In this document: piece by piece, positions 1-64,000 of the stretch | How positions within the stretch are numbered: the stretch's first letter is position 1 | Layout of the letters: the number at the start of each line of letters is the position of its first letter | Assembly: GCA_022821965.1 (NCBI GenBank) | Contig: JAJECN010000059.1 | Span: 1 to 64,000 of the forward strand | Source of the DNA: Candidatus Poribacteria bacterium | GTDB lineage: Bacteria; Poribacteria; WGA-4E; WGA-3G | Length of the DNA stretch: 64,000 nucleotides | Direction of reading: 5' to 3' | The notes under the pieces: model-generated | Seen by the model: only the letters and a program-made list of their open reading frames with translations | Database searches by the model: none | Told to the model about the DNA's origin: nothing | Position numbers and translations under genes: made by a program

Positions 1-126
1 CGAGGGGAGTATCCGAAACATTGCTCAGGCTACCACGCCAAGATACTGCGATATGTTGCTGTAGAAAATGGTTTAACTTGTGAAGTGGACGTTTGGTATA
101 CGCTTTGCACAAGCCCAATCCTTTAG
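1..126 (+). CDS. Possible 3' end of an unidentified plus-strand ORF
   Basis: Frame 1 stays open from the window edge to a TAG at 124-126, giving 41 residues that end in TSPIL. I do not recognise the sequence. It could be the tail of a gene that starts outside the window or a chance open frame. A short hairpin (CAAGCC at 110-115 with GGCTTG at 126-131) overlaps the stop, which would suit a gene end. Nothing else supports it. Confidence 0.2.
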   Translation, partial: RGEYPKHCSGYHAKILRYVAVENGLTCEVDVWYTLCTSPIL

Positions 127-199
127 GCTTGGGTCATTGACCTCTTTCGAGAATAGGTTAATGTTTTAGCCACTTATGAAGGTAATAAATCGGGTAATA

Positions 200-257
200 T
201 GCTAAAATTTTAGCATTTACGAAAAACTGTGTCAAGGAAAATGCTAAAAATTTAGCA
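200..257 (-). promoter_or_regulatory. Sigma70-type promoter flanked by two palindromic operators (copy 1)
   Basis: Read on the minus strand there is a TTGACA -35 (230-235), a 17-bp spacer and a TAAAAT -10 (207-212). The -10 lies inside the perfect 16-bp palindrome TGCTAAAATTTTAGCA (200-215). A near-identical palindrome, TGCTAAAAATTTAGCA (242-257), sits just upstream of the -35. The whole arrangement recurs at 1975-2033 before the TPR/TlpA gene. This copy fires toward the left window edge, where I see no gene on that strand. A dimeric repressor binding both palindromes is the natural reading; the regulator is not in the window. Confidence 0.6.
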
Positions 258-315
258 GAAATTAATGGAGCAGACGATTGACACATTTGCAAGTACCACA
301 ATGAAACTTTCTGTT

Positions 316-387
316 GATAACGTGAGTTTGATAAAAGAGACGGGTTCTTATAGGTTAGGTGTTTATTTTCAAACTCACGTTGTTATC
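316..387. repeat. Inverted repeat at the 3' end of the TPR/TlpA gene
   Basis: GATAACGTGAGTTTGA (316-331) is complementary to 369-387 except for a 3-nt insertion in the right arm, and the right arm touches the stop codon of the minus-strand gene ending at 387. It would form a long hairpin in the 3' untranslated RNA. There is no strong U-tract, so it may be a processing or stability hairpin rather than a simple intrinsic terminator. Confidence 0.45.
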
Positions 388-1913
388 TAATCTGATAGGA
401 GTGCTTCAATCATCCAAATTAACGGTTGTCCATCTATGAGATCCGCACTATCATACCTATATTGCCAATACCCGTTTTTATCAATGAGAATAAAATCTGG
501 AATGTATTCAACTTTATATGCCTTAGCTACCTCCCGAGTGGGATCAAGCAAAACGGGCCAAGGTGGCTGATGTTCATCTAAAGACTCCTGTACTTTCTGA
601 GGGGTTTCCCCATCATTGACACCCCAGATGACGAAATCTTTGGTTTTGCTAAACTGGTCGTGGATGAGTTTAAGGTGAGGTATTGTAAAGCTGCAATATC
701 CACACCACGATGCACCTACATCCAGCATCACTACTTTTCCAGACATATCTGATAAAGTATACGACTCACCATCCAAAGTTTGTAGACGAAAATCCGTTGC
801 CTTCTCATTTATTCTATTCGACAGTAACTTTTGACGAATATGTTCACGGTCGGCTTCTTCTCGTATTTTGTATTCTGCTTCGGTGTCTTTGAGAAACTCC
901 TCAAAGGTAGTCGTGGGGTTTCTTCTCTTTATCTGTTGATAGACGCGTTTTAAACCTGCTCGCGCATCAGAATGGGGTGTAAGTGCGAAATGTGCATCAG
1001 TATAGTAGTCCTTCGCTTTTTCCCAGTTTTCAATACCTTCTGCAGAACGTCCAAGCATATAAAAGTAGTTTATTGTGCCCTCATCGACAAACCTTTTCCA
1101 GAGTGATCCCAGAAAATCCGGGGCGTATGTGTTGAGTCCATCGTATGCTTCGCTCCACCGTTCTTGATGGTAGTAAACTTCCGCACGTAAGCGCGAGAAG
1201 TCCTTTTCTTCGCCTAATCTGATTTCAGCACGCTCTAAAGTTTCCAATGCTTTATCTAATCGGTTGTTAAACTTCAGTCGCCATTTAACCGATTCGGTAT
1301 AAGCCCAACTGAACCGCTGTTGTGTCTCTTGGCAGTAAGAAAGGTGTGCCTTCAAGTATCTATCAATAAGCTCATCAAGGTAATCATCGCTTGCCAGAGA
1401 ACGATCTACCTCGACCAACCCCAGCATGTTTTTATGTGTAAAGCAATACCAAGAATTTCCGGGGCCATCTGAGGCGGTACATTCATCAATGAGACGGCGG
1501 TAGTAGTGCCACTTTTGAGATGCATCTTCGCTTCTCTCGGCTAACCCCAAGAGGGCTGTCATATAAACTGTAGTAGTGCGGGGGTGTTGCAACATCTTAT
1601 CAAACAAACTATTGGGGACATTCTTTGCGCGCCCAGAAAAGTTCATATATCTCCAGTAGGCGATGTGTAATACTTCCGGGGTTTCTGGTTGTGTCCGCAG
1701 TAGTGCTTCTATTTCAGGGATAATTCTCTTTCTTGCGTCTTCCTCTGAAAACATTTCGGCGATGAGTTTCCATCGAGAATCGTAAGCCTTCAAATCCGGA
1801 GGATTGGATTTTAGTGCGCCTTTGCTGATCTCTAAAGCCTTATCAAATTCACCGGAGCTGTGGTAGTTCTTAATCTGTGTTGCCAAATCCTGTTGTTGTT
1901 TATCGTCTGACAT
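387..1913 (-). CDS. TPR-like protein with C-terminal TlpA/AhpC-type thioredoxin domain (WCGYC)
   Basis: 508 aa. Residues ~1-340 are helical and TPR-like, containing SGEFDKALEIS and repeated Trp/Tyr-rich helical blocks. Residues ~365-508 form a thioredoxin-fold domain of the TlpA/AhpC-TSA kind with active-site WCGYC (Cys404, Cys407) and the later cis-Pro region EYIPDFILIDKNG. Members of this fold reduce or oxidise disulfides in exported proteins. Unlike its paralog at 10782-12485 it has no signal peptide, so it may be cytoplasmic or have lost the signal. The SD AAAGGGAGG lies a few bases before ATG. A regulated promoter with two palindromic operators sits at 1975-2033. It is the last gene of the left paralogous cluster but probably has its own transcript. 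The substrate is unknown. Confidence 0.75.
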   Translation of the reverse strand: MSDDKQQQDLATQIKNYHSSGEFDKALEISKGALKSNPPDLKAYDSRWKLIAEMFSEEDARKRIIPEIEALLRTQPETPEVLHIAYWRYMNFSGRAKNVPNSLFDKMLQHPRTTTVYMTALLGLAERSEDASQKWHYYRRLIDECTASDGPGNSWYCFTHKNMLGLVEVDRSLASDDYLDELIDRYLKAHLSYCQETQQRFSWAYTESVKWRLKFNNRLDKALETLERAEIRLGEEKDFSRLRAEVYYHQERWSEAYDGLNTYAPDFLGSLWKRFVDEGTINYFYMLGRSAEGIENWEKAKDYYTDAHFALTPHSDARAGLKRVYQQIKRRNPTTTFEEFLKDTEAEYKIREEADREHIRQKLLSNRINEKATDFRLQTLDGESYTLSDMSGKVVMLDVGASWCGYCSFTIPHLKLIHDQFSKTKDFVIWGVNDGETPQKVQESLDEHQPPWPVLLDPTREVAKAYKVEYIPDFILIDKNGYWQYRYDSADLIDGQPLIWMIEALLSD

Positions 1914-1974
1914 GTGTTGCCTCCCTTTAGGTGTTCACAAAAAACTCTTGAATGCAAGTTAAATGCAGGTAATA

Positions 1975-2033
1975 TGCGAATATTTTAGCATTTATGAAAA
2001 ATGATGTCAAGAAAAGATGCTAAAAATTTAGCA
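1975..2033 (-). promoter_or_regulatory. Sigma70-type promoter flanked by two palindromic operators (copy 2)
   Basis: Minus-strand TTGACA (2005-2010), 17-bp spacer, TAAAAT (1982-1987). A palindrome overlaps the -10 (1975-1990, two mismatches to the copy at 200-215) and a second at 2018-2033 is identical to that at 242-257. Transcription would start near 1975, about 60 nt before the ATG at 1913. Identical geometry in the two copies argues for a functional repressor-controlled promoter. Confidence 0.65.
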
Positions 2034-2075
2034 TAAATTATAGTAAAGCCCTAATTACTTATACACCAACACGAA

Positions 2076-2121
2076 GGCGAGGATACAATCCTCGCCAGCG
2101 GCGGTGGGGACCTTGTTCCCC
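2076..2121 (-). terminator. Pair of GC-rich hairpins downstream of the ABC permease gene
   Basis: GGCGAGGA (2076-2083) pairs with TCCTCGCC (2089-2096) over a 5-nt loop. GGGGA (2106-2110) pairs with TCCCC (2117-2121). They follow the stop of the minus-strand permease gene at 2158. There is no clean U-run, so this may be a dispersed intergenic repeat rather than a strict intrinsic terminator. Confidence 0.4.
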
Positions 2122-2157
2122 GACGACCTGTCCATATATTTTCGGATTTCACTTTAA

Positions 2158-3543
2158 TTAGATTTCAACCCGCACAAACGCGAGATACGCACCCGCCAAC
2201 AAAACCACGACAAACAACGTCAATAGCAGCAACTCCATCGCAGCGGTGTTGAAATCTTTACCGATGTTGCGCGTGTCTTCAAATTTAGGGACCGCTTCTG
2301 GACTGACAGGTTTCTGTGACATTCCCTCGCGAACGCCCATGATATGGAGACTCTCCGGATCGCCTCTCTCCATATCGACGATGAATTCTCGGTATTCACG
2401 GGCGTAACGCTGAACATTTTCTATAAATTGCTGGTGTCGATCAAGACCTGTTCCAGCGAACGCCTCAAGGAGGTGTTGGAGGAATGCCGCGGGTGAGATA
2501 CGGGTGATCGCACGCGCACGTTGAACTTGGGTAATCTTAAAGGTTAAGTATTCTCCATTCAAGCGTTCTTCGTTTACTGCCATTTTGGTGTGCCACTCAC
2601 CTCTTGTTCTTAGCATTTTTTCGTCATTTGACTGGTACCAAGCGTATCGCCAAGTTCTCCGAAATTTGTGATAACTTTGGCCGTATCGGTCAAAATATTC
2701 ATAGCGTGCCATAGATGATGAAAAGCCGCTCGCAAGTGAGGCAAGCGTGCTGGGCATAAAAACGACAAAAGTGACCCACGTCAACAGAAGTATCACAAGA
2801 CTCACGGCACTCCGTTGCACACGCGCCGAGACTAACAGCCCTAACGCCAGAAACAGACACGTATACAAAAATGCAATAAAGAGAATAATGCATAAACGTC
2901 CCCACGCTTGGGCGTTCAGGTGAACTGCACTTGAGGTGGAAAGTATCAAAAGGTTCACCAACATAGCCAGCATAAACGGAATGGTCGTACTTATCAACGC
3001 CCCCAGAAACTTACCGATCAGCACCGTATGTCGTGGGATTGCATTTGCCAACGTCAATCGGAGCGTGCCGTGCTCGCATTCGCCAGAGATAGCATCAAAC
3101 GTAAAAATAAGTGCGATAAGACTCAAGATGTAACCGATGATGAATGTCCAATCGATGTGGGAAACGTCGGGCCCAAGATTCATCATATTTATATTGGCAT
3201 CTGGATATGCCAGTCTCCAGAATCTCCTTCGATCATAAGAGCTGCCCACCCTATCGGGTAAAGAGGTTTCCCCGCCGTCTGCGCAGAAGTGGAGGGGTGA
3301 CGGTTTTTTGTAAAATGTTCCGGGTCCCTGTCGTGCGAGTTCGTATAGACTGTCGTCGGCGATAGCAGTTAATCGGTTCATGGATTCAGTGACAGCGTTG
3401 TGATATTGCTGGACCCGTTTCGAATGTTCTCGGGTATGTCTCACGGCGTTGGTTACCATCAGTGCGAGCAGCAACACGGTCGTCAGTGCAAATCGGAGGC
3501 TATTCAGGTTGTTATAGAGTTCACGTTTCGTGATATGCCACAT
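2158..3543 (-). CDS. ABC-2-type transporter permease (paralog A, left cluster)
   Basis: 461 aa integral membrane protein of the ABC-2/NosY-like type. There is an N-terminal membrane segment (~17-35), a periplasmic loop of ~95 residues, four segments between ~130 and 270, a second large loop (~270-435) and a C-terminal segment ending FVRVEI. After TM2 comes the family signature GECEHGTLRLTLAN, where NosY-like permeases carry E-x-GTLxLLLS. Such permeases need a separate ATPase, and none is encoded here. It is closely related to the protein at 7542-8972 (both begin WHITKREL) and is paired with paralog B upstream. The start follows AAGGAAAATT within the dispersed leader element. Confidence 0.8.
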   Translation of the reverse strand: MWHITKRELYNNLNSLRFALTTVLLLALMVTNAVRHTREHSKRVQQYHNAVTESMNRLTAIADDSLYELARQGPGTFYKKPSPLHFCADGGETSLPDRVGSSYDRRRFWRLAYPDANINMMNLGPDVSHIDWTFIIGYILSLIALIFTFDAISGECEHGTLRLTLANAIPRHTVLIGKFLGALISTTIPFMLAMLVNLLILSTSSAVHLNAQAWGRLCIILFIAFLYTCLFLALGLLVSARVQRSAVSLVILLLTWVTFVVFMPSTLASLASGFSSSMARYEYFDRYGQSYHKFRRTWRYAWYQSNDEKMLRTRGEWHTKMAVNEERLNGEYLTFKITQVQRARAITRISPAAFLQHLLEAFAGTGLDRHQQFIENVQRYAREYREFIVDMERGDPESLHIMGVREGMSQKPVSPEAVPKFEDTRNIGKDFNTAAMELLLLTLFVVVLLAGAYLAFVRVEI

Positions 3544-3573
3544 TTTTAATTTTCCTTGCGGTTTGGTCAGGAT
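3541..3573 (-). repeat. Dispersed leader element supplying the SD and start codon
   Basis: On the minus strand the sequence ACCGCAAGGAAAATTAAAA runs directly into ATG. The same ~25-bp end precedes starts at 8972, 23461, 28073 and 49767, and the upstream parts of those leaders are also partly alike. Here the element contains a short inverted repeat around CTACCC/GGGTAG (3609-3623). Confidence 0.55.
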
Positions 3574-3656
3574 GTCTGTAGTGGAAACGATTTCTCCGTA
3601 GATCCAGCCTACCCGTTGGGTAGACTTACGCGCTCTGGTTATATTTTTCGGTTCTC

Positions 3657-3785
3657 GGTTGTCAGTTATCAGTTTTCAGTGAAGAGGTTTTCCCGTAACA
3701 ATCAACCCTCTCCTGAAGTAATCTAAGGGGCAATTGTTGCAGGATACCCTCTTAACTGACAACCGACAACTGATAACTGACAACT
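3657..3785. repeat. Heptamer-iterated inverted-repeat element
   Basis: The left end (3657-3680) is built of ~7-bp units such as TCAGTTA and TCAGTTT. The right end (3753-3785) carries the complementary units AACTGAC, AACCGAC, AACTGAT and AACTGAC. About 70 bp of unique sequence lies between. Similar elements occur at 38219-38396, 38654-38750 and 53104-53231, with half-elements near 9222 and 23266. Short tandem heptamer repeats of this style are known in cyanobacteria; here they bound small foldable units between genes. Confidence 0.6.
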
Positions 3786-3788
3786 ACT

Positions 3789-5282
3789 CTACACTTCACT
3801 TTTGACAAAAACGAGAAATATCGCGATAAAGAGAAGGATATTCATCATGAACAGCAGAAACAGATCCGGCACTGCTCGTTTTGCATTGATGGCTATATCG
3901 CTTCTGTGAAAAGAGAACTGCGGAAGTGTATTCCAATCGACGGAACCCTGATCGGCGGAAAACCACTGTCGGGACGCAAATATCTTTTCATCATGAAGGT
4001 AATTGACGACGGCTTGTCGGTAGCGTTGCGCTGCTCTGAAAAAATCTTGGGTACCATTTAAGTCGGTGCCTGTCCACGCTTCGGTTGCGGCATCATACAA
4101 CCCCGCGGGTGAGAATTTTAACAGTATTCTCGCTTTATTTGCCGGTTGGACGTAAATCGTTTCAAATACTGGCTTTCGGATGAGCCATCTTCGTTCTGCG
4201 ATATTAACAGTCAACATTCCGAGGTAGTGGTGATAATTCTGGGCATGTGGCACTTGTGGTTCAGATTTCTCGTCAATCGTTTCAAGGTCGCCGCCAGGAT
4301 AGTGATAATATAGTAATCTTGATGGCTGATCATTAAACCTCGTGTAAAAGCTAAGCTTCCAATCCTCTCCTGGAACAGCATCATTACGAAGAAATTGCTT
4401 CCGCTTTCTCTCAAATTCCTCCCACATCTGTTTAACCTGATGGTAAGTGGCAGGTTTCGTATCCGTTTGCGGAGCAGTATCAACTGCGGTGAGGATCAGG
4501 TTTGGGTAGACAAGCACTAAGAATCCCCAGACGAATATAGAGAGGATGAGTGCCGTGCTGGTTCGGCGTGTGATCGCAGAAATGAGCATACCGATGAGGT
4601 AGAACAGCGACAGATAAATGAGGGACGTGAAAACAATCCCACCGATACGCAGAAAATCATCGGTGTTCAGGGAAATCGTCGCGGATGTCGTTAACAAAAT
4701 GAGCATCAGGAGCAGACTCATCAACAAGGGCACGAACAAGCACACTATCGCACCGATATATTTGGCGAACAGGATAGACCCACGTCTTACTGGATGGGAT
4801 AGCACCAAGCGGAGGGTGCCATGTTCGTATTCTCCAGCGATAGCGTTGTAGGCGAAAATAAGTGCCAGTAGGCTAAGAATCCCTTGAAAAATAAGGACAA
4901 TATCAATTGAAGTAAAGATGTTGAAAAATGAATTCTCCGCCTCGTGCTTTTTGGCATCCCAAATTGTGGGGGTAAAAGCGTGAGAAACATTAATTTCGTT
5001 CCCCGATCGCTTATCTAAACCTGTGTTGAAAATGCTTAACGGGTTCGGCGGGCGGTCAAGGGTTATTTTCCCCATTCCATCAGAATAGGTTTTGCGTTCC
5101 AAGAGCTCCTGCCGGTGCGTTTTGACAGCGGTGTTATAGTCCGCCAACCGTCCTTCATAGTCCTTGATGAGTACGACGGTATTCGCAACGACAAGCAATA
5201 GCATAATCACAACAGCTGCCGCAAATCGGAACGTCATTAGATTGTCAAGGAGTTCTCGCCGAATGAGTGTTAAAAACATCAC
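3789..5282 (-). CDS. ABC-2-type transporter permease (paralog B, left cluster)
   Basis: 497 aa, six or more predicted membrane segments. TM1 lies at ~17-38 after FLTLIRRELLDNLMTFRF, then a periplasmic loop, TM2 in the segment ending LLALIFAYNAIAGEYEHGTL, three more up to ~260, a long loop rich in Trp/Tyr, and a C-terminal segment ending FLVFVKSEV. GEYEHGTLRLVLSHPVRRGS is the ABC-2 permease signature. It probably forms a heterodimer with paralog A (2158-3543); an ATPase must come from elsewhere. It starts 9 nt after the stop of the sigma-fusion gene, so the two are co-transcribed. Its paralog is at 9256-10770. Confidence 0.8.
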   Translation of the reverse strand: MMFLTLIRRELLDNLMTFRFAAAVVIMLLLVVANTVVLIKDYEGRLADYNTAVKTHRQELLERKTYSDGMGKITLDRPPNPLSIFNTGLDKRSGNEINVSHAFTPTIWDAKKHEAENSFFNIFTSIDIVLIFQGILSLLALIFAYNAIAGEYEHGTLRLVLSHPVRRGSILFAKYIGAIVCLFVPLLMSLLLMLILLTTSATISLNTDDFLRIGGIVFTSLIYLSLFYLIGMLISAITRRTSTALILSIFVWGFLVLVYPNLILTAVDTAPQTDTKPATYHQVKQMWEEFERKRKQFLRNDAVPGEDWKLSFYTRFNDQPSRLLYYHYPGGDLETIDEKSEPQVPHAQNYHHYLGMLTVNIAERRWLIRKPVFETIYVQPANKARILLKFSPAGLYDAATEAWTGTDLNGTQDFFRAAQRYRQAVVNYLHDEKIFASRQWFSADQGSVDWNTLPQFSFHRSDIAINAKRAVPDLFLLFMMNILLFIAIFLVFVKSEV

Positions 5283-5290
5283 ATTATCAC

Positions 5291-7336
5291 CTAATCTGAT
5301 AGGAGTGCTTCAATCATCCAAATTAAAGGTTGACCATTTATAAGATATAGACCGCCACTGTATTGCCAATTGCCTACTTTATCAATCAAGATGAAATATG
5401 GGATTCCTATAATCTGATAAGCCTTTCTCACTTCCCCGTGGGGATCAAGCAAGATCGGCCAGGGCACATGATGTCCGTCTATAAACTGCCGTAATTGGTA
5501 CGTAGTTTTACCATCATTAATACCCCAGATGACGACATCATCGTTTTTGCTGAAGTGCTCGTAGACGAGTTTAACTTCCGGAATGCGCCTATTGTGCTCC
5601 CTCGTTCTCGAATTCCCAATCTCAAGCAAAACAATTTTGCCAGACATCGCCGACAGCGTATAGGTCTCACCTTGCAAAGTTTGTAGACGGAAATTCGTCG
5701 CTTTGTGATTTAATCTGTTCGTGATAAGTCTCTGCCGGATTTTTTCGCGATCGGCCTCTTCTCGAATCCGGTATTCAACTTCCATGCTTTTGAGGAATGC
5801 CTCAAATGTATCGGTAGACCTTCGTTCGATTTGATTATAGATGCGTTTCAAACCTGTTCGGGCTTCGGCGTGAGGTGTCGGTGCAAAGTGTGCATCGGCA
5901 TAATAATATCTTGCTTTTTCCCACTCTCCTATTCCTTCTGCAGACCGTCCCAACATGTAGAAGTAATTTGTGGTGTCTTCGTTGAACCTTTCCGATAGTG
6001 ATTCCAAAAAATCCGGTGTGTTTGCGAGAAGTCCATCATAAGACTCTTTCCATCGTTCTTGCCGGAGATAGATTTTAGCACGTAAGCGCGATATCTTTTT
6101 CCACGCTTCCTCTACAGATCCGTTGTTGTGTTCGATAAGCCATTTCTGTTCCTCTTCCTCCCCTAATCTGATTTCAGCACGTTCTAAAATTTCTAACGCT
6201 TTGTCTAATCCGTTGTTAAACTTGAGCCGCCATTCAACCGCTGCAGTATAAGCCCAACTAAACCACTGCTGTGTCTCCTCGCAAAAGACAAGATGAGCTT
6301 TCAAGTATCGGTCAATCAGTTCATCAAGATAGTCATCGCTTGCCAGAGATCGATCCTCTTCTGCCAACAGCCACAGCATGTGTTCGTATGCCCCAAAATA
6401 CCAAGAATTTCCTGGAACATCTGAGGCGGTACACTCATCAATGAGGCGCTGATAATAGTGCCACTTTTGAGATGCATCTTCGCTCCGCTCAGCTAACCCT
6501 AATAATGCGGCCTGATAACCTCCTGTTCCGGGATATTGTAGCATCTTATCAAACAAACTGTTTGGGACATTCTTTGTGCGGCCAGGAAGGTTCATATATC
6601 CCCAGTAGGCAGTGCTCAATAATTCTGGGGTTTCTGGGTGTATCCGCATCAGAGATTCGATTTCAGAGGGAATCGTTTTTTTTGCGTCCGCCTCTGAAAA
6701 CATTTTGGCGATGAGTCTCCATCGAGCATCACAAACCTCTAAATCCGTTATCTGTACACTGCCAAGAAATTCCTGAATTAAGAGCTCCTGATCTGCGTGT
6801 AAACGCTTTCGCGCCCGATGGAGCCGACTCCGAATCGTGTTGACGGATACCCCCAAGGATTTGCCGACCTCCTTTGCCCTCATTTCACTGAGATAGTAGA
6901 GCATCATCACCGTGCGTTCACTCTCCGGTAGTTTTGCCAGAAGCTTTTCGGCGATTTCATAACGACGTTCAGTCGCTTCTACCTCTTGCTGCTCCGATAC
7001 ATAACGCTCATAAGTTAAGTTATCTATTGCTCTCACAGGTGTGTCTTCCAGCGATTGCATCGCGGGTTTTTGCTTTCGCATCCAATCAATGCAAAGTCGA
7101 TTTGCGACGGCATAGAGCCATCCAGAAAATTGGTTGGGATCCTTGAGTGTTGAGAGTTTTTTATACGCTTGAAGGAAGATGTCTTGGGTAATTTCTTCAG
7201 CATGGTGAAAATCACCGATCTTCTGCCACACGCATGCATGAATACTCTTTTCATACTTTCGGACCAAAATGTTGAACGCCTCATCGTCGCCTGATAAAAT
7301 TCTATGAATCAGTTGAACGTCGTCTTCCGTCTCCAT
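5291..7336 (-). CDS. ECF sigma factor fused to TPR-like region and Cys-less thioredoxin domain (left copy)
   Basis: 681 aa from the ATG at 7336, chosen over the upstream in-frame start because AGGAGG lies just before it and the paralog aligns from the same point. Residues ~15-90 are sigma70 region 2 (AEEITQDIFLQAY, FSGWLYAVANRLCIDWMRK). Residues ~130-190 are region 4 (LPESERTVMMLYY, then GVSVNTIRSRLHRARKRL). The middle ~200-520 is the same TPR-like helical module as in the stand-alone TlpA-like genes. Residues ~540-681 keep the thioredoxin fold (FRLQTLQGETYTLS, INDGKTTYQL, IPYFILIDK), but the active-site CxxC is replaced by NSRTREH. ECF factors redirect RNA polymerase; TPR tails are known in ECF42-like groups, but a thioredoxin tail is unusual. 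It heads an operon with permease B. Confidence 0.8.
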   Translation of the reverse strand: METEDDVQLIHRILSGDDEAFNILVRKYEKSIHACVWQKIGDFHHAEEITQDIFLQAYKKLSTLKDPNQFSGWLYAVANRLCIDWMRKQKPAMQSLEDTPVRAIDNLTYERYVSEQQEVEATERRYEIAEKLLAKLPESERTVMMLYYLSEMRAKEVGKSLGVSVNTIRSRLHRARKRLHADQELLIQEFLGSVQITDLEVCDARWRLIAKMFSEADAKKTIPSEIESLMRIHPETPELLSTAYWGYMNLPGRTKNVPNSLFDKMLQYPGTGGYQAALLGLAERSEDASQKWHYYQRLIDECTASDVPGNSWYFGAYEHMLWLLAEEDRSLASDDYLDELIDRYLKAHLVFCEETQQWFSWAYTAAVEWRLKFNNGLDKALEILERAEIRLGEEEEQKWLIEHNNGSVEEAWKKISRLRAKIYLRQERWKESYDGLLANTPDFLESLSERFNEDTTNYFYMLGRSAEGIGEWEKARYYYADAHFAPTPHAEARTGLKRIYNQIERRSTDTFEAFLKSMEVEYRIREEADREKIRQRLITNRLNHKATNFRLQTLQGETYTLSAMSGKIVLLEIGNSRTREHNRRIPEVKLVYEHFSKNDDVVIWGINDGKTTYQLRQFIDGHHVPWPILLDPHGEVRKAYQIIGIPYFILIDKVGNWQYSGGLYLINGQPLIWMIEALLSD

Positions 7337-7354
7337 AAGGTTTCCTCCTAACAC

Positions 7355-7520
7355 ACAGATTGGATTTTGTTGCCTTTGTTAAAAGGCTTAATCAAATGCT
7401 GGGTTTCGTAAAATTAAGTAATGCGTTTCGGTTCGTTCATATCCGCTGTTATTAAAGACGAAATTTTGGGTGGAAAACATTGCATAATCTGAAAAAAAGT
7501 GAAAAAATCTGGATTTTTTA
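7355..7520 (-). promoter_or_regulatory. Conserved leader upstream of the left sigma-fusion gene
   Basis: The ~165 bp before this gene closely matches the region before the second sigma fusion (14588-14770). Shared minus-strand blocks include TTCACTTTTTTT, ATGCAAT.TTTTCC, CCCAAAAT..CGTCTTTAA, GCTTAATTTTAC-like sequence and CAGCATTTGATTAAGCC, then CCAATCTG before the SD. Conservation outside coding sequence suggests shared control, possibly autoregulation through an ECF-type promoter around the CGTC block. The exact -35/-10 cannot be fixed by eye. Confidence 0.5.
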
Positions 7521-7541
7521 CGGATAAGGTTGGGGAATACT

Positions 7542-8972
7542 CTAAACATCAACACGGATGAAGGAAAGAAACGCACCAGCGAATAACACTACAAAAAACA
7601 ACAATAATAGCAGAATGTCCGTGGCTGCAGCATTGTATGCCCCACCGAAACTGATACGGTCCTCAAATTTAGGAATTGATTCAAAGCGCACCGGCTTTTG
7701 TGATGTCCCTTCCTTGGGTCCGAGTGCATGTGGACTTTCTGGGTCGACACGATCGGTTTCAGTGAGAAACGTTCTGAATTCACCGGCGTATCGGCGCACA
7801 TGCTTTAAAAATTGGACGTGCCGTGTGAAACCGGTGCCAGCAAGGGATTCAATGGCATAGCGGACGCTTGATGCAGGCGATATACGGGTTATGGATCTCG
7901 AAAATTGAACCTGAGCGATCTGAGCATTTAAGTGTTCTTCATTCAATTTCTCGTTATCTCTTGCATCTTCGGTGAGGTATTTCGACCACAATAATGTTTC
8001 CTCTGTTGCTGGAATCTCTCGCGAGGGTGTTTTACGCCAAAGTTCGTCGTACTGCTCAAAAAAACGAGAGGCGAGAGATTGTTGACGGGCGGTAAGTTCG
8101 TTATGAGTCATTGTCGGCTGTAAACCACTGGTAAGCGCGCCGATTGTGGCGGGTAATAGGACGACCCAAACAACCCAAATCAGTAGGAGAATCGTGAGGC
8201 TGGTTGACGAACTGCTCACACGAGAGGATATGAGCAGCCCCAACCCAAGAAAGATTGACACGTAAACAAAAGCGATGAAGACAATGACTCCCAATCGTCC
8301 CCACTCGCTCGCTGCCAATGGAACACTTCCTGAAGTGTAAAGCAGAAAAAGGTTAATTAATGCGGCAATTAAAAAAGGGATACTGATAGTTATCAATGCT
8401 GCAAGAAATTTGCTTACCAGTACAGTGCCACGTGAAATGCTGTTGGATAGCGTCAGTCGTAAAGTGCCGCGTTCTTGCTCTGAGGAGATTGCGTCGAAAG
8501 TGAACAGGATCGCAATTAAACTCAACGCTATGGAGATTATATCTCCCCAATCAACGTTCGTGTAATCCGGCATAAGGTCCCATAGACTTGGGTTGGATTG
8601 TGGGTATTTCATTCGCCATGTCGTGCTGATTGAAAAACGACTTGATGTCATGAACAGACCTTCGCCAACGCCGCCAGCGGATTCGGGTATAAACGTTTCA
8701 CCGCCATTCGCACAAAAGGAGAGTGGACGAGGTTTTTTGTAGAGAGGACCGGGTCCTTCTGTGAGCAGATTGTACAGACTTTCTGCATTGGATCTCATTT
8801 TATCTAAGGATGCTGAGACCTTTTTTTGATATGCCGTCGATTGCGCTGTGTGTTCGCCAAGATATCCGATTGCGTTGACGATCATTAGTCCGATAAGCAA
8901 TACCGTTGTGAAGGCAAACCGCAGACTGTTCAGATGGTCATAGAGTTCGCGTTTTGTGATATGCCAAACCAT
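7542..8972 (-). CDS. ABC-2-type transporter permease (paralog A, right cluster)
   Basis: 476 aa from the ATG at 8972 (MVWHITKREL). The open frame continues 82 codons further upstream, but only because a 117-bp leader is tandemly duplicated in frame. The 8972 start aligns with its paralog at 3543 and has AAGGAAAATT in front. Topology matches paralog A: TM1 at ~18-38, periplasmic loop, four segments, long loop, C-terminal segment ending FIRVDV. The signature after TM2 is SSEQERGTLRLTLSNSISRG. It is an ABC-2 exporter or assembly permease lacking a cognate ATPase in the window. It is the last gene of the right cluster, downstream of permease B (9256-10770). Confidence 0.8.
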   Translation of the reverse strand: MVWHITKRELYDHLNSLRFAFTTVLLIGLMIVNAIGYLGEHTAQSTAYQKKVSASLDKMRSNAESLYNLLTEGPGPLYKKPRPLSFCANGGETFIPESAGGVGEGLFMTSSRFSISTTWRMKYPQSNPSLWDLMPDYTNVDWGDIISIALSLIAILFTFDAISSEQERGTLRLTLSNSISRGTVLVSKFLAALITISIPFLIAALINLFLLYTSGSVPLAASEWGRLGVIVFIAFVYVSIFLGLGLLISSRVSSSSTSLTILLLIWVVWVVLLPATIGALTSGLQPTMTHNELTARQQSLASRFFEQYDELWRKTPSREIPATEETLLWSKYLTEDARDNEKLNEEHLNAQIAQVQFSRSITRISPASSVRYAIESLAGTGFTRHVQFLKHVRRYAGEFRTFLTETDRVDPESPHALGPKEGTSQKPVRFESIPKFEDRISFGGAYNAAATDILLLLLFFVVLFAGAFLSFIRVDV

Positions 8973-9204
8973 TTTTTTAATTTTCCTTGCGGTTCGGTCA
9001 GCTGAGACTTGGCAAAGACGTTCCTTTGCGCAACCCGCCCCGGCCCGTTGGTTGGGGCTGCAGGTTTTGACTAAGTTTTCCAAAACCATTTTTTTAATTT
9101 TCCTTGAGGTTCGGTCAGCTGAGGCTTGGCAAGGACGTTCCCTTCCGTAACCCGTCCCGGCCCGTTGATTGGGACTACAAGTTTTGACTAAGTTTTCCAA
9201 AACC
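8971..9204 (-). repeat. 117-bp tandem direct repeat carrying SD and start codon
   Basis: Two head-to-tail copies (8971-9087 and 9088-9204) differ at a few positions. Each ends, on the minus strand, in CAAGGAAAATTAAAAAA followed by ATG. Because 117 is a multiple of three, the copies are in frame with the permease. If read, they would encode a 39-residue peptide repeated twice (starting VLENLVKTCSPNQRAG). This is more likely a duplicated 5' leader than real protein sequence. Confidence 0.75.
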
Positions 9205-9255
9205 CTCTTAACTCTCACTGTGAGGCAAGTTGATAACTGATTGCTGAAAACTATT

Positions 9256-10770
9256 CTATACTTCCTGCCGTACGAAGATTAAAAACGTTGTCATAAACAG
9301 CACAACGTTAATGAGAAATAGGCAGGCAATATCACCACTGGCATGCTTTACGTTGCTTGAAACATCTGCACGATGATAAGAAAACTGAGGTAAATCGCTC
9401 CAATCAACCTTTCCTTGGTCAATGGAGAACCATTTCCGGGAAGAAAAGGCTTCCTTATCATAGAAATAATCGATAATCGTTTGTCGGTACTGCTGGACTG
9501 TTGTGATAAAATCCTCAATGCCGTAGAAATCTGTTCCTGCCCACGCTTCGGTTGCGAAATCATACATCGCCGCCGGTGAAAGTCGCATCATATTTTTCGC
9601 GACATTTGCTTTGCGAACGTAGACGTAATCTAAAGTTTTTTGTCGAACCTGCCATGTTTTCTCCGCTGCGCGGATGCGTCGCGGTTCTGAGAATTGAAAG
9701 TAAGCTTTGACATGCGGAATCTGTGGTTCTGAATCTGGATCGATACGCGTCCAAAGACGGGTTTCTACCTTAAAATACTTGAGGGTCATTGGATCGGAGA
9801 TCTGATAAGCACCGTAACTTCCTGAAGGCGGTACATTGAAATTCGGATCTTCCCCGTCAACACTATCGTTTCTCAAGAAATCTGTCTGCTCTCTTTCAAA
9901 TGCTTCCCAGATCTGCTCAATTTCACGATAGGCGGCTTCCAATTGAGAAGGTGTCTGCCAAAGCCGATTGACCGTGAATACACTCAGACTTGGATAGATC
10001 AGGACAAGGGTGCTCCATATCACCATTGAAAGCATCAAGGCGGTCGCGGTTCGGCGAGTGACCACGGAGATTAACAATCCTATCAAATAGAAAACGGAGA
10101 GATAGATGATTGAGGTGAACAAAATACCACTAATCCGGAGCCAATCATCCCCACTCAGCGAAATTGACCCTGACATAGAAAATAGGATCAATGCAAGTAA
10201 CAAACTCATGACTACGGGAAGAATCAGACAAGCCATCGCACTGATGTACTTTGCCAACAGAATAATAGGGCGACTGACGGGGTTTGCCATCGTCAAGCGG
10301 AGCGTGCCTGCTTCCCGTTCCCCGGCGATTGCATCGTGGGCGAAAAGTAGTGCCAGTAGGCTGAGAATTACCTGAAAGATCAAAACGAGATCGACACTGG
10401 AAAATAGGTTGAGGAAAGGATTATCCGCGCTGTGGGATCTGGTGTCCCAAAGGGTTGGCACAAAGGTATGACTGGCAGTGATAGAGTTGCCGAGCCGTCG
10501 ATCCAGACCTGCATTGAAAATACTCAGTGGATTGGGTGGTCGATCTACAAGGATTTCTCCTTCCACCTCTGAATAGGTGCTTGCTCTTTTTAAAAACTTC
10601 TGATGATGTTGCTTCACTGCGGTATCGTAGCTTGTCAGGCGACGTTCATAATCAGCAATCAGCACGACGGTATTCGCAACGACCAGCGACAGCGTGACAA
10701 CCATTGCAACGAGAAACCGAAATGTCATAAGGTTGGCGAGCAATTCTCGCCGAATGAGTGTCAGGAACAT
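9256..10770 (-). CDS. ABC-2-type transporter permease (paralog B, right cluster)
   Basis: 504 aa and strongly similar to the protein at 3789-5282, sharing FLTLIRRELLxNLMTFRF, PPNPLSIFNxGLD, GEREAGTLRLTMANPVSRP and a C-terminal membrane segment ending FVRQEV. Six or so membrane segments are evident, with two large extracytoplasmic loops. It starts 11 nt after the stop of the TPR/TlpA lipoprotein-like gene, indicating one operon (sigma fusion, TlpA-like, permease B, permease A). The substrate is unknown and no ATP-binding subunit is present in either cluster. Confidence 0.8.
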   Translation of the reverse strand: MFLTLIRRELLANLMTFRFLVAMVVTLSLVVANTVVLIADYERRLTSYDTAVKQHHQKFLKRASTYSEVEGEILVDRPPNPLSIFNAGLDRRLGNSITASHTFVPTLWDTRSHSADNPFLNLFSSVDLVLIFQVILSLLALLFAHDAIAGEREAGTLRLTMANPVSRPIILLAKYISAMACLILPVVMSLLLALILFSMSGSISLSGDDWLRISGILFTSIIYLSVFYLIGLLISVVTRRTATALMLSMVIWSTLVLIYPSLSVFTVNRLWQTPSQLEAAYREIEQIWEAFEREQTDFLRNDSVDGEDPNFNVPPSGSYGAYQISDPMTLKYFKVETRLWTRIDPDSEPQIPHVKAYFQFSEPRRIRAAEKTWQVRQKTLDYVYVRKANVAKNMMRLSPAAMYDFATEAWAGTDFYGIEDFITTVQQYRQTIIDYFYDKEAFSSRKWFSIDQGKVDWSDLPQFSYHRADVSSNVKHASGDIACLFLINVVLFMTTFLIFVRQEV

Positions 10771-10781
10771 TGCATTATCGC

Positions 10782-12485
10782 CTAATCTGAGAGAAGAGTT
10801 TCAACCATCCAAATTAAGGGCTGACCGTTTACCAGATGCGAACCTAAAAAACTGTATTGCCAATTCCCAGTTTTATCAATCACGATAAAAAAGGGTATCC
10901 CTTTAATCTGATAAGCCTTCCTCAACTGTTGACTCCGATCAAGTAGAACGGGCCATGGCTGCCGATGTTCATCTAAAGACTTCCGCACCTGTTCAGGGGT
11001 TTCGCCGTCATTAATTCCCCAGATGACAACATCATCGTTTTCGCTGAAGTGCTTGTAGACAGTTTCGACCTCGGGGATTGATATGTTGCACGGACCACAC
11101 CACGAAGCCCCGACATCGAGTAAAACGACCTTCCCAGCCATCGCTGATAGCGAGTAGGTCTCTCCTTCCAGCGTTTCTAACCGAAAATCCGTTGCTTTTT
11201 TATTCAGTTTGTTCGTGATAAATTCCTGACGGAATTTCTCGAGATCCGCCGCTTCTCGGATCCGGTATTCGGCTTCGGTGTCTTTAAGGAATGCCTCAAA
11301 CGTATCGGCGGTCTTCCCTCGTGCAGTTTGATGGTAGATACGTTCCAATCCTGCCTGAGCCTCAGCGTGAGACTTCGGGGCAAAGTGTGCATCGGCATAA
11401 TAACGCCTTGCTGTTTCCCATTCACCAATTCTTTCTGCCGACTGGCCCAACATCCAGAAATAATTGATGGCACGCTCGTTGAATCTCACCCACAACGATT
11501 CCGAAAAATCGGGTGCGTTTGCGAGAAGTCCGTCATGTGCTTCTCGCCATCGTTCCTGCTGGAGATAGATTTCAGCACGCAAGCGCGAGATGTCTTTCTG
11601 CTTTTCTTCTATAGACCCTCCCCGGCGTTTAATCCACGTTTGTTCCTCTTCTTCGCCTAATCTAATCTTAGCACTCGCCAAATCTTCCAACGCTTTATCT
11701 AATCGGATGTTAAGCTTTAGTCGCCATTTGCTTACTATCGTATAAGCCCAACCGGACCACAGCTGTGTCTTCTGACAATAGAAAAGATGTGCTTTCAAGT
11801 ATTGGTCGATAAGTTCATCAGCGTAATCATTGCTTGCCAGAGAGCGGTCCTCTTCGATTAACCACAGCATCTCCTCGTATGCCAACAAATACCAGGATAA
11901 TTCTGGCACATCCGAGGCGGTAAACTCATCAATGACGCGTTGGTAATAGTGCCACTTTTGAGGTGCCTCTTCGCTTCGTTCCGCTAATCCTAAGAGGGCA
12001 AGCAGATGAAGTTCGGTATTGGGGTATTGCAGCATCTTATCAAACAAACTGCTTGGGACATTCTTGACACCGCCTGGAAGATGTCTATATCCCCAGTGGG
12101 CAGCGTTTAATATTTCCGGGGTTTCTGGGTGTGCTTGCAGCAGTGCTTTGATTTCAGAAACAATCCTTTTTTTGGCATCCGCCTCTGAAAACATTTTGGC
12201 TATCAATCTCCATCGAGCATCATAAGCCTCAAGGTCCACCGGATCGGATTTTAGGGCGCGCTCACTGATCTCCAAAGCCTTATCAAATTCACCCGACTTA
12301 TGAAGCGTTTTGATCTGCGTCGCCAAATCCTGTTGATGCTTATTGGTGGTTTCCGCGAATGCGGTTCCGAAGGAAGTGGATGAGGTTGTGTCTTGTTTGG
12401 TGTGTTGCGTGAAGAACAGGGCACCTAAAACAAGCATGGAGCAGACAGAAAGCGCACCCAGTATTGTTCGATTTGAAAGTTTCAT
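10782..12485 (-). CDS. Exported TPR/TlpA-like thioredoxin protein (WCGPC)
   Basis: 567 aa from ATG 12485, preceded by AAGAGGAATTT; an in-frame ATG 36 nt upstream has no SD. Residues ~8-28 (ILGALSVCSMLVLGALFF) are a signal anchor or signal peptide, so the protein is membrane-attached or periplasmic. The middle is the shared TPR-like module (SGEFDKALEISERALKSDP). The C-terminal ~150 residues are a TlpA-type thioredoxin domain with the classical WCGPC (Cys463, Cys466) and IKGIPFFIVIDK containing the cis-Pro. It should act as a periplasmic disulfide reductase or isomerase. It sits between the sigma fusion and the permeases, linking redox work in the envelope with the membrane proteins of the operon. 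Confidence 0.78.
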   Translation of the reverse strand: MKLSNRTILGALSVCSMLVLGALFFTQHTKQDTTSSTSFGTAFAETTNKHQQDLATQIKTLHKSGEFDKALEISERALKSDPVDLEAYDARWRLIAKMFSEADAKKRIVSEIKALLQAHPETPEILNAAHWGYRHLPGGVKNVPSSLFDKMLQYPNTELHLLALLGLAERSEEAPQKWHYYQRVIDEFTASDVPELSWYLLAYEEMLWLIEEDRSLASNDYADELIDQYLKAHLFYCQKTQLWSGWAYTIVSKWRLKLNIRLDKALEDLASAKIRLGEEEEQTWIKRRGGSIEEKQKDISRLRAEIYLQQERWREAHDGLLANAPDFSESLWVRFNERAINYFWMLGQSAERIGEWETARRYYADAHFAPKSHAEAQAGLERIYHQTARGKTADTFEAFLKDTEAEYRIREAADLEKFRQEFITNKLNKKATDFRLETLEGETYSLSAMAGKVVLLDVGASWCGPCNISIPEVETVYKHFSENDDVVIWGINDGETPEQVRKSLDEHRQPWPVLLDRSQQLRKAYQIKGIPFFIVIDKTGNWQYSFLGSHLVNGQPLIWMVETLLSD

Positions 12486-12517
12486 AAATTCCTCTTTGTT
12501 ACGATAACATCGCAGTA

Positions 12518-14587
12518 TCACACATCTGATAGGAGTGCTTCAATCATCCAAATTAAGGGCTGACCGTTTACCAGATGCGGACCTTCAAAGCTGTATTGCC
12601 AATTTCCCACTCTATTGATCAAGATGAAAGAGGGTCTTGATTCAATCTGATAAGCTTTGCTCACCTCCCGATGCGGGTCAAGCAGAACGGGCCAGGGTGG
12701 CTGATATTCATCTAAAAACTCCCGCACTTTGTGAGGGGCTTCACCGTCATTGATTCCCCAGACGACGACATCATTGACTTTACTGAAGTGCTTGTAGGCG
12801 AGTTTGACTTCTGGAGTCGCCATCATGGGTTGCGAAACCCCAACCGTAAGCAAAACAACCTTTCCAGACATCGCCGATAGAGTGTAGGTCTCTCCTTCTA
12901 AAGTCTCTAAACGAAAATCCGTCGCTTTCTCATTGAACCTGTTCGTGATAAGTTGCTGGCGGATTTTTTCGAGGTCAGCAGCTTCTCGGATCCGGTATTC
13001 GGCTTCGGTATCTTTGAGGAATGCATTAAATGCATCGGTGGTTTTCCGTCGTGCGATTTGATGATGAACGCGTTCTAATCCGGCGCGACCTTCCGCTTGA
13101 TGGATAGGTGCAGCGTGTGCATCGACATGGGAACGTCTGACCTTTTCCGAGTGAAGAGTAGGCGCGAAGTGTACGTTGGCATAGTAGCGTCTGGCTTCTT
13201 CCCATGCTTCCATTCCCTCCGCCGCCCGTCCCAGTATATAGAAGTAATTGAGGGTACGCTCGTTGAACCTTGTCCAGAGGGATCCCAGATAATCCGGTGC
13301 ATTTGTGCTAAGCGCGTCATACGCTTCTTCCCACCGTTCCTGCTGGAGGTAGATTTCAGCGCGTAAATGCGATATCCTCTTGTGCTCTTTTTCTACGGAT
13401 CCTTTGTTGTTTTCTACGAGCCACTTCTGTTCCTCTGCCTCACCCAATCTGATTTCAGCACGTTCTAAAATTTCATAAGCTTTGTCTAATCGGTTGTTAA
13501 ACTTCAGCCGCCATTCAACGGTTGCAGTATAAGCCCAGCCAAAATACTGCTGTGTATCTTCACAGTAAGCAAGATGTGCTTTTAAGAGTCCATCAGTAAG
13601 TTCATCAAGGTAGTCATCGCTTGCCAGAGAGCGGTCCACCTCGGCTAACCTCAGCATTTCTTCATAAGCTAACATATACCAGGATAATACTGGGGCATCT
13701 GAGGCGGTGAACTCGTCAGTGACGCGTTGGTAATAGTGCCACTTTTGAGAGGCATCTTCGCTCCGTTCAGCTAACCCGAACAGTGCAGCTTGATAAATTT
13801 CGGTATTGGGATATTGCAATATCTTATCAAACAAACGCAGTGGGACATTCTTTGCGAGACCCGGAAGACACCTATATCCCCAATAGGCAGTTTCTAACAC
13901 TTCCAGATTTTCTGGATGTGCCCTCAGTAGCGTTTCGATTTCAGGATAAATCCTTTTTCTCGCCTCTTCTTCTGGGAGCGTCTCGGCTATCAGTTTCCAT
14001 TGAGAAAGGTAAGTTTCTAAGTCCATAGTCAAAAGCTCCTGATCTACTTGTAAACGTTTTCGTGCCCGGTGGAGCCGACTCACAATCGTGTTCACCGGTA
14101 CATTCAAAAGTTCACCTATTTCCTTTGTTGGCATTTCACCCAGATAGTAAAGTGTCATGACCTCGCGTTCACTCTCTGGTAGTTTTGACAGAAGTTCTTC
14201 AGCGATTTCATAACGACGCTCGATTGCTTCTGTCTCGCGCTGCTCCGATACATAACGCTCATACGTTAAGTTATCTATTGCTTTTATAGACGGGGCATCC
14301 AGCGGTTGCATCGTAGGTCTTTGCTTTCGCATCCAAGCAATGCAAAGCCGATTCGCAATGACATAGAGCCATCCAGCAAATTGACTGGGGTCCTTGAGCG
14401 TCGAAAGTTTTTCATAAGCTTGGAGGAAAGTGTCTTGCGTAATCTCTTCAGCGTAGTGAAAATCACCTATCTTCCGCCACACGAGGGTGTGAACACTTTT
14501 TTGATACTTTTGGACTAAAATGTTAAACGCCTCATCGTTGCCTGATAAAATTTTTTGAATTAACTGAACATCGTTTTCCTTTTCCAC
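12518..14587 (-). CDS. ECF sigma factor fused to TPR-like region and Cys-less thioredoxin domain (right copy)
   Basis: 689 aa from a GTG at 14587 (VEKENDVQLI), chosen because AGGAGAG lies just upstream and it aligns with METEDDVQLI of the left copy. Sigma region 2 spans ~15-90 (AEEITQDTFLQAY, AGWLYVIANRLCIAWMRK). Region 4 spans ~130-190 (LPESEREVMTLYYLGEMPTK, NVPVNTIVSRLHRARKRL). The TPR-like module follows, with a local insertion duplicating YANVHFAPT/HVDAHAAPI-type sequence near residue 500. The C-terminal thioredoxin fold has GVSQPMMATPEV where CxxC should be, so it is catalytically dead. It heads the right operon, 32 nt upstream of the exported TlpA-like gene. Confidence 0.8.
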   Translation of the reverse strand: MEKENDVQLIQKILSGNDEAFNILVQKYQKSVHTLVWRKIGDFHYAEEITQDTFLQAYEKLSTLKDPSQFAGWLYVIANRLCIAWMRKQRPTMQPLDAPSIKAIDNLTYERYVSEQRETEAIERRYEIAEELLSKLPESEREVMTLYYLGEMPTKEIGELLNVPVNTIVSRLHRARKRLQVDQELLTMDLETYLSQWKLIAETLPEEEARKRIYPEIETLLRAHPENLEVLETAYWGYRCLPGLAKNVPLRLFDKILQYPNTEIYQAALFGLAERSEDASQKWHYYQRVTDEFTASDAPVLSWYMLAYEEMLRLAEVDRSLASDDYLDELTDGLLKAHLAYCEDTQQYFGWAYTATVEWRLKFNNRLDKAYEILERAEIRLGEAEEQKWLVENNKGSVEKEHKRISHLRAEIYLQQERWEEAYDALSTNAPDYLGSLWTRFNERTLNYFYILGRAAEGMEAWEEARRYYANVHFAPTLHSEKVRRSHVDAHAAPIHQAEGRAGLERVHHQIARRKTTDAFNAFLKDTEAEYRIREAADLEKIRQQLITNRFNEKATDFRLETLEGETYTLSAMSGKVVLLTVGVSQPMMATPEVKLAYKHFSKVNDVVVWGINDGEAPHKVREFLDEYQPPWPVLLDPHREVSKAYQIESRPSFILINRVGNWQYSFEGPHLVNGQPLIWMIEALLSDV

Positions 14588-14770
14588 GAGGCTCTCTCCT
14601 AATAAACAGATTGGGTATGTTCGCATTCGCCAAAAGGCTTAATCAAATGCTGAGTCTTGTAAAATTAAGCAATACAATGCAGTTCATGCCCGCTACTGTT
14701 TTAAAGACGCGATTTTGGGCAGGAAAAATTGCACAATTTCAAAAAAAGTGAAAAAAGGTGTTTTGTGTTT
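14588..14770 (-). promoter_or_regulatory. Conserved leader upstream of the right sigma-fusion gene
   Basis: It matches the leader at 7355-7520 block by block: TTCACTTTTTTTGAAATT, GTGCAATTTTTCC, GCCCAAAATCGCGTCTTTAAAACAG, TTGCTTAATTTTAC, AGCATTTGATTAAGCC and CCCAATCTG. The match is best in the stretch around CGTCTTTAA, a plausible ECF-type -10. Between 14770 and 14938 I see no gene or further structure. Confidence 0.5.
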
Positions 14771-14938
14771 TCCAAAGTGCCCTTTTATTTTTGGAATTTA
14801 CTATAAAAGAGGGAAATTTTGGGAAAAAAGGTTTAAAAGACTTGCTAAGAAAAAGTTGTTGTTGGGGAAGATTAGGAGTTGTGTGCAGATCGCTTGAAAG
14901 AGAAATTGGTCGGTTCCCTTACCAATCAATGCAAAATG

Positions 14939-15011
14939 TTAGGGCTATTCAGCCGCCCTTGGAGGATAACCGAATAGCCCTAAATAAGCACACGGTTAAG
15001 AACCGTGCTTA
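14939..15011 (-). terminator. Two hairpins downstream of the DUF4159 gene
   Basis: TTAGGGCTATTC (14939-14950) is perfectly complementary to GAATAGCCCTAA (14972-14983). Adjacent to the stop, AAGCACACGGTT pairs with AACCGTGCTT (about 14987-15011) with a 2-nt bulge. They follow the minus-strand gene that ends at 15024. The first stem is strong, but no long U-run follows it. Confidence 0.55.
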
Positions 15012-15023
15012 GAGACAAAAGCT

Positions 15024-16502
15024 CTATTCAAAACCACTGACCTTCGCAGCTTCAGGTGCGCGTGTCGGGAGTTCTTTCTTGGCTAATGTGTCTTCAGGCA
15101 CGTAACCGGAGTAGTCAGAAATCTGACCGTGTGTCAACGCGTACACCACAACGTTCGTCATGAAACGATACACACCGGGTGAGTAGTGGACACTACGTGT
15201 CGGGAGACTGACAGACTCCATCGCGCACATGTAGTCACGACGGACAACGATAACGGACAACTTTTCACCGACGGAGATACCTTCGAGGTAGTTCCGTTTC
15301 GGCGGACGTGTACCCCACCAGAAGATGTCGAAACCGACGGGGGGACCACCCATTTCATAGAAGTTGTCGTAGACTTCGTGATCGTTCGGAATCCGCTCAA
15401 TCTGATACTCAGGCATGACGTAACGCATCTGTGCGAGGAAGAGACGAATCATCGCCTGCGCGGGTGCGTTCACACCGCAGTCGTCAAAGACGAGGAATCC
15501 GCCCTTTTCAACGAAATAGCGACGCATACCAGCGGCTTCAGTTTCGGTGAGACGGCTATCCATTTTACCACCACCATACTGCCGTCCAAGCAAGTTACGA
15601 GAACGGACGAGTGACGGATCGTGTCCTGTCATGAAGACGAACGGTGTCTTGAAGAGGTTGGCATCGGTAAGTTTCAATGCGCCACCTTCAACGTTCATGT
15701 CGGTTTTGATTTTGGTACGTTCGTTGAGCCACTTTGTCAATGCGTTCAAGGAAGAAGCATCAGCCCACCAGTCAGAGAGACTGTGGCGGATCCGTGTGAA
15801 ACGGAATACGCCGCGGATGTCTTTACCTTTACCGATAACGCGACCACCGGGTTCGCCTCTGGGCAGGGGTGGTACTTCAACGTTACCGAGTGTGATGTTT
15901 TCAACGACATCACCGAGCGCGTCGCGTGCGGCACCGACGTTTTCAACCATCGCGAGTCCGGGTGGACGTTCAAAAGCGACCTTCACCTGCACTGCGGTAC
16001 CTGCGACACCACGACCGATGTTAGCCGGTCCAGCGGAAGGCGCAGTTGCCACGGGTGCGGAGAACGCCAAGGCACCGGGTGCATCCGAAACGGGGAGATC
16101 GGCGTGTGTTACAACTGTCGGCACAGGGGCGTTTGGTGTAACCACTCTCGGAACGTTCGGGTTAATCGGTGCGTCTACTTTGACGGTTTGGTTGGAAAAT
16201 TCGAGTACCGTCTGCGGTTGGAAATTCGACTTGGCAACAAACGCAGTCGTTACACGGGGTTGCACCTGAACCTGTTCGACGACGACGGTGTTCTGGGTTG
16301 GAACAGTCGGCTTAATAACAGGTTTTACAACAGGTTTTCGTACCTTAGGCTTCGGTGGTTCTTTCGGTTGGAGCACTTCGGCACCAACGAGATCTTTGAA
16401 CTGCTCGGTTTGCGTGACTAAGTAAATGCCAGCAATAGCAGCGATGATCACGTGAAGAACCAAGGAAGTCATAAAGGCACCTGAGGTTCTTTTTGCACTC
16501 AT
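15024..16502 (-). CDS. DUF4159 protein with TonB-like N-terminus
   Basis: 492 aa. A single N-terminal membrane segment (~10-30, SLVLHVIIAAIAGIYLV) is followed by a Pro/Lys-rich stretch (PKEPPKPKVRKPVVKPVIKP), the layout of TonB-type energy transducers spanning the periplasm. The C-terminal ~270 residues (from GVFRFTRIRHSLSDWW) match DUF4159, including FVFMTGHDP, YFVEKGGFLVFDDC and PVGFDIFWWG. DUF4159 is often described as related to the GATase-like fold of gliding/BatA-associated proteins; its molecular role is not known. The SD is GGAGG before ATG. A VWA protein with a very similar membrane segment lies at 22183-23265, suggesting a shared envelope system. Two long plus-strand open frames across it are shadows. 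Confidence 0.75.
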   Translation of the reverse strand: MSAKRTSGAFMTSLVLHVIIAAIAGIYLVTQTEQFKDLVGAEVLQPKEPPKPKVRKPVVKPVIKPTVPTQNTVVVEQVQVQPRVTTAFVAKSNFQPQTVLEFSNQTVKVDAPINPNVPRVVTPNAPVPTVVTHADLPVSDAPGALAFSAPVATAPSAGPANIGRGVAGTAVQVKVAFERPPGLAMVENVGAARDALGDVVENITLGNVEVPPLPRGEPGGRVIGKGKDIRGVFRFTRIRHSLSDWWADASSLNALTKWLNERTKIKTDMNVEGGALKLTDANLFKTPFVFMTGHDPSLVRSRNLLGRQYGGGKMDSRLTETEAAGMRRYFVEKGGFLVFDDCGVNAPAQAMIRLFLAQMRYVMPEYQIERIPNDHEVYDNFYEMGGPPVGFDIFWWGTRPPKRNYLEGISVGEKLSVIVVRRDYMCAMESVSLPTRSVHYSPGVYRFMTNVVVYALTHGQISDYSGYVPEDTLAKKELPTRAPEAAKVSGFE

Positions 16503-16637
16503 TCGTTATTACCTCCAAGGGTATTGTTTACATATCCTAACGAAAAATAAAAGTTGTTGATGCAGAGGTATATGCAATTTCCATGCCAATGTAAAAAACG
16601 CTGAATTTGCGATGAATCCCTGCATCAAGGGTGTTAA

Positions 16638-16687
16638 GCTGCACAAAAAGGGGCAGTCTCTTTTGATGCTGCACAAAAAGGGGCAGT
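16638..16687. repeat. 20-bp direct repeat, 30-bp period
   Basis: GCTGCACAAAAAGGGGCAGT occurs at 16638-16657 and again at 16668-16687, in the space between the DUF4159 gene and the NTF2-like lipoprotein gene. It lies just after the stop of the latter (minus strand). It may be a regulatory site pair or a slippage product. Confidence 0.6.
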
Positions 16688-16709
16688 TTTCAGCAAGACG
16701 TACGGAGCG

Positions 16710-17369
16710 TTAGACTTTTTCCTTTTCTCTGGTAACCCTCGTGAACTCTTGAATCCGCGGTTTGCCTTTGTGAAAACCGAAGATACCAAGGTTGTTTTCG
16801 GTGCTGCTATCAAGCTCATGAATCTTCCACCCATCCTTGGGATCTTTAATCAAATAGAGATGTGTTTCGCCCGGGAACGAGCCTTTGTAGCAGTTGTACC
16901 CTATTGCAGCGGCTTCAATTTTGCTGCCTTTATAGCCAATCCAAAAATCTGCCAACTTGTCGTCCCGTCCCCATTTGGCACCCTTTGTGCCGATGCCTTC
17001 CCACAAACCTAAGATATTGGTTTTGACATTGTTCCAACCTATCGCTATCGGTACAGGTTCGTTACCGGCGAAGATAGTCCCGAATTGAATCTTACTGGTT
17101 TCAAAGGTTTCTTGAATTCCTGGAATATCTTCATCGTTAAAGGCTGCATAGAAGGCACTGTAGACTTCTTGAATTGCGGCTTTTTCCGCGTCAAAGTCTA
17201 TAGGTGGTCTTGCAGCCACCGTCGTTTCAGCAGAACTCGTTGTTGAGGAGCTTTCCGTCGGTTTTTCAGCGGACTCTTCTTCGGTGTCGCCACCACATCC
17301 TACGATACCGATGCTCATGATGCCTACTGCGAGAATGGCAAACACGAGCCACGTTAATCTCGATTGCAT
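16710..17369 (-). CDS. Lipoprotein with NTF2/SnoaL-like domain
   Basis: 219 aa. The signal peptide ends in lipobox IVGC (Cys25) followed by GG and an acidic Ser/Thr linker, so it is a lipoprotein anchored in an envelope membrane. Residues ~60-200 (AIQEVYSAFYAAFNDEDIPGIQETF, then FWIGYKGSKIEAAAIGY and LYLIKDPKDGWKIHEL) have the helix-plus-sheet pattern of NTF2/SnoaL-like domains, which form cone-shaped binding pockets and are often not enzymes. A strong SD (AAGGAGGAATTT) precedes the ATG. The ligand is unknown. Confidence 0.6.
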   Translation of the reverse strand: MQSRLTWLVFAILAVGIMSIGIVGCGGDTEEESAEKPTESSSTTSSAETTVAARPPIDFDAEKAAIQEVYSAFYAAFNDEDIPGIQETFETSKIQFGTIFAGNEPVPIAIGWNNVKTNILGLWEGIGTKGAKWGRDDKLADFWIGYKGSKIEAAAIGYNCYKGSFPGETHLYLIKDPKDGWKIHELDSSTENNLGIFGFHKGKPRIQEFTRVTREKEKV

Positions 17370-17552
17370 TTTTTTAAATTCCTCCTTGTAAATTCATCGC
17401 GTCGCTTGCAAGTCAATGCTGCAAGCCAATTACATCCAAAAATCACTCTTTCCAAGCGGGCATGAGACAGGAATGAGCCACCCGATCACTAAGGTACATT
17501 ATTCTTTCTACGGATGTTGTTTAAGATATTATAACTTCTTTACAAAAATATG

Positions 17553-18683
17553 TCAAGTTAATTTATCTGGCACCAAATGTGCGACTGTTTCAAGCGTCTG
17601 AATTACGTCAGTTACCTGGATTTTAGACATACATCCTTCTTCTCCGAATCGACAGGTTGTTCCTGAACATGGCGGACAGTCGAGCTTCCGACGAATCGTT
17701 TGACACTTCGCACCCACTGGTCCGAAGCGGATCGGATCTCCTGGTCCATAGAGTCCTATTGTTTGTATGCCTACCGCTGCAGCGAGGTGCATCGGACCGC
17801 TATCGTTGCCGATAAACACATTACACTTATGCAAAATTGATGCCAATTGTGTTAGCGTTGTTTCGCCAGCAATATTAATTGATGCTCCCTGCATGCGTGC
17901 TTGGATGTCGGTAATTATCTGAATTTCGTCTTTCACACCGACAAACAGGATTTGTGCACCTTTTTGGGCAATCAGCCAATCTGCGAGTTCAGCAAACCGC
18001 TCAGGCAACCATCTTTTAAGTTCGATTGGAGAACCCGGATGGATAGCAATCAATGGATGTTCTTTATCAATCTGATGTGTCGCAAGGAAATCAGATGCCC
18101 ATTTTTCGTCTTCTGTTGTCACTGAGAAGGTCGTTGTCTGGATGGGTATTGGAATACCGGCTTGCTTTAGGACATCGAGATTCCGCGTTGTTTCGTGTGT
18201 TCCGGTAAATTGGGCAAGACCTAATTTATTCGCAACTTGCAGGGCTGCACGGTCGAGCCGTTTCGGTGTGAGTCGTAGGAACGCGAACCAGACGGCACGC
18301 CAATCGCTGCGGAGTTCCACCATCAGATCGTATTTTTGACGACGTAACTCTCGGTAAAGCTGAAACGTTTGTTTGAGTGAGGTCGGTTGTCCTGTACGAC
18401 AAAAAGCCGGTGAGTTGTATTGGATGACTTTACTGACATCGGGATGCTTCTCTAAAACAACGCGACTCCATGCGCCAGTGAGCGCGTGCAGTTCGGTGTT
18501 TGGATACGCTCGACGTAGATTGGAAAACACCGGGGTCGCTAACAGGACATCTCCAAGATGATCGAGTTTGACGACGAGGATGCGCTCGGGTGTGAAGTTC
18601 TTCGGCAGAGGTTTCCTGTAAAAAAGCCACTGCACTGCAGCGGAAGCGATTAAAGTGAGAATTTCCGAGGCATTCTGAAACAT
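17553..18683 (-). CDS. Glycosyltransferase family 9 (heptosyltransferase-like)
   Basis: 376 aa, typical length for GT9. Recognised by ILVVKLDHLGDVLLATPVF near the N-terminus and FIGNDSGPMHLAAAVGI plus IGLYGPGDPIRFGPVG in the nucleotide-sugar-binding half. Family members (WaaC/WaaF/WaaQ) transfer heptose from ADP-heptose to lipopolysaccharide core on the cytoplasmic face of the inner membrane, implying a didermic envelope. The C-terminus has a Cys cluster (CPPCSGTTC, later GC) as in many GT9 proteins. There is no SD; a promoter overlaps the start region so closely that the transcript may be leaderless. Acceptor specificity cannot be read from sequence. Confidence 0.8.
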   Translation of the reverse strand: MFQNASEILTLIASAAVQWLFYRKPLPKNFTPERILVVKLDHLGDVLLATPVFSNLRRAYPNTELHALTGAWSRVVLEKHPDVSKVIQYNSPAFCRTGQPTSLKQTFQLYRELRRQKYDLMVELRSDWRAVWFAFLRLTPKRLDRAALQVANKLGLAQFTGTHETTRNLDVLKQAGIPIPIQTTTFSVTTEDEKWASDFLATHQIDKEHPLIAIHPGSPIELKRWLPERFAELADWLIAQKGAQILFVGVKDEIQIITDIQARMQGASINIAGETTLTQLASILHKCNVFIGNDSGPMHLAAAVGIQTIGLYGPGDPIRFGPVGAKCQTIRRKLDCPPCSGTTCRFGEEGCMSKIQVTDVIQTLETVAHLVPDKLT

Positions 18684-18689
18684 TTTTTT

Positions 18690-18718
18690 AGTTTACTTAA
18701 TTCGCGGAGACTTGTCAA
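18690..18718 (-). promoter_or_regulatory. Promoter for the GT9 gene, possibly leaderless
   Basis: Minus strand TTGACA (18713-18718), 17-bp spacer, TAAACT (18690-18695). The expected start of transcription coincides with the ATG at 18683, and no SD sits between. Confidence 0.5.
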
Positions 18719-18768
18719 GAGGTATCAAGAAAGGCAAGTTAAGTCCGTGTGTAGAATAGAACTTTTTC

Positions 18769-18797
18769 TTGACTGTTTTGTCGAGATATGTTATTTT
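18769..18797 (+). promoter_or_regulatory. Promoter for the cytochrome-like lipoprotein gene
   Basis: TTGACT (18769-18774), 17-bp spacer, TATTTT (18792-18797), followed by a leader of about 35 nt with AGGCAGG before the ATG at 18837. It is divergent from the GT9 promoter. Confidence 0.5.
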
Positions 18798-18836
18798 TCC
18801 CTCAAGTTAAAAAAAATTGATTAGGCAGGTATTATC

Positions 18837-19451
18837 ATGGTTACAAATATACGAAGATTTTTCTTGCTGACTGTTGCACTGTTATTTTGCGTCCTTGGAT
18901 GTGCCCGCGATCGGGCGAATGTCCTAATGCCCGACCACGTTTCACCACCGATGGAAGTTCACGAACCTGTTGATGTTAAGGCTTCTTTTGAACATGACCT
19001 TCTGCCTATCCTCACGGCGAGATGTGCACTCTCCGGATGCCATGTTGCTGATGGACCACACGGTTTAGATTTCAGAACCTACGAATCTTTTGTTGCCGGG
19101 GGAGAGCACGGTCCGGCGTACATCCCGGGGAATGCTGAAGAGAGTGAGATTATTGAAGAAATTGTTGAAGGCAAGATGCCTCCTCCGCCTCGTGATCCAC
19201 TAACCGATACCGAGATTCAACTTTTCGTTGATTGGATTAATCAACAGGAAGCACAGGATGCTGTCGTTCAACACGAACATGACGAGCATGCTGTTGAAGC
19301 GGGCATTCATGAAGACATGGATGCCGATCACGACGAGGACATGGATGCCGACCATGACGATGATGTTCATGATGACGACGAAGATGAGCATGAAGATATG
19401 GATGACGACGGTGCTCATGATGACGGTGATGACCATGACGACGATAACTAA
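18837..19451 (+). CDS. Cytochrome-c-like lipoprotein with Asp/His-rich tail
   Basis: 204 aa. The signal peptide ends LGC (Cys22), a lipobox. Residues ~50-135 resemble the planctomycete-type cytochrome domain: FEHDLLPILTARC, then CALSGCH (Cys63, Cys68, His69, a CX4CH instead of CX2CH haem motif), LDFRTYESF, a Met in GKMPPPP (Met114) as possible axial ligand, and LFVDWI. Such domains bind haem c covalently in the periplasm; the longer spacing makes haem attachment uncertain. From ~140 to the end the protein is almost only Asp, Glu, His, Met and Gly, with a duplicated DEDMDADHD unit, which suggests metal binding. A hairpin terminator follows. Confidence 0.65.
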   Translation: MVTNIRRFFLLTVALLFCVLGCARDRANVLMPDHVSPPMEVHEPVDVKASFEHDLLPILTARCALSGCHVADGPHGLDFRTYESFVAGGEHGPAYIPGNAEESEIIEEIVEGKMPPPPRDPLTDTEIQLFVDWINQQEAQDAVVQHEHDEHAVEAGIHEDMDADHDEDMDADHDDDVHDDDEDEHEDMDDDGAHDDGDDHDDDN

Positions 19452-19486
19452 CAAGTATTCCGATATCTTTGCTCCTTCAAAATTCT

Positions 19487-19515
19487 ATAGAGGCTGATTT
19501 GAAATCAGCCTCTAT
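19487..19515 (+). terminator. Intrinsic-terminator-like hairpin
   Basis: ATAGAGGCTGAT pairs perfectly with ATCAGCCTCTAT over the 5-nt loop TTGAA, then GTTTT. It sits 35 bp after the cytochrome-like gene. Confidence 0.65.
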
Positions 19516-19568
19516 GTTTTAAACCCACCTTACTTTACTATTCTGTGAAAGAGAAACCCCGAACACAT

Positions 19569-19598
19569 TTGCATTTGGCAGATAGATGCTGCTATACT
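19569..19598 (+). promoter_or_regulatory. Candidate promoter for the PEP-synthase/RPH-like gene
   Basis: TTGCAT (19569-19574), 18-bp spacer, TATACT (19593-19598), about 40 nt before the ATG at 19640. Confidence 0.4.
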
Positions 19599-19639
19599 AT
19601 TTCCAGTGGCTTCTATCTTCCATAGACTGATTTAGGCGT

Positions 19640-22168
19640 ATGCAGTTCATCAAACATTTTTCAGAAATTGACGAGACGGACTTACCCCACGTCGGCGGAA
19701 AAGGGCTGAATCTGGGGAAGTTGACGAGGGCGGGGTTCCGGGTGCCGCAAGGTTTTTGTGTCACTACAGATGCCTACCGATTGTCTGTCCGAGGTTTATC
19801 GGAACAGAATGAAAGCAGCGTTAAGGACATCGAACTGCCACCAGAACTCGTTGCAGCAGTCCGCACGGCGCGGGAACAATTGCAGACAGCCACAGTCGCA
19901 GTCCGTTCCAGCGCAACCGCTGAAGATTTGGCGGAGGCGAGTTTTGCGGGACAGCAGGACACCTTTTTGAATGTAACGTCTAATGGACTCTTAGATGCGC
20001 TTAAGGCGTGCTGGGCATCGCTCTGGTCGGAACGGGCAATTGCTTATCGGCAGACACAAGGCATTGCCGATGAAGGCTTGGCGATGGCGGTTGTGGTTCA
20101 AGAAATGTGCGACGCGGATGTCTCTGGGGTGCTTTTCACTGTGAGTCCCTTTGATTCAGATGTCTCTGTTGTTGAGTCGAATTGGGGGTTGGGTGAATCG
20201 GTTGTGTCCGGTGCTATCACGCCTGATAGTTTCCTTATGTCGCGGGAAACAGACGAGGTTGTCGAAAGCAATATCGCTGTAAAACGGGAAATGATAACCG
20301 CTACAGGCGTAAGCGAGGTATTGTCTGCACAACAGAACGTTCCGAGTCTGACAGATACGCAACTAAAGGAACTCGTCCAACTCGGCAAACAGGTTGAAAT
20401 CTGCTACGAACAACCGATGGATATTGAGTGGGCACTCGCAGATGGACAGTTTGTTTTGTTGCAGGCACGCCTCATCACGGTCACGGATACCGCATCTGAG
20501 GTTGCTAAGGGTGCTATTGAGGAACTCCGTCAGGAGGAGATTCGGATGTTGGCGGCGCGCTCCGAAGTGCACGGGACGGTCTGGGGTCATCACAATCTCG
20601 CGGAGGTGCTACCGACTCCACTACCGATGACTTGGGAGATTGTGAAGGCGTTTATGTCGGGTGCCGGTGGATTAGGCAAAGCATATCGCAGCTTGGGATT
20701 TTATCCGAGTGAGCGGGTCGATAGCGAAGGCGTTCTCGATCTCATCTGTGGACGGGTTTACGTTAATTTGAATCGCGAGGCAGAACTGCACTTTGATGGT
20801 TTCCCGTTTGCGCACGATTTTGATGCGTTGAAGCGGAATCCACAGCAGGCGATGTATGCACAAGCACAAACTGACATTAAGCGAAGTAACGCCTCATTTT
20901 GGTTGAAACTACCACTTCATATTGTTCGTATGAGCAGAGCAGAGATGCGTCTACGTCGGTGCCGCTCGGACTTTGATCGGCTACTAACAGAAGAGGTGTT
21001 CCCGGCGTTTCAGGCAGAAATTGAAGTAGAACGAGATATTTTATATTCGGACTTATCGGATGCGGAATTGCTGACGAAATTCCAGACGTGGCGCGCCAAA
21101 ACATTGGACGCTTTCGCACCGAAGGCACTCACGGCTACGCTCCTTGCTGGGTTTTCACTCCAACGGTTAGAGGCAGCACTTCAGAAATGCCTTGATGAGA
21201 CGGCGGCAAAGGTGCTTGCGAGTAGGCTCATTAGTGGGCTTTCTGGTAACCTTACCGTTGAAACCAATGAAAAACTGTCGCAGATAGCGACTGGAGAATT
21301 GACGCTTACCGATTTCCTGAAAGATTATGGGCATCGTGCGGTTAACGAGTTTGAATTGGCGCAACCGCGTTGGCGCGAAGATACTACCTATCTTGAACAG
21401 CTTGTCGCGTCTTTTCGTCAAGAAAACACGGAGACCGATACACAGGTCGTGCAGCGCGTGGAACAACGCGAGTCTGCCGAAGAAGAACTCTCTGCGATCC
21501 TCGAAGGGAAGGCAGGTTTGCGAAAACAGATTGAGAGTGAACTCGATTTCACGAGACGTTATATGCCCTTCAGGGAGACAGCGAAATTCTATCTCATGCT
21601 CGGCTATGAACAGATCCGACGTGCTTTACTTGAATTGGATCGCCGTTATCAACTTGATGGCGGTATTTTCTATCTCATGCCAGATGAATTAAAGCAGATG
21701 ATTGACGGCGAGACTTTTGATGAAGTTATTGCTACACGCAAAAAGAGGCGTGAACTGATGCTACAGATTGAGGTGCCGGATGTCATTTTCAGTGATGCTT
21801 TGGAGGATATAGGCGCGCCGATCTCGGTGGATGCGGCGGAGACATATACAGGGATAGGTATTTCTGCTGGTGTCGCAACTGGAAACGCACGTGTGTTTCT
21901 GAGACCAACGGATGTGCGTCCGTCTGATCGAAATTACATTTTAGTGTGTCCGTCAACCGATCCCGCGTGGACACCCCTATTTCTACACGCAGCGGGACTT
22001 GTGATGGAACGCGGCGGTATCTTGTCACACGGTGCGGTTGTTGCGAGGGAGTATGGTGTGCCTGCTGTAGCAAACATTCCGAACGCAACGCAGCACATTG
22101 CCGATGGACAGACACTTCAGGTTGATGGAAATCAAGGGACGGTTTCAATTTTCACTGACACACCGTAG
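19640..22168 (+). CDS. PEP-synthase-family phosphotransferase, rifampicin-phosphotransferase-like
   Basis: 842 aa. The N-terminal ATP-grasp part has GGKGLNLGKL, VRSSATAEDLAEASFAGQQD and MDIEWALADGQFVLLQAR, as in phosphoenolpyruvate synthase/PPDK. The C-terminal swivelling domain has the phosphohistidine site GGILSHGAVVAREYGVPAV (His797). There is no PEP/pyruvate-binding TIM barrel at the end. Length, domain order (ATP domain, ~400-residue helical middle, His domain) and the terminal His domain match rifampicin phosphotransferase (RPH), where the middle domain binds the acceptor. It therefore probably phosphorylates a small molecule with the beta-phosphate of ATP; rifampicin itself is only one possibility. 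The downstream VWA gene starts within a few bases of its stop. Confidence 0.75.
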   Translation: MQFIKHFSEIDETDLPHVGGKGLNLGKLTRAGFRVPQGFCVTTDAYRLSVRGLSEQNESSVKDIELPPELVAAVRTAREQLQTATVAVRSSATAEDLAEASFAGQQDTFLNVTSNGLLDALKACWASLWSERAIAYRQTQGIADEGLAMAVVVQEMCDADVSGVLFTVSPFDSDVSVVESNWGLGESVVSGAITPDSFLMSRETDEVVESNIAVKREMITATGVSEVLSAQQNVPSLTDTQLKELVQLGKQVEICYEQPMDIEWALADGQFVLLQARLITVTDTASEVAKGAIEELRQEEIRMLAARSEVHGTVWGHHNLAEVLPTPLPMTWEIVKAFMSGAGGLGKAYRSLGFYPSERVDSEGVLDLICGRVYVNLNREAELHFDGFPFAHDFDALKRNPQQAMYAQAQTDIKRSNASFWLKLPLHIVRMSRAEMRLRRCRSDFDRLLTEEVFPAFQAEIEVERDILYSDLSDAELLTKFQTWRAKTLDAFAPKALTATLLAGFSLQRLEAALQKCLDETAAKVLASRLISGLSGNLTVETNEKLSQIATGELTLTDFLKDYGHRAVNEFELAQPRWREDTTYLEQLVASFRQENTETDTQVVQRVEQRESAEEELSAILEGKAGLRKQIESELDFTRRYMPFRETAKFYLMLGYEQIRRALLELDRRYQLDGGIFYLMPDELKQMIDGETFDEVIATRKKRRELMLQIEVPDVIFSDALEDIGAPISVDAAETYTGIGISAGVATGNARVFLRPTDVRPSDRNYILVCPSTDPAWTPLFLHAAGLVMERGGILSHGAVVAREYGVPAVANIPNATQHIADGQTLQVDGNQGTVSIFTDTP

Positions 22169-22182
22169 TGGGGAAACGGAAC

Positions 22183-23265
22183 ATGATGTTTGATGCCTAT
22201 TGGGATAAATTACAGCAGAAGCGCAGGAAGACTCGCAGGGCATTCCTGATTTCGTTGGTTTTGCATACTATCGCGATTGGAATTATGAGTCTTGGTTATA
22301 TCCGGTGGTATCGCCCGATGCAACCTTCGGAACCGCTCGTCTCTGAAGCGATTGCCGTGACGGATCTTCAACGTTTTCATGTGAGTAGTACCCGCAAACG
22401 TTCTATGTCAACCACGCGGCGTTCGACACCGGTGCGTTCTAAAACCTCACCCACTGTTAATCAAAACATCGCGAAACCCATACCTTCAGTCCGTCCAACG
22501 GCATCCAGTGCGTCTATTCCGGTGTTGAGAACGGATGCCCGACTCCCGATGGCTGAGACATCTCTGCATGAACAAACGACAAAAACGCCCGCGTGGAAGA
22601 CGATTGCGACCGCGCGTACAAAAACGCCTACGATCGCGCCCACACCTAAACTCTTGCAGGAACAGGCTGCAGTGAAGGAGGAAATAGGTGATAAAATCCC
22701 GGCACCACCAATTGACAGAGATGGGCGGATGGGAGAAGCCCTCGAAGGCATCGCGGAGAGTATCGCTGATAGCCAAGCTGAAACTGCTGTTGACCTCGTT
22801 TTTTTGCTTGACATTAGTGGAAGTATGATAGATAATATCCGTGCAGTCGGTAGGCAGCTCAATCGGATGGTAACGGTATTTGAAGAGAAGGGGATTGACT
22901 TTACACTCGGTATCGTTATTTTCAGGTATCTTGAGAGTGATACGATCATCCATCCCCAGACGCGGGACAGTGAGAGATACAAACGATTGTTGACTTCGCA
23001 CGTTGTCGCTACTGCAGGTGATGAGCGAGCGCACAATGCCATCGTAAAAACGATTCGCCGCGTCGATTTTCGGGAGGGCGTAAAGCGTCGGTTTATCCTT
23101 GTTACTGACGAAGCGAGCAAAGGGTCTTATACGCTACCAGAGGTATTGGCACAGTGCTTCCAAAACAATATCACCTTGGATGTCATCGGTATTAATCATA
23201 CAACGCATAGGGCTTTAACATCTAAAACTGGGGGACTCTGGTATCCGATTCCAATACAGGAGTAG
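22183..23265 (+). CDS. Membrane-anchored VWA-domain protein with TonB-like N-terminus
   Basis: 360 aa from the ATG at 22183, which has GGGGA eight bases upstream; a GTG at 22168 overlapping the previous stop is the alternative. There is one membrane segment (FLISLVLHTIAIGIMSLGYI) much like that of the DUF4159 protein at 15024-16502, then a basic, Ser/Thr/Pro-rich linker. The C-terminal von Willebrand A domain (~200-360) contains VDLVFLLDISGSM, the complete DxSxS MIDAS metal site, and FILVTDEAS. VWA domains bind partners in a metal-dependent way. It is probably co-transcribed with the RPH-like gene, an odd pairing. Confidence 0.7.
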   Translation: MMFDAYWDKLQQKRRKTRRAFLISLVLHTIAIGIMSLGYIRWYRPMQPSEPLVSEAIAVTDLQRFHVSSTRKRSMSTTRRSTPVRSKTSPTVNQNIAKPIPSVRPTASSASIPVLRTDARLPMAETSLHEQTTKTPAWKTIATARTKTPTIAPTPKLLQEQAAVKEEIGDKIPAPPIDRDGRMGEALEGIAESIADSQAETAVDLVFLLDISGSMIDNIRAVGRQLNRMVTVFEEKGIDFTLGIVIFRYLESDTIIHPQTRDSERYKRLLTSHVVATAGDERAHNAIVKTIRRVDFREGVKRRFILVTDEASKGSYTLPEVLAQCFQNNITLDVIGINHTTHRALTSKTGGLWYPIPIQE

Positions 23266-23460
23266 CGATCAGCAGTCAGTAATCAGCAATCAGCGGTCAG
23301 ATCAGAAGAATAGTTTTTGGTTAACCGCAAGGGACATTAGAAAAGCGTTAGGAGATATGTAATAAAGTGAGTGTAGCCCGTAATGAAGTGGAGGGCACCT
23401 CTGGAGAAAGGCACTTCAAATGCCAATCACCTGTCAGTTAACCGCAAGGAAAAATAAAAA
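23266..23460 (+). repeat. Heptamer half-element plus dispersed leader element
   Basis: 23266-23298 is a run of ~7-bp units (CAGCAGT, CAGTAAT, CAGCAAT, CAGCGGT). Then TTAACCGCAAGGGA (near 23322) and TTAACCGCAAGGAAAAATAAAAA (ending at the start codon 23461) bracket ~120 bp that contains GTAGCCCGTAATGAAGTGGAGGGC. The same core is found before 28073 (GTAGCCCGAAACGAAGTGGAGGGC). No gene is seen here. Confidence 0.6.
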
Positions 23461-24225
23461 ATGAAATGGTCATTGAATACTTACCAAACTTGCCAAGAGT
23501 GGGAACTCGGACGCATACTTGACACTGCTGAGGCGACTGGCTATCACGGTGTCGAGTTGTTGATGGACTACAAGCAGAAACACGGCTTTGAGTGGGATAC
23601 GCCAAGAGAGGCTTGGGACGGATTAAAAGCACAGGTTGATGCGAGTGGTGTTGTTGTCTCCTCGCTCACCAGTTGCCAAAATTTCCACTCCGAGAACGCT
23701 GCTGACCGTGAGGAGACCGTCCGACGTGTTACCCGCGTGATTGATATGGCGGAATTTATGGACTGCGACCATGTCCGTGTGCTCGGTGACCGGTATACCG
23801 AGGAGAATCGAGATGCTATTGTCGGTTATGTCACAGATGGGCTGAAGGCTCTCGGCACTTATGCTGGTGAGAAAGACATTACTGTTTCTATTGAGATGCA
23901 CGGTTCCTTCACAGATCCCGATTCGGCGATGCAAGTCATTGAAGGTGTGAACCTTCCAAATGTCGGTTTCGTTTTCAATTCACAATTCGTCGGTTGCGAT
24001 GCTGGCAGTATTGAACCGCTCTTTTCACGTGTGGCTTCACATATCACGGCAGTGCATACACACCGGGTAGAGGAGCCCGAAACGTTTGACCTTTACCGAC
24101 AGATGTTCCAATGGCTTGATCGCATCGGTTTTTCGGGTTATATATCCAACGAGTGTGCTTATACGGGACCTGATCCAGAGAAGGTACTTGCACTCTACGT
24201 TGGGCTTTTCAAGGCATTTGTTTAG
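23461..24225 (+). CDS. Sugar phosphate isomerase/epimerase-like TIM barrel (AP-endonuclease-2 fold)
   Basis: 254 aa. The sequence from WELGRILDTAEATGYHGVELLMD onward shows the xylose-isomerase-like TIM-barrel pattern: VVSSLTSCQNFHS, then VRVLGDR, VSIEMHG carrying a metal-ligand Glu, and HITAVHTH, with a final SGYISNECAYTG. Members isomerise or epimerise sugars or cleave inositol-derived compounds using a divalent metal; the substrate is not predictable. It starts directly after the dispersed leader element and runs into a propeller gene 2 bp downstream, so they form an operon. Confidence 0.75.
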   Translation: MKWSLNTYQTCQEWELGRILDTAEATGYHGVELLMDYKQKHGFEWDTPREAWDGLKAQVDASGVVVSSLTSCQNFHSENAADREETVRRVTRVIDMAEFMDCDHVRVLGDRYTEENRDAIVGYVTDGLKALGTYAGEKDITVSIEMHGSFTDPDSAMQVIEGVNLPNVGFVFNSQFVGCDAGSIEPLFSRVASHITAVHTHRVEEPETFDLYRQMFQWLDRIGFSGYISNECAYTGPDPEKVLALYVGLFKAFV

Positions 24226-24227
24226 AG

Positions 24228-25589
24228 ATGGATACACAGCAATCCGCTCACCTCTATAAACGAGTCGCAATCCCAGACGCATTTCTGAACGAAACAGATG
24301 GAAACGCATGGGGTGGTGATATCCGTATCGGTGATTTGACAGGCAACGGCACTGTCGATTTTCTGGTATACAAGTCGCTCGGCGGTATTCATCCCTGTTT
24401 TCTTGGTGCGTTTACACTGGAAGGCGAACCGCTTTGGTCGCTGGGTGACAAGCATCTTGAAATCAGAGACGCGGATGCTAAGGACGCTTATCTAACAACA
24501 CTTTCACCTGACCGTCCGGGTCCCGTTGCAATTTATGACATCGATGCCGATGGACAGGCAGAGGTTATCTGTTTCTGGATAGATAAGGATGCCTCAGAGG
24601 TGAGTAAGTGGGACTTGTCGGCAATTCGCTTGATGATTTTAGATGGTGCTACGGGTGCTGTTAAACAAACCCTTGCTCCAGATGTCTTGCGTCAGTGCAA
24701 TGCCTACGCTGATGGCGAACTTCATATCTCCAATTATGTCCATCAGCGATTGATGATCGCCAATTTCTCTGGAAATGCCCAACCTCAGGATTTTGTCGTA
24801 AAGGTGGGTGTGAATCTGCTTGCCTTTAACCACAAACTGGAACTGCTCTGGCAGTATACCGACGAGTGGTTTCGTTATCCAAAGCATTCGGCGTATATTC
24901 CAGCGGTCGGCGATTTTAATGACGATGGACTTGATGAAGTCAACGGCGGGAATTTCGGACTCGCTGCCGATGGGACTGTGCTCTGGAATCACTTTTTTGG
25001 TGATAATATGGACTCGGTCTTAGTTTCCGAATGGGATGGCAATAATCGGGCTATCCTTTCCGGTGGTGGACAGGTGGTGGATGCCACGGGGGATCCGATT
25101 CTCTCACTCGGTTTTGATGTTGTCCCGCACGGTCAAGAGATTCGATGTGGTAAATTTCTCCCAGATACCGCTGCAAATGCTTTGGTTATCCGCTATAATG
25201 GACATCATCCGGACTTGATGGTCGTAGATAACGGTGGGCAGATCAGAAGTCGATTTTTCGTTGATGAAACACCGAACAATACAGGTTTGGAGGTTATCCG
25301 CTGGAATAGCGTGGGACATCCTGAATTGATTTATAGTCCAGCTGCACTTTACGATGGTGAGGGAAACAGAGCGGTTGCCTTCCCTGAACTTCCGCCACCC
25401 TCCGGTGGAAAGATGGGATGGTATCACTGCTTCCCGGCGGATGTCTGCGGCGACGCACGCGAAGAGGTTATCCTCTATGATCCTTATACCGATGCTGTCT
25501 ATATTTATACACCGGCACCTTTTCAGCCCGATCTATTTGACGGGTATCGGCATACCGAGCGGCAATATAACACACGATTGATGGATTAG
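24228..25589 (+). CDS. FG-GAP/VCBS-type beta-propeller protein, rhamnogalacturonan-lyase-like
   Basis: 453 aa, no signal peptide. Repeated calcium-loop-like motifs mark propeller blades: GDLTGNGTVDFLVYK, YDIDADGQAEVICFW, GDFNDDGLDEVNGG, and a late DVCGDAREEVILYDP. This D-x-D-G/N-D-x-E pattern occurs in FG-GAP/VCBS propellers and in PL11 rhamnogalacturonan lyases. Whether it is a lyase or only a binding protein cannot be told, because I cannot identify catalytic residues with certainty. It lies between a sugar epimerase and a sulfatase-like hydrolase, fitting polysaccharide breakdown, although none of the three carries an export signal. Confidence 0.6.
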   Translation: MDTQQSAHLYKRVAIPDAFLNETDGNAWGGDIRIGDLTGNGTVDFLVYKSLGGIHPCFLGAFTLEGEPLWSLGDKHLEIRDADAKDAYLTTLSPDRPGPVAIYDIDADGQAEVICFWIDKDASEVSKWDLSAIRLMILDGATGAVKQTLAPDVLRQCNAYADGELHISNYVHQRLMIANFSGNAQPQDFVVKVGVNLLAFNHKLELLWQYTDEWFRYPKHSAYIPAVGDFNDDGLDEVNGGNFGLAADGTVLWNHFFGDNMDSVLVSEWDGNNRAILSGGGQVVDATGDPILSLGFDVVPHGQEIRCGKFLPDTAANALVIRYNGHHPDLMVVDNGGQIRSRFFVDETPNNTGLEVIRWNSVGHPELIYSPAALYDGEGNRAVAFPELPPPSGGKMGWYHCFPADVCGDAREEVILYDPYTDAVYIYTPAPFQPDLFDGYRHTERQYNTRLMD

Positions 25590-25594
25590 TAAGG

Positions 25595-26860
25595 ATGGAA
25601 ACCAACGTGGTCAATAAATTTCTGCTTATCTCAATTGATTGTTGGCGGTATGACGCGCTCAGCCGGACCAACTCCCTTTTCAACACACCGAAGTTTGATC
25701 TGCTTACGCAGGATTTCTCACTCGCCGAAAAGTTTTTCGTGTCGGCACCCGCGACCCGTCCTTCCCACACCTCTTATTTCACAGGACTTTATCCATTTGA
25801 ACACGGGGTCTACGGGCAAACCTATCTCAAAATGTTTCAGGGGATTCCGAACCTGTTTCAGATATTCAATGATGCTGGCTACCATATCACGGGACGTTCC
25901 GAGCGTCCAGAGGTGTTTCGGTTCCTCGACTTTGAGCCGTTCATCACATCGATCGACCCGAATGCGGAAGCGCAACATCTTGGTTCGCTTGAGGACCTGA
26001 TCAAGCAGCTCAAGCAACCTTCGGACGTGCCACAGTTCTGTTTTCTGCACTTCTGGTATACACACGGTGGTTACGGCATGGGCGGGATTCCGGGCGCACC
26101 GAGTCTTAAGGCACTTGTTGACAGTGGTAAGACGGATGAGGCGTTGCGTATCTACTACGCCGCCGCGACGCATATCCTCGAATTTAAGTTGGTTGAAATC
26201 CTGAAACAACTTCGACTTTCGGATTGGGCGGTCTTCATTTTTGGAGACCACGGTGAGGGTATCTGCGAAGAGCTTATTGATCATGGCAGCACGCTGAATC
26301 AGAACGTCCTACACGTGCCGTTGTTAGCACATATCCCCGGTGTATCAAACCTTGGATTTCCGAAGCTACCGATTTCAGCCATTGATCTGTTCCCGACGAT
26401 TGTAAACCTCGCTGGCATTGATGTAGACTATAACGGGTATGGACAGGATTTGCTATCTCCATCAAAATTTGATGAAAACCGCTTGGTGTTGTCGGAGTTA
26501 GATAGTCTCTACGGCATCGGGTTTCTCAGTCGGGACAACTTGGAGATGCCCCACCACCGCGTAACTTCCCGAACAACGGTCGATAATAAAGAAATCAACA
26601 AGTATTCGGAAGGGGTTCGGCTCTGGTCCCTGACGGATGGTGAGTATCTCTATCGCGAAGATGAGCAGACGGGTGAGTTTGTGTACCGGCAAGTACTGAG
26701 TGGTGAGGATCTCACCTGTGGTGATCCAGATCGTTTCCGGGACGTTTATGACGACATCTTGATGAATTCCAATTATCAGCACCTACAAGCACAGGAATCC
26801 ACAACTGAAGAGACAAAGATTTTAGAGGGCAGGTTGCGAGATTTGGGCTATGTTGAGTAA
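25595..26860 (+). CDS. Sulfatase/alkaline-phosphatase-superfamily hydrolase with Thr at the nucleophile site
   Basis: 421 aa. Metal-site motifs are LISIDCWRYD near the N-terminus and FGDHGEG followed by DHG (~215-235), as in sulfatases and phosphodiesterases. The nucleophile region reads APATRPSHTSYFTGLYPFEHGV. True sulfatases have C/S-x-P-S/A-R, where Cys/Ser becomes formylglycine; here T-x-P-S-H occupies that place. A Thr nucleophile is typical of phospho- rather than sulfo-transfer members of the superfamily, so phosphatase, phosphodiesterase or phosphonate hydrolase activity is more likely. It has no signal peptide. The start is uncertain: ATG 25595 has its SD too close, and a GTG at 25607 is better spaced. 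Confidence 0.7.
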   Translation: METNVVNKFLLISIDCWRYDALSRTNSLFNTPKFDLLTQDFSLAEKFFVSAPATRPSHTSYFTGLYPFEHGVYGQTYLKMFQGIPNLFQIFNDAGYHITGRSERPEVFRFLDFEPFITSIDPNAEAQHLGSLEDLIKQLKQPSDVPQFCFLHFWYTHGGYGMGGIPGAPSLKALVDSGKTDEALRIYYAAATHILEFKLVEILKQLRLSDWAVFIFGDHGEGICEELIDHGSTLNQNVLHVPLLAHIPGVSNLGFPKLPISAIDLFPTIVNLAGIDVDYNGYGQDLLSPSKFDENRLVLSELDSLYGIGFLSRDNLEMPHHRVTSRTTVDNKEINKYSEGVRLWSLTDGEYLYREDEQTGEFVYRQVLSGEDLTCGDPDRFRDVYDDILMNSNYQHLQAQESTTEETKILEGRLRDLGYVE

Positions 26861-26869
26861 ATCTTTATT

Positions 26870-27253
26870 TCAGTCGGCAACCTCATCAATCCGTGCTGCA
26901 TAGGGCTGTACCAGAATATCCGCGGGAATTCCGAGTCCTTTATGCAATTTCCGAATCATGTCAAGCGATAAAGCGCGCTCCCGATTCAAGATTTCTGACA
27001 CACAGGTCCGCGAACCGAGATAGGTTTCAAGGTCAGATTCGGATAGCTCTTGGCTCTCCATATAGTGCTGAATTGCCTCAATCGGATCTGGTGGAGGAAT
27101 TGGGTAGTGCTTCTCTTCATAAGCCTCCACCAGTGTAACAAGCACATCAAGTTGATCCGCTTCTGGTGAACCTTGCGCTGCATCCCAAAGCCGATCAATG
27201 GTCCTCAGCGCAGTTTCATAATCCGCTTCGGATCGGATCGGTTTAATATCCAT
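26870..27253 (-). CDS. HigA-like HTH antitoxin
   Basis: 127 aa from ATG 27253, preceded by GGAGGG; the longer open frame has no SD. The N-terminal half (IRSEADYETALRTIDRLWDA, VTLVEAYEEKHYPIPPPDPI) is characteristic of the HigA2/COG5499 antitoxin family. The C-terminal half is an XRE-type helix-turn-helix (SESDLETYLGSRTCVSEILN, KLHKGLGIPADILVQP). Such proteins neutralise a RelE/HigB-type RNase encoded just upstream and repress their own promoter. The gene upstream here (27279-27578) does not look like known HigB, so the partner is unusual or missing. Confidence 0.75.
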   Translation of the reverse strand: MDIKPIRSEADYETALRTIDRLWDAAQGSPEADQLDVLVTLVEAYEEKHYPIPPPDPIEAIQHYMESQELSESDLETYLGSRTCVSEILNRERALSLDMIRKLHKGLGIPADILVQPYAARIDEVAD

Positions 27254-27278
27254 AGTCCCTCCTTTTACTCTATCTCTC

Positions 27279-27578
27279 TCAATGTTTATTGACAGGGAAG
27301 ACGCTTTCACTGTCGGGTTTGAATGGGTTATTGTTTACCAAGGGAATGTTGCCTTTTTTCCGTTCAACGAGTGCCCAATCACCAGTTTTCCAGTGCTTTT
27401 CGTAGGCATAGATAACATCGGAATTTTCAAATTCCAGCCAGACGCACTTTGCTTGTGGATGAATCTCGTCATCTACGGCGGCGACAGCGTGCTCGTGGTT
27501 TGCGGACCAGATAAGGCACTTTTGCTTGAGTGCTCGTGCTTCTCCCCGCAGCGGTGTGGGCAGTTCCCTGTATTGCAT
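27279..27578 (-). CDS. Unrecognised 99-aa protein upstream of the HigA-like antitoxin
   Basis: 99 aa, no membrane segment. I do not recognise it. It has an N-terminal helical part (LRGEARALKQKCLIW) and a mixed C-terminal part with several Trp (CVWLEFENSD, HWKTGDWALVERKKG). It sits in the toxin position: 25 nt before the antitoxin start and 9 nt after the stop of the phosphoesterase gene. No HigB or RelE signature is visible. It may be a non-canonical toxin or an unrelated operon member. A 113-aa plus-strand frame across it is considered a shadow. Confidence 0.5.
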   Translation of the reverse strand: MQYRELPTPLRGEARALKQKCLIWSANHEHAVAAVDDEIHPQAKCVWLEFENSDVIYAYEKHWKTGDWALVERKKGNIPLVNNNPFKPDSESVFPVNKH

Positions 27579-27587
27579 TACCTATCT

Positions 27588-28073
27588 CTACAGTTCATGG
27601 ATTGTTGCTTCAAGCGTTTCTAAGTCTACAACAGCAACCGTTGCTCTTCCAGTTGTCCATCCACCTGTTTCCCCAGGGTTAATCAATAGCGATTGACCTT
27701 TTTGGATGTCTGTCTGATGGGTGTGTCCATAAACAATGATGTCGTAATCGCCGCTTTTAGCAATGGGAATGGCGAATTCAGGGTAGTGCATTACGGCGAT
27801 GTTCTTCTCCGCGAGCGACACGCTGGCGAGGTTAGGGTGCACCTCACCATCGATGGCTTCAAACCGTTTCGCAACAACGATGCGTTCGCCGTCATTGTTG
27901 CCAAATACGCCTACGACGCGGCAGTTTAAGTCCCCTAATGGGTCAATGGCAAACGGCGCGATAAAATCGCCAGCATGGACGACGAGATCGACACCGATTT
28001 CATTAAAAAGCGCGACAGCGCGTTTGACGTTTGGGATGTTGTCGTGGCTGTCGGACATAACACCAAGTTTCAT
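27588..28073 (-). CDS. YfcE/MJ0936-type metallophosphoesterase
   Basis: 161 aa, full length for the family. It carries the dinuclear-metal motifs in order: MSDSHDN (~6-12), HAGDF, GNNDGE, MHYPE and VYGHTHQ. Enzymes of this group are cytosolic phosphodiesterases acting on small phosphodiester substrates in vitro. The start is fixed by the dispersed leader element (AAGGAAATTTAAAAAA before ATG). It leads a likely operon with the small unknown protein and the HigA-like antitoxin. Confidence 0.85.
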   Translation of the reverse strand: MKLGVMSDSHDNIPNVKRAVALFNEIGVDLVVHAGDFIAPFAIDPLGDLNCRVVGVFGNNDGERIVVAKRFEAIDGEVHPNLASVSLAEKNIAVMHYPEFAIPIAKSGDYDIIVYGHTHQTDIQKGQSLLINPGETGGWTTGRATVAVVDLETLEATIHEL

Positions 28074-28200
28074 TTTTTTAAATTTCCTTGCGGTTAAACG
28101 ACGTGGTTTGTGCTTTGACGCTCTTCGCTCAAGAACCGCCCTCCACTTCGTTTCGGGCTACGGTTTCGTTGCTATTTTATCTGTAGAAGTCACGAGTACG
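28071..28200 (-). repeat. Dispersed leader element upstream of the phosphoesterase gene
   Basis: On the minus strand it contains GTAGCCCGAAACGAAGTGGAGGGC, an inner repeat around TTGAGCGAAGAGCG, and ends TTTAACCGCAAGGAAATTTAAAAAA directly at the ATG. This is the best match to the element at 23320-23460. Confidence 0.6.
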
Positions 28201-28277
28201 AGGGAAATTCAAAGAAACACTCAAGCAAAACCCCTCCGTTACATTATAGGTTTAGCATCTTCTCCAGAGTCAACCTT

Positions 28278-29558
28278 TTATGCGACTATCGAAACAGGTA
28301 TTCTGTGGATAACATTGCCGAGGTAACCTTTAGGGTTCCACGGTTGTGTGAAGGGCTGCGCAGTACCTGTATCGTCGGACGCGCGTGCCCATATTTCATA
28401 ATAGCCTCTGTTTTCAAAGGTAAGTTCGGTTTCCCAGTGATACCAAGCGTATCTGTTTGATGGTTGAATCAACTGGGTCTCTTTCCATTGAAGACCGAAA
28501 TCTGTAGAGACCATAACTTTATCAATTTGATTTTCGCCTGCCCATGCGTGTCCTCGGACCTTTATAGGCGTGCCGGTACTGAATTCCAGAGATGATTGGG
28601 GTTGCGTAATCAAGGATTTAACCTGCCAAGCAGTCGCTATGCGCATATCTTCAACTGGGGGTTTATCTCCGGGGGCTATCGGATAGGCTGGGACGCGATA
28701 GGAATAACCACTCATTTTTTCGGAGTCGTGAACTGTATCCCGTACCCAGATGCGATTGAGCCACTTTTGCATTGCACTGCCGATCCATCCGGGCACAATC
28801 AATCGCGCCGGGAATCCGTGGGCTGCTGGCAACACTTCTCCGTTCATCTTAAGCGCGATGAGCGTATGTTCATCCATCGCTTTCTCAATCGGAATTCCGC
28901 GTGAAAAGGGTTCACTCCCATCATTGGATATGTCTTCCCCATAGTTTCCAGTATAGACAGCATTCGGCTTCACACCTGCGGCTTGCAAGACATCACGCAA
29001 GCGGACACCGGTCCATTCACTGCAGGCGACAGCACCGCGTTGCCACGGGGTCCCGCCACCCTCCGGTTCAAATAGGCTTCTCCCATTCCCGGCACATTCC
29101 AATACGACTTCCATGGTGACTTGTGGAAACCGTAACAAATCATCCATTGACAGCGCCAGTTCTTTACGGACTTCACCGTCTATGACCAATTGCCATCCGC
29201 GGAGGTCTTTATTTACTGCTCGTTCTGGAATGCCGCTGTTATTACGGACGAAGTGTCGTTCTGTGGGGGTAACATTGTCATTGAGGAGGTGCGGCGCGAA
29301 TTCACCATTAAAAGGGATTTCCGAGTGGACGAGCATATCCGGTTTTGGAAGTCCTGCTGCCTGTGGGTCTTCCAAGACAATGGGCGTGAGTCCTCTGTCC
29401 AACAGACCTTGATCAACGGCTTCGCAGCCTGCACCAAACATCCCCAAACTCGCAAGCAGGACCGTTTTACCGACTTTAGCCAGGAAGTCCCGCCTCGTTG
29501 GGTCAGAAACAGTTTCAAGCCTATCTGTAAAACTGTATTTGTGTTCTGTTTTTCGCAT
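28278..29558 (-). CDS. Tat-exported sulfite-oxidase-type molybdopterin oxidoreductase
   Basis: 426 aa. The N-terminus has a twin-arginine signal (TRRDFLAK, residues 21-28) with hydrophobic VLLASLGMFGAGC, so the folded enzyme is exported and may be lipid-anchored at Cys45. The catalytic domain shows VVLECAGNGRS, where Cys155 should ligate molybdenum, then RGAVACSEWTGVRLRDVL, and GFPARLIVPGWIGSAMQKW. The C-terminal ~100 residues are the Mo-co dimerisation (Ig-like) domain. It belongs with SoxC/sulfite dehydrogenase-type proteins oxidising sulfite or a related small molecule. It follows the Rieske-fusion gene on the same strand after ~100 bp, which suggests an electron-transfer partnership. Confidence 0.82.
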   Translation of the reverse strand: MRKTEHKYSFTDRLETVSDPTRRDFLAKVGKTVLLASLGMFGAGCEAVDQGLLDRGLTPIVLEDPQAAGLPKPDMLVHSEIPFNGEFAPHLLNDNVTPTERHFVRNNSGIPERAVNKDLRGWQLVIDGEVRKELALSMDDLLRFPQVTMEVVLECAGNGRSLFEPEGGGTPWQRGAVACSEWTGVRLRDVLQAAGVKPNAVYTGNYGEDISNDGSEPFSRGIPIEKAMDEHTLIALKMNGEVLPAAHGFPARLIVPGWIGSAMQKWLNRIWVRDTVHDSEKMSGYSYRVPAYPIAPGDKPPVEDMRIATAWQVKSLITQPQSSLEFSTGTPIKVRGHAWAGENQIDKVMVSTDFGLQWKETQLIQPSNRYAWYHWETELTFENRGYYEIWARASDDTGTAQPFTQPWNPKGYLGNVIHRIPVSIVA

Positions 29559-29660
29559 GATTGGCGTTCTATTGAAAAAAGAGACGGGCTTTCCTCCTAC
29601 CGCGAAAGCAGTGGGATTCCAGCCCGAAAGGTAGGGGCGGGGTGCCCTCGCCCTCTACAT

Positions 29661-31505
29661 CTAATCATCGTCGCGTTCGCTCAACAACTCACCGCGTGCG
29701 AGACGTTCCGCGTTCTCAGTGGACCACAGAATGTTCTTCATTAGTTTCTGTGCTGTGATATAACGTGTCGCTGCCAATAGATGCATCCGTTTTTCTTCAA
29801 AGTCGTCTGTCAAGTCGTAATGCCGGAAAGCGACTTCAAGGACCTGGAACATGTGAAGTTCTGCGTCTTCACGTAGCAGAATGTGTGCGAGTGCTCGTTT
29901 CAACGCGTCGATGTCGTGTCCTTCTTCAAGATACTGATTCACAAGAATTTCTGCCTCGTAGACTTTTTGGAAGTCGGCGAACTCTTGGAGTCGATCTAAC
30001 ATCTTGTCAGTGGAGTCGTAAGTTTCATCCGGTATCCGTTGCCTGGGTCTCGGAATACGAGCGGCAGGCATGTTCAACCAGCGTAAGTATGCCAAGAAAA
30101 CGACCCCGTGGAAAATGCCTCGTAGAAGGTTGGGACTCGGTGCATACTGGAAAGCGTGGTAAAGAGCGTGCGCATACGAATAAATGTTCGCGACATCGTG
30201 CCAGTCGCCTTCGTTTTTCAGGTGGAACCGGGCAGTGCGAATCGCCGAAGCATAAGTCATCGCACGACAGATGTCGGTTGGATTGACACCGGCGCGAAGT
30301 TTCTCTTCAACCACGGCGACAGTGGGTTCAAATTCGTCACCGAGCAGCGTTTGTGTAAAGGCTGAAATATCAAGTTCTGCTTCGTTCGCTTGATTGTCTT
30401 TCCATATACTATCGAGACGCTCAAAGACGGGTTCTAAGACAGGTACAGCGTCAGCCCACCGCGAAGTTTCTTCATGCCGTGTTCGACTGACGAGATCGAC
30501 GACAATCGGACGCAGTATCTCGTGTGATCCTTCCCAGTTGACGTAATCCAACGCTTCAAACATTTTATTTCCAAAATCAAGCGCGTGTCCGTCACCGGTG
30601 AAGTAATAGTCTGTTGCTGCCGTGTATACGAAATCTGCGATGACCGATTTATCGTAGTCTCGGTCATTCAGCGTTAGCAAGATGCGCTCTGCTGCGCCAC
30701 TGTGGCGTTTATCAACAAAATAGCGGAACCATCGCTTCAGTGTTTCAAGGTCGTGTTCCTCGTTCATCCGCGGGAAGGGAGCGCGATAGGGACGTGCGCT
30801 TCCCGTTGTTCTACGGCTAATCTGGCTTAATCCGTGTACGAGAAACAGGTTATGGTCGTCTGGATCAACGTCGTCCCATAGGTTCGCTGCGAGTGTGAGG
30901 ATAGCAACACCTGACGACCAGCCATCACTACTTTTGTGTGCGCCGTAGTGGAGTCCTTGTTGGATAATCTCCGCGGGCGTTGCTCCTGCATCACGCAGTG
31001 CTGTAACGGCTTTGGCGATAAAGAAGGTACTGCGGTCCTTAAGACCACGCTCAAGTGCCCGTTTGCCGTTTGCGATGACACGCTGTTTTGCTGCCTCTCG
31101 CTCGCCTTTCGCTAACCCGACGTACAAATAGCCATCCTCACGGGCTTCAACGGGAAATGCTTTCAGGTCGTCGCCGAATGCCAAGAAGCAGGCACCCGAT
31201 TTGAGGTCGAATTCCCAATGGTGCCAATGACAGATGAGTACACCATCACGGATACTCCCTTTGGACATGGGATACCCCATGTGTGGGCAACGGTTGTCAA
31301 CGGCGTAAAATTTATCACCGGATTTGAAAACAGCCAGATGCGTGCCGTTGACATGAAAGGGTTTGCCTTCCAATTCCTCAAAATCTTCGGCGGGACAGAG
31401 TTGGTGGTAATCAAGTTCGGTTTCTTCTATCGTAGTGAGTGGTGGTGCTTCAACGTGGATGGAACCGATACCGGTTTCTTCAAGAGCAGAAGTTGGCGTT
31501 TGCAC
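29661..31505 (-). CDS. Rieske [2Fe-2S] protein with large unidentified helical C-terminal domain
   Basis: 614 aa, GTG start after AGGAGGAAAAG. Residues ~30-125 are a Rieske ferredoxin-like domain: CPHMG and CHWHHW give ligands Cys73/His75 and Cys92/His95. There is no signal peptide or membrane segment, so it is a soluble cytosolic protein like dioxygenase ferredoxins. The remaining ~490 residues are mostly helical, with conserved-looking His-rich spots (HYGAHKSSDGWSSG, LFLVHGLSQISRR, ALYHAFQYAP). I cannot assign this part to a family; a resemblance to questin-oxidase-like (DUF4243) helical enzymes is a guess only. A promoter lies 75-100 bp upstream. Confidence 0.65.
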   Translation of the reverse strand: MQTPTSALEETGIGSIHVEAPPLTTIEETELDYHQLCPAEDFEELEGKPFHVNGTHLAVFKSGDKFYAVDNRCPHMGYPMSKGSIRDGVLICHWHHWEFDLKSGACFLAFGDDLKAFPVEAREDGYLYVGLAKGEREAAKQRVIANGKRALERGLKDRSTFFIAKAVTALRDAGATPAEIIQQGLHYGAHKSSDGWSSGVAILTLAANLWDDVDPDDHNLFLVHGLSQISRRTTGSARPYRAPFPRMNEEHDLETLKRWFRYFVDKRHSGAAERILLTLNDRDYDKSVIADFVYTAATDYYFTGDGHALDFGNKMFEALDYVNWEGSHEILRPIVVDLVSRTRHEETSRWADAVPVLEPVFERLDSIWKDNQANEAELDISAFTQTLLGDEFEPTVAVVEEKLRAGVNPTDICRAMTYASAIRTARFHLKNEGDWHDVANIYSYAHALYHAFQYAPSPNLLRGIFHGVVFLAYLRWLNMPAARIPRPRQRIPDETYDSTDKMLDRLQEFADFQKVYEAEILVNQYLEEGHDIDALKRALAHILLREDAELHMFQVLEVAFRHYDLTDDFEEKRMHLLAATRYITAQKLMKNILWSTENAERLARGELLSERDDD

Positions 31506-31578
31506 AGTCTTTTCCTCCTATTGAAGATGTTTTATTTCTCATTTTTGGGAATAAACATTTTGCGCATACTATATTAAC

Positions 31579-31607
31579 AGTATATTCCACTTTCCAAAAA
31601 ATGTAAA
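31579..31607 (-). promoter_or_regulatory. Promoter for the Rieske-fusion gene
   Basis: Minus strand TTTACA (31602-31607), 17-bp spacer, TATACT (31579-31584). The region just downstream, AATATACTGTTAATATAGTAT, holds a short inverted repeat (ATACT/AGTAT) that could be an operator. Confidence 0.5.
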
Positions 31608-31657
31608 GGAAAAAGAGAAAGTAGTATCTACAGAATAGTTTCACATTGTCTGAATCA

Positions 31658-31691
31658 CGGATTATCGCGGATTTATCGGATTGCGCGGATT
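31658..31691. repeat. Four CGGATT hexamers at helical-turn spacing
   Basis: CGGATT occurs at 31658, 31668, 31677 and 31686, spaced 10, 9 and 9 bp. It lies between the end of the PmoA-like gene and the promoter of the Rieske gene. Such phasing could suit a multimeric DNA-binding protein or be a simple dispersed repeat. Confidence 0.55.
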
Positions 31692-31720
31692 TTTGCCCTT
31701 GGGACCGATACCCTAATAAT

Positions 31721-32563
31721 CTATGCAAATAACGCTGCGTCGGGTTGGTCGCGATAGAGAACAACACGATACTGCAACTTCAAGGTTTCGTCGTCGGCGA
31801 GGTGGAGCGGTTCGTAGTAAACGAGCGAAGGATGGATTAAGCAGTAGTTTTCGCGGTTGCGTACCCACCACGTTGTCGGATAGCGCGGGTTATCGGGATG
31901 ATCAACGATCGCGACACCGTACGTTTGGTTGTCAGTCGGGTGTTGTGTTGTGAAGCTGCACCAACGGCTTTGTTTACCGAAGATGTCCATCGGTTCGGTG
32001 CGTCCGTCGGCATCTAATAGGTTGCCGGGTGTGATGATATTGTCGAATCGGATTGCCATGCCGCTGTAGAATCTGCCGTCTGCACCGGGTTCACCGCGCC
32101 GTAAATCTAAAACGACCTCGCGCTCGTTCGGCTGAAGCGTCAGCGACACAGAAATCTGCATCGTGTCTGCTGTAGGTGGATGGACGGTTATATCTCGTTG
32201 CTCGGTTAGATGCGTTGTGCCTTGCCAATCGATCCACGCATTTTCAGTTGTTAGGCGTGCGCTGTCGGCATCCGCATTTTGGGCAACAATTCGTTGATGG
32301 ATGATTTTGCCGAAGCCAGTCGGATCGCTACCGGGTGTCGGTTGTTCCCAGAAATTGACTTCGTTGACCTTTTTCCATGCGACCCACAAGCCTTGATGAT
32401 GCACGTGGTCGCCGGGTTCGTTCATCGTGAGCGGCGGTGCCCCGGGCAGGTTCAACGGATGACAGAAGGGACGGTTGCCGTCTTCGGGAAAATGGTATCC
32501 TAAGACTTGTTGGTCATTCCAAGCGATGGTTAAACTATTTTGTGTTTGTGAGAGTGTAAACAT
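31721..32563 (-). CDS. PmoA/DUF6807-family protein
   Basis: 280 aa, full length, no signal peptide. Family landmarks are RPFCHPLNLPGAPPLTMN, DHVHHQGLWVAWKKVNEVNFWE, the GWKI-like WCSFTTQHP block and GVAIVDHPDNPRYPTTWWVR near the end. This family is annotated 'methane oxygenase PmoA' for historical reasons but is a beta-sandwich protein found in carbohydrate gene clusters; activity is not established. It follows a sugar epimerase gene (32589-33413) on the same strand after 25 bp, so they are probably one operon. Confidence 0.75.
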   Translation of the reverse strand: MFTLSQTQNSLTIAWNDQQVLGYHFPEDGNRPFCHPLNLPGAPPLTMNEPGDHVHHQGLWVAWKKVNEVNFWEQPTPGSDPTGFGKIIHQRIVAQNADADSARLTTENAWIDWQGTTHLTEQRDITVHPPTADTMQISVSLTLQPNEREVVLDLRRGEPGADGRFYSGMAIRFDNIITPGNLLDADGRTEPMDIFGKQSRWCSFTTQHPTDNQTYGVAIVDHPDNPRYPTTWWVRNRENYCLIHPSLVYYEPLHLADDETLKLQYRVVLYRDQPDAALFA

Positions 32564-32588
32564 ATTTTTATCCGTAATATTAGTAATA

Positions 32589-33413
32589 TTAATTGAGGTA
32601 GGGATTCACGACCTCGCGCTCCAGTGCCAAGCCTTCCCATTCATCGTCGCCGGGTCCGTCGTAGATGAGGGTGTGGGGTCCGGCGAAACCTGCTTCTTGA
32701 GCGAGTTCAAGGCATTGCACGTAGTCTTCTTTGTCCATTTCACGCGGAGCTGCAAAGTGGGCTTTGGTATGACACGATTCTGCCCGCGAAGCGATCGCTG
32801 CGAGGTCTTCATATTTTGTATCGCCGCGCCAGTTGCCGAAGTCGAGACAGAGTCCTACCTTATCGTCTAATCCGTCTAAAATGGTGTTGACGTTTTCAGG
32901 GGTAGAGAAGATAGAGAACCAGTTTTCGCTCATCAAGCGGATGCCTGCGGTATCTGCGCGTTCAGTGAGCTGCGAGAGAACATCACGGCTCTGTGCCACG
33001 GTTTCAGCAGAAGGATCCGCTTTACCACCGATGACGCGTGCGCATTTTGCCCCGAGTTCGCCAGCAATGTCAATCCATTTTTCGATCCACGCGATGTCGC
33101 GCGCTGCGTCAGACGGATGGGTGATGTCGCCGTCATCAATCAACACGGAAAAAAGTTCAACATCAGCATCTGTGAGTGCGGCGTGAAGTTCAGCGAGATA
33201 GGACTTCTCGACAGAGGGCAGATGGAAATGGCAAATCTCTAAGGTGTGAATACCGAATTCGGCAACACGTGCCGGTAGTTCCAAAAGTGAAATAGGTCCC
33301 TGATTGTGGGTTTCGAGAGGGATTTGCATATCGTGCGCGGGTCCGGTGAATCCGGGTTTCCCGAGTTGTCGATGCAAACTCCACGTTGAGACTGAAAGAC
33401 GAGGTGTTGACAT
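32589..33413 (-). CDS. Sugar phosphate isomerase/epimerase-like TIM barrel
   Basis: 274 aa. The TIM-barrel AP-endonuclease-2 pattern is clear: LSVSTWSLHRQL at the N-terminus, FGIHTLEICHFHLPS, CARVIGGKA, IRLMSENWFS carrying a metal-ligand Glu, VGLCLDFGNWRG, ESCHTKAHFA, and GFAGPHTLIYDG. It probably acts on a phosphorylated or free sugar with a divalent cation. It lies between an AT-rich methyltransferase gene upstream and the PmoA-like gene downstream, all on the minus strand. Confidence 0.75.
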   Translation of the reverse strand: MSTPRLSVSTWSLHRQLGKPGFTGPAHDMQIPLETHNQGPISLLELPARVAEFGIHTLEICHFHLPSVEKSYLAELHAALTDADVELFSVLIDDGDITHPSDAARDIAWIEKWIDIAGELGAKCARVIGGKADPSAETVAQSRDVLSQLTERADTAGIRLMSENWFSIFSTPENVNTILDGLDDKVGLCLDFGNWRGDTKYEDLAAIASRAESCHTKAHFAAPREMDKEDYVQCLELAQEAGFAGPHTLIYDGPGDDEWEGLALEREVVNPYLN

Positions 33414-33448
33414 AGTTTTAATTCTCCAAAATTACGATCAGTAGATCG

Positions 33449-34660
33449 CTAAATATGATGCTCACCGAACAACAGTTTGAAATAGGTATCTAATCCAGAC
33501 GCTGCTTGCTGTTCCTCTATCGGTTTGATCTGAAAATGCTTTTTCAGGAAAGGGTGATGTCTAACAGTATCAGTGATGAAAGCCGATTTGTATTGTTTGA
33601 ACAGGTTATCATCTATAAGGACATCGCAATTCCCGAAATAGAAAGGAAGTCTATGCAGGTTTCTTTTGAACACATCTATGTATGCATAGTAATCTAATTT
33701 TCGTTTGTCAATTACGATTGTATTCGCACTATAGTTTTCAACAAAGGTGCGATTTCTTTTTAGGGCGTTGATGTCTCGCATTGTCCAAAAGAATAGAGGA
33801 TTATCTTTTTCGGAGTGATGGCTGTTTCCCTCCACAGATGTTGGTCGCTTCTTCTTAGGATATTTATCGACGTAACCCGTAATATAATCGAAGTCGCTAA
33901 GGCAAAAATCTTCTATAGACATTGCGTCCCGCTGGGGCTTTATCGGTGCTGCGTGCTTTTTATTCTCTTTATCTGCTATGCGGAAGCGAAAGGAGTGAAT
34001 GAAGTTGTACGCCATTCCTTGCGTGTCTCTCTGGTAAAGCGCGAGGACAATTGGGAAAGACGTGTGTTTCGCTGATTCAGGAAATTTTGAACTGCTGATG
34101 AGTAGACCGTCTATCAATCTGTAATTCGCAGTGAACTCCTTTAGGTGTCTAAAATTGGTAGGCTTGATTAAATAGGATAGTGGATGCAAAACACAAATAA
34201 GGTCTGCTTCGAGTTTACTGTAGGAACGGAGAAATGATATACCTAAGTCCCGACTTGCTATATCTTCATCGATGTCAAAATTAATGTCTTTGATACTGTG
34301 GCGAATAAGCGATGTTTTATCGTTATAGGGTGGGTTTCCAACCACTATCAAATAAGACTGCTGCGGAATCCCGAATTTTGCCCTTGATACGTCGCACAAA
34401 GCGTTCGTTTGAAAGAGACGAACGTCATCACTGTTCTTTTTAGCTACGCTGATTGCAGTTTCGTCTATATCACATCCGATTGTGATAGCCTGCCCACAAT
34501 TTTTCAGAAAATCCCCGTATCCACATGCACTATCAATGACAGTGGTCTGTGAACGGACATAAGGCTCGATCATCTCCCAAGCTATATTTACAATTTCAGG
34601 CGGCGTGTAGTAGCTACCCAAATTCACTCTACTCTCATACCCTAAATGTGCTTGACTCAT
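33449..34660 (-). CDS. N6-adenine-type DNA methyltransferase (no visible restriction partner)
   Basis: 403 aa. The order of motifs is that of gamma-type N6-adenine methyltransferases: motif X GSYYTPPEIV (15-24), motif I DSACGYGDF (43-51) for S-adenosylmethionine, and catalytic motif IV NPPY (109-112). The C-terminal half is a variable target-recognition-like region (YITGYVDKYPKKKRPTSVEG). There is no endonuclease domain and none is encoded beside it. The gene is clearly richer in A+T than its neighbours and lacks a good SD, both signs of recent acquisition. It sits 10 bp after the alpha/beta hydrolase gene. It may be an orphan regulatory methylase or a remnant of a restriction system. Confidence 0.75.
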   Translation of the reverse strand: MSQAHLGYESRVNLGSYYTPPEIVNIAWEMIEPYVRSQTTVIDSACGYGDFLKNCGQAITIGCDIDETAISVAKKNSDDVRLFQTNALCDVSRAKFGIPQQSYLIVVGNPPYNDKTSLIRHSIKDINFDIDEDIASRDLGISFLRSYSKLEADLICVLHPLSYLIKPTNFRHLKEFTANYRLIDGLLISSSKFPESAKHTSFPIVLALYQRDTQGMAYNFIHSFRFRIADKENKKHAAPIKPQRDAMSIEDFCLSDFDYITGYVDKYPKKKRPTSVEGNSHHSEKDNPLFFWTMRDINALKRNRTFVENYSANTIVIDKRKLDYYAYIDVFKRNLHRLPFYFGNCDVLIDDNLFKQYKSAFITDTVRHHPFLKKHFQIKPIEEQQAASGLDTYFKLLFGEHHI

Positions 34661-34670
34661 TTTTATTCAA

Positions 34671-35387
34671 TCACAGTTTTTGATTAATCCACGCCACGAC
34701 TTTTTCGACCATGATAGGGGTGCCGTCGTCAGAAAAGACATGGTCTACACCGGGCAGCTCGAGGAGTTCTGTCGGTTCGTTTGCGAACTGAAGGACATCA
34801 ATACTATCTTGAATTGGCACAATATCGTCTTCTGACCCGTGAACTAACAGCCATGGACCTCCAAATTTGCTTGCGTGTTTTGCGACGCTGTCAATCGTTG
34901 CCATATCGTCCATATACGCTTGTGAGAGCGGACAATCGGGTTCATCCCACATGAAGCCTTCGTCGGGTGTGACATCGCCGAATTCACGTTCCGCAAACGC
35001 TTTCGTATGCACCATTCCCGCAAGCGAGACAAGTACTTCGATGCGTTCATCTATGGAGGCACGCAACACACCGACTGCACCCGCCATGCTGTGTCCGACA
35101 TAGCAGACTTTGTATTCGCTGAGTGCGTCAATAATTTTACCGAGGTCCGCAACCTCTTTGGTGATAGTGGAATCTGTAAACGTGCCTTCCGATTCACCGT
35201 TGCCGGAGAAGGAGAAGCGCAAGGCAGAGATACCGGCCGCGGCGAGACCCTCTGCCAAAGCTACGAGAGCAGGTCTGTCTTTGTTGCCTGTAACGCCGTG
35301 TCCGATCGCTACAATTCTGTTACCCTCACCTTCGTGAAAGGTATAATCGAGGCGTTCACCGTGTTCGTTTCTAATTTCGCCAAACAT
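34671..35387 (-). CDS. Alpha/beta hydrolase
   Basis: 238 aa. The nucleophile elbow is GHSMAG (Ser100), the acid loop VHGSEDDIVP and the catalytic His in LPGVDHVFSDDG near the C-terminus, a complete Ser-Asp-His triad. The N-terminal GHGVTGNKDRPALVALAEGL and RFSFSGNGESEG are typical of cytosolic dienelactone-hydrolase/acyl-esterase-like members. The substrate is unknown. The SD is AAAGG before ATG. Confidence 0.8.
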   Translation of the reverse strand: MFGEIRNEHGERLDYTFHEGEGNRIVAIGHGVTGNKDRPALVALAEGLAAAGISALRFSFSGNGESEGTFTDSTITKEVADLGKIIDALSEYKVCYVGHSMAGAVGVLRASIDERIEVLVSLAGMVHTKAFAEREFGDVTPDEGFMWDEPDCPLSQAYMDDMATIDSVAKHASKFGGPWLLVHGSEDDIVPIQDSIDVLQFANEPTELLELPGVDHVFSDDGTPIMVEKVVAWINQKL

Positions 35388-35514
35388 AAAAGATACCTTT
35401 ACTATATTTTGTAGTTTTTGCTGTATTCTCTTAAGTCCTTAATAACTTGTTTCTCAAGATCAATTCTGATCTTAGCCCTGGTAGTATTTATCTTTACTTA
35501 GGTTAAAGCTGAGT

Positions 35515-35736
35515 TCACAACTCATCAATGTCCATCTTTTTACTATGCCCTGCTTTAATATCAGCACGGACTTTGTGTGCGAGTTGGGCGAGTTTATCTT
35601 GTGATTCCGTAAAAGCCTTATGCCATCTCTGTTCATCTTCCAGCTCTTCAAGAATCACAGCAGCAATGGCATCCTGTTCTTCAGGTGGCAGTTTATAAAC
35701 TTCGCTGAGAGCTTTTTCAAGAAGCGGTGTCATCAA
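35515..35736 (-). CDS. Small antitoxin-like protein without visible toxin
   Basis: 73 aa. LPPEEQDAIAAVILEELEDE followed by RWHKAF-x-SQDKLAQLA and a C-terminal KKMDIDEL are typical of a widespread small protein family annotated as addiction-module (RelE-partner) antitoxins. The toxin would normally follow directly, but the next ~125 bp on this strand hold only a 31-codon open frame without a start (near 35397-35490). The pair is thus broken or the protein acts alone. 60% is a fair estimate for the family call. Confidence 0.6.
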   Translation of the reverse strand: MMTPLLEKALSEVYKLPPEEQDAIAAVILEELEDEQRWHKAFTESQDKLAQLAHKVRADIKAGHSKKMDIDEL

Positions 35737-35754
35737 TGCTTTGGACGTAGAAAG

Positions 35755-35875
35755 CTTTGACTTTAGTCAAAGTTGGAAACGCCGTCTCCTGTTTTTCACA
35801 AGTTTGTTGATAGGTAGATGTACTTCTACTGTGCACCTACCTATAGTCGTAATGTGTGCGGCACGAATGCCGCAC
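35755..35875. other. Hairpin-rich spacer between the antitoxin-like gene and the Mo-hydroxylase operon
   Basis: Three inverted repeats lie in a row: CTTTGAC/GTCAAAG (35755-35772, 4-nt loop), ATAGGTAG/CTACCTAT (about 35812-35844) and GTGCGGCA/TGCCGCAC (35856-35875, loop CGAA). The last follows the stop of the large-subunit gene at 35896 and could end that transcript; no U-run is present. Confidence 0.45.
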
Positions 35876-35895
35876 AAATATCGTTGTGTGACGAA

Positions 35896-38199
35896 CTACG
35901 CGCCATGCCCGTTGTTCTTTAGGGCATCAACAACCTTCTCAGGTTTAATCGGTAACTCGTTAATCCGCACACCGACGGCATCTTTGACGGCGTTTGCCAT
36001 CGTTGCTAACGTTGGCGTGATGGGCGGTTCACCGACACCTTTGGCACCATAGGGACCGTTCGGTGCTGGCACTTCGACGATAACGGACTCTACTGTTGGG
36101 AGGTCTGCTGAAGTTGGAACGCGGTAATCAACAAAGCCGGGATTGATGTTGCCTTCTTCACCGTATTGCATCTCTTCCATCATTGCCCATGCGTAGCCTT
36201 GTACTGTTCCACCTTCGATCTGCCCTTCAACCGCCATTGGGTTGATAGCGAAGCCGACATCTTGCGAAGCGACGAGTTTGAGAACTCTGGTTCTGCCGGT
36301 GTCTGGGTCTACCTCAACTTTGGCGATCTGCGCCGCGAGTGCGGGTGTACTGGGTTGCCGCGCGAAGGAGCCTTTTCCAACGATAGGTCCGCCGGTTGTG
36401 GACAGACTATACGCCGCGAGTTCGCCCAATGAAATCGACTTCGGCGGGTCAGCTGAGATAACGTGAACCTCTCCGTCTCTGAGTTCGAGGTTGTCTACAT
36501 TCATATTGAGCCGTTCTGAAGCAAGTTCCAAGATGCGTCGATGCGCATCTTCAGCCGCTAACTTAGCAGTGTTGCCCATTGTAAAGGTGACAACGCTTCC
36601 GCCTGAACCGGTGGAATAGGGTGCGGAATCTGTGTCGCCGCGTCGAATTGTAACGCTTTCATACGGCACTGTCAGGATTTCGGCGATAATCTGGGAAATT
36701 GCTGTATCTGTTCCCGTGATGTCCATGGATCCGTGGAAGATACGAACACTACCATCTTCGTGGACAGAAACGTAGACACCACCGGGTCCACAGCCGTTCG
36801 TCCAATCCCCAACGGCAACGCCCCATCCTTGGTTTTCATTGACTTCACGATCCCACCATCCGGCGGCATCGGCAACGGCTTCCAAAGTCTCTTTGTACCC
36901 GACTTTCGGTTCAGCTGCGCCTGCGGGGATGGCATCACCTTCTTCGCGCATATTCATCAGACGGAATTTAACGGGATCCATGCCGATGCGTTCCGCGATC
37001 TCGTCAAGTTGGGATTCACCTGCGAAAATGGCTTGGGGTGCACCCGGTGCCCTATAGGCAGCTGTGCCGGATTTGTTGGTGTGGACCCCGTAAGCACTTA
37101 TCTTGAGATTCGGAATCTTGTAGACCCCTCGGACTCGGATCGTGCTTCCGATGGAGGCACCAGAGACGGAACCGGAATCCCAAAAGGCGAGTGCTTCGCG
37201 TGCGAGGATGTGCCCGTCCTTCGTTGCACCTGTTTTGAGTTTGATAACACATCCGGGTGCGGGTCTGCCATCGGTGAATTCTTCTTCACGCGTCATCTGC
37301 ACACGAACTGGACGCCCTGTTTTCTGTGAGAGCAGTACGGCTGGAATGTGTGTAATGATAACACCGAAACGTCCACCAAAACCACCGCCCATTGTTGTGC
37401 CAATGACGTTGATTTGTGTCAACGGAATACCGAGCGTTCCAGCGATACCGGAACGGATAGCAAACGGACCTTGGGTGGATGCCCAGACAGTAATTTTACC
37501 AGATGAATCTGCACTGGCAACGGAGACGTGCGGTTCCATATAGGTTTGGTGCACTCTCGGAATCACATACGTATCTTCAACAACGACATCAGATTCAGCA
37601 AATCCTTTTTCAACATCACCTGCATCGGAGTGGCTTTCGGCAGAGATGTTATAGTAGACTTCATCGGGATAGTCCTCTAATTCTGCTTCAAGTTTACTGA
37701 TTTCGTTGCTGTGATCGTTCTCTTTATCTCGAGAGAGTTTCCGGATTTGTGTGCTGATTTCTCGCCGATTCGGTCCGTCCTTTGTATCATCGCCGTGAAG
37801 TCTCGGTGCGGAAGGCTTGATCGCTTCCATAACGTCCTGCACGACCGGTAAAACTTCGTATTCAATCTTAATGAGTTCGGCGGCTTCCTCAGCGATATCT
37901 GGATCGCTTGCTGCAACGGCAGCAAGCGGTTCGCCCAAATAAAGTACTTTATCGGTAGCGAAAACTCTTCTGCCACTTGGCACGTCATCTTGCGTAATAA
38001 TCGCCCTAACGCCTGGGAGTTTTTCGGCTTCGCTGGTGTCGATGCTGAGTATATTGGCGTGTGCCTGTTTACTACGGACGATTTTGCCGTAGAGCATACC
38101 GGGCGGATGGACATCTGCACCGTATTGGGCAGCACCCGTCACTTTCTCGACTGCATCAACCCGTGCGACCTTTTGCCCAACAACAGTATATTCTGACAT
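35896..38199 (-). CDS. Molybdenum hydroxylase large subunit (xanthine-dehydrogenase type)
   Basis: 767 aa, normal length. The N-terminal domain (KVTGAAQYGADVHPPGMLYGKIVRS) and the molybdopterin-binding part (TMGGGFGGRFG, AYRAPGAPQAIFAGESQLDE, GVGEPPITPTLATMANAV) mark the CoxL/XdhA superfamily. The Glu in GVGEPP corresponds to the general base. The CO-dehydrogenase active-loop AYRCSFR is absent, so it is a xanthine/aldehyde-type hydroxylase with unknown substrate. A charged insertion (~140-175, NRREISTQIRKLSRDKENDH) is unusual. It works with the FAD subunit (39299) and the 2Fe-2S subunit (38758) upstream. The SD is AAAGGAG. Confidence 0.85.
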   Translation of the reverse strand: MSEYTVVGQKVARVDAVEKVTGAAQYGADVHPPGMLYGKIVRSKQAHANILSIDTSEAEKLPGVRAIITQDDVPSGRRVFATDKVLYLGEPLAAVAASDPDIAEEAAELIKIEYEVLPVVQDVMEAIKPSAPRLHGDDTKDGPNRREISTQIRKLSRDKENDHSNEISKLEAELEDYPDEVYYNISAESHSDAGDVEKGFAESDVVVEDTYVIPRVHQTYMEPHVSVASADSSGKITVWASTQGPFAIRSGIAGTLGIPLTQINVIGTTMGGGFGGRFGVIITHIPAVLLSQKTGRPVRVQMTREEEFTDGRPAPGCVIKLKTGATKDGHILAREALAFWDSGSVSGASIGSTIRVRGVYKIPNLKISAYGVHTNKSGTAAYRAPGAPQAIFAGESQLDEIAERIGMDPVKFRLMNMREEGDAIPAGAAEPKVGYKETLEAVADAAGWWDREVNENQGWGVAVGDWTNGCGPGGVYVSVHEDGSVRIFHGSMDITGTDTAISQIIAEILTVPYESVTIRRGDTDSAPYSTGSGGSVVTFTMGNTAKLAAEDAHRRILELASERLNMNVDNLELRDGEVHVISADPPKSISLGELAAYSLSTTGGPIVGKGSFARQPSTPALAAQIAKVEVDPDTGRTRVLKLVASQDVGFAINPMAVEGQIEGGTVQGYAWAMMEEMQYGEEGNINPGFVDYRVPTSADLPTVESVIVEVPAPNGPYGAKGVGEPPITPTLATMANAVKDAVGVRINELPIKPEKVVDALKNNGHGA

Positions 38200-38218
38200 C
38201 TCGATCTCCTTTCTTATT

Positions 38219-38396
38219 GGTTGTCAGTTATCAGTTCGGTTTTTCTGCGAAAAACCTTTCAGTTCTTAGTATGCTTCGCAGTGAGAACGGTTGTCAGTCG
38301 CCAGTTGTCAGTCAGAGAGATGCTGTAGGATACATCAAAAGCAACCACCACAAGATGTTAACTGATAACTGATAACCGACAACTGAAAACTATTCC
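38219..38396. repeat. Heptamer-iterated inverted-repeat element inside the Mo-hydroxylase operon
   Basis: The left end TTGTCAGTTATCAGTT and right end AACTGATAACTGATAACC with CAACTGAAAACT are complementary arrays of ~7-bp units. The interior has a second pair (CGGTTTTTCTGCG / CGCAGTGAGAACGG partly). It separates the zinc-ribbon and large-subunit genes. Confidence 0.6.
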
Positions 38397-38407
38397 ACTG
38401 ATAACTA

Positions 38408-38638
38408 TTATGCACTTGCAACGAGGTGGTGGAGTTTACCGCGTCCGATAGCAGTGTTACATCTTTTACAGACTTTCACAGTCTCCTCACCAACTTCTCG
38501 TTCATAGAGCACTTTCACACCGGTGCGTTCACAAACTGGACAGGTTCCACGACCGTTATTATATTCGCCTTGGTGGACGGTTCCATTTGGATCGACATAG
38601 AGGTGTCTTATGCCTGTTCCACGATGCGTCTTTGCCAT
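38408..38638 (-). CDS. Small zinc-ribbon protein
   Basis: 76 aa with a good SD (AGGAGAAAAA). Two CxxC knuckles, CPVC and CKRC, about 30 residues apart, form a likely zinc ribbon; the rest is basic. The function is unknown. It lies between the 2Fe-2S and molybdopterin subunit genes of a Mo-hydroxylase, bounded on both sides by inverted-repeat elements. That could mean a role in maturation of the enzyme, or just an unrelated gene moved in with the repeats. Confidence 0.65.
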   Translation of the reverse strand: MAKTHRGTGIRHLYVDPNGTVHQGEYNNGRGTCPVCERTGVKVLYEREVGEETVKVCKRCNTAIGRGKLHHLVASA

Positions 38639-38653
38639 TTTTTCTCCTAACGT

Positions 38654-38750
38654 TGGCTATCAGCAATTGGCTTTCGGATATCGGTGAAGAGGATTTCTTG
38701 TTCAGTTACGCCCCTTGCTGACTTCCGATGACTGATGGCTGATGGCTATT
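38654..38750. repeat. Heptamer-iterated inverted-repeat element
   Basis: The left end GGCTATCAGCAATTGGCTTTCGG and right end TTGCTGACTTCCGATGACTGATGGCTGATGGC are imperfect complements with a ~7-bp period. It is the same type as at 3657, 38219 and 53104, with a different unit sequence. Confidence 0.5.
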
Positions 38751-38757
38751 TTAAAGT

Positions 38758-39228
38758 TTAGCGGATCTCTTCTGCCGCTTGCAAAATTGCTTCAAGAATT
38801 TTTGTATATCCGGTACAACGGCATATATTCCCCCCGAGCGCGTGTCTGAATTCCTCTTCGCTCCGATTGGGGTTCTCATCTAAGAGTACCTTTGATGCCA
38901 TTATAAAACCCGGCGTACAGAAACCGCACTGATAACCGCCTGTGTTAATAAATGCTTGTTGAACGGGATGGAGTTCACCATCGCTAGCGAGACCTTCAAT
39001 GGTCGTAATCTCTTTGCCAGAGGCGGTGACACCGAGTACCATACAGGATGTGACAGCTTTACCATCAACGATAACAGTGCAAGCACCGCAGTCGCCTGTG
39101 CTACATCCCTCTTTGGTACCTGTCAAACCGATCGTATCGCGAAGCACAGCGAGTAGGGTTTTGCGCGGTTCAATAAGTAAATCGTGTTCGTCTCCATTAA
39201 CCGTTAGACTGACAGAGTGTTTTGCCAT
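38758..39228 (-). CDS. Molybdenum hydroxylase [2Fe-2S] subunit
   Basis: 156 aa, typical for CoxS/XdhC-type subunits. The plant-type ferredoxin cluster is C-x4-C-x2-C (GCSTGDCGACTV) plus an upstream-spaced Cys further on. The second cluster uses CGFCTPG and CRCTGY in the helical C-terminal domain. It passes electrons from the molybdenum site to the FAD subunit. The SD AAGGAG is close to the ATG. It lies 70 bp downstream of the FAD subunit gene in one operon. Confidence 0.9.
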   Translation of the reverse strand: MAKHSVSLTVNGDEHDLLIEPRKTLLAVLRDTIGLTGTKEGCSTGDCGACTVIVDGKAVTSCMVLGVTASGKEITTIEGLASDGELHPVQQAFINTGGYQCGFCTPGFIMASKVLLDENPNRSEEEFRHALGGNICRCTGYTKILEAILQAAEEIR

Positions 39229-39298
39229 ATTCTTTTCTCCTTGACTTATGCGATGCGAGGTGTGAGCGTCAGTCCTCGCGTCAGATATGAATGCTTCT

Positions 39299-40153
39299 TT
39301 ATCCTCTTGCTCTTTCTAAAGCCTGCTGGATGGTTCGCCTTGTAAGGACATCGACCATCTCCTTGCGATGTTCAGCGGAGCACCGTAGATCAGATATAGG
39401 ACTGGATGCGGCTGCCGCCGCTTCGCCTGCTTGTTCCACAAGTTCTGCTGTAGGTGCGTTTCCGTTTAGGAGGTTCTCTGCTGCTGTCGCGCGAATCGGT
39501 GTAGGAGCAACGGCGGCAAGCCCAATTCGGGCATCTGTGATTGTCCCGTTGTCTAAATTGATAGCGGCCGCAACACCGATAAACGCCAAATCCATGACTT
39601 CACGGATTTTGTGCTTGATATAGTGCGAACCGGATGCGGGACTTGGTAGACGAAAGCGTGTGATTATCTCACCGGGTGCTAAGACGGTCTGCCCGGGTCC
39701 GGTGAAAAGTTCGTCAATTGGCACGGAGCGTTCACCATCGGCACTTGCAATATCGACCTGTGCATCAGCGACAAGCAAGCCTGCGACTGTGTCTGCTGCT
39801 GGGGAGGCGTGCGCGATGTTTCCGCCGATAGTTGCCAGATTTCGAATTTGTATAGAGCCGATTTCTGATGCCCCTTCTGCCAGTGCGGTGTGGTGTTGCT
39901 GAATATCAGCGGATAGTTCAACTTCCCGCACCTTCGCCATCGCACCAATGCTGATGCTATTATCGGCTTCAGTGGTGATGCCAGTCAACCCCGGAATCTT
40001 CTGTAGGCTGATTACAGACTGTGGTGTCTCGGTGAGTGCCTTCATACCGATAACGAGGTCTGTCCCACCGGCGAGGAGTTGCGCATGCTCCTGTGCAAAC
40101 AGACGGGATGCTTCTGCGACGGTGGTGGGTTCAAAAAACTCAAAACTTCTCAA
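39299..40153 (-). CDS. Molybdenum hydroxylase FAD-binding subunit
   Basis: 284 aa, CoxM/XdhB type. FAD-contact motifs are LLAGGTDLVIGMK (~31-43), ATIGGNIAHASPAAD (~110) and the C-terminal CO-deh-flav domain (HYIKHKIREVMDLAFIGVAAAI). The most plausible start is a TTG at 40153 with GGAGG eight bases before it; there is no ATG nearby. It is the first gene of the Mo-hydroxylase operon, with its own promoter at 40234-40262. Confidence 0.85.
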   Translation of the reverse strand: MRSFEFFEPTTVAEASRLFAQEHAQLLAGGTDLVIGMKALTETPQSVISLQKIPGLTGITTEADNSISIGAMAKVREVELSADIQQHHTALAEGASEIGSIQIRNLATIGGNIAHASPAADTVAGLLVADAQVDIASADGERSVPIDELFTGPGQTVLAPGEIITRFRLPSPASGSHYIKHKIREVMDLAFIGVAAAINLDNGTITDARIGLAAVAPTPIRATAAENLLNGNAPTAELVEQAGEAAAAASSPISDLRCSAEHRKEMVDVLTRRTIQQALERARG

Positions 40154-40233
40154 ATTTAATCCTCCATTTCATGTTCCTTCGAGGTAATACGTTCGACCCG
40201 TATATATTTCCGTGCACCCAACGACACTTTAAA

Positions 40234-40262
40234 AGGATACCCGATTAGGGGCTATTTGTCAA
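40234..40262 (-). promoter_or_regulatory. Promoter for the Mo-hydroxylase operon
   Basis: Minus strand TTGACA (40257-40262), 17-bp spacer, TATCCT (40234-40239), about 70 nt before the TTG start of the FAD subunit gene. Confidence 0.55.
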
Positions 40263-40285
40263 CCTTAAATTCATTGGGTGTTCCG

Positions 40286-41530
40286 TTATGGAATGTGCCA
40301 ACCTGGTATCGGTTCGGCACGGAGTCCTTCGAGTTCATAAAGCTCTTCTACGCTGATTTCGCGTCCGAGTTTCGCTGACAGGAGCGAACCGCTCATGATC
40401 TCTGTCACCTTCAAACCGACATCGCCGTTGCTGGCGGGTTGCGCGTCACTGTTACAGGCATCAAGGAAATCCCGGAACTTATCGGGGAAGGGTCTATCTG
40501 GCAGCTCCAACGGCGTTTCGACGAGGTCGCTTTGATAACGTCTGCGGTTACCCTGATCGTCGGTATCCCATTTCCCTTTTTCAAGGAAAAGTTTATTGCC
40601 GCTGAACGAACCTTTAGAACCAAAAATAAAAATGCCTTGCGGTTGCTCAGCCATATTGCTTGCCCAACCGTGTTCATACGTAAACGACATGCCGTTGGTG
40701 AATCGGACAAAAATTGACACGTGTTCCTCAACGTCGTTGATCTCTTCACCCGTGTATTCAGGGAGCATCCCACGATAAGCGATCCCACTGATTGTGGCGG
40801 GTTGTGGAGAACCGAGCAGATAGATGGAGCGGTTGATATCATAGACACCTGTGTCGTATACCGTGCCACCACCGCTATAGACGGAGTTGAGGAACCACCT
40901 GCCGAAGCCGAACATATCTACATTAGGTCTGCCGCGAACGCGGTAACTCGTGAGTCTGCCGTAATAGACATCGCCGAGTTTTCCAGAGGTGATATAGTCC
41001 CGGATGGCGTAACTCGTTGGGTCGAGGCATGTGCCACCGCTCTGATATGCGAGTTTAACGCCTGCTGCATCGCAAGCATCACGCATATTTCGCGCCTCTG
41101 TCGCCGTACGTGCCATCGGTTTTTCGCAAAAGACGTGTTTCCCAGCCTGCGCAGCTGCAACGGTCGGTCCTTCATGGACAAACGGCGGTGTCGCAAGACT
41201 AACGGCATCTAAATCGCATTCCTTGATCATCTCATTGTAGTCGCTGAAGATTTTGACACCGTTGTCGGCATATTCTGCCCAGAGTGCCGCGTTTGCTTTC
41301 AGTTCCTCGCGTGCTTCCGCTGTGTCTGCCTTTTCTGCTTCCTCAGTTGCGGCTTTTGCGCGTGACGCTGCACCCGACAGGACTTCTGCGTGGCGACGTT
41401 TTACATTCGCATCCACTGTGTCGCAGACGGCAACAATTTCGGCGTGCTGCGGATGTGCGAGATACCCGTTGACATGTGAACCAGATATCATACCGCATCC
41501 GATAAGCCCGATTTTAATCCGTTTTGCCAT
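40286..41530 (-). CDS. Gfo/Idh/MocA-family oxidoreductase
   Basis: 414 aa. The N-terminal Rossmann fold has IGLIGCGMISGSH for NAD(P), followed by AVCDTVDAN and the EKP motif (HVFCEKPMA) with the catalytic Lys. The C-terminal beta-sheet domain (GVYDINRSIYLLGSPQP) is typical. An extra Ala/Glu-rich helix (~45-75, SRAKAATEEAEKADTAEARE) is inserted in the Rossmann part. These enzymes oxidise or reduce sugars, inositols and derivatives. The SD is AAGGAG. The HpcH-type aldolase gene lies 24 bp upstream in the same operon. Confidence 0.85.
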   Translation of the reverse strand: MAKRIKIGLIGCGMISGSHVNGYLAHPQHAEIVAVCDTVDANVKRRHAEVLSGAASRAKAATEEAEKADTAEAREELKANAALWAEYADNGVKIFSDYNEMIKECDLDAVSLATPPFVHEGPTVAAAQAGKHVFCEKPMARTATEARNMRDACDAAGVKLAYQSGGTCLDPTSYAIRDYITSGKLGDVYYGRLTSYRVRGRPNVDMFGFGRWFLNSVYSGGGTVYDTGVYDINRSIYLLGSPQPATISGIAYRGMLPEYTGEEINDVEEHVSIFVRFTNGMSFTYEHGWASNMAEQPQGIFIFGSKGSFSGNKLFLEKGKWDTDDQGNRRRYQSDLVETPLELPDRPFPDKFRDFLDACNSDAQPASNGDVGLKVTEIMSGSLLSAKLGREISVEELYELEGLRAEPIPGWHIP

Positions 41531-41554
41531 TATGATGCTCCTTAAGTTCCGGTT

Positions 41555-42217
41555 TTATAGGTTTCCTGATGGCGAGCTTCCGGCACCTACTTTGACGTGT
41601 GTATCTGCTAACTGAGTTTCTACATGGGCAATACACTCTTGAAGGTTCTTAAACGGAGAACTCGGATATGACTCTATGCTGAAATTCAAATCGTTTTCAC
41701 CGAAGGTTACCATATCCACGCCGGGTTTCGCGAATTTGCGGACGTTGATGACGGCATCAACAGACTCAATCTGTAAGATAAGAATCCCTGTATTGTTCCA
41801 CCATTCGGCGTATCCAAGGCGGTCCATGCCGCGGTCGATACCGTACCCATTGCTGGGACCCCAACTCCGTTTTCCCATCTGCGGATAATAGAATGCATCG
41901 ATTGCCTCATCTACCGTTTCGATCTTCTCAACTTGCGGCACGACAATGGCAAGAGGTCCTAAGTCCAACAGGTTGCCTATCAGGTAAGCGTTTCGGGTGT
42001 GTTTAATTCGGAGTTGCACACCGATACCGAATTCGTTTGCCATCTTGCAATATTCGACGAGTGTATCTTCGTTCGCCGGTCCATGCTGGTGGTCGGTTCC
42101 GATTAAATCGTAGTCATCTTGGCTAAGAGCGGCTTCCATCTCGTCGCGGGTACAGCCGAAGGGGACACCGGCGATCTTAATCGCTTCTTTACTGTGGATG
42201 CGTTGTTTTAAGGACAT
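41555..42217 (-). CDS. HpcH/HpaI-type aldolase
   Basis: 220 aa from ATG 42217 (MSLKQRIHSKEAIKIAGVPF), which has AAGGAG in front; the longer open frame has no SD and falls in the promoter. It has the TIM-barrel pattern of class II pyruvate aldolases: YDLIGTDHQHGPANEDTL with the catalytic His, IVVPQVEKIETVDEA, QIESVDAV with a metal-ligand Glu, and VTFGENDLNFS, where the usual GxxDL motif supplies the ligand Asp. It is predicted to cleave or form 4-hydroxy-2-oxo acids with a divalent metal. It lies first in an operon with the Gfo/Idh/MocA gene. Confidence 0.75.
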   Translation of the reverse strand: MSLKQRIHSKEAIKIAGVPFGCTRDEMEAALSQDDYDLIGTDHQHGPANEDTLVEYCKMANEFGIGVQLRIKHTRNAYLIGNLLDLGPLAIVVPQVEKIETVDEAIDAFYYPQMGKRSWGPSNGYGIDRGMDRLGYAEWWNNTGILILQIESVDAVINVRKFAKPGVDMVTFGENDLNFSIESYPSSPFKNLQECIAHVETQLADTHVKVGAGSSPSGNL

Positions 42218-42257
42218 TGGGATGATCTCCTTGGGGTTCAACCAGATTATGATGTCT

Positions 42258-42285
42258 ATTATAGGTGTTTTCGGATTTTTGTCAA
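42258..42285 (-). promoter_or_regulatory. Promoter for the aldolase-oxidoreductase operon
   Basis: Minus strand TTGACA (42280-42285), 16-bp spacer, TATAAT (42258-42263), 40 nt before the ATG at 42217. It lies inside the 5' extension of the longer open frame, supporting the shorter start. Confidence 0.6.
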
Positions 42286-42384
42286 GTTTTTTGAAATCAT
42301 TTTCATCACGATTCAATTCTTGCGAAGCGTTCTTGTGGGAGTACTTTGTAAATCCGATTTATCTGTGAGCAATAGATTGAAATC

Positions 42385-42413
42385 TTGAAAATTTCGCGGA
42401 ATTCTGCTAATCT
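42385..42413 (+). promoter_or_regulatory. Promoter for the PhyH-SDR operon
   Basis: TTGAAA (42385-42390), 17-bp spacer, TAATCT (42408-42413), then a ~35-nt leader with GGAGA before the ATG at 42455. It is divergent from the aldolase promoter. Confidence 0.5.
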
Positions 42414-42454
42414 GTATTCTCAACATACTCTGGAACTGCGGAGAAAGAAAATTA

Positions 42455-43291
42455 ATGTATACCATCCATTCCACATTGACGGAAGAGGAGAAGTGGTACT
42501 TCGATTTACACGGGTTTCTCGTTTTACGGAACGTTGTTCCGAAGGACGAGATTGAGGAGATGTTAAAGGTACTTCGGCATTGGTTGACGATTGATGAAGC
42601 TGACATCCCACCGCCACTCGACCGTGGACGACAGGAGCCTTGCAAAACGCACATTGGGCATATCCAATATGGGCATCGCCTCTTTGAAGACCTCGCGATG
42701 AATCCCGATATTATGCGGGTTGTGGCGGGTTTGACAATGAACGCCCCACGTCTGTTTCACTGCAATTTCACTATGATGACGAAACACAATGCTCCGCAAC
42801 ATTTTCATCGTGATGATAGCGGCTTTAAATTCCCTCTGGGATTTCGCAATCCGCACAACGATTATCAGGCTGCTGCTGGACATATCTATTGTAGCCACAT
42901 TGCGACGTGGGTTGCCCTTGTGGATGTACCCCCCGGAACCGGTTTTTGTCTCGTCCCCGGCAGTCATAAATCTCTGTTTCAGACACCGCCAGATCTGCCT
43001 GTGAAGCACGATCCGCCCACCTCAATTACACTACCGATGGAGGCTGGTGATGTGGCGATCTTCTCGACGAATCTGCTTCACGATGCGAGTCCGTGGACGG
43101 AAGATTACCCGCGCATGAACATCTTTCAACGCTACCAATTGAGTGTCTATTTCAATGAGACTGGAAAGGGTGGATATCCCTTTGACGAACATCGGGATAA
43201 AATCTCGGATGCACAATATGAACTGGAATCGCTATCAAAAGAGGTAAAGGCGGCGGTGAAACCCGTTTTACCGAATGGAGGTCGTAAATGA
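42455..43291 (+). CDS. Phytanoyl-CoA dioxygenase (PhyH)-family Fe(II)/2-oxoglutarate enzyme
   Basis: 278 aa. The iron-binding facial triad is intact: HFHRDD (His118, Asp120) and a distal His in TNLLHDASPW, with a nearby Arg for 2-oxoglutarate. VPGSHKS is also typical of the family. Members hydroxylate a range of small organic compounds; the substrate is unknown. Its stop overlaps the start of the downstream SDR gene by 4 bp (ATGA), a tight translational coupling that suggests sequential steps on one metabolite. Confidence 0.8.
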   Translation: MYTIHSTLTEEEKWYFDLHGFLVLRNVVPKDEIEEMLKVLRHWLTIDEADIPPPLDRGRQEPCKTHIGHIQYGHRLFEDLAMNPDIMRVVAGLTMNAPRLFHCNFTMMTKHNAPQHFHRDDSGFKFPLGFRNPHNDYQAAAGHIYCSHIATWVALVDVPPGTGFCLVPGSHKSLFQTPPDLPVKHDPPTSITLPMEAGDVAIFSTNLLHDASPWTEDYPRMNIFQRYQLSVYFNETGKGGYPFDEHRDKISDAQYELESLSKEVKAAVKPVLPNGGRK

Positions 43292-44049
43292 GTTTAAATG
43301 GACAAGTTTGTATCATCACAGGGGGTGGCAGCGGTATTGGTCGCGGTGCTGCCCTCGCAATGGCGGAAGAAGGTGCGACGGTTGCCATTATCGGTAGAAC
43401 GGAATCGAAATTGACATCTGTTAAAGCCGAAGTTGAAGCAGCTGGCGGGAAAGCGGCGAGCTACGCAATTGATGTGGCTGACTACGATGCCGTTGAGGGG
43501 ATGACTGCCGATGTGCTTAATAAGTTCGGGCGAATTGATGTGCTTGTGAACAATGCTGGACATAGTTCGCACAATCGGCGACTTCTCAACACAACCCCTG
43601 AAGAGATGCGGTCGGTTATTGATTCTAATTTGATCGGCACGTTTTTCTGTACAAAAGCGGTTGTGCCAGCAATGCTGGAAGCGAAATCGGGAACGATTAT
43701 CAATATCTCGTCGCTTGCGGCGGTCACGCCGGGTCCATTTAGTGGTTTCGCCTATGGTGCAGCGAAGGCGGCGGTTATCAACTTCACGGAGTTTCTCAAC
43801 GCCGATTTAAGAAACACGGGTATTCGGGCGAGTGTGGTCGTGCCGGGTGAGGTAGCAACACCGATTCTGGACAAGCGTCCAATTCCACCGGATGCTGATG
43901 CTCGCGCGACGATGGTAGGTGTTGACGAAACCTCAGCGGCGATACTGCTCATAGCGACGCTGCCGCAGCGGAGCAACATCCCGGAGTTAGTCATCCGTCC
44001 GACAATGCATCGGAATATGACAGGCGAAATCGTTGAGTTGGACGATTGA
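43288..44049 (+). CDS. Short-chain dehydrogenase/reductase (SDR)
   Basis: 253 aa, classical SDR. The coenzyme loop is GGGSGIGRG (~10-18), then NNAG, the catalytic Ser in INISSLAAV, and YGAAK with the catalytic Tyr and Lys. It is predicted to oxidise or reduce a hydroxyl/keto group with NAD(P). It overlaps the PhyH gene by 4 bp and converges on the DUF3179 gene, whose stop is at the next base. Confidence 0.88.
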   Translation: MSLNGQVCIITGGGSGIGRGAALAMAEEGATVAIIGRTESKLTSVKAEVEAAGGKAASYAIDVADYDAVEGMTADVLNKFGRIDVLVNNAGHSSHNRRLLNTTPEEMRSVIDSNLIGTFFCTKAVVPAMLEAKSGTIINISSLAAVTPGPFSGFAYGAAKAAVINFTEFLNADLRNTGIRASVVVPGEVATPILDKRPIPPDADARATMVGVDETSAAILLIATLPQRSNIPELVIRPTMHRNMTGEIVELDD

Positions 44050-45081
44050 TTATCGACTATAAATTGTCGTTTCAGGGTAGTAGCGCGCCCACGCGAACCA
44101 ATAGATGTTGACAGCGGGCAGCCGTTCTAAACGCGTGCCTTTCTCTTTACCCGCTGTTGCCTCACCTGTAACCAAATTCCAGCGTGTTCCTGTATTGTCC
44201 TCTATGGAGTGCTGGTCTTGAGGGGTGAAGATTCGCACGTCCTCCCCAACTTTCCGGACAAAAACTGCCGTTGCGAACGACGCTTTGTCGTGGAAGATGA
44301 GCAGCGGCACCTCGCCAAGGGTGTCGTTGATAACAGCGGTTTCGGCGAAATGGGTCAACGGATAGGCACGGAATTGTGTGGTGCCATCCTTTGCTGGCAC
44401 TTGAACGCCAATCACGAGGGATTTATTCGGCAGTCTGTTATCGGTGTATTTCATTCCGCTCACACCGGCACGCTGACTGGCGTGGTAGTCCGCATAGACA
44501 TCTTGGCTTCTACTCTCTTGCATTCCACCTCTGGTAGGCACAGACAATACCCGCGTCTCTGGATAGTTGAATTGCCATGTTTTCCATGCGATCTGTGGCA
44601 TGGAGGCGAGTGATTTCAACCGCTTGCCTTTGAGCGGTCCCTGTATCGCCTCCCCGGTGATATGCGACCAGAGGGAACGGGTCTGATGGTCATACATCAA
44701 CAGCGCGTCCCGCCACAACTTGCCACTCACCCCGAAAGTATAGGTTTTACCTTCAAGTTCTCGACTATACACGATAGCCGTTTTGCAGAGCGGTCACCAC
44801 GTCGTGGCGATTTTCTGTCCACCCACAAGGTCGTTGACGATCTCGTGTCCGTTTAGCAGATAGAGCGAATAGGCGTGGCTTTCGTCATTGAAGGTTACAC
44901 CGATGACGGGGGCATCCGCGTCTAATTTTGCTTCACTTGCTGACACAAATTGTGGGTCGGTGATGGCGGGGATAGCGTCGAACGGTAGTAGGGTTCGGAT
45001 TGCGTCGTCACTATAGTCTGCGGCGGTTGCGCAGGCGGTAGTTGCAAGTAGTAGTATGAGGATGAGCATGTAGTTTTTCAT
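44050..45081 (-). CDS. DUF3179 protein with in-frame TGA at the first Cys of CPLC: candidate selenoprotein
   Basis: Read through one TGA (44794-44796), the frame encodes 343 aa. There is a signal peptide (MLILILLLATTACATA), then LPFDAIPAITDPQF and LNGHEIVNDLVGGQ, the TGA, PLCKTAIVYSRELEGKTYTF, GVSGKLWRDALLMYD and SLWSHITGEAIQGPL. These are continuous DUF3179 landmarks, and the family consensus at the break is C-P-L-C, so TGA stands exactly for the first Cys. No other stop or frameshift occurs. A stem-loop begins 13 nt after TGA. The simplest positive reading is selenocysteine (U-x-x-C redox motif) in an exported protein. Alternatives are a nonsense mutation or a sequencing error; then the gene would be broken into 44794-45081 and a fragment below. 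SelA/B/C/D genes are not in the window. Confidence 0.65.
44762..44796 (-). promoter_or_regulatory. TGA codon with SECIS-like stem-loop
   Basis: After TGA (44794-44796) and 13 nt, CGGCTAT (44774-44780) pairs with ATAGTCG (44762-44768), 7 bp with one G-U, over a 5-nt loop CGUGU. The loop has a G at its second position, about 22 nt downstream of the TGA. Bacterial SECIS elements lie within the coding region just after UGA with a G among the first loop bases at such distances. The base after TGA is C, a context that favours recoding over termination. Confidence 0.5.
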
Positions 45082-45118
45082 GATGTTTCCTTGTTTTTTG
45101 TGTAGGTGTATGATAGTA

Positions 45119-45457
45119 TTATTTCTTTTCAGATGAGTCTATTTCAGCATTAATCTCACTTAATGTTTTTCCTCTGCTTTCGGCTAAGGCGAAGAGTGCT
45201 TCGATGCGCTTCAGATTTCGGGTTTCTAACTGACTTAGCAATGCCTGATATTCTGTCAGTTCGTCTTCGCTTAAGATTTCATCTTCACACTTGCGCCACA
45301 ACTCCTGATACCGTTGTTGTTCTTTTTTCGACAATTGCGAGTTGTCTCGGATGGTTGCTAACAGAGTGGCTTCCGTATCGTTCTTATCAAGTTGTCGAAG
45401 GGTCCAGCCTAAATTGCGTAATTCATAAATAAAGTATTTCATTTGATCTTCCGACAC
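45119..45457 (-). CDS. Small charged helical protein of unknown function
   Basis: 112 aa, GTG start with AGGAGG five bases upstream. It is almost wholly helical and charged. LSKKEQQRYQELWRKCEDE followed by LSEDELTEYQALLSQLE and NLKRIEALFALAESRGKTL resembles a common small-protein family in cyanobacteria and planctomycetes that is annotated hypothetical, often next to nuclease or toxin-like genes. No such neighbour is visible here: it precedes the DUF3179 gene by 37 bp on the same strand. Confidence 0.6.
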   Translation of the reverse strand: MSEDQMKYFIYELRNLGWTLRQLDKNDTEATLLATIRDNSQLSKKEQQRYQELWRKCEDEILSEDELTEYQALLSQLETRNLKRIEALFALAESRGKTLSEINAEIDSSEKK

Positions 45458-45617
45458 ACTAACCTCCTATAGATCCGCGCTCTCATCAAAACAAAGATAA
45501 CCGGTGTAAAACACATCATGATCCTATATAACCCGGGCACCCAGAGCCAGAACTCCTTAAGATGTTTTTTCACGATCTCCATCACCTTGACTATTGAATG
45601 TGAAATCTGCTTAAAAG

Positions 45618-45665
45618 TTGGCACAAAATCAAAGACGTGCTATAATACTTTCAAATTATAGCACG
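45618..45665 (+). promoter_or_regulatory. Promoter with 11-bp inverted repeat over the -10, for the M42 peptidase gene
   Basis: TTGGCA (45618-45623), 17-bp spacer, TATAAT (45641-45646). CGTGCTATAAT (45636-45646) and ATTATAGCACG (45655-45665) are perfect complements 8 bp apart, covering the -10 and the likely transcription start. This is either an operator for a dimeric regulator or a 5' hairpin in the mRNA. Confidence 0.6.
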
Positions 45666-45685
45666 ATTACTAAAGGAATGCAAAG

Positions 45686-46756
45686 ATGAGTAAAACTTCA
45701 ATTGAACTGCTCGAATCATTAACACAAGCTGACGGGATTCCCGGTTATGAAGGGGAAGTGCGGGATATTTTTCGCGAGCGAGTCTCCGATGTAGGTCCGA
45801 TTGGGACGGACAAATTGGGGAGTATCTTCTGTACGCGCGCTGGAAGTGCCGAGCATCCTCGGATAGTGCTTGATTCACATTTAGACGAAATCGGTTTTGT
45901 TGTGCAAAATGTCACAGATAACGGGTTTGTCAAGTTTCTGCCGCTCGGTGGTTGGTGGGCACATACACTGTTAGCGCAACGGGTCACAATCACAACGAAG
46001 TTAGGCAAAGTACCCGGGGTTGTCGGTTCAACGCCGCCGCATCTGCTCTCAGGATCGCGTGATAAGGTCTTAGACCTGAAAGACCTTTTTATTGATATAG
46101 GAGCTGAGAGTGAGGAACAGGCAGCAGAAGAATATGGTGTGTTACCCGGATGCCCAATTGCACCTTACGGTCCCTTTACGCGGATGAAAAACGAGAAATT
46201 GCTTGCTGCGAAGGCTTTCGATAATCGCGTTGGTGTTGCAATCGTGATTGATGCCCTTTTGAAACTTGAAGAGCATCCGAACACCGTTATCGGTGCGGGG
46301 AGTGTTCAGGAGGAAATCGGTTTGCGAGGCGCGAAAACGATGGCGGCAAGTGTGGAACCGGATCTCGCAATTGTGCTTGAGGGACCGCCTGCAGATGATA
46401 CGCCAGGGTTGAGCGTCGGTAATTCACAGGGAAAACTTGGCGGCGGTGTCCAAATTCGGATAATTGATTCTTCAATGGTTGTCAATCCAAAGTTGGCGGA
46501 TTATGTGATTGAGACGGCGAAGCGGCATGAGATACCATATCAACTCGGTGTGCGTCAATCGGGTGGGACGGATGGTGGTGCGATCCATCAATCCGGTAGA
46601 GGTGTACCTTCCGTTGTCCTCGGCGTGCCGTCGCGTTATATTCATAGTCATGTTTCAATTATTAACATTGATGACTACAACGCAGCGTTGGATTTGACGA
46701 TGCATCTCGTCCGTGAGATTGATGCATCTGTTTTGGAAGGATTTCTGTTCGGTTAG
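45686..46756 (+). CDS. M42-family metallopeptidase (glutamyl/deblocking aminopeptidase type)
   Basis: 356 aa, family length. Zinc ligands and catalytic residues can be traced: DSHLDEIGF, AKAFDNRVG, the catalytic pair in SVQEEIGLRGA, LEGPP, and PSRYIHSH near the end. M42 enzymes form large cytosolic dodecamers that trim peptides from the N-terminus. GNSQGKLGGGVQIRI and GVRQSGGTDGGAIH are also typical. An SD-like AAAGGAA lies before ATG. It is transcribed from the promoter at 45618-45646. Confidence 0.88.
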   Translation: MSKTSIELLESLTQADGIPGYEGEVRDIFRERVSDVGPIGTDKLGSIFCTRAGSAEHPRIVLDSHLDEIGFVVQNVTDNGFVKFLPLGGWWAHTLLAQRVTITTKLGKVPGVVGSTPPHLLSGSRDKVLDLKDLFIDIGAESEEQAAEEYGVLPGCPIAPYGPFTRMKNEKLLAAKAFDNRVGVAIVIDALLKLEEHPNTVIGAGSVQEEIGLRGAKTMAASVEPDLAIVLEGPPADDTPGLSVGNSQGKLGGGVQIRIIDSSMVVNPKLADYVIETAKRHEIPYQLGVRQSGGTDGGAIHQSGRGVPSVVLGVPSRYIHSHVSIINIDDYNAALDLTMHLVREIDASVLEGFLFG

Positions 46757-46798
46757 TCACGTTTTGAAGCGTGTTCTCTTTTTTAGGGAGGATAAACA

Positions 46799-47638
46799 GT
46801 GGAAGCTACCTTACCGAAAGTCTCTTTTTGTAATCATCAAATCAGTAAGTTGGTGATCGGGGATAATCCGATTTACGGCTACTCTCACTTCAATCAACTT
46901 CTTTCACAGCATCAGCAGGAGTATCATACACCGGAGCGAGTCGTGGCGACGCTGAAGCGGGCAGAGGAAGCAGGAATCAATGGTTGGCAGAATAGCATGA
47001 CGGACCGCTCAATGTCCGATCTACAGCTGTACCGAGATGCGGGTGGCACGATAAACTGGTTCTGCCTCAGCCAAGGTTCTCGCTGGTACGAGGATCCCGA
47101 TCATGTTTTTGAAGCTGCGAAACACGATCCGATCGGTATGGCACCACACGGCGGTGGTGTCGGGCACAGGTGTTTGCGTGAAAACAGGCTTGATTACCTA
47201 CAGGACATTCTCAAACGCATTCGCGATACTGGGGTGCTTGTTGGTCTATCCGTCCATGACCCGCGACTTTTGCACATCGCTGAAGATGAAGCGTGGGATA
47301 TAGACTATTACATGACCGGACTCTATAATCTGCACGGTGGTAGCGAAAAATTTACCCAAAAATTCGGCTACGCGCCGTTGGGTGAGATTTACGCGCGGGA
47401 GGACCGTGATGAGATGTGCAAGGCGATACAACGGACAGAAAAGCCATGCCTCCTCTTCAAGGTACTTGCGGCGGGTAGAACAATCGGAAGCGCGGAACAG
47501 ATTCGGACAGAAGTGAAGTTCGCGATAGAAAACACCAAACCGATTGATCCGTTATTGCTCGGTATGTATCAGCAGTTCGGCGATCAGATCGGTCAAAATG
47601 CCCAATTGATTACGGAACTTTGCGCAGAATTGACGTAA
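46799..47638 (+). CDS. Uncharacterised TIM-barrel-like protein
   Basis: 279 aa, GTG start after AGGGAGGATAAACA. The pattern of ISKLVIGDNPIYGYSHFN, VVATLKRAEEAGINGWQNS, INWFCLSQG, DPIGMAPHGGGVGHRCLREN, VLVGLSVHDPRLL and CLLFKVLAAGRT resembles an eight-stranded barrel related in layout to aldo/keto-reductase- or epimerase-type proteins. I cannot name an enzyme. It lies between the M42 gene and an aldo/keto reductase, all plus strand, suggesting sugar or polyol metabolism. Confidence 0.55.
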   Translation: MEATLPKVSFCNHQISKLVIGDNPIYGYSHFNQLLSQHQQEYHTPERVVATLKRAEEAGINGWQNSMTDRSMSDLQLYRDAGGTINWFCLSQGSRWYEDPDHVFEAAKHDPIGMAPHGGGVGHRCLRENRLDYLQDILKRIRDTGVLVGLSVHDPRLLHIAEDEAWDIDYYMTGLYNLHGGSEKFTQKFGYAPLGEIYAREDRDEMCKAIQRTEKPCLLFKVLAAGRTIGSAEQIRTEVKFAIENTKPIDPLLLGMYQQFGDQIGQNAQLITELCAELT

Positions 47639-47694
47639 TTTACCAACTTCGCGCGAGGTCTTTCGACTTGCTCAGACATCATGGAGGCTGAAAA

Positions 47695-48678
47695 ATGGAG
47701 ATGCGGACGTGTGGAAAATCTGGAATTGAAATCTCACCGATGGGCATTGGCTGTTGGTCTTATGGTGGTGGTGATTATTGGGGACCGCAAGCACAATCGG
47801 ATGTTACCGCTGTTGCTAACGCTGCATTGGATGCCGGCATCAACTTCTTCGATACAGCGGAGGGATATAACGACGGACGAAGCGAGGAGGCACTTGCCGT
47901 CGCACTAAAAGGCAGGCGACACGAAACAGTCATCGGCACGAAGGTAAGCCGACCGGATCCGGCTACGATCCGTGAACGTTGCGAAGCGAGTCTCCAACGC
48001 TTGCAAACGGATTATGTTGACATCTATATGATTCACTGGCCCGACGATGAGATTGCTATTGAAGAGAGTATGGCTGAACTGACGCGTCTACAGGAAGATG
48101 GACTCATCCGTGCGATCGGTGTAAGCAACTTCGGGGTGGAACAACTTACAGCAGCACTTGGGACAGGGGCATCTATTGCTGTGAATCAGGTTTGCTATAA
48201 CCTCTTGTCGCGAGCAATAGAGCCTGAGTTGCTTCCACTGTGTCGGGAGCATAATGTCGGTATCTTAGGGTATATGCCGCTGTTGCAGGGAATCTTGACT
48301 GGACAGTATAAAAGCGCAGAGGAGATACCGCCGGTGCATTCCCGATTTCGCCATTTTCGGGATGACCGAGCACAGGCTTCACACGGTGAAGAGGGTGCGG
48401 AGGCGGAGATGTTTGAGACCTTGGAGGCTATCCGGCACATCGCGGAGGCTGAACAGGTCCCGATGGCACGACTGGCGATTGCGTGGGCGATGGCGAGACC
48501 GGGGATTGCGTGCATGCTTGTTGGTACTCGGAATATAAATGAGCTGCAGGAAAACCTGAACGTTATCGAATACACGCCGTCTGCTGATGTTATTGATAGA
48601 CTTGACACGGTGACTGCCCCACTTTTAGAAAAAATGGGAGCGAATCCGGATTATTTCACCGGAGCGCGCATTCATTAG
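47695..48678 (+). CDS. Aldo/keto reductase
   Basis: 327 aa. It shows the AKR features: ISPMGIGCWSYGGG at strand 1, FFDTAEGYNDGRSEE with catalytic Asp and Tyr, VIGTKVS with Lys, YMIHWPDD with His, IGVSNFGVEQL, and a C-terminal cofactor site MLVGTRNINELQENL. It is predicted to reduce carbonyls with NADPH. GGAGG lies 8 bases before the ATG. It is followed after a short gap by a PhyH gene. Confidence 0.88.
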   Translation: MEMRTCGKSGIEISPMGIGCWSYGGGDYWGPQAQSDVTAVANAALDAGINFFDTAEGYNDGRSEEALAVALKGRRHETVIGTKVSRPDPATIRERCEASLQRLQTDYVDIYMIHWPDDEIAIEESMAELTRLQEDGLIRAIGVSNFGVEQLTAALGTGASIAVNQVCYNLLSRAIEPELLPLCREHNVGILGYMPLLQGILTGQYKSAEEIPPVHSRFRHFRDDRAQASHGEEGAEAEMFETLEAIRHIAEAEQVPMARLAIAWAMARPGIACMLVGTRNINELQENLNVIEYTPSADVIDRLDTVTAPLLEKMGANPDYFTGARIH

Positions 48679-48729
48679 TTTCATGTGAAGATATACAGTA
48701 AAATTTCCGACAGGAAAAGGATTTACACG

Positions 48730-49620
48730 ATGGCAGAACAGTTAGGCATTAGATTCAATAAAGACTTCGGGAATCCGTTGGCAACGGCAGCTGCCGATAT
48801 TACGCAGACGAATGCCGATGGTGAACCTATTGTCCCTTTAACGCAGGAACAAAAGTATCTTTTCGACAAAAACGGATGGTTCTTGGTGCCGGGTGTGCTG
48901 ACGGAATCGGAGGTTGAAGAGATGCGCGATTTCTGTTACCGTTTAAAAAACGACCCTGAAACGATTCCGCAACACCACCGCTCCACTTACGGTGGACCTC
49001 TGGAGAAGTTGACGGATCACCCGGTGGTGGTAGCGTTCGGCAACGAATTTCTCGCGACACCGTATCTTGCCTCAGACACCTGCTACGGTTTCCGTATGGA
49101 GATGAGTTTTATGGCGTTGCGTTCGGCAACGGACGATCCTCCCTTCGCATTTAGTCCGCATAACGGTAACGGTATGTTTCGGATGCCGGGTGATTGCCAC
49201 CAATACCAATGTTTACCCGGACAAGCGTATAGTGGATTGACGCGCGTTGTCTGGGAGCTCAACCCTGTGGAGAAGGACGACGGCGGCACGATGTTCATTA
49301 CGGGCAGCCACAAGGCGGCTTATACTGCACCAGAGGATGTCCACACACAAGACTGGGAATTTTGGGACACCTATTCTTGTCCTGCTGGGTCTGTTATTAT
49401 CTTTACGGAGGCAATTACGCATAGTGGACAAGCGTGGCAAAACCCTGATACTGATCGGGTCGCTGTTTTTAACGCGTATAACTCAGTAGATAAGCGGTGG
49501 ACCCTGTCGAGACCGCCACAAGCGTTATTTGAGGAGATGCCTCCGAAACGCCAGACTCTCTTTCGTGATGCTTATGTGAAAGGCAATGTAACAGGGACAG
49601 CGTTTGATATGGCATTATGA
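48730..49620 (+). CDS. PhyH-like protein with HxG instead of HxD
   Basis: 296 aa from ATG 48730 (MAEQLGIRF), which has AAAAGG in front; an upstream GTG is less likely. The PhyH fold is indicated by FLVPGVLTESEVEEMRDF, LNPVEKDDGGTMFITGSHKA and EAITHSGQAW with distal His and Arg. The proximal metal motif reads SPHNGNG, i.e. His144-x-Gly146, where dioxygenases have Asp. Loss of this carboxylate is the hallmark of Fe/2-oxoglutarate halogenases, which bind a halide in the gap, but also occurs in inactive homologs. It sits beside an aldo/keto reductase and another PhyH gene. Confidence 0.7.
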   Translation: MAEQLGIRFNKDFGNPLATAAADITQTNADGEPIVPLTQEQKYLFDKNGWFLVPGVLTESEVEEMRDFCYRLKNDPETIPQHHRSTYGGPLEKLTDHPVVVAFGNEFLATPYLASDTCYGFRMEMSFMALRSATDDPPFAFSPHNGNGMFRMPGDCHQYQCLPGQAYSGLTRVVWELNPVEKDDGGTMFITGSHKAAYTAPEDVHTQDWEFWDTYSCPAGSVIIFTEAITHSGQAWQNPDTDRVAVFNAYNSVDKRWTLSRPPQALFEEMPPKRQTLFRDAYVKGNVTGTAFDMAL

Positions 49621-49627
49621 ATAGCCG

Positions 49628-49766
49628 TGAGCTTAACCGAGCCGCCAGGAAAAGCAGAAATTCGTTAAAATAGCGCGTAGCTTGGAGCGAAGTGGAAAGC
49701 GGGTCTACGGGGTGAAACGTAAAAACTGCCAACCCACCTAACCGAACCGCAAGGAAATCTAAAAAA
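49628..49766 (+). repeat. Dispersed leader element before the third PhyH gene
   Basis: It begins with TTAACCGAGCCGCCAGGAAAAGC, has a middle block CGTAGCTTGGAGCGAAGTGGAAAGCGGG (compare GTAGCCCGTAATGAAGTGG at 23375), and ends TAACCGAACCGCAAGGAAATC-TAAAAAA directly before ATG 49767. Confidence 0.55.
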
Positions 49767-50591
49767 ATGACACCGAAACAACGTTATCTTTTTGATGTAA
49801 CAGGATATCTCCATTTAGAAAATGTCATCACTGGCGATGCATTGGCGGAAGCTGCTGAAGCGGTCGATAGATATATAACGACCCCGCCTGATGAGTTGCC
49901 ACCGGGATTTGAACAAAAAGGACTCCATCAGCACGGGTTCGCTTTCGATAAATCGCTTGAATGTTTAACGATGCACACCGCGCTATGGCCAATTATCAAA
50001 GAGTTGACGGACAATCAGCCGCGGTTTGCCAGAGGTTCGTTGAAGCATGATAAACACGATTTGTGGGAGGCGGGTGAGCGCGCAAACGTGAACCCCGGCG
50101 GGTTGCACTGCGCTCGTGATGATTACGGATGGTATAGCACACGCTACGAGGCTGACAACGAACGTATCTACTGCGATAACTTTGTCTGTTTCCCCTATTT
50201 CACGGATGTCTATCCGGGCGATGGGGGACTCATTGTAATCCCCAACTCGCATAAGAGTGAGTTTAAGCGACCGGAGCAGCTGCTGACGCTTGACGAAGAA
50301 GATGGTATTGATCCGCTTGACGATCCTGTTTTCGTTAATATTACACCGAAGGCGGGCGATATTGTCATTATTTCGGAATTGCTGACGCACGGTGTACTAC
50401 GCTGGAAACCAAAGGATCGGGATCGGCGGTTTCTCGTCCTGAGATATGCGCCACAATACGCTGGGGCGCATAACTTCCCGCAACCTATTCTGGATCGGTT
50501 GTCTCCAGAGACGTTGGAATTGGTGGAATCTGCTGCGTATGGGCATATTAAGGAGATTGCGAAGCAGGATAAGGTTACGTTGACGGTGTAA
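49767..50591 (+). CDS. PhyH-like protein with HxA instead of HxD
   Basis: 274 aa, start fixed by the leader element SD (AAGGAAA). PhyH landmarks are VTGYLHLENVITGDAL, VYPGDGGLIVIPNSHKS and SELLTHGVLRW with RRFLVLRYAP. The first metal motif is GGLHCARDD, His114-x-Ala116 in place of His-x-Asp; the Asp pair two residues later might substitute. Halogenases such as SyrB2 have HxA, but many marine PhyH paralogs with altered motifs have no known activity. The substrate is unknown. Confidence 0.7.
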   Translation: MTPKQRYLFDVTGYLHLENVITGDALAEAAEAVDRYITTPPDELPPGFEQKGLHQHGFAFDKSLECLTMHTALWPIIKELTDNQPRFARGSLKHDKHDLWEAGERANVNPGGLHCARDDYGWYSTRYEADNERIYCDNFVCFPYFTDVYPGDGGLIVIPNSHKSEFKRPEQLLTLDEEDGIDPLDDPVFVNITPKAGDIVIISELLTHGVLRWKPKDRDRRFLVLRYAPQYAGAHNFPQPILDRLSPETLELVESAAYGHIKEIAKQDKVTLTV

Positions 50592-50600
50592 GGATGGAGA

Positions 50601-50623
50601 GGCGCGCTTGGAAAGCGCGCCTA
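50601..50623. terminator. Perfect 10-bp hairpin between convergent genes
   Basis: AGGCGCGCTT and AAGCGCGCCT flank a 3-nt loop, 9 bp after the PhyH stop and 22 bp before the end of the ATP synthase operon (minus strand). It could serve as a bidirectional terminator, though there is no U-run on either side. Confidence 0.55.
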
Positions 50624-50644
50624 CCGGAGAATTGGAACGAATAA

Positions 50645-51052
50645 TTACAAATTGCTTGCGACTTTGATGCGGTTTTGTGCGCGGGCGAGTGCTGCTTCTG
50701 CTCTTGGACGGTTCAGGTCGGGTGCGTTCGCCGCGAGTTGTGCTTGAGCACGATCACGCGCACTTTCAGCACGCTCGATATCAATTTCTGATGCCCACTC
50801 CGCAGTCTCAACGAGTACGGTGACACCTGTCCGAAGCACTTCAAAGACACCACCGCTTGTTGCCATTAACTGCGGAGTCTCAGATTCACGGACGCGGATC
50901 TCACCTACATCTAACGCTGTAAGAAACGGGATGTGCCCGGCGAGAATCTGAAAGTTGCCTTCCACTCCGGGCGCGTAAACGCTTGTTACGTCCCCTTCGT
51001 AAATCAACTGTTCCGGTGTCCGAATTTCAAGGTGAAAACTTCTGTTTAACAT
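50645..51052 (-). CDS. atpC: F-type ATP synthase epsilon subunit
   Basis: 135 aa. The beta-sandwich domain is evident from FHLEIRTPEQLIYEGDVTSVYAPGVEGNFQIL, GHIPFLTALDVGEIRV and ATSGGVFEVL; the C-terminal helical pair (ERAESARDRAQAQLAANAPD) can inhibit rotation. It forms the F1 central stalk with gamma in the cytoplasm. It is the last gene of the atp operon, 45 bp after atpD, and ends near the hairpin at 50601. Confidence 0.93.
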   Translation of the reverse strand: MLNRSFHLEIRTPEQLIYEGDVTSVYAPGVEGNFQILAGHIPFLTALDVGEIRVRESETPQLMATSGGVFEVLRTGVTVLVETAEWASEIDIERAESARDRAQAQLAANAPDLNRPRAEAALARAQNRIKVASNL

Positions 51053-51097
51053 GTCTACTCTGTTTTGGTAGGGGCTGGGTAACCCAGTCCTTACGGG

Positions 51098-52531
<1,434 letters not shown>

Positions 52532-52617
52532 TCAGAGTCGTTGATTCTCGTCACATCCAAATACTAAAAGTATGTCTTAAAGTGCCTCTTTGTTCGGCAA
52601 GTGAATGTTCCTTACAA

Positions 52618-53091
52618 TTAGAGACTGGGACATGCTTTCTGAAAACGTCCGAGTGCTTCTGTCCGATTGATTAACGCGTATTGCCGATTTCGGGTTGGCA
52701 TAAGAAGATTCACGCGTTGGATTTTCTGATTCAAGTTTTCGAGTTTTTCACTATATTGCGCTATACCGCGAGCACGTTCGTGCTCAAAAGTTCGGCTGAT
52801 GGCTTCGCGCCGATGCGGATACTGCCGAATGATAGCTGCTAACCGCTTTCGCCTGGTTTTCAGGTTTATGAGGACTCTTTCCAGTTGCGCTTTTTCTTGT
52901 TTGATTTCTTTTTGCAATTCAACCCATCGAGGCGCGAAGCCGTTCTCTTTCAGGAGTCGGTTCGCCATCCGCGCTTGGGGTGTAAGGAAGGGATTCGTGT
53001 CCAATTTGAGCGGTTTGCCTTCACCGGGCAAATTGGCGAATTCACCACGTTCCATCGCCTCTTCGATCTGTTTGTTGACGTTGATTGGCAT
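52618..53091 (-). CDS. DUF1992 (DnaJ-homolog-subfamily-C-28-like) protein inside the atp operon
   Basis: 157 aa. The N-terminal NKQIEEAMERGEFANLPGEGKPL followed by NPFLTPQARMANRLLKENGFAPRWVEL is the DUF1992 signature; the remainder is coiled-coil-like helices. The family's function is not established, and it has no J-domain here. It is inserted between atpG and atpD on the same strand, bordered by ~110-160-bp spacers, one of which is a foldable repeat. Insertion by recombination is likely. Confidence 0.8.
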   Translation of the reverse strand: MPINVNKQIEEAMERGEFANLPGEGKPLKLDTNPFLTPQARMANRLLKENGFAPRWVELQKEIKQEKAQLERVLINLKTRRKRLAAIIRQYPHRREAISRTFEHERARGIAQYSEKLENLNQKIQRVNLLMPTRNRQYALINRTEALGRFQKACPSL

Positions 53092-53103
53092 TTGGAACCT
53101 CCT

Positions 53104-53231
53104 CGGCTATCGGCTATCAGCCTATAAAGTTTGTAAAGTGTAGCTAAAGTGAACTAAAGTTATCAACTTCTCAACTTTAGAACACTTTGAAACTTTCCCA
53201 CACCGCTGACAGCTGACCACTGATTGCTATT
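53104..53231. repeat. Nested inverted-repeat element in the atp operon
   Basis: Outer arms are GGCTATCGGCTATCAGCC near 53104 and GCTGACAGCTGACCACTGATTGC near 53209. Inner arms are three ~7-bp units AAAGTTT, AAAGTGT, CTAAAGT (53126-53150) complemented in order by ACTTTAG, ACACTTT, AAACTTT (53174-53196). The folded unit sits between atpG and the DUF1992 gene. Confidence 0.6.
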
Positions 53232-53247
53232 CTTTTGCCTGTTACTT

Positions 53248-54126
53248 TTACCCCTCTAATGCGGCTGCACCACTTACAATCTCGGAAATTTCTGTTGTGA
53301 TTTGTGTTTGACGTGCTCTGTTGCGTTGGAGAATCAACTCGTCGATGAGTTCTTTCGCCTTTTGTGTGGCATTCTCCATCGCTGCCATTCTTGCTGCTTG
53401 CTCCGCTGCGTTGGAATCCAAAAGCACCTTCCACATTTGCATGTTCAAGTGTTTCCCGAGTAGCATTTCAAAGAGTTCGATCTGCCCTGGTTCGTAGGTA
53501 TAATCTAAGAAATGCGTATCACCTTCAGGCACCTCGGGCACTAACGGAAGGAGTTGTTCAACAAGCACAGTCTGGAGAATAGCAGACCTGAAATTGTTGT
53601 AGACGACCTCAACGTTGTCAATTTTTTTGTCAGTATAGAGATGTTCAAACTCGTGGACAACGTCAACGGCTGTTTGGAATTCAAGTTGGCGGAAGATGTT
53701 AATGTATGAATCGGTAATGTCGTAGCCGCGGCGTGCAAAATGCTCTTGCCCTCGTCTTCCGATGCAGATAAGCGTTACATCCGCGCCACTTTCTTGATAG
53801 TGTTCTATACGTTCTGTTGTTGCGCGGATGACGTTGCTGTTGAAACTTCCGCACAATCCACGGTCCCCAGAAACGGAAATGATACACACATGTTTTATCT
53901 CGCGTGTTTCGAGAAGTGGGTGTGTTAACGCTTGTTCTTGGGTATCCATCTGCGAGATGAGGTGCCCGAGGATAGTGTTGAGTTTTTCAGCGTAAGGTCG
54001 CGTTGCGACGATATTTTCCTGCGCCCGCCGGAGCCGTGCAGCAGCGACAACGCGCATTGCATCGGTCACTTGCTCAATGTTCTGAATGCTGGCGATGCGG
54101 CGCCGAATTTCTCGTAGGGTTGCCAT
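53248..54126 (-). CDS. atpG: F-type ATP synthase gamma subunit
   Basis: 292 aa. Terminal helices that form the rotor axle are conserved: MATLREIRRRIASIQNIEQVTDAMRVVAA-type N-terminus and AARMAAMENATQKAKELI with RNRARQTQITTEISEIVSGAAA at the C-terminus. SGDRGLCGSFNSNV is the family signature. It rotates inside alpha3beta3. It lies 2 bp downstream of atpA. Confidence 0.95.
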   Translation of the reverse strand: MATLREIRRRIASIQNIEQVTDAMRVVAAARLRRAQENIVATRPYAEKLNTILGHLISQMDTQEQALTHPLLETREIKHVCIISVSGDRGLCGSFNSNVIRATTERIEHYQESGADVTLICIGRRGQEHFARRGYDITDSYINIFRQLEFQTAVDVVHEFEHLYTDKKIDNVEVVYNNFRSAILQTVLVEQLLPLVPEVPEGDTHFLDYTYEPGQIELFEMLLGKHLNMQMWKVLLDSNAAEQAARMAAMENATQKAKELIDELILQRNRARQTQITTEISEIVSGAAALEG

Positions 54127-54128
54127 GA

Positions 54129-55718
54129 CTATTCACCTTCTGTAGGGACATCTTCTGTTTCTGTGGGTGCGTTCTCTTGTTGCGGTGTCGCTGCCAGTGT
54201 ATCACTCCAGTTTTCCTTGAATGCTTTCACAGCAGTGTGCAAGGTTTCAAGCAATTCATCACCCAGCTGACCGGTTTCTGCGATTTCTGAGAGGAGTTCA
54301 GCGTGATTTCTGTCAAGGTATTGCAAGAACTCGGATTCAAACCGCGCGACTTCCGTTTCAGGAACATCATCTAAGTAACCGTTAGCACCACAGAAGATAG
54401 AGGCGACTTCGCGTTCAACAGGCATCGGTTCATATTGCGGTTGCTTCAGCAATTCAACAAGGCGCGTCCCGCGTAGGAGGAGAGATTGCGTTAACGCATC
54501 CAGATCCGATCCGAATTGTGCGAAGGCGGCAACTTCGCGAAAACTTGCCAGATCAAGCTTAAGAGTGCCTGCCACCTCATTCGATTTCATCGCTCTGACC
54601 TGTGCATCTCCGCCGACCCGTGAAACAGATAACCCGACATCAATTGCGGGTCTCACACCTTGGTTAAACAGATCTGTTGTAAGGTATATCTGCCCGTCGG
54701 TGATAGAGATAACATTTGTGGGGATGTAGGTCGTTAAATCTCCTTCAAAGATTTCAATAATCGGTAAGGCAGTGAGAGAACCGCCACCGAGTTCATCGCT
54801 CAGTTTTGCAGCGCGTTCTAAAAGCCGTGAATGGAGATAGAAAACATCACCCGGATAGGCTTCTCTGCCCGGGGGTCTTCGTGAAAGGAGCGACATCTGT
54901 CGGTATGCCCAGGCGTGTTTTGTCAAGTCATCGTATATGATAAGGGCGTGTTTGCCGTTATCTCGGAAGTATTCGCCCATTGAAGTGCCTGAGTAAGGCG
55001 CGAGGTACTGAAGGGGTGATGGCTCACTTGCGGCGGCAGAGACGATAGTGGTATATTCCAGCGCATTATGTTCGCGAAGGGTATTGGCAACTTGTGCCAG
55101 CGTAGACCCTTTTTGACCGATAGCGACATAAATACAGTAGACATCTGTGTTCTTCTGACTCAGAATAGCATCTATGGCGATTGCGGTTTTGCCGGTTCGT
55201 CTATCTCCGATAATCAGTTCTCGTTGTCCTCTACCGATCGGTGTCAAGCTATCAATTGCTTTTAGACCTGTGTAGAGAGGTTCGTCAACGGGTTGCCGTT
55301 GGACGATGCCCAACCCTTTCTGTTCGACCGGTAGTCGATGTTCTGTCTCAATATCGCCCAAACCGTCGATAGGTTGACCGAGTGCATCGACGATTCGTCC
55401 AAGAAGTGCTTCACCTACAGGCACTTCGGCGAGTCGTCCTGTCCGTTTGGCAGTGTCGCCTTCGTGTATGAGTTGGTCTTCGCCGAACAGGACGCAACCG
55501 ACGTTATCTTCTTCGAGGTTGAAAGCGATGCCGAAGATGTCGTTAGGGAATTCGATCATTTCACTTGCCATGGCGTTGGCAAGTCCATGCACCCGCGCGA
55601 TGCCATCGCCTACCTCCAGCACAGTGCCGGAATCATAGACATCCACGTCCTGTTCAAACTGTTGTAGTTGTTGTTTAAGGATATTTGATATTTCGTCTGG
55701 TCGGACTTCTCTTGCCAT
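54129..55718 (-). CDS. atpA: F-type ATP synthase alpha subunit
   Basis: 529 aa. The nucleotide site GDRRTGKT (171-178) lies in [17 protein letters not shown], with [16 protein letters not shown] and [17 protein letters not shown] also conserved. The non-catalytic head subunit binds atpH through its N-terminus. The C-terminus has an extra acidic tail ([10 protein letters not shown]) beyond the usual end, of no known role. It is translationally close to atpG. Confidence 0.97.
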
Positions 55719-55759
55719 ATTTCGGTCCTCTGTGAGGAGTGGTTATTGGTTAATAACTA

Positions 55760-56299
55760 TTACCCTTTTGCGAGTTGTTGTCTCAAGCGTTGAAGTTGTG
55801 TCGCGACGCTTGCATCAAAAACTGTATCATCTAATTGCACAATGAATCCGCCTTGGATTTGTGCATCGGTTGTGGTTTCCAACCGCACCTGTTTTCCCGA
55901 GTACGCGCTGAGTTGCTCTGTAAGTCGTTCCGCTTGCTCCGACGTTAGCGGCACGGCTGTCGTTACTTGTGCGACGAGTTTACCAGCAGCTTCATCAACA
56001 ATCACTGAAAAGAGATCCATTATTGCAGTCAGGTAACGTTCACGCTGCTTTAATGTGAGTAGCCGGAAAAAATTAATCATCAGAGGATGCATCGCGTCTG
56101 TGAAAAGCTGCTGAAATGTCTCGCTTTTAAATTGTGGAGCCAAAACAGGGCTGTGGATTAATTGCGTGAGTTCCTCGGACGCTTCAATCAATTCTCGCAG
56201 CCTGTCTACATCAGCGACAATATCAGCTAACGCGTTTTGTTCCACCGCTGCATCGTATAGGGCACGGGCATAAGGTTTCGCAACCCGAATGTCTCTCAT
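55760..56299 (-). CDS. atpH: F-type ATP synthase delta subunit
   Basis: 179 aa, full length. AKPYARALYDAAVEQNAL at the N-terminus and the C-terminal QGGFIVQLDDTVFDASVATQLQRL block are the OSCP/delta signatures. It links the F1 head to the b-subunit stator. It starts after a 270-bp gap from atpF that contains a terminator-like hairpin. Confidence 0.93.
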   Translation of the reverse strand: MRDIRVAKPYARALYDAAVEQNALADIVADVDRLRELIEASEELTQLIHSPVLAPQFKSETFQQLFTDAMHPLMINFFRLLTLKQRERYLTAIMDLFSVIVDEAAGKLVAQVTTAVPLTSEQAERLTEQLSAYSGKQVRLETTTDAQIQGGFIVQLDDTVFDASVATQLQRLRQQLAKG

Positions 56300-56439
56300 A
56301 GTTTGTTCTTTTCTGTGCTTCTGAGCATCACTCCACTACGTTTTGTGATGGTTTTTGGTCAATTTCAACGAGGGTAAACCTCGTAGGGCTCTCACTGCAA
56401 AGCAATGTCTGTAAGGCGCAAGCAGCATTTCAACGATCA

Positions 56440-56462
56440 AAAAGCCTCTCATCATTGAGAGA
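56440..56462 (-). terminator. Terminator-like hairpin between atpF and atpH
   Basis: On the minus strand CTCTCA-ATGA-TGAGAG is followed by GCTTTTT. The stem is short (6 bp) but has a U-run, and a second small hairpin (ACGAGG/CCTCGT, about 56367-56383) follows. The 56300-56569 spacer also contains CCCCTTACTGGGG and an ACCGAAAACC stretch; I see no gene in it. It may act as an attenuator lowering expression of the F1 genes relative to Fo. Confidence 0.4.
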
Positions 56463-56569
56463 CAGTTGCACTTAACCGAAAACCAGGGGCCCCTGCCCCT
56501 TACTGGGGAGGGGTTTTGCTTGGGTGTTTCTGCGATGAAACAAAGTGAACAATGAGCAGATTCAGTTGT

Positions 56570-57175
56570 TTAAAGATCCGTTGGTAACCTGCTAATGGAT
56601 GCGTCAATAATCTGCTGATGTCTCTCTGCGTTGAGTTCTTCGCTTATGATTTTGCTGGCAGCATCAATTGCGAGTTCAGCAACAACGCCTCGTAGTTCGG
56701 AGATGGCTTCATCTTTCTCACGCTGAATTTCTGCTCTGGCTCTGGCGACTTCATCCTCAGCCTCTTGTCGCGCCTGTGCGAGAATGTCTTGACGTTCGGT
56801 GTTTCCTTGTTCAATCGCAGTTTGGATTTTGGTCTGTGCCTCGGTTTCGATATCGGCAAGGCGTTGACGCGTCTCAGCGGTGAGGCGGTCTAACTCCTCG
56901 CGATCCGTCCGCAGCTGCTCTATCTGCGTGGCGATCTCATTTCTGCGGTCCTCTAAAAGTCCACCGACTTTGCCGAAAACAAATTTCCAAAGTACCGCAA
57001 GCACAATCAGAAAGCCGATAGCTTGGATGAGGATCGTCTTCGGGTCAATTCCGAGTTGGCTTAGGAGTCCGCCACCGGCGGGTGCCTCAGCAGCGAACGC
57101 GCCGTTGAGACAGATTCCCATTAAAATCACTGTATATAGGACGTAATTTGTTGCCCTATGCTTGGTGTTTTGCAT
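56570..57175 (-). CDS. atpF: F-type ATP synthase b subunit with signal-peptide-like N-terminus
   Basis: 201 aa. The N-terminal hydrophobic stretch (YVLYTVILMGICLNGAFAAEAP) looks like a cleavable signal peptide ending AFA-A. The membrane anchor follows at ~48-68 (ILIQAIGFLIVLAVLWKFVF). The rest is a long charged coiled coil (AEARARAEIQREKDEAISEL-like) forming the peripheral stalk. It stands alone, with no b' copy. Confidence 0.92.
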   Translation of the reverse strand: MQNTKHRATNYVLYTVILMGICLNGAFAAEAPAGGGLLSQLGIDPKTILIQAIGFLIVLAVLWKFVFGKVGGLLEDRRNEIATQIEQLRTDREELDRLTAETRQRLADIETEAQTKIQTAIEQGNTERQDILAQARQEAEDEVARARAEIQREKDEAISELRGVVAELAIDAASKIISEELNAERHQQIIDASISRLPTDL

Positions 57176-57199
57176 AAGTCTGCTGTACTCTATTTTGAA

Positions 57200-57275
57200 A
57201 CTGAAGACGTATCAGTTCGTGCGTGTCGTCTGGATGATCCATCTCGGCTCGCAAACCGTGCCATACGTCTTCAGT
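57200..57275. repeat. 13-bp perfect inverted repeat between atpE and atpF
   Basis: ACTGAAGACGTAT (57200-57212) and ATACGTCTTCAGT (57263-57275) enclose 50 nt that can fold further. Directly after atpE (minus strand), such a structure could protect the atpE message 3' end and help raise c-subunit output. Confidence 0.55.
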
Positions 57276-57285
57276 CAGGCGTTAT

Positions 57286-57591
57286 TTAATTTTCGCTTCT
57301 GACATCTGCCGCAACTCGTTTCGCATCTGCATCAATCATCTCTTTAAGGATTTCGCCTTCTGGTAGTTTATTATACAAGAGAAAGAACATTAAAAGCGAA
57401 TAGATAACGAGTGACTCAATGAGTGCCAAGCCGATAATCATTGCTGTTTGGATCTGCGGTGCGGCATCGGGTTGACGAGCGATTCCCTCAAGAGCGGTAC
57501 TTGCGGCATTTGCTTGTGCTCTTGAGGCGAAGATGACAGCGATCGGCAATCCCAAAGTTACACCGAACGCCAACACTGCTAAATAAATCAT
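57286..57591 (-). CDS. atpE: F-type ATP synthase c subunit with Na+-type ligand pattern
   Basis: 101 aa from ATG 57591, with AAGGAGGA upstream; a longer frame runs into atpB and is rejected. It is two helices with the ARQP loop (38-41) between them. Counting from ARQP, helix 1 has Gln26 at the position of Gln32 in the Ilyobacter Na+-ring, and helix 2 has Glu59-Ser60 at Glu65-Ser66: the residues that bind Na+. However, the normally Gly-rich helix 1 reads FASRAQANAAST with an Arg, which is unusual, and the C-terminus is extended by ~25 charged residues. Na+ coupling is therefore a hypothesis. Confidence 0.9.
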   Translation of the reverse strand: MIYLAVLAFGVTLGLPIAVIFASRAQANAASTALEGIARQPDAAPQIQTAMIIGLALIESLVIYSLLMFFLLYNKLPEGEILKEMIDADAKRVAADVRSEN

Positions 57592-57643
57592 GAAATGTCC
57601 TCCTTGGACGGATAAGGGCAAGTTTACACTTGTCCCAGAAAAA

Positions 57644-58474
57644 TTAGTGATGCGCTTCATGCGCGTCGTCATGGTGTTCTATAAACAACACGATGTAGAT
57701 AGTTGTTAAAATAGTAAAAACGAATGCCTGCAGGAAGCCAACAAACAGCCCGAAGAACAGCATAGGCACTTGTACCGGAATAATCGGTATGGCATCTGCA
57801 ATTAGCACGATAAGTCCGAGTTTTGTTAGCTCAATAACCACCGCTTTCTCACCAAAAATGTTTCCGAAAAGCCGGACAGCAAGTGAGCCTGCACGCGATA
57901 ACTGGGCAACAACTTCAAGCGGGAACATTAAGACACCCAGCCACGGTGGGTTACCGGCTAAATGTTTCAGATAGCCCCCTATCCCGTTCTCCTTAATAGC
58001 AATAATTTGAACGCCTAATACAGCGGTTATACCGAGGGCAAGCGTTGTATTCAAATCTGCTGTTGGGGGTTGAAGCCCCGGAATGATTCCGAGATAGTTC
58101 AGAGCGAGAATAAAGATAAAGAAGGAGCCAACGAATGGAACATACTGTTTGCCGTGATCGCCTAAAATACCGCCAAAGAAGTCCGTAATACCACCGACAA
58201 ACACCTCTAATAGGGTTTGTCCTTTCCCTTCAGGTATCCGTTTCAACTTCCGGGTGGCGAATATAAAAAGCAGTGCTAAGACAAGAACAGCAAAGTATGT
58301 GTTGGGAATGAGATCGGGCTGATGCCACCGAGTCGGTTCCGGGATTATTTCATCCGGTAAAAGCTGTGAAATCGGATAGAGCAAACTACGGTGACCATTC
58401 TCGGCTGCGAAACTCCCGACTACTGTTGCCAAACTGAGTCCCACAACCAAGCAGATAAACGATAGTTTTTTCAT
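57644..58474 (-). CDS. atpB: F-type ATP synthase a subunit
   Basis: 276 aa. The N-terminal hydrophobic stretch (SFICLVVGLSLATVVGSFAAEN) resembles a cleavable signal. Membrane helices carry the essential Arg201 in LSRAGSLAVRLFGNIFGEK, and VGFLQAFVFTILTTIYI is the C-terminal signature. It ends in a His/Asp/Glu-rich tail (EHHDDAHEAHH). It forms the ion half-channels with the c ring in the inner membrane. Confidence 0.95.
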   Translation of the reverse strand: MKKLSFICLVVGLSLATVVGSFAAENGHRSLLYPISQLLPDEIIPEPTRWHQPDLIPNTYFAVLVLALLFIFATRKLKRIPEGKGQTLLEVFVGGITDFFGGILGDHGKQYVPFVGSFFIFILALNYLGIIPGLQPPTADLNTTLALGITAVLGVQIIAIKENGIGGYLKHLAGNPPWLGVLMFPLEVVAQLSRAGSLAVRLFGNIFGEKAVVIELTKLGLIVLIADAIPIIPVQVPMLFFGLFVGFLQAFVFTILTTIYIVLFIEHHDDAHEAHH

Positions 58475-58557
58475 ATTTTATTACGGTGTCTCTTATAGTA
58501 AGGTAGCGGTGGTTTTTTGAGTGCTTTCCTGTTAAGAGTCAATTTGAAACCTTCACC

Positions 58558-58965
58558 TCACGACTGATTGGAATCCTTATTGGAAAGGATGAGTGCTGCG
58601 AGGCTAATCGCTTTGATAATAATAGCACCTTGTACTAAGGCGATCCCGCCAGCAAGTGCGTAAACGTTCATCCACTCCATTTTGAATAATAGGTAGAGTA
58701 ATCCGCCGAGCACTGTGTATTTACCGAGCGTGATAAAGCCGAGTAAATACTTCGTGCGCTTTGTTTTTCCTGGACGCATAAGTCGCCGAACGACGAATTC
58801 AAGCGACCAGAACAGACTCAGGCTGATAGCACTGCCAATCAAAAAACTCGGGAGCGCAAGACGTTTGAAGACTAACAACACTACCGTAATAGCGACGGTG
58901 AGGCAAATCGTCAAGATGTAGATATGACGGATGGATCGGTCGCCAAATTCTAACACGGGACCCAT
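58558..58965 (-). CDS. atpI: AtpI-like membrane protein
   Basis: 135 aa with four predicted membrane helices (HIYILTICLTVAITVVLLVF, then FLIGSAISLSLFWSLEFVV, ITLGKYTVLGGLLYLLF, and ALVQGAIIIKAISLAALIL). The position just before atpB and the topology fit the ATP synthase protein I family, which assists c-ring assembly. The sequence is only loosely conserved, as is normal for this family. The SD is AAAGGAG. Confidence 0.75.
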   Translation of the reverse strand: MGPVLEFGDRSIRHIYILTICLTVAITVVLLVFKRLALPSFLIGSAISLSLFWSLEFVVRRLMRPGKTKRTKYLLGFITLGKYTVLGGLLYLLFKMEWMNVYALAGGIALVQGAIIIKAISLAALILSNKDSNQS

Positions 58966-58981
58966 CTAAGCAGCTCCTTTG

Positions 58982-59281
58982 CTATGTTTCTTCGGTGTCT
59001 TGTGCTTCTCCTGAAGTGTCGTGGCGTTTTTTTGCTAAGCGTGCAAGCTGTCGATTCCAGCGCGCGATTGAACGGAACATCTCCATGAATCCGGCGGCGA
59101 CCCCTATACCGAAACCGATGAAGGATCCAACCGCTGCGTTGCCTAATTTTCCACCGATCCACTTACCTCCGAAATAACCAATACAAATCGCGAGGGCAAG
59201 CGTTATCCCGATGGATGCGAGGTCAAACATCCCTATATTCTCATTTTTCAGATGTTTCAGCCGTTTTTTGAATATCAACAT
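58982..59281 (-). CDS. atpZ: AtpZ-like small membrane protein, first gene of the atp operon
   Basis: About 99 aa from the ATG at 59281, with AGGTG upstream; a TTG 54 nt earlier is possible. There are two membrane helices (FDLASIGITLALAICIGYFGG and AVGSFIGFGIGVAAGFMEMF) with the GxxxGxxxG-rich pattern of the 'putative F0F1-ATPase subunit' family (AtpZ), which pairs with AtpI as a possible Mg2+/Ca2+ or assembly factor. It lies 17 bp before atpI. Confidence 0.75.
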   Translation of the reverse strand: MLIFKKRLKHLKNENIGMFDLASIGITLALAICIGYFGGKWIGGKLGNAAVGSFIGFGIGVAAGFMEMFRSIARWNRQLARLAKKRHDTSGEAQDTEET

Positions 59282-59347
59282 CGCTGCACCTGTTAGAAAA
59301 TGGAACACATTTGTTAGATGATAGCCTCTTATCAAACAACGCTATAT

Positions 59348-59376
59348 ATTATAACATGTGAATGTAGGGAATGCAA
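59348..59376 (-). promoter_or_regulatory. Promoter of the ATP synthase operon
   Basis: Minus strand TTGCAT (59371-59376), 17-bp spacer, perfect TATAAT (59348-59353). The run of T next to the -35 may act as an UP element. Transcription would begin near 59341, giving a ~60-nt leader. Confidence 0.65.
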
Positions 59377-59466
59377 AAAAAAATAGGTTGTCTTCTGAGT
59401 TAGGAGTTTGCAGGAATTAATTGAGAATTGTGCTACTGCAAAGAAAAAATTGGGATTAGGCTTCAT

Positions 59467-60882
59467 TTATCGGATCAGGACTGTCCAATGATCTTCCGTT
59501 GGAGTAGACAGGGTTATGTTATCGCTGAAAGGAACTTCCTTTTCCGGTATCCATTCACTTTTCGCAATATTTAGCCATTTTACCGTTAGTTTCTTGGTAT
59601 TTGTGCTTTTGCTTGTACTGAGGTTGATATCGACAGAGCCGCTATTCGGAAAATAGACAGCGTATTCTTTGCCCGGATTTGCGAAGGCATACGCTTCGTT
59701 ATCTGTTCTATTGGAAAGCAGTTCATTGTGAGGTTCGCACGTAAAAACGTCCATTTCGTCTGTGATGGTTCGTATGCTTTTAATATGTGCTTGTGCGGTT
59801 TTGTTCAAGCCAACGCCGCTGTCTGGACGGTGGAACCGTGCTGATGCGAATCCACCGAAGATGTTTCGCCAAAATCGTTCCAATCCATCTTGTGTACTGC
59901 CGAATCGTCCGCCATCAGCACCGTAAATCTTGATATTATTGATGGGGCGGATCGGCGAAAGTTGTGCCCGAATTTTCTGGGCGTTATCCCAATGCCGCTG
60001 CCGTTTCTGGTGGTTATTTTGTGATATATCGCAAAAGGAATAGGTTTCGGGATGGTCAAACGTTGCTTTATGCTTCTCATGGGATAAATCCCACGGGTCC
60101 CACATTTCTGTCGTTTCAACGACACGTCCAGCTGCAGCTGCCTGTTTTTGGATGTACGTTGCCCAGTATTCACCCCATGCAGGCGTAACAGAAGTCTCAT
60201 TGTCCATACAATAAAGCACATGCCCGTATTGGAGTGTTTCTGAGAGAAGTTTGTCCACGAACTTTTGCTGATATTTCAAAACGGTCTGTTGATTCCGTTC
60301 TTTTGGGACAGACCAGAAAAAGTTGTTCTCCGTCGCAGTCGGATGGCTGTTAACAGCAGTGGGTAACGCTGTCTCTTCTGCGGTGTAATTGCTGTTATTT
60401 TTTGGATTGAAAGGATTTGCGTCCCACGGCTCGCGGTAATAGTTGAAGGTTGCCCACACCTCAATCTGGACGATAATATCCATCTCGTGCGTCCACGTTA
60501 TGAAGTTCCGAAAACGGTTCCAAAATTCGTCGTTCCACTGATTTAAGTCGTATTGATCTCCGACTTTTTTGAAGGGCGGTACATCGCCTTCATCGACCCA
60601 ACTCATTGTGGAGCGTACATAGTTGCCACCGACGGACTTCAACAATTCAAGATGTGCTTTAAGATTTGGTATCTGAAATAGATTGTCCTCGACGGAGCCG
60701 CCGATGAGCAGAATTGGCTTACCTTTATATTGCCAGTAACGTGGGTTTTCTCTATAAATTTGGATTCTGTTTTTTTCCATTTGTATGTCCTTTTCGGTTT
60801 TGGTTTCGTATGCTGCTGAGTAGACGGAAACGCATAAAAGTAGAACCAACATAAGTTTGTATGGTCCCCATAGATTTCGCAT
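59467..60882 (-). CDS. Secreted putative glycoside hydrolase (TIM barrel)
   Basis: 471 aa with a signal peptide (LMLVLLLCVSVYSAAYE). The N-terminal NPRYWQYKGKPILLIGGSVED with LKSVGGNYVRSTMSW is typical of DUF4038/GH140-like and related TIM-barrel hydrolases. A candidate acid residue is Glu in LYCMDNETSVTPAWGEYW. The last ~80 residues (FANPGKEYAVYFPNSGSVDI) form a beta-sandwich-like C-terminal domain, as the DUF5060/collagen-binding-like domains that follow such barrels. It probably acts on extracellular glycans in the periplasm or outside the cell; specificity is unknown. Confidence 0.65.
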   Translation of the reverse strand: MRNLWGPYKLMLVLLLCVSVYSAAYETKTEKDIQMEKNRIQIYRENPRYWQYKGKPILLIGGSVEDNLFQIPNLKAHLELLKSVGGNYVRSTMSWVDEGDVPPFKKVGDQYDLNQWNDEFWNRFRNFITWTHEMDIIVQIEVWATFNYYREPWDANPFNPKNNSNYTAEETALPTAVNSHPTATENNFFWSVPKERNQQTVLKYQQKFVDKLLSETLQYGHVLYCMDNETSVTPAWGEYWATYIQKQAAAAGRVVETTEMWDPWDLSHEKHKATFDHPETYSFCDISQNNHQKRQRHWDNAQKIRAQLSPIRPINNIKIYGADGGRFGSTQDGLERFWRNIFGGFASARFHRPDSGVGLNKTAQAHIKSIRTITDEMDVFTCEPHNELLSNRTDNEAYAFANPGKEYAVYFPNSGSVDINLSTSKSTNTKKLTVKWLNIAKSEWIPEKEVPFSDNITLSTPTEDHWTVLIR

Positions 60883-61038
60883 AAAAAATTCTCCTGAATA
60901 TTTAGGTATAACAGTTGTTAAAAGGACTCAAAGGTGTTAGAAACAAGTCCTCGTTAAGCAACGGGCTACATTATACCATAAGATTCAGGAGAATACAATT
61001 GAACCGTTTATACGCAACACACAGATATCGAAGAAAAT

Positions 61039-63009
61039 CTAAAACGTCCGAATCACCTTAGCAACTAAACGTTGTTTGAATTCCTGGGCGTTTGGATCGC
61101 CAAGAATGATGAAGAAGTCCGTGCCAGCGTAACCTGAGCGGCGTAATGCGAAGTAGGTATTAATACCTTCTGCTTGCCAAATTAAACGACTTCCGAGACT
61201 TAAAGCGGGACTGAAGTCATACGTGAGCGTTAGAATCTGTTGGTAGCGACGCTCGAAATGCCACTGGACTTGGGAAGTCAATCCAGCGGTGAAGCCGTAG
61301 GCACGCAGATTCAGATTTCCGCTAATGCGATAAATCGGCTCATCTGCTTGTTCACCCCAGTCATAGCTGACACTGAAGTTGTTAAAGCGATCCGTGGCAC
61401 GAGCTCCCAAACTGATGCTGAACAACGAGTCTGAGAATTCTTTAAATTGACCACCGTTCCAGAAAACAGAAAGCGAGTAGTCATTGTGTGTCAAGAGTTG
61501 TGAGGAGAGCCTGATATCGCGGCTAAAGACCTCACCTTCATAAGTGTTCGCAAAGTCGGTATGGGCAAAGAGGGTAAGACTGCGGACAATCCCTTCACGC
61601 CACTCGTTTTTGAACATAGTAGTGAGGTTGACACCGCGGTAGCCTGTGAATGGCTGATAACCGAGATTGTTCACAAAATCTGGATCTACAAAAAAAACTC
61701 TTGAAGTCGATTGAATGAGGCGACCGTTGTAACTCAAACCGATGCCCCCTGTTCTTCCATCTGACTCATCCATCCAACTTTGGGTGAGAACACTGAATAC
61801 TGCAAATCTTCCGCGTCGCGCACTACCTGATACGGAGCCGACGTTGTTCGCCGGATTACTCTGTTTGTGATGTGATAAGAACGCAGCACTGACTTGAGAT
61901 GTCGCAGTAAGGGATTGGGAAGCACTAAGGATAAAGTTCTGGTTGTTTTTATGGTACGTACCTAAGGTGCCAACTGAGGTGTTTTTGCCCAGTTTTCCAA
62001 AGAGTTTAAGCCCGCCGTCCATATCCTCTATCCGCCGCGAGTAGAAAAGCTGCCCAACGTTGTAGACATTGCCACCCTCAGAAAAGAAAGGACGACGGTC
62101 GGGTACGTAGCGTTCACCGTAGGAGAAATCGATACCTTCTACGGCTTGTTCAATGTTGTCAAAATCGGGATTGGCTGTGCCGATGAGCCGTAACTGCGGG
62201 GTAACCTCATAGCGGATGTCTGCCCCTGCGCGGGCAGTATACTCTCTGTCATCAGTTTCTGTTTCACTGAGACCACCAATCAAATAGGGTAATACCTTGA
62301 GCTCGCGCTTACGAGGCGGGGGCAGCACATCAATCCAATGCCCATCATTTTCCCGAAATTCGTTAACGCCAAGATTGCACCACCATGATTTTTCACCAGT
62401 GCGTTGCTGTAGTCTGTCAACATTGATACCCATCCAGATCGGTTCTTTTGTATCGGGATAATCGAGCATCTGCCACGGAATTTCCATCTCGACAACCCAT
62501 CCGTCGTCTACAATCTTTGCGGCAGCTTTCCAGAGTCCGATCCATTCGCTTTTTTCTGCGCGTCCGGTGGCGAGATGTGCATATTTCGTGCCGAGTGGAT
62601 TTACGATAAAGAAATTCCTGTCGGAAAACTGATGTGTGTGAAACGGATCAAGACTAAAAGATACGGAGTCTTCGCCCCGAATCCGCGTCTGATCTTTGGT
62701 TTGACGCGCCACAATTTTATCGGGCATATCATCGTAGAGGTGAAGTCCGACGTAGATAGCGGTGTCTGTGTAAACGAGCCGACCCACCGATTGGTTCTTT
62801 GCTGGTTTTTCGGTGCGTTCATCGGTGAAACCTGTAACTTGCGGGGTGTCTTGCCAGCACGTATCGTCAAGGACTCCGTCAATGGTGGGTGGTTGATCTG
62901 TTTTTATGGCGGTTAGATCTTTTTTTATTGTTGTGTCATTTGAAACAGCCGTTAGTTGAGAGCATATAGTGAGTGTTAAGACTATGATCAGTAACAAATT
63001 TGTTTTCAT
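61039..63009 (-). CDS. DUF5916 outer-membrane barrel protein with CBM9-like N-terminal domain
   Basis: 656 aa with a signal peptide (LLLIIVLTLTICSQLTAVS). Residues ~40-215 are a carbohydrate-binding family 9-like domain (PPTIDGVLDDTCWQDTPQV, YVGLHLYDD, VEMEIPWQML). The rest is a DUF5916 beta-barrel with DFDNIEQAVEGIDFSYGERY-type signature and alternating aromatic strands, ending with an aromatic C-terminal residue (VIRTF) as usual for outer-membrane barrels. It is thought to be a surface protein linked to glycan or peptide use. The SD is AAAAGG; a palindrome lies 25-40 bp upstream of the start. Confidence 0.78.
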   Translation of the reverse strand: MKTNLLLIIVLTLTICSQLTAVSNDTTIKKDLTAIKTDQPPTIDGVLDDTCWQDTPQVTGFTDERTEKPAKNQSVGRLVYTDTAIYVGLHLYDDMPDKIVARQTKDQTRIRGEDSVSFSLDPFHTHQFSDRNFFIVNPLGTKYAHLATGRAEKSEWIGLWKAAAKIVDDGWVVEMEIPWQMLDYPDTKEPIWMGINVDRLQQRTGEKSWWCNLGVNEFRENDGHWIDVLPPPRKRELKVLPYLIGGLSETETDDREYTARAGADIRYEVTPQLRLIGTANPDFDNIEQAVEGIDFSYGERYVPDRRPFFSEGGNVYNVGQLFYSRRIEDMDGGLKLFGKLGKNTSVGTLGTYHKNNQNFILSASQSLTATSQVSAAFLSHHKQSNPANNVGSVSGSARRGRFAVFSVLTQSWMDESDGRTGGIGLSYNGRLIQSTSRVFFVDPDFVNNLGYQPFTGYRGVNLTTMFKNEWREGIVRSLTLFAHTDFANTYEGEVFSRDIRLSSQLLTHNDYSLSVFWNGGQFKEFSDSLFSISLGARATDRFNNFSVSYDWGEQADEPIYRISGNLNLRAYGFTAGLTSQVQWHFERRYQQILTLTYDFSPALSLGSRLIWQAEGINTYFALRRSGYAGTDFFIILGDPNAQEFKQRLVAKVIRTF

Positions 63010-63031
63010 GTGTTTACCTTTTATTTTTTTG

Positions 63032-63049
63032 TTTGGGATTTATCCCAAA
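63032..63049 (-). promoter_or_regulatory. Operator-like 18-bp palindrome before the DUF5916 gene
   Basis: TTTGGGAT and ATCCCAAA are perfect complements with a 2-bp centre, located about 22-40 bp upstream of the ATG at 63009 and next to the SD. It could be a repressor site or a short RNA hairpin that affects ribosome access. Confidence 0.45.
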
Positions 63050-63383
63050 TTAACCTTAACTTGTAGGGGCGGGTTCCTGTAACTCAGTTTCCCTACCCAG
63101 CTTTAGCAGAGTATTTCTAAAGAAAAATACTCGGAAATTTATCAAGTGAATTGTGAGACGATACCTTGATTGGGTTCTGGCTCACGAAACACGACAAGAT
63201 GCTTGTGATTGGTACTACAAATGGGGTGTAAAAAAGTTGCACTTTTTTGCCTATGTTCATGCTGATAGCAATAGATATATCGGGATTTACTGCTGTAGTG
63301 TGGTATTTACTCTTATAGAGGCGCGGCTTCTTGAAAGGATAGTAAAAAGTGTTTTTTCTGGACTTGGATAAAAAATTTAATAT
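63050..63383. other. Intergenic stretch with no convincing gene
   Basis: Short open frames on both strands (72 and 99 codons) have no SD, no family resemblance and overlap each other, so I do not accept them. A hairpin GAGTATTT/AAATACTC lies at 63109-63132, and TTGTAGGGGCGGG near 63061 is like a G-rich dispersed repeat also seen near 29630. Otherwise I see nothing here. Confidence 0.5.
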
Positions 63384-63620
63384 TGTAGGTTGGGTTGAAC
63401 GGATCACACCGGACACTTGCCAATGAAAGAAAGCTGTGCTTGCTTTGGATATCCGCTATTGTAAAGAGATCGAGTGAAACCCAACGTTTTCCTCTACGTC
63501 AGAGACGTAGCGATATGATGTTGGGTTTCACTCGGTTTTTGGGTCTATATGACGGTATGTTAGATTTGATGTCCGTTTGGGATACGTGCCTGATTTCAAC
63601 GCCATTCAACCCAACCTACA
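63384..63620. mobile_element. MITE-like element of three nested inverted repeats
   Basis: Outer ends TGTAGGTTGGGTTGAA (63384-63399) and TTCAACCCAACCTACA (63605-63620) are perfect 16-bp complements. Inside, CGAGTGAAACCCAAC (63471-63485) and GTTGGGTTTCACTCG (63520-63534) are perfect 15-bp complements. At the centre CTACGTC-AGA-GACGTAG (63494-63510) forms a 7-bp hairpin. There is no coding sequence. The size (237 bp) and terminal repeats fit a miniature inverted-repeat element; no flanking target duplication is obvious by eye. Confidence 0.65.
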
Positions 63621-63660
63621 GGACTTCGTGCAGCTTGTGCTACAATGAAGACAACTTGGG

Positions 63661-64000
63661 TTAGGATATATCATCTTCTGGAAAATGTTCATCAAACCAA
63701 CAGAGCACCCGATGCCAATAGTCAGCTACATTTGGGTATCGCCATGTTGTGACTTGTGAATGTCCTTCGCCTTCATATCGTGCTAAAACGGCTTTTTTCC
63801 CAAGTCTGCGCAAGCCTGAGAGCATTTCCCCTGCCTGTGGGACAGCAGGAACGCCATCTAAAGCACCAACGACCAACAGTAGAGGTGTTTCCACCTTGTC
63901 CAGGAAAAAGATGGGTGAGTTTTCAATATATCGGTCCCGGAATTCCCAAAGCGAACCTCCCATTTTGGCTTGTCCGCTTTCCGTCCAATCAATCCACTGG
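63661..64000 (-). CDS. Prolyl-oligopeptidase-like (S9) peptidase, C-terminal part
   Basis: Minus-strand gene whose start lies beyond the right window edge; 113 codons are visible, open to the edge (QWIDWTESGQAKMGG...). VETPLLLVVGALDGVPAVPQAGEMLSGLRRLGKKAVL carries the catalytic Asp region and YEGEGHS the catalytic His of the alpha/beta-hydrolase fold; the nucleophile Ser is outside. HRVLCWFDEHFPED is the usual C-terminal helix. It is probably an oligopeptidase or acylaminoacyl-peptidase; cellular location cannot be judged without the N-terminus. Confidence 0.75.
   Translation of the reverse strand, partial: QWIDWTESGQAKMGGSLWEFRDRYIENSPIFFLDKVETPLLLVVGALDGVPAVPQAGEMLSGLRRLGKKAVLARYEGEGHSQVTTWRYPNVADYWHRVLCWFDEHFPEDDIS

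Follow-up and report, generated by a model that had tools for sequence, protein, structure and literature searches.

The stretch of DNA analyzed here (the window; 64,000 nt of one contig from a Candidatus Poribacteria bacterium, genome G000) carries a gene for an ABC-2 permease, permease A, whose start codon is preceded by two 117-bp units in tandem (Table 1). Tandem Repeats Finder (TRF) identified a repeat of period 117 with 2.0 copies at positions 8966 to 9204 (score, 401), and the two units match at 106 of 117 bases (91%), with a microhomology, GGTTT, at their junction. The tandem duplication described in the initial annotation is thus real. Each unit has AAGGAAAATTAAAAAAAT at its end, followed by G, which provides a Shine-Dalgarno (SD)-like AAGGA, an A/T spacer, and an ATG. 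Three such starts had been proposed, the outer two adding 39 or 78 residues to the protein, and two of them exist, at 8970 to 8972 (+0 residues) and 9087 to 9089 (+39 residues). There is no third ATG 5' of the upstream unit, where the sequence reads GTTAAGAGGGTT; an extension of 78 residues has no ATG, and the longest open reading frame (558 amino acids [aa]) starts with GTG at 9216 to 9218, 82 residues upstream of the supported start. A covariance model of the unit, described below, finds six clear copies at five gene starts in the window as a whole, along with two weak remnants. The ABC-2 permease family to which permease A belongs is itself large, with 60 matches in G000 and 14 to 60 in each of 30 genomes of the genus.

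Table 1. Permease A, its tandem units, and other copies of the element in the window
Feature	Position	Strand	Basis or remark
Permease A CDS, supported start ATG 8970-8972, 476 aa	7542-8972	-	Pfam ABC2_membrane_2, DUF3526
Downstream 117-bp unit (element copy and SD box, then G of permease A ATG)	8971-9087	-	Covariance-model match 8970-9067, 78.2 bits
AAGGAAAATTAAAAAA box (SD-like AAGGA and A/T spacer)	8973-8988	-	
Hairpin (inverted repeat) of downstream copy, GCCC..GGGC, inner CC/GG	9037-9058	-	Model alignment
Upstream 117-bp unit (second tandem copy; ATG 9087-9089 in frame with permease A)	9088-9204	-	Model match 9087-9184, 76.8 bits
Element copy adjoining start of permease paralog ORF 2158-3543	3539-3635	-	Covariance model
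Weak remnant upstream of the 23367-23464 copy	23304-23347		E 0.06
TTAACCGC-subtype copy adjoining ORF 23461-24225 (AP_endonuc_2/xylose isomerase-like)	23367-23464	+	
TTTAACCGC-subtype copy adjoining ORF 27588-28073 (Metallophos_2)	28071-28167	-	
Weak remnant upstream of the 49671-49769 copy	49613-49664		E 0.05
Element copy adjoining ORF 49767-50591 (PhyH)	49671-49769	+	

One reading of the upstream unit, raised in the initial annotation, is that it forms a nascent coding extension of the permease N terminus. Nothing closes the frame that leads from the upstream unit into permease A, an SD and an ATG stand at its head, and the frame is open in genome G043 too. Comparison of permease A upstream regions across 14 of 18 loci (L252 and L257 to L259 were left out) argues against this reading. 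The element is present in only 4 of the 14 rows (two copies in G000, one each in G001 and G005, and a shortened copy in G043) and absent in 10, and protein conservation starts from the downstream ATG, with MVWHI, MIWHI, or MWHI. Where the element is present, the frame is closed in two of four rows, after 1 codon in G001 and after 13 codons in G005. Family-wide, 5 of 19 hairpin-bearing copies keep the start codon's frame open for 96 nt, compared to 2 of 19 and 7 of 19 for the other two frames. Of the 23 array spacings longer than 80 nt, 7 are divisible by three and 16 are not; therefore, the divisibility by three pointed out in the initial annotation is incidental. An extension conserved among orthologs, which would have pointed to coding sequence, was looked for at permease A and not found, and the alternative that the unit is a leader agrees with these data. 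We therefore reject a coding extension, which we regard as scarcely credible, and judging from the sequence comparison the upstream ATG at 9087 to 9089 was most likely left behind as the array grew. Automated gene prediction may carry protein models into leaders of this kind; the longest open reading frame of permease A is an example.

The unit is not confined to this locus. With a single unit as the BLAST query, at least 48 matches were obtained in the same genome (40 of 156 candidates scored). The core pattern, CCGAACCGCAAGGAAAATTAAAAA, occurs at 132 sites in the genome with up to 3 mismatches, compared to none for a reversed control pattern, and a covariance model built from 64 copies has at least 148 matches at E values of ≤0.01 (150 candidates scored). 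With up to 2 mismatches, the core was found in 23 of 24 genomes of the genus, including G000, and in 0 of 16 genomes of other genera. The covariance model has matches in all 28 genus genomes searched and, outside the genus, in 5 of 30 genomes from the same order, namely, 3 of 15 in one sister genus, 1 of 1 in another sister genus, and 1 of 14 in other families. The core pattern also matched at least 102 stretches of a named genome collection, and among the matches listed 80 of 80 belong to Poribacteria. The element is thus restricted largely to one genus of Poribacteria and is genus-specific. We found no published description of it in the literature searched, which included few subscription papers, and the words "intergenic," "repetitive," and "palindrom" do not occur in the available text of a poribacterial single-cell paper (PMC3909097).

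Such dispersal bears on the simplest account of the permease A pair, that is, a neutral local duplication of the gene's own leader without wider meaning. The adjacency of the two units, their 91% identity, and the microhomology at the junction are as this account would have them, and the permease A array itself may have grown by slippage. As a full explanation it is contradicted by the more than 100 dispersed copies and by other arrays with the same anatomy, and we consider it very improbable. The copy number variation that the initial annotation had suggested looking for does exist, between species across the family and at permease A (2, 1, or 0 copies).

Copies are placed in a distinctive way relative to genes. 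In 1.43 Mb of two genomes, 87 cores (≤6 mismatches) make up 60 sites, and at 49 of these the 3'-most copy lies 8 to 23 nt before the start codon of an open reading frame of at least 60 aa, a criterion satisfied by 14.6% of random positions and 21.9% of all AAGGA sites. One distance is preferred, with 34 of 87 cores located exactly 16 nt before a start; the corresponding share is 0.95% for random positions and 2.4% for AAGGA sites. At 5 of the 11 sites that are not start-adjacent, a start lies no more than 80 nt away, and the remaining 6 have none so near. In another count, 74 of 248 cores are not directly before the start of an open reading frame of at least 60 aa, and many of these, though not all, are upstream members of arrays. 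The element has one orientation relative to the downstream gene and lies mostly between same-strand genes; for start-adjacent copies, 49 of 50 upstream genes share the strand, compared to 915 of 1,176 adjacent open reading frame pairs. The downstream genes are diverse, encoding LpxK, NuoK, thiamine pyrophosphokinase, GFO/IDH/MocA and 2-hydroxyacid dehydrogenases, CHAD and PhyH proteins, a TIM-barrel isomerase, ABC-2 permeases, and a metallophosphoesterase. No 16S rRNA gene, from which an anti-SD sequence could be read, was found in this assembly.

A typical copy consists of a short inverted repeat and a linker ending in CCGAACCGC, followed by AAGGAAAATTAAAA and the start codon. The inverted repeat has an outer arm of 4 bp and an inner arm of 2 bp, and GGATATACGG usually comes next, before the linker. 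The 3' end of the element is usually CCGAACCGC, with TTTAACCGC in a second subtype and TTCCTCCGC as a further variant. Of 27 hairpins defined by a regular expression, 24 are followed by the core and two of the remaining three by a variant core, so hairpin and core form one unit. A possible third subtype has a similar hairpin directly followed by CCAGGAG, an A/T spacer, and the start codon (L216, upstream of nuoK, and the G017 counterpart of position 93702 on contig C59). In L273, L008, L237, and L241, other short palindromic repeats (GGGGTCCCCACCCGTTACTGGGAAGGGG and TTTTTGCTGGGGTGTTTCTTCAG-like) lie within the hairpin region of the element, apparently nested. The element also contains CTTGACC..TTAAAA, which resembles -35 and -10 sequences and might be read as a promoter; its intercistronic position and its spacing to the ATG oppose this reading.

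The inverted repeat shows many compensating changes. In an alignment of 64 copies, 93.2% of the cells of the six pairs are paired, compared to 29 to 42% in slid versions; double changes number 122, compared to 37.6 in shuffles. These copies were selected by hand from 84 references, with broken hairpins and near-duplicates avoided and the two units of the window not included, and the selection biases the pairing percentage upward. In 147 copies fitted to the covariance model, there are 186 double changes, compared to 50.9. Such a covarying hairpin and an SD 5' of start codons, in a single orientation and ahead of diverse genes, would be expected of a cis-regulatory RNA leader (a site for a translational regulator or a riboswitch-like element) recruited by many genes, in which case presence and absence would reflect regulon turnover. 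Several observations weigh against it. The hairpin is weak as RNA, with a mean helix probability of 0.29 that exceeds 0.5 in only 17 of 64 copies. G-U pairs occupy 2 of 384 cells in the 64-copy alignment, and the 147 copies have 24 G-U pairs and 44 other mismatches beside 586 Watson-Crick pairs, a G-U to other-mismatch ratio of 0.55 compared to 0.52 expected from column composition; that is, G-U is tolerated no more than other mismatches are. Hairpin-less forms precede nuoK in G003, G015, and G018. An Rfam scan of 14 loci found no family at its gathering score, and we rejected a known RNA family on this basis; the one weak match, to PhotoRC-I (22.9 bits against a threshold of 45; E value, 0.088), is on the opposite strand. 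This subthreshold match lies at 9127 to 9175 on the plus strand of the upstream unit, antisense to the element. A switch that sequesters the SD was also rejected, as the SD has an unpaired probability of 0.585, compared to 0.626 with shuffled upstream sequence. Overall, we find an RNA leader unlikely, and since G-U pairs are not favored and the RNA hairpin is weak, the inverted repeat appears to be kept at the DNA level.

Comparison of orthologous loci indicates turnover of copies between species. G000 and G017 are collinear, with most aligned blocks 84 to 93% identical, and their orthologous sites differ in presence and copy number, with 1 versus 8 copies at two loci, 2 versus 3 at another, and 2 versus 0 at permease A. 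The arrays of 8 similar leader units in G017 (contig C1, at about 2628180 to 2628971 and 599080 to 599871) have a spacing of 113 to 114 bp, and the G000 ortholog has one unit. Between nuoJ and nuoK, 16 of 30 genomes have the element (including arrays, 5'-shortened forms, and G015, judged by eye, with the core ACTGCAAGG), 7 have TAACTGA-type heptamers, and 7 have other leaders. G007, G016, and G023 are 95 to 96% identical over the nuoK locus, where G007 and G023 have different element subtypes and G016 has another leader. At lpxK, the subtype studied here is present only in G000 and G017 among 28 genomes, and a variant occurs in G007 and G023; because most species have other sequences there, this locus is less useful for tracing insertion. 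Turnover of the element between species is rapid, and the element is most likely mobile.

Two loci suggest where insertion takes place. Upstream of orf467 (24 of 30 loci compared; G005, G010, G014, G020, G045, and one of two G023 loci were left out), G000, G019, and G041 lack the element and read AAGGAATAATTAAAAATTGG, as does G003 with one mismatch. In five species (G001, G008, G009, G042, and G023), the element stands between CA(A/G)GGAAT(A/G)(A/G)TTAA on its left and CAAGGAAT(A/G)ATTAA on its right; AAGGAAT(A/G)ATTAA is kept 3' of the element and a near-copy stands 5' of it. Five more species without the element (G004, G013, G021, G040, and G044) have other SDs. Upstream of orf97, 12 of 29 genomes have the element in one form or another, preceded by a retained CTAAAGGAA or a sequence like it, and G000 has the uninterrupted CTAAAGGAAAATTAAAAGTG; most other genomes have unrelated repeats in the same place, and in this comparison G018 was wrongly anchored. 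The orf97 pattern resembles that of orf467 but is shorter. Exact direct repeats of 14, 14, and 17 bp, counted from AAGG, lie on either side of the copies in L176, L010, and L391, respectively. The apparent target duplication is 13 to 17 bp at the clearest sites and 4 to 6 bp at orf97, and few copies show any.

Family-wide comparisons point in the same direction with modest strength. AAGG(A/T) occurs upstream of 7 of 19 first or single copies, compared to 69 of 720 control windows. For 125 single or first copies, the left flank matches the SD of the same locus with a mean score of 5.74, compared to 5.29 for SDs of other loci (0 of 200 shuffles as high), and for the 100 copies left after orthologs were collapsed and left copies resembling older element ends were removed, the values are 5.36 and 5.12 (2 of 500 shuffles as high). 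Matches of at least 10 occur in 11 of 125 copies, compared to about 3.3% of shuffled pairs, and 4 of the 11 are orthologs of one locus; after ortholog collapse, 3 of 100 copies have such long repeats against 1.6 expected, with as many in 66 of 500 shuffles, which is no significant excess, and two of these three (L030 and L127) may be remnants of another element copy. The distance from AAGG to AAGG is 107 to 120 bp in 6 of 8 cases (the remaining two have 142 and 164 bp). The most frequent array spacings are similar, at 113 to 118 bp (long spacings range from 97 to 144 bp), and arrays therefore look like [box+element]n.

Other loci are less easily read as insertions into an SD. At three empty sites in the G000/G017 comparison (positions 48449, 62343, and 230289), the native SD is different, and there the box apparently arrives with the element. 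Only 10 starts have a AAGGAAAATTAAAA-like box without the element, compared to 29 with it, and since orthologous sites are filled for 3 of the 10, a precise loss could look like an insertion. Given the unrelated SDs and the few element-free AAGGAAAATTAAAA boxes, precise loss, or an SD supplied by the element itself, has to be taken seriously at many loci. We conclude from these alignments that at some loci the element has likely inserted into the SD and duplicated it, with modest support across the family; the AAGGAAAATTAAAAAA box at permease A is a possible insertion-target copy, for which the general support is equally modest.

The explanation that we favor, and regard as reasonably probable, is that the 117-bp unit represents a genus-specific, noncoding, probably nonautonomous mobile repeat of about 95 to 105 bp that accumulates in ribosome-binding sites. 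The element would insert in the native SD region before a start codon and duplicate part of the SD, and an SD would then be left beside the gene, as suggested by the two loci above and the modest family-wide signal. Tandem arrays would be of the form [box+element]n and might change by slippage, unequal recombination, or repeated insertion. The permease A pair would be one such array, with translation from the downstream ATG, and the inverted repeat may act at the DNA level for a putative mobilizing enzyme rather than as an RNA switch. A more specific proposal is that the element targets translation starts, recognizing the SD and A/T spacer and inserting in a single orientation, and that it duplicates about 14 bp and so always returns a working SD to the gene; this is a speculation that we consider doubtful.

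The element has features of miniature inverted-repeat transposable elements (MITEs) in being dispersed, multicopy, noncoding, and short. We found no terminal inverted repeats, as the 3' end, when reverse-complemented, agrees with the 5' side at 5.53 of 9 bases, compared to 5.49 after shuffling, and 0 of 100 copies match at 8 or more of 9. The element is thus MITE-like in habit but without terminal inverted repeats. Under the speculative proposal above, a fixed 3' end, the absence of terminal inverted repeats, 5'-shortened copies, and variable duplications would even fit a SINE-like, target-primed (reverse-transcribed) bacterial element.

In many copies, inspection of the alignment shows GTAG or GTAA at the foot of the inverted repeat, as in GTAG-tagged repetitive extragenic palindromes (REPs), and Y1_Tnp genes are present in 22 of 23 genomes of the genus, so the element might be imagined as a REP mobilized by a RAYT/Y1 transposase. 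Like GTAG REPs (available text of PMC3733652), it is a short palindrome with more than 100 copies and clusters reiterated in tandem. The association with the transposase is missing where we looked; the core lies within about 1.5 kb of Y1_Tnp in 0 of 30 loci (of 90 matches), two Y1_Tnp loci hold only the short string GG(A/G)TATACG, and one of three searched clearly has a different short palindromic repeat beside the gene. The hairpin also does not travel alone, as noted above for its core. As far as the available text of PMC3733652 describes them, most known GTAG families have head-head dimers as their commonest dimer type, with head-tail dimers absent or rare, and show frequent GT pairing, which is not favored here; they also differ from the Poribacteria element in its fixed linker and SD box. 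We rejected a RAYT-mobilized REP, which is quite improbable, on the absence of flanking copies at the 30 fetched loci, and no mobilizing enzyme was found within these Y1_Tnp loci, the only ones examined.

The closest precedent in the literature searched is the family of TAACTGA direct repeats found before start codons in Beggiatoaceae, Cyanobacteria, and Bacteroidetes (MacGregor 2015, PMC4679880, as far as its main text describes them). Those repeats are likewise dispersed, strain-specific in presence, and variable in copy number, and in one genome they directly precede the starts of unrelated genes, mostly with the same orientation. They differ in being simple heptamer arrays, mostly without an SD, whereas the Poribacteria element is a unit of about 100 bp with an inverted repeat and an SD box. 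The string "poribacter" is absent from the main text of that paper. The element sequence contains no tandem TAACTGA heptamers, and the heptamers constitute a separate leader in the same genus. We counted 37 TAACTGA-like heptamer arrays in 1.43 Mb, 14 of them with a start within 30 nt; one, AACTGAC with period 7, lies in the window at 3754 to 3785, and others are located upstream of nuoK (L213, L218, L220, L235, L236, L238, and L240).

Pneumococcal BOX, RUP, and SPRITE repeats (PMC3049150) and ERIC/RU repeats (PMC2759123) are, in the parts of these papers available, also short, dispersed, and nonautonomous and can create open frames at gene ends. Pneumococcal repeats are overrepresented between convergent genes (PMC3049150, available text), in contrast to the Poribacteria element, which adjoins starts in a fixed orientation between same-strand genes. 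The Poribacteria element also lacks terminal inverted repeats. Rickettsia palindromic elements insert inside coding sequences; they share with the Poribacteria element the in-frame insertion of a repeat at genes and differ in that the latter lies before the start codon.

Where the pneumococcal repeats favor gene ends, the Poribacteria element accumulates directly ahead of start codons, the nuoJ-nuoK junction included. Either it is tolerated since an SD is left for the gene, or it serves as a portable ribosome-binding site. The family provides a testable reason why unrelated repeats pile up before start codons in some bacteria, a question left open for the TAACTGA repeats, and the differences in copy number from 1 to 8 constitute a natural experiment on leader length and translation.

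Several other features of the window were observed. Two minus-strand genes at 5291 to 7354 and 12518 to 14626 encode chains of 687 to 702 aa with an N-terminal ECF-type sigma-70 part (regions 2 and 4) and a C-terminal AhpC-TSA/redoxin part, and their neighbor at 10782 to 12521 has the redoxin part and no sigma match. Short tandem repeats at 19314 to 19360 and 48461 to 48512 have periods of 24 and 27, respectively, both multiples of three.

Follow-up and report, generated by a model that had tools for sequence, protein, structure and literature searches.

The window, a 64,000-nucleotide stretch of Candidatus Poribacteria DNA, carries on its minus strand a DUF3179 gene (45081-44050) that runs from ATG to TAG and encodes 343 amino acids when its single in-frame TGA is translated as selenocysteine (Sec, U) at residue 96. 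This TGA (44796-44794, minus strand) stands in the context KIATTW-TGA-PLCKTAIVY, and no further stop precedes the final TAG. Under translation table 11 the gene is split into open reading frames (ORFs) of 95 and 240 amino acids, and standard-code gene calling of this kind hides what would be a selenium protein kept by nearly the whole phylum. A profile search aligned residues 35-338 with PF11376 (260 bits, E 3e-77, cut-off 27), covering positions 2-292 of the 292 in the profile and spanning the TGA, which bears out the preliminary description of an otherwise continuous DUF3179 protein interrupted once. When the 5.7-Mb genome (62 contigs; Poribacteria is a sponge-symbiont phylum) was searched, the window gene was the sole DUF3179 match and was reported with "1 TGA" inside. 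The TGA is the first codon of the putative redox motif U-P-L-C, a U-x-x-C (residues 96-99; 44785..44796, minus strand). The protein contains the stretch HEIVND...ATTWUPLC, whose E, N, and D, like the two motif positions, are invariant across 27 diverse DUF3179 proteins. No other in-frame TGA in the window has a positive coding score and a long open frame on both sides, and scoring around every TGA gave no convincing second selenoprotein gene within the window. The convergent neighbor, on the plus strand (43288..44049), is by sequence reading a short-chain dehydrogenase-like gene, a homolog of which flanks DUF3179 in 42 of 45 Poribacteria loci.

The encoded protein begins with a putative hydrophobic signal peptide of about residues 1-21 (45019..45081, minus strand; MKNYMLILILLLATTACATAA), through which it is probably exported; the N terminus is hydrophobic by eye, in relatives as well, and forms a helix at residues 3-16 in the AlphaFold model. 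DUF3179 itself is an internal tandem duplication with U/C-x-x-C in its first half only. Profile comparison of the two alignment halves finds them alike with 99.8% probability (E 1.3e-29, 116 columns), and places repeat 1, which holds the UPLC motif, at about residues 57-180 (44542..44913, minus strand) and repeat 2, which has no C-x-x-C motif, at about residues 221-342 (44056..44421, minus strand). The full-length AlphaFold model (pLDDT 80, pTM 0.77) consists mostly of strands, with the motif in the turn that joins strands 89-96 and 101-106. A profile search of solved structures gave none related by sequence. The second part of several Poribacteria DUF3179 selenoproteins contains an inserted collagen-like Gly-x-x repeat, GADGQDGADG... 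(copies L034, L038, L041, L044, L045, L048, L049, L052, L054, L055, and L062), which the window copy lacks.

Across the phylum, DUF3179 was found in 75 and tRNA-Sec in 73 of 85 genomes. With loci taken from both genome collections, 79 distinct Poribacteria copies cover the motif, and the column occupied by the window TGA reads TGA in 63 and TGC or TGT in 16, with nothing else. The placement of the TGA at the first Cys of C-P-L-C, between TTW and PLCKTAIVY, and the expected alternation of TGA with Cys at this column are thus both borne out. TGA is present in every close relative and TGC or TGT in more distant paralogs, and some Poribacteria genomes hold both kinds together. Disabling mutations elsewhere in the gene, which would have spoken for decay, were looked for in the close relatives and not found: relatives with TGA have no additional stops, and full-length copies are open throughout. 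All nine genomes of the phylum that are assembled in at most 4 contigs contain a TGA copy and tRNA-Sec. In seven genomes with a TGA copy, all draft assemblies, tRNA-Sec was not found (G024, G033, G036, G050, G061, G062, and G078).

In a maximum-likelihood tree, the Sec and Cys copies fall on the two sides of one branch (support 98/97), and the Sec/Cys label changes once, compared with 12.2 times for shuffled labels; the 351 columns of the tree alignment took in the motif columns, which are a small part of it. Because one branch divides the two kinds, the Sec copies are best regarded as an orthologous group that the phylum has retained throughout. Among the 63 distinct Sec copies, no reversion to Cys was seen. 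According to a review, bacteria rarely exchange Sec for Cys and aerobes seldom keep selenoproteins, so that retention of Sec in animal symbionts is of some interest. Most sponge-symbiont bins, from a range of phyla, contain SelA together with SelB according to an earlier sponge metagenome study (PMC5649159). No DUF3179 relatives were found in viral contigs. Deep-branching relatives within the phylum harbor a second, distant Sec lineage whose motif is U-H-L-C and whose SECIS hairpin is compensated (minus strand; L101:635-1600, L102:492-1475, and L103:532-1455); among the genomes of this lineage, G007 and G008 also contain a Cys paralog.

Downstream of the window TGA lies a candidate SECIS hairpin (44762..44780, minus strand) with a 7-bp stem, CGGCUAU/AUAGUCG, and the loop CGUGU. 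It starts 13 nt after the TGA and its loop begins 20 nt after it, exactly the geometry first described, including the 5-nt loop with G as its second base. The published bacterial SECIS model calls for a loop of 3-9 nt, a stem of 4-16 bp, a G among the first two loop bases, a distance of 16-37 nt from the UGA, and an energy of at most -7.5 (PMC13188914), and the window hairpin falls within these constraints, with its 5-nt loop, G at the second position, 7-bp stem, 20-nt distance, and a minimum-energy fold containing the hairpin at -9.5 kcal/mol over 49 nt. The energy of the single window sequence is no better than that of shuffled sequences (z -0.29) and was rejected as evidence; one sequence by itself would therefore not prove the hairpin. 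The signal beyond chance is comparative, in that 63 distinct relatives keep the TGA together with the hairpin and that the hairpin codons are synonymously frozen.

Among Poribacteria DUF3179 genes, the hairpin is found, in the same register, in 63 of 63 Sec copies and in 0 of 16 Cys copies. Its stem has 7 bp in 59 of the TGA copies, 7 positions with one mismatch in 1, and 5 bp in 3 distant ones; loop positions 2 and 3 are G and U in all of them, and the loop is CGUGU in nearly all. When the distant U-H-L-C lineage (L101, L102, and L103) is compared with the main one, three pairs differ by double compensatory changes. Overall, 95% of cells are paired, and double changes occupy 8 cells, compared with 1.2 in shuffled data. 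In 500 shuffles, neither this count nor the covariation score was ever reached, and pairing was lost when the partner strand was slid by 1-3 columns. In the main clade (up to 59 sequences), the codons at +5 to +9 from the TGA read ACG, GCT, ATC, GTG, and TAT; four of them have a synonymous entropy of zero, and the remaining one is the same in 58 of 59 sequences. Zero synonymous entropy was not reached by any of the 149 other conserved codons, which average 1.31 bits. Because the hairpin occurs only with the TGA, covaries, and coincides with synonymously frozen codons, selection acts here on the RNA and is tied to the TGA. The original reading of the hairpin as a bacterial SECIS element is upheld by this conservation and covariation among TGA copies, as well as by the published constraints.

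The genome contains the full machinery for Sec that was to be expected if the TGA is recoded: selA (600 bits), selB (349 bits), selD (359 bits), and a tRNA-Sec (78 bits; tRNA-SeC with anticodon TCA in ARAGORN) that directly adjoins selB. The selD gene has its own in-frame TGA at the known Sec position (TVKCAGUASK). In addition, single in-frame TGAs are present in six AhpC-TSA/thioredoxin-type genes and one CMD-type gene, in most of these seven at a recognizable catalytic Cys, with contexts that include PrxQ-type TGGUTAELC, Prx-like FYRGGWUPFC, Trx-like GSWUGC, and CMD-like CHYU. Together with selD, these genes lie at C12:32783-33154, C12:33233-33601, C6:32766-33140, C62:5166-5537, C17:220981-221367, C12:69432-69770, C8:42041-42232, and C15:4585-5508 of this genome (G000). 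Two of the peroxiredoxin-type TGA genes are side by side on C12. Given the complete machinery and several single-TGA genes at catalytic Cys positions, it is very probable that several proteins of this organism contain selenocysteine. This Poribacteria genome, from a marine sponge symbiont, would then hold a working Sec system and at least nine candidate selenoprotein genes.

The standard code reads TGA as a stop and ORF callers accordingly return pieces of 95 and 240 amino acids, which leaves room for a DUF3179 gene in decay, with a genuine nonsense mutation or a sequencing error. We give this next to no credence, and conservation refutes it: 63 distinct relatives, drawn from many assemblies made independently, have full-length open frames with the same TGA, the codons downstream are synonymously frozen, and the genome encodes the complete Sec machinery. 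It is also very improbable that the TGA is a real stop that separates proteins of 95 and 240 amino acids, or that it is read through at a low level with Trp or another amino acid. A GTG 21 nt after the TGA (44772) could formally start the second ORF, but the intervening residues, PLCKTAI, are conserved, the column alternates with Cys alone, and the hairpin is tied to the TGA and absent from Cys copies. Nor is TGA a general sense codon, since it terminates other genes here, the short-chain dehydrogenase-like gene at 43288-44049 for example.

A different alternative accepts the selenoprotein and concerns its chemistry, with the Sec site binding a metal or cluster in a Rieske-like beta fold and forming no dithiol or selenenylsulfide redox center. 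The full-length model (pLDDT 80) matches PDB folds that include the Rieske domains 2qpz, 3gce, 3c0d, and 5bok (probability 0.92-1.00, TM by target 0.47-0.62), the motif is similar to C-P-x-H, box II of Rieske proteins, and the 17 residues from His79 to residue 96 equal the spacing in Rieske proteins of the same genome. Against this, the Foldseek E values of these matches are 0.017-0.07, with none below 0.001, the model of the first half by itself has a pLDDT of 40, profile comparison with the Rieske proteins of the same genome detects no similarity, and the His is replaced by Arg in the UHLC Sec lineage. DUF3179 proteins also have N-x-H and U/C-x-x-C in place of the C-x-H/C-x-x-H ligand boxes. 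Hence we consider such a metal site unlikely, and we rate as equally doubtful the evolutionary version of the idea, in which DUF3179 is a duplicated Rieske-like fold of an exported protein and the cluster-ligand positions of one half became U/C-x-x-C. Homology finds no support in the profile comparison, and the Rieske likeness is a lead only. If it were true, selenocysteine would sit at the place of a Rieske cluster ligand, as a metal-binding or selenol redox center in sponge symbionts.

The explanation we favor, with high confidence, is that the gene encodes a probably exported DUF3179 selenoprotein with SECIS-directed Sec at residue 96 and a putative U-P-L-C redox site. Selenocysteine is almost certainly what the window TGA encodes. 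During translation, a complex of SelB and tRNA-Sec would recognize the hairpin that immediately follows the UGA, and insertion of selenocysteine at residue 96 would yield the 343-residue protein with U-P-L-C, which its N terminus would direct out of the cytoplasm. The U-x-x-C in the turn of the first repeat would most likely be a redox-active site that forms a selenenylsulfide; analogy with known Sec families suggests such redox chemistry.

The preliminary description hinted that Sec had gone undescribed in DUF3179, which proved mistaken. DUF3179 with UxxC/T already stands in published lists of bacterial selenoproteins (PMC9312934, PMC13188914), which trace it to Zhang and Gladyshev 2007 (symbiont of Olavius algarvensis). 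Because the family appears in these two reviews and NCBI names some of its proteins "(seleno)protein," the window gene brings no family novelty; it adds a well-supported member to the DUF3179 selenoproteins already known. The names in question belong to haloarchaeal proteins (plasmid records H15, H18-H22, H25, and H26), probably members with Cys to which the name of the family was applied; no relevant NCBIfam model matches the DUF3179 proteins tested. Within the library of papers used here, a full-text search for Poribacteria together with selenoprotein returned no paper. What appears to be new here is the phylum-wide fixation of Sec without Sec-to-Cys reversion, the covarying SECIS element, and the internal duplication of DUF3179 with the motif in one half. 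The Sec and Cys paralogs make a clean set, in a family of unassigned function, for asking why selenium is retained.

In family and motif, as reviewed, the window protein is like the DUF3179 selenoproteins of Zhang and Gladyshev 2007, with PF11376 and Sec in UxxC. Unlike the DUF3179 of the Olavius algarvensis symbiont, it belongs to the phylum Poribacteria of sponges, where Sec appears fixed as one orthologous group. The Cys (CPLC) DUF3179 proteins of other bacteria and haloarchaea, also present as paralogs in some Poribacteria, share the domain and the motif column but have Cys for Sec and no SECIS hairpin, and the Poribacteria Cys copies have Tyr, Phe, or Leu for the Trp before the motif. Compared with bacterial SECIS elements, the Poribacteria hairpin is near-invariant across the main clade and more conserved than coding demands. 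Finally, as in the UxxC selenoproteins of the thioredoxin/peroxiredoxin type, candidate genes for which occur in the same genome, Sec would occupy the first Cys of C-x-x-C; unlike in those proteins, the domain that carries it is a different one, mostly beta and duplicated.
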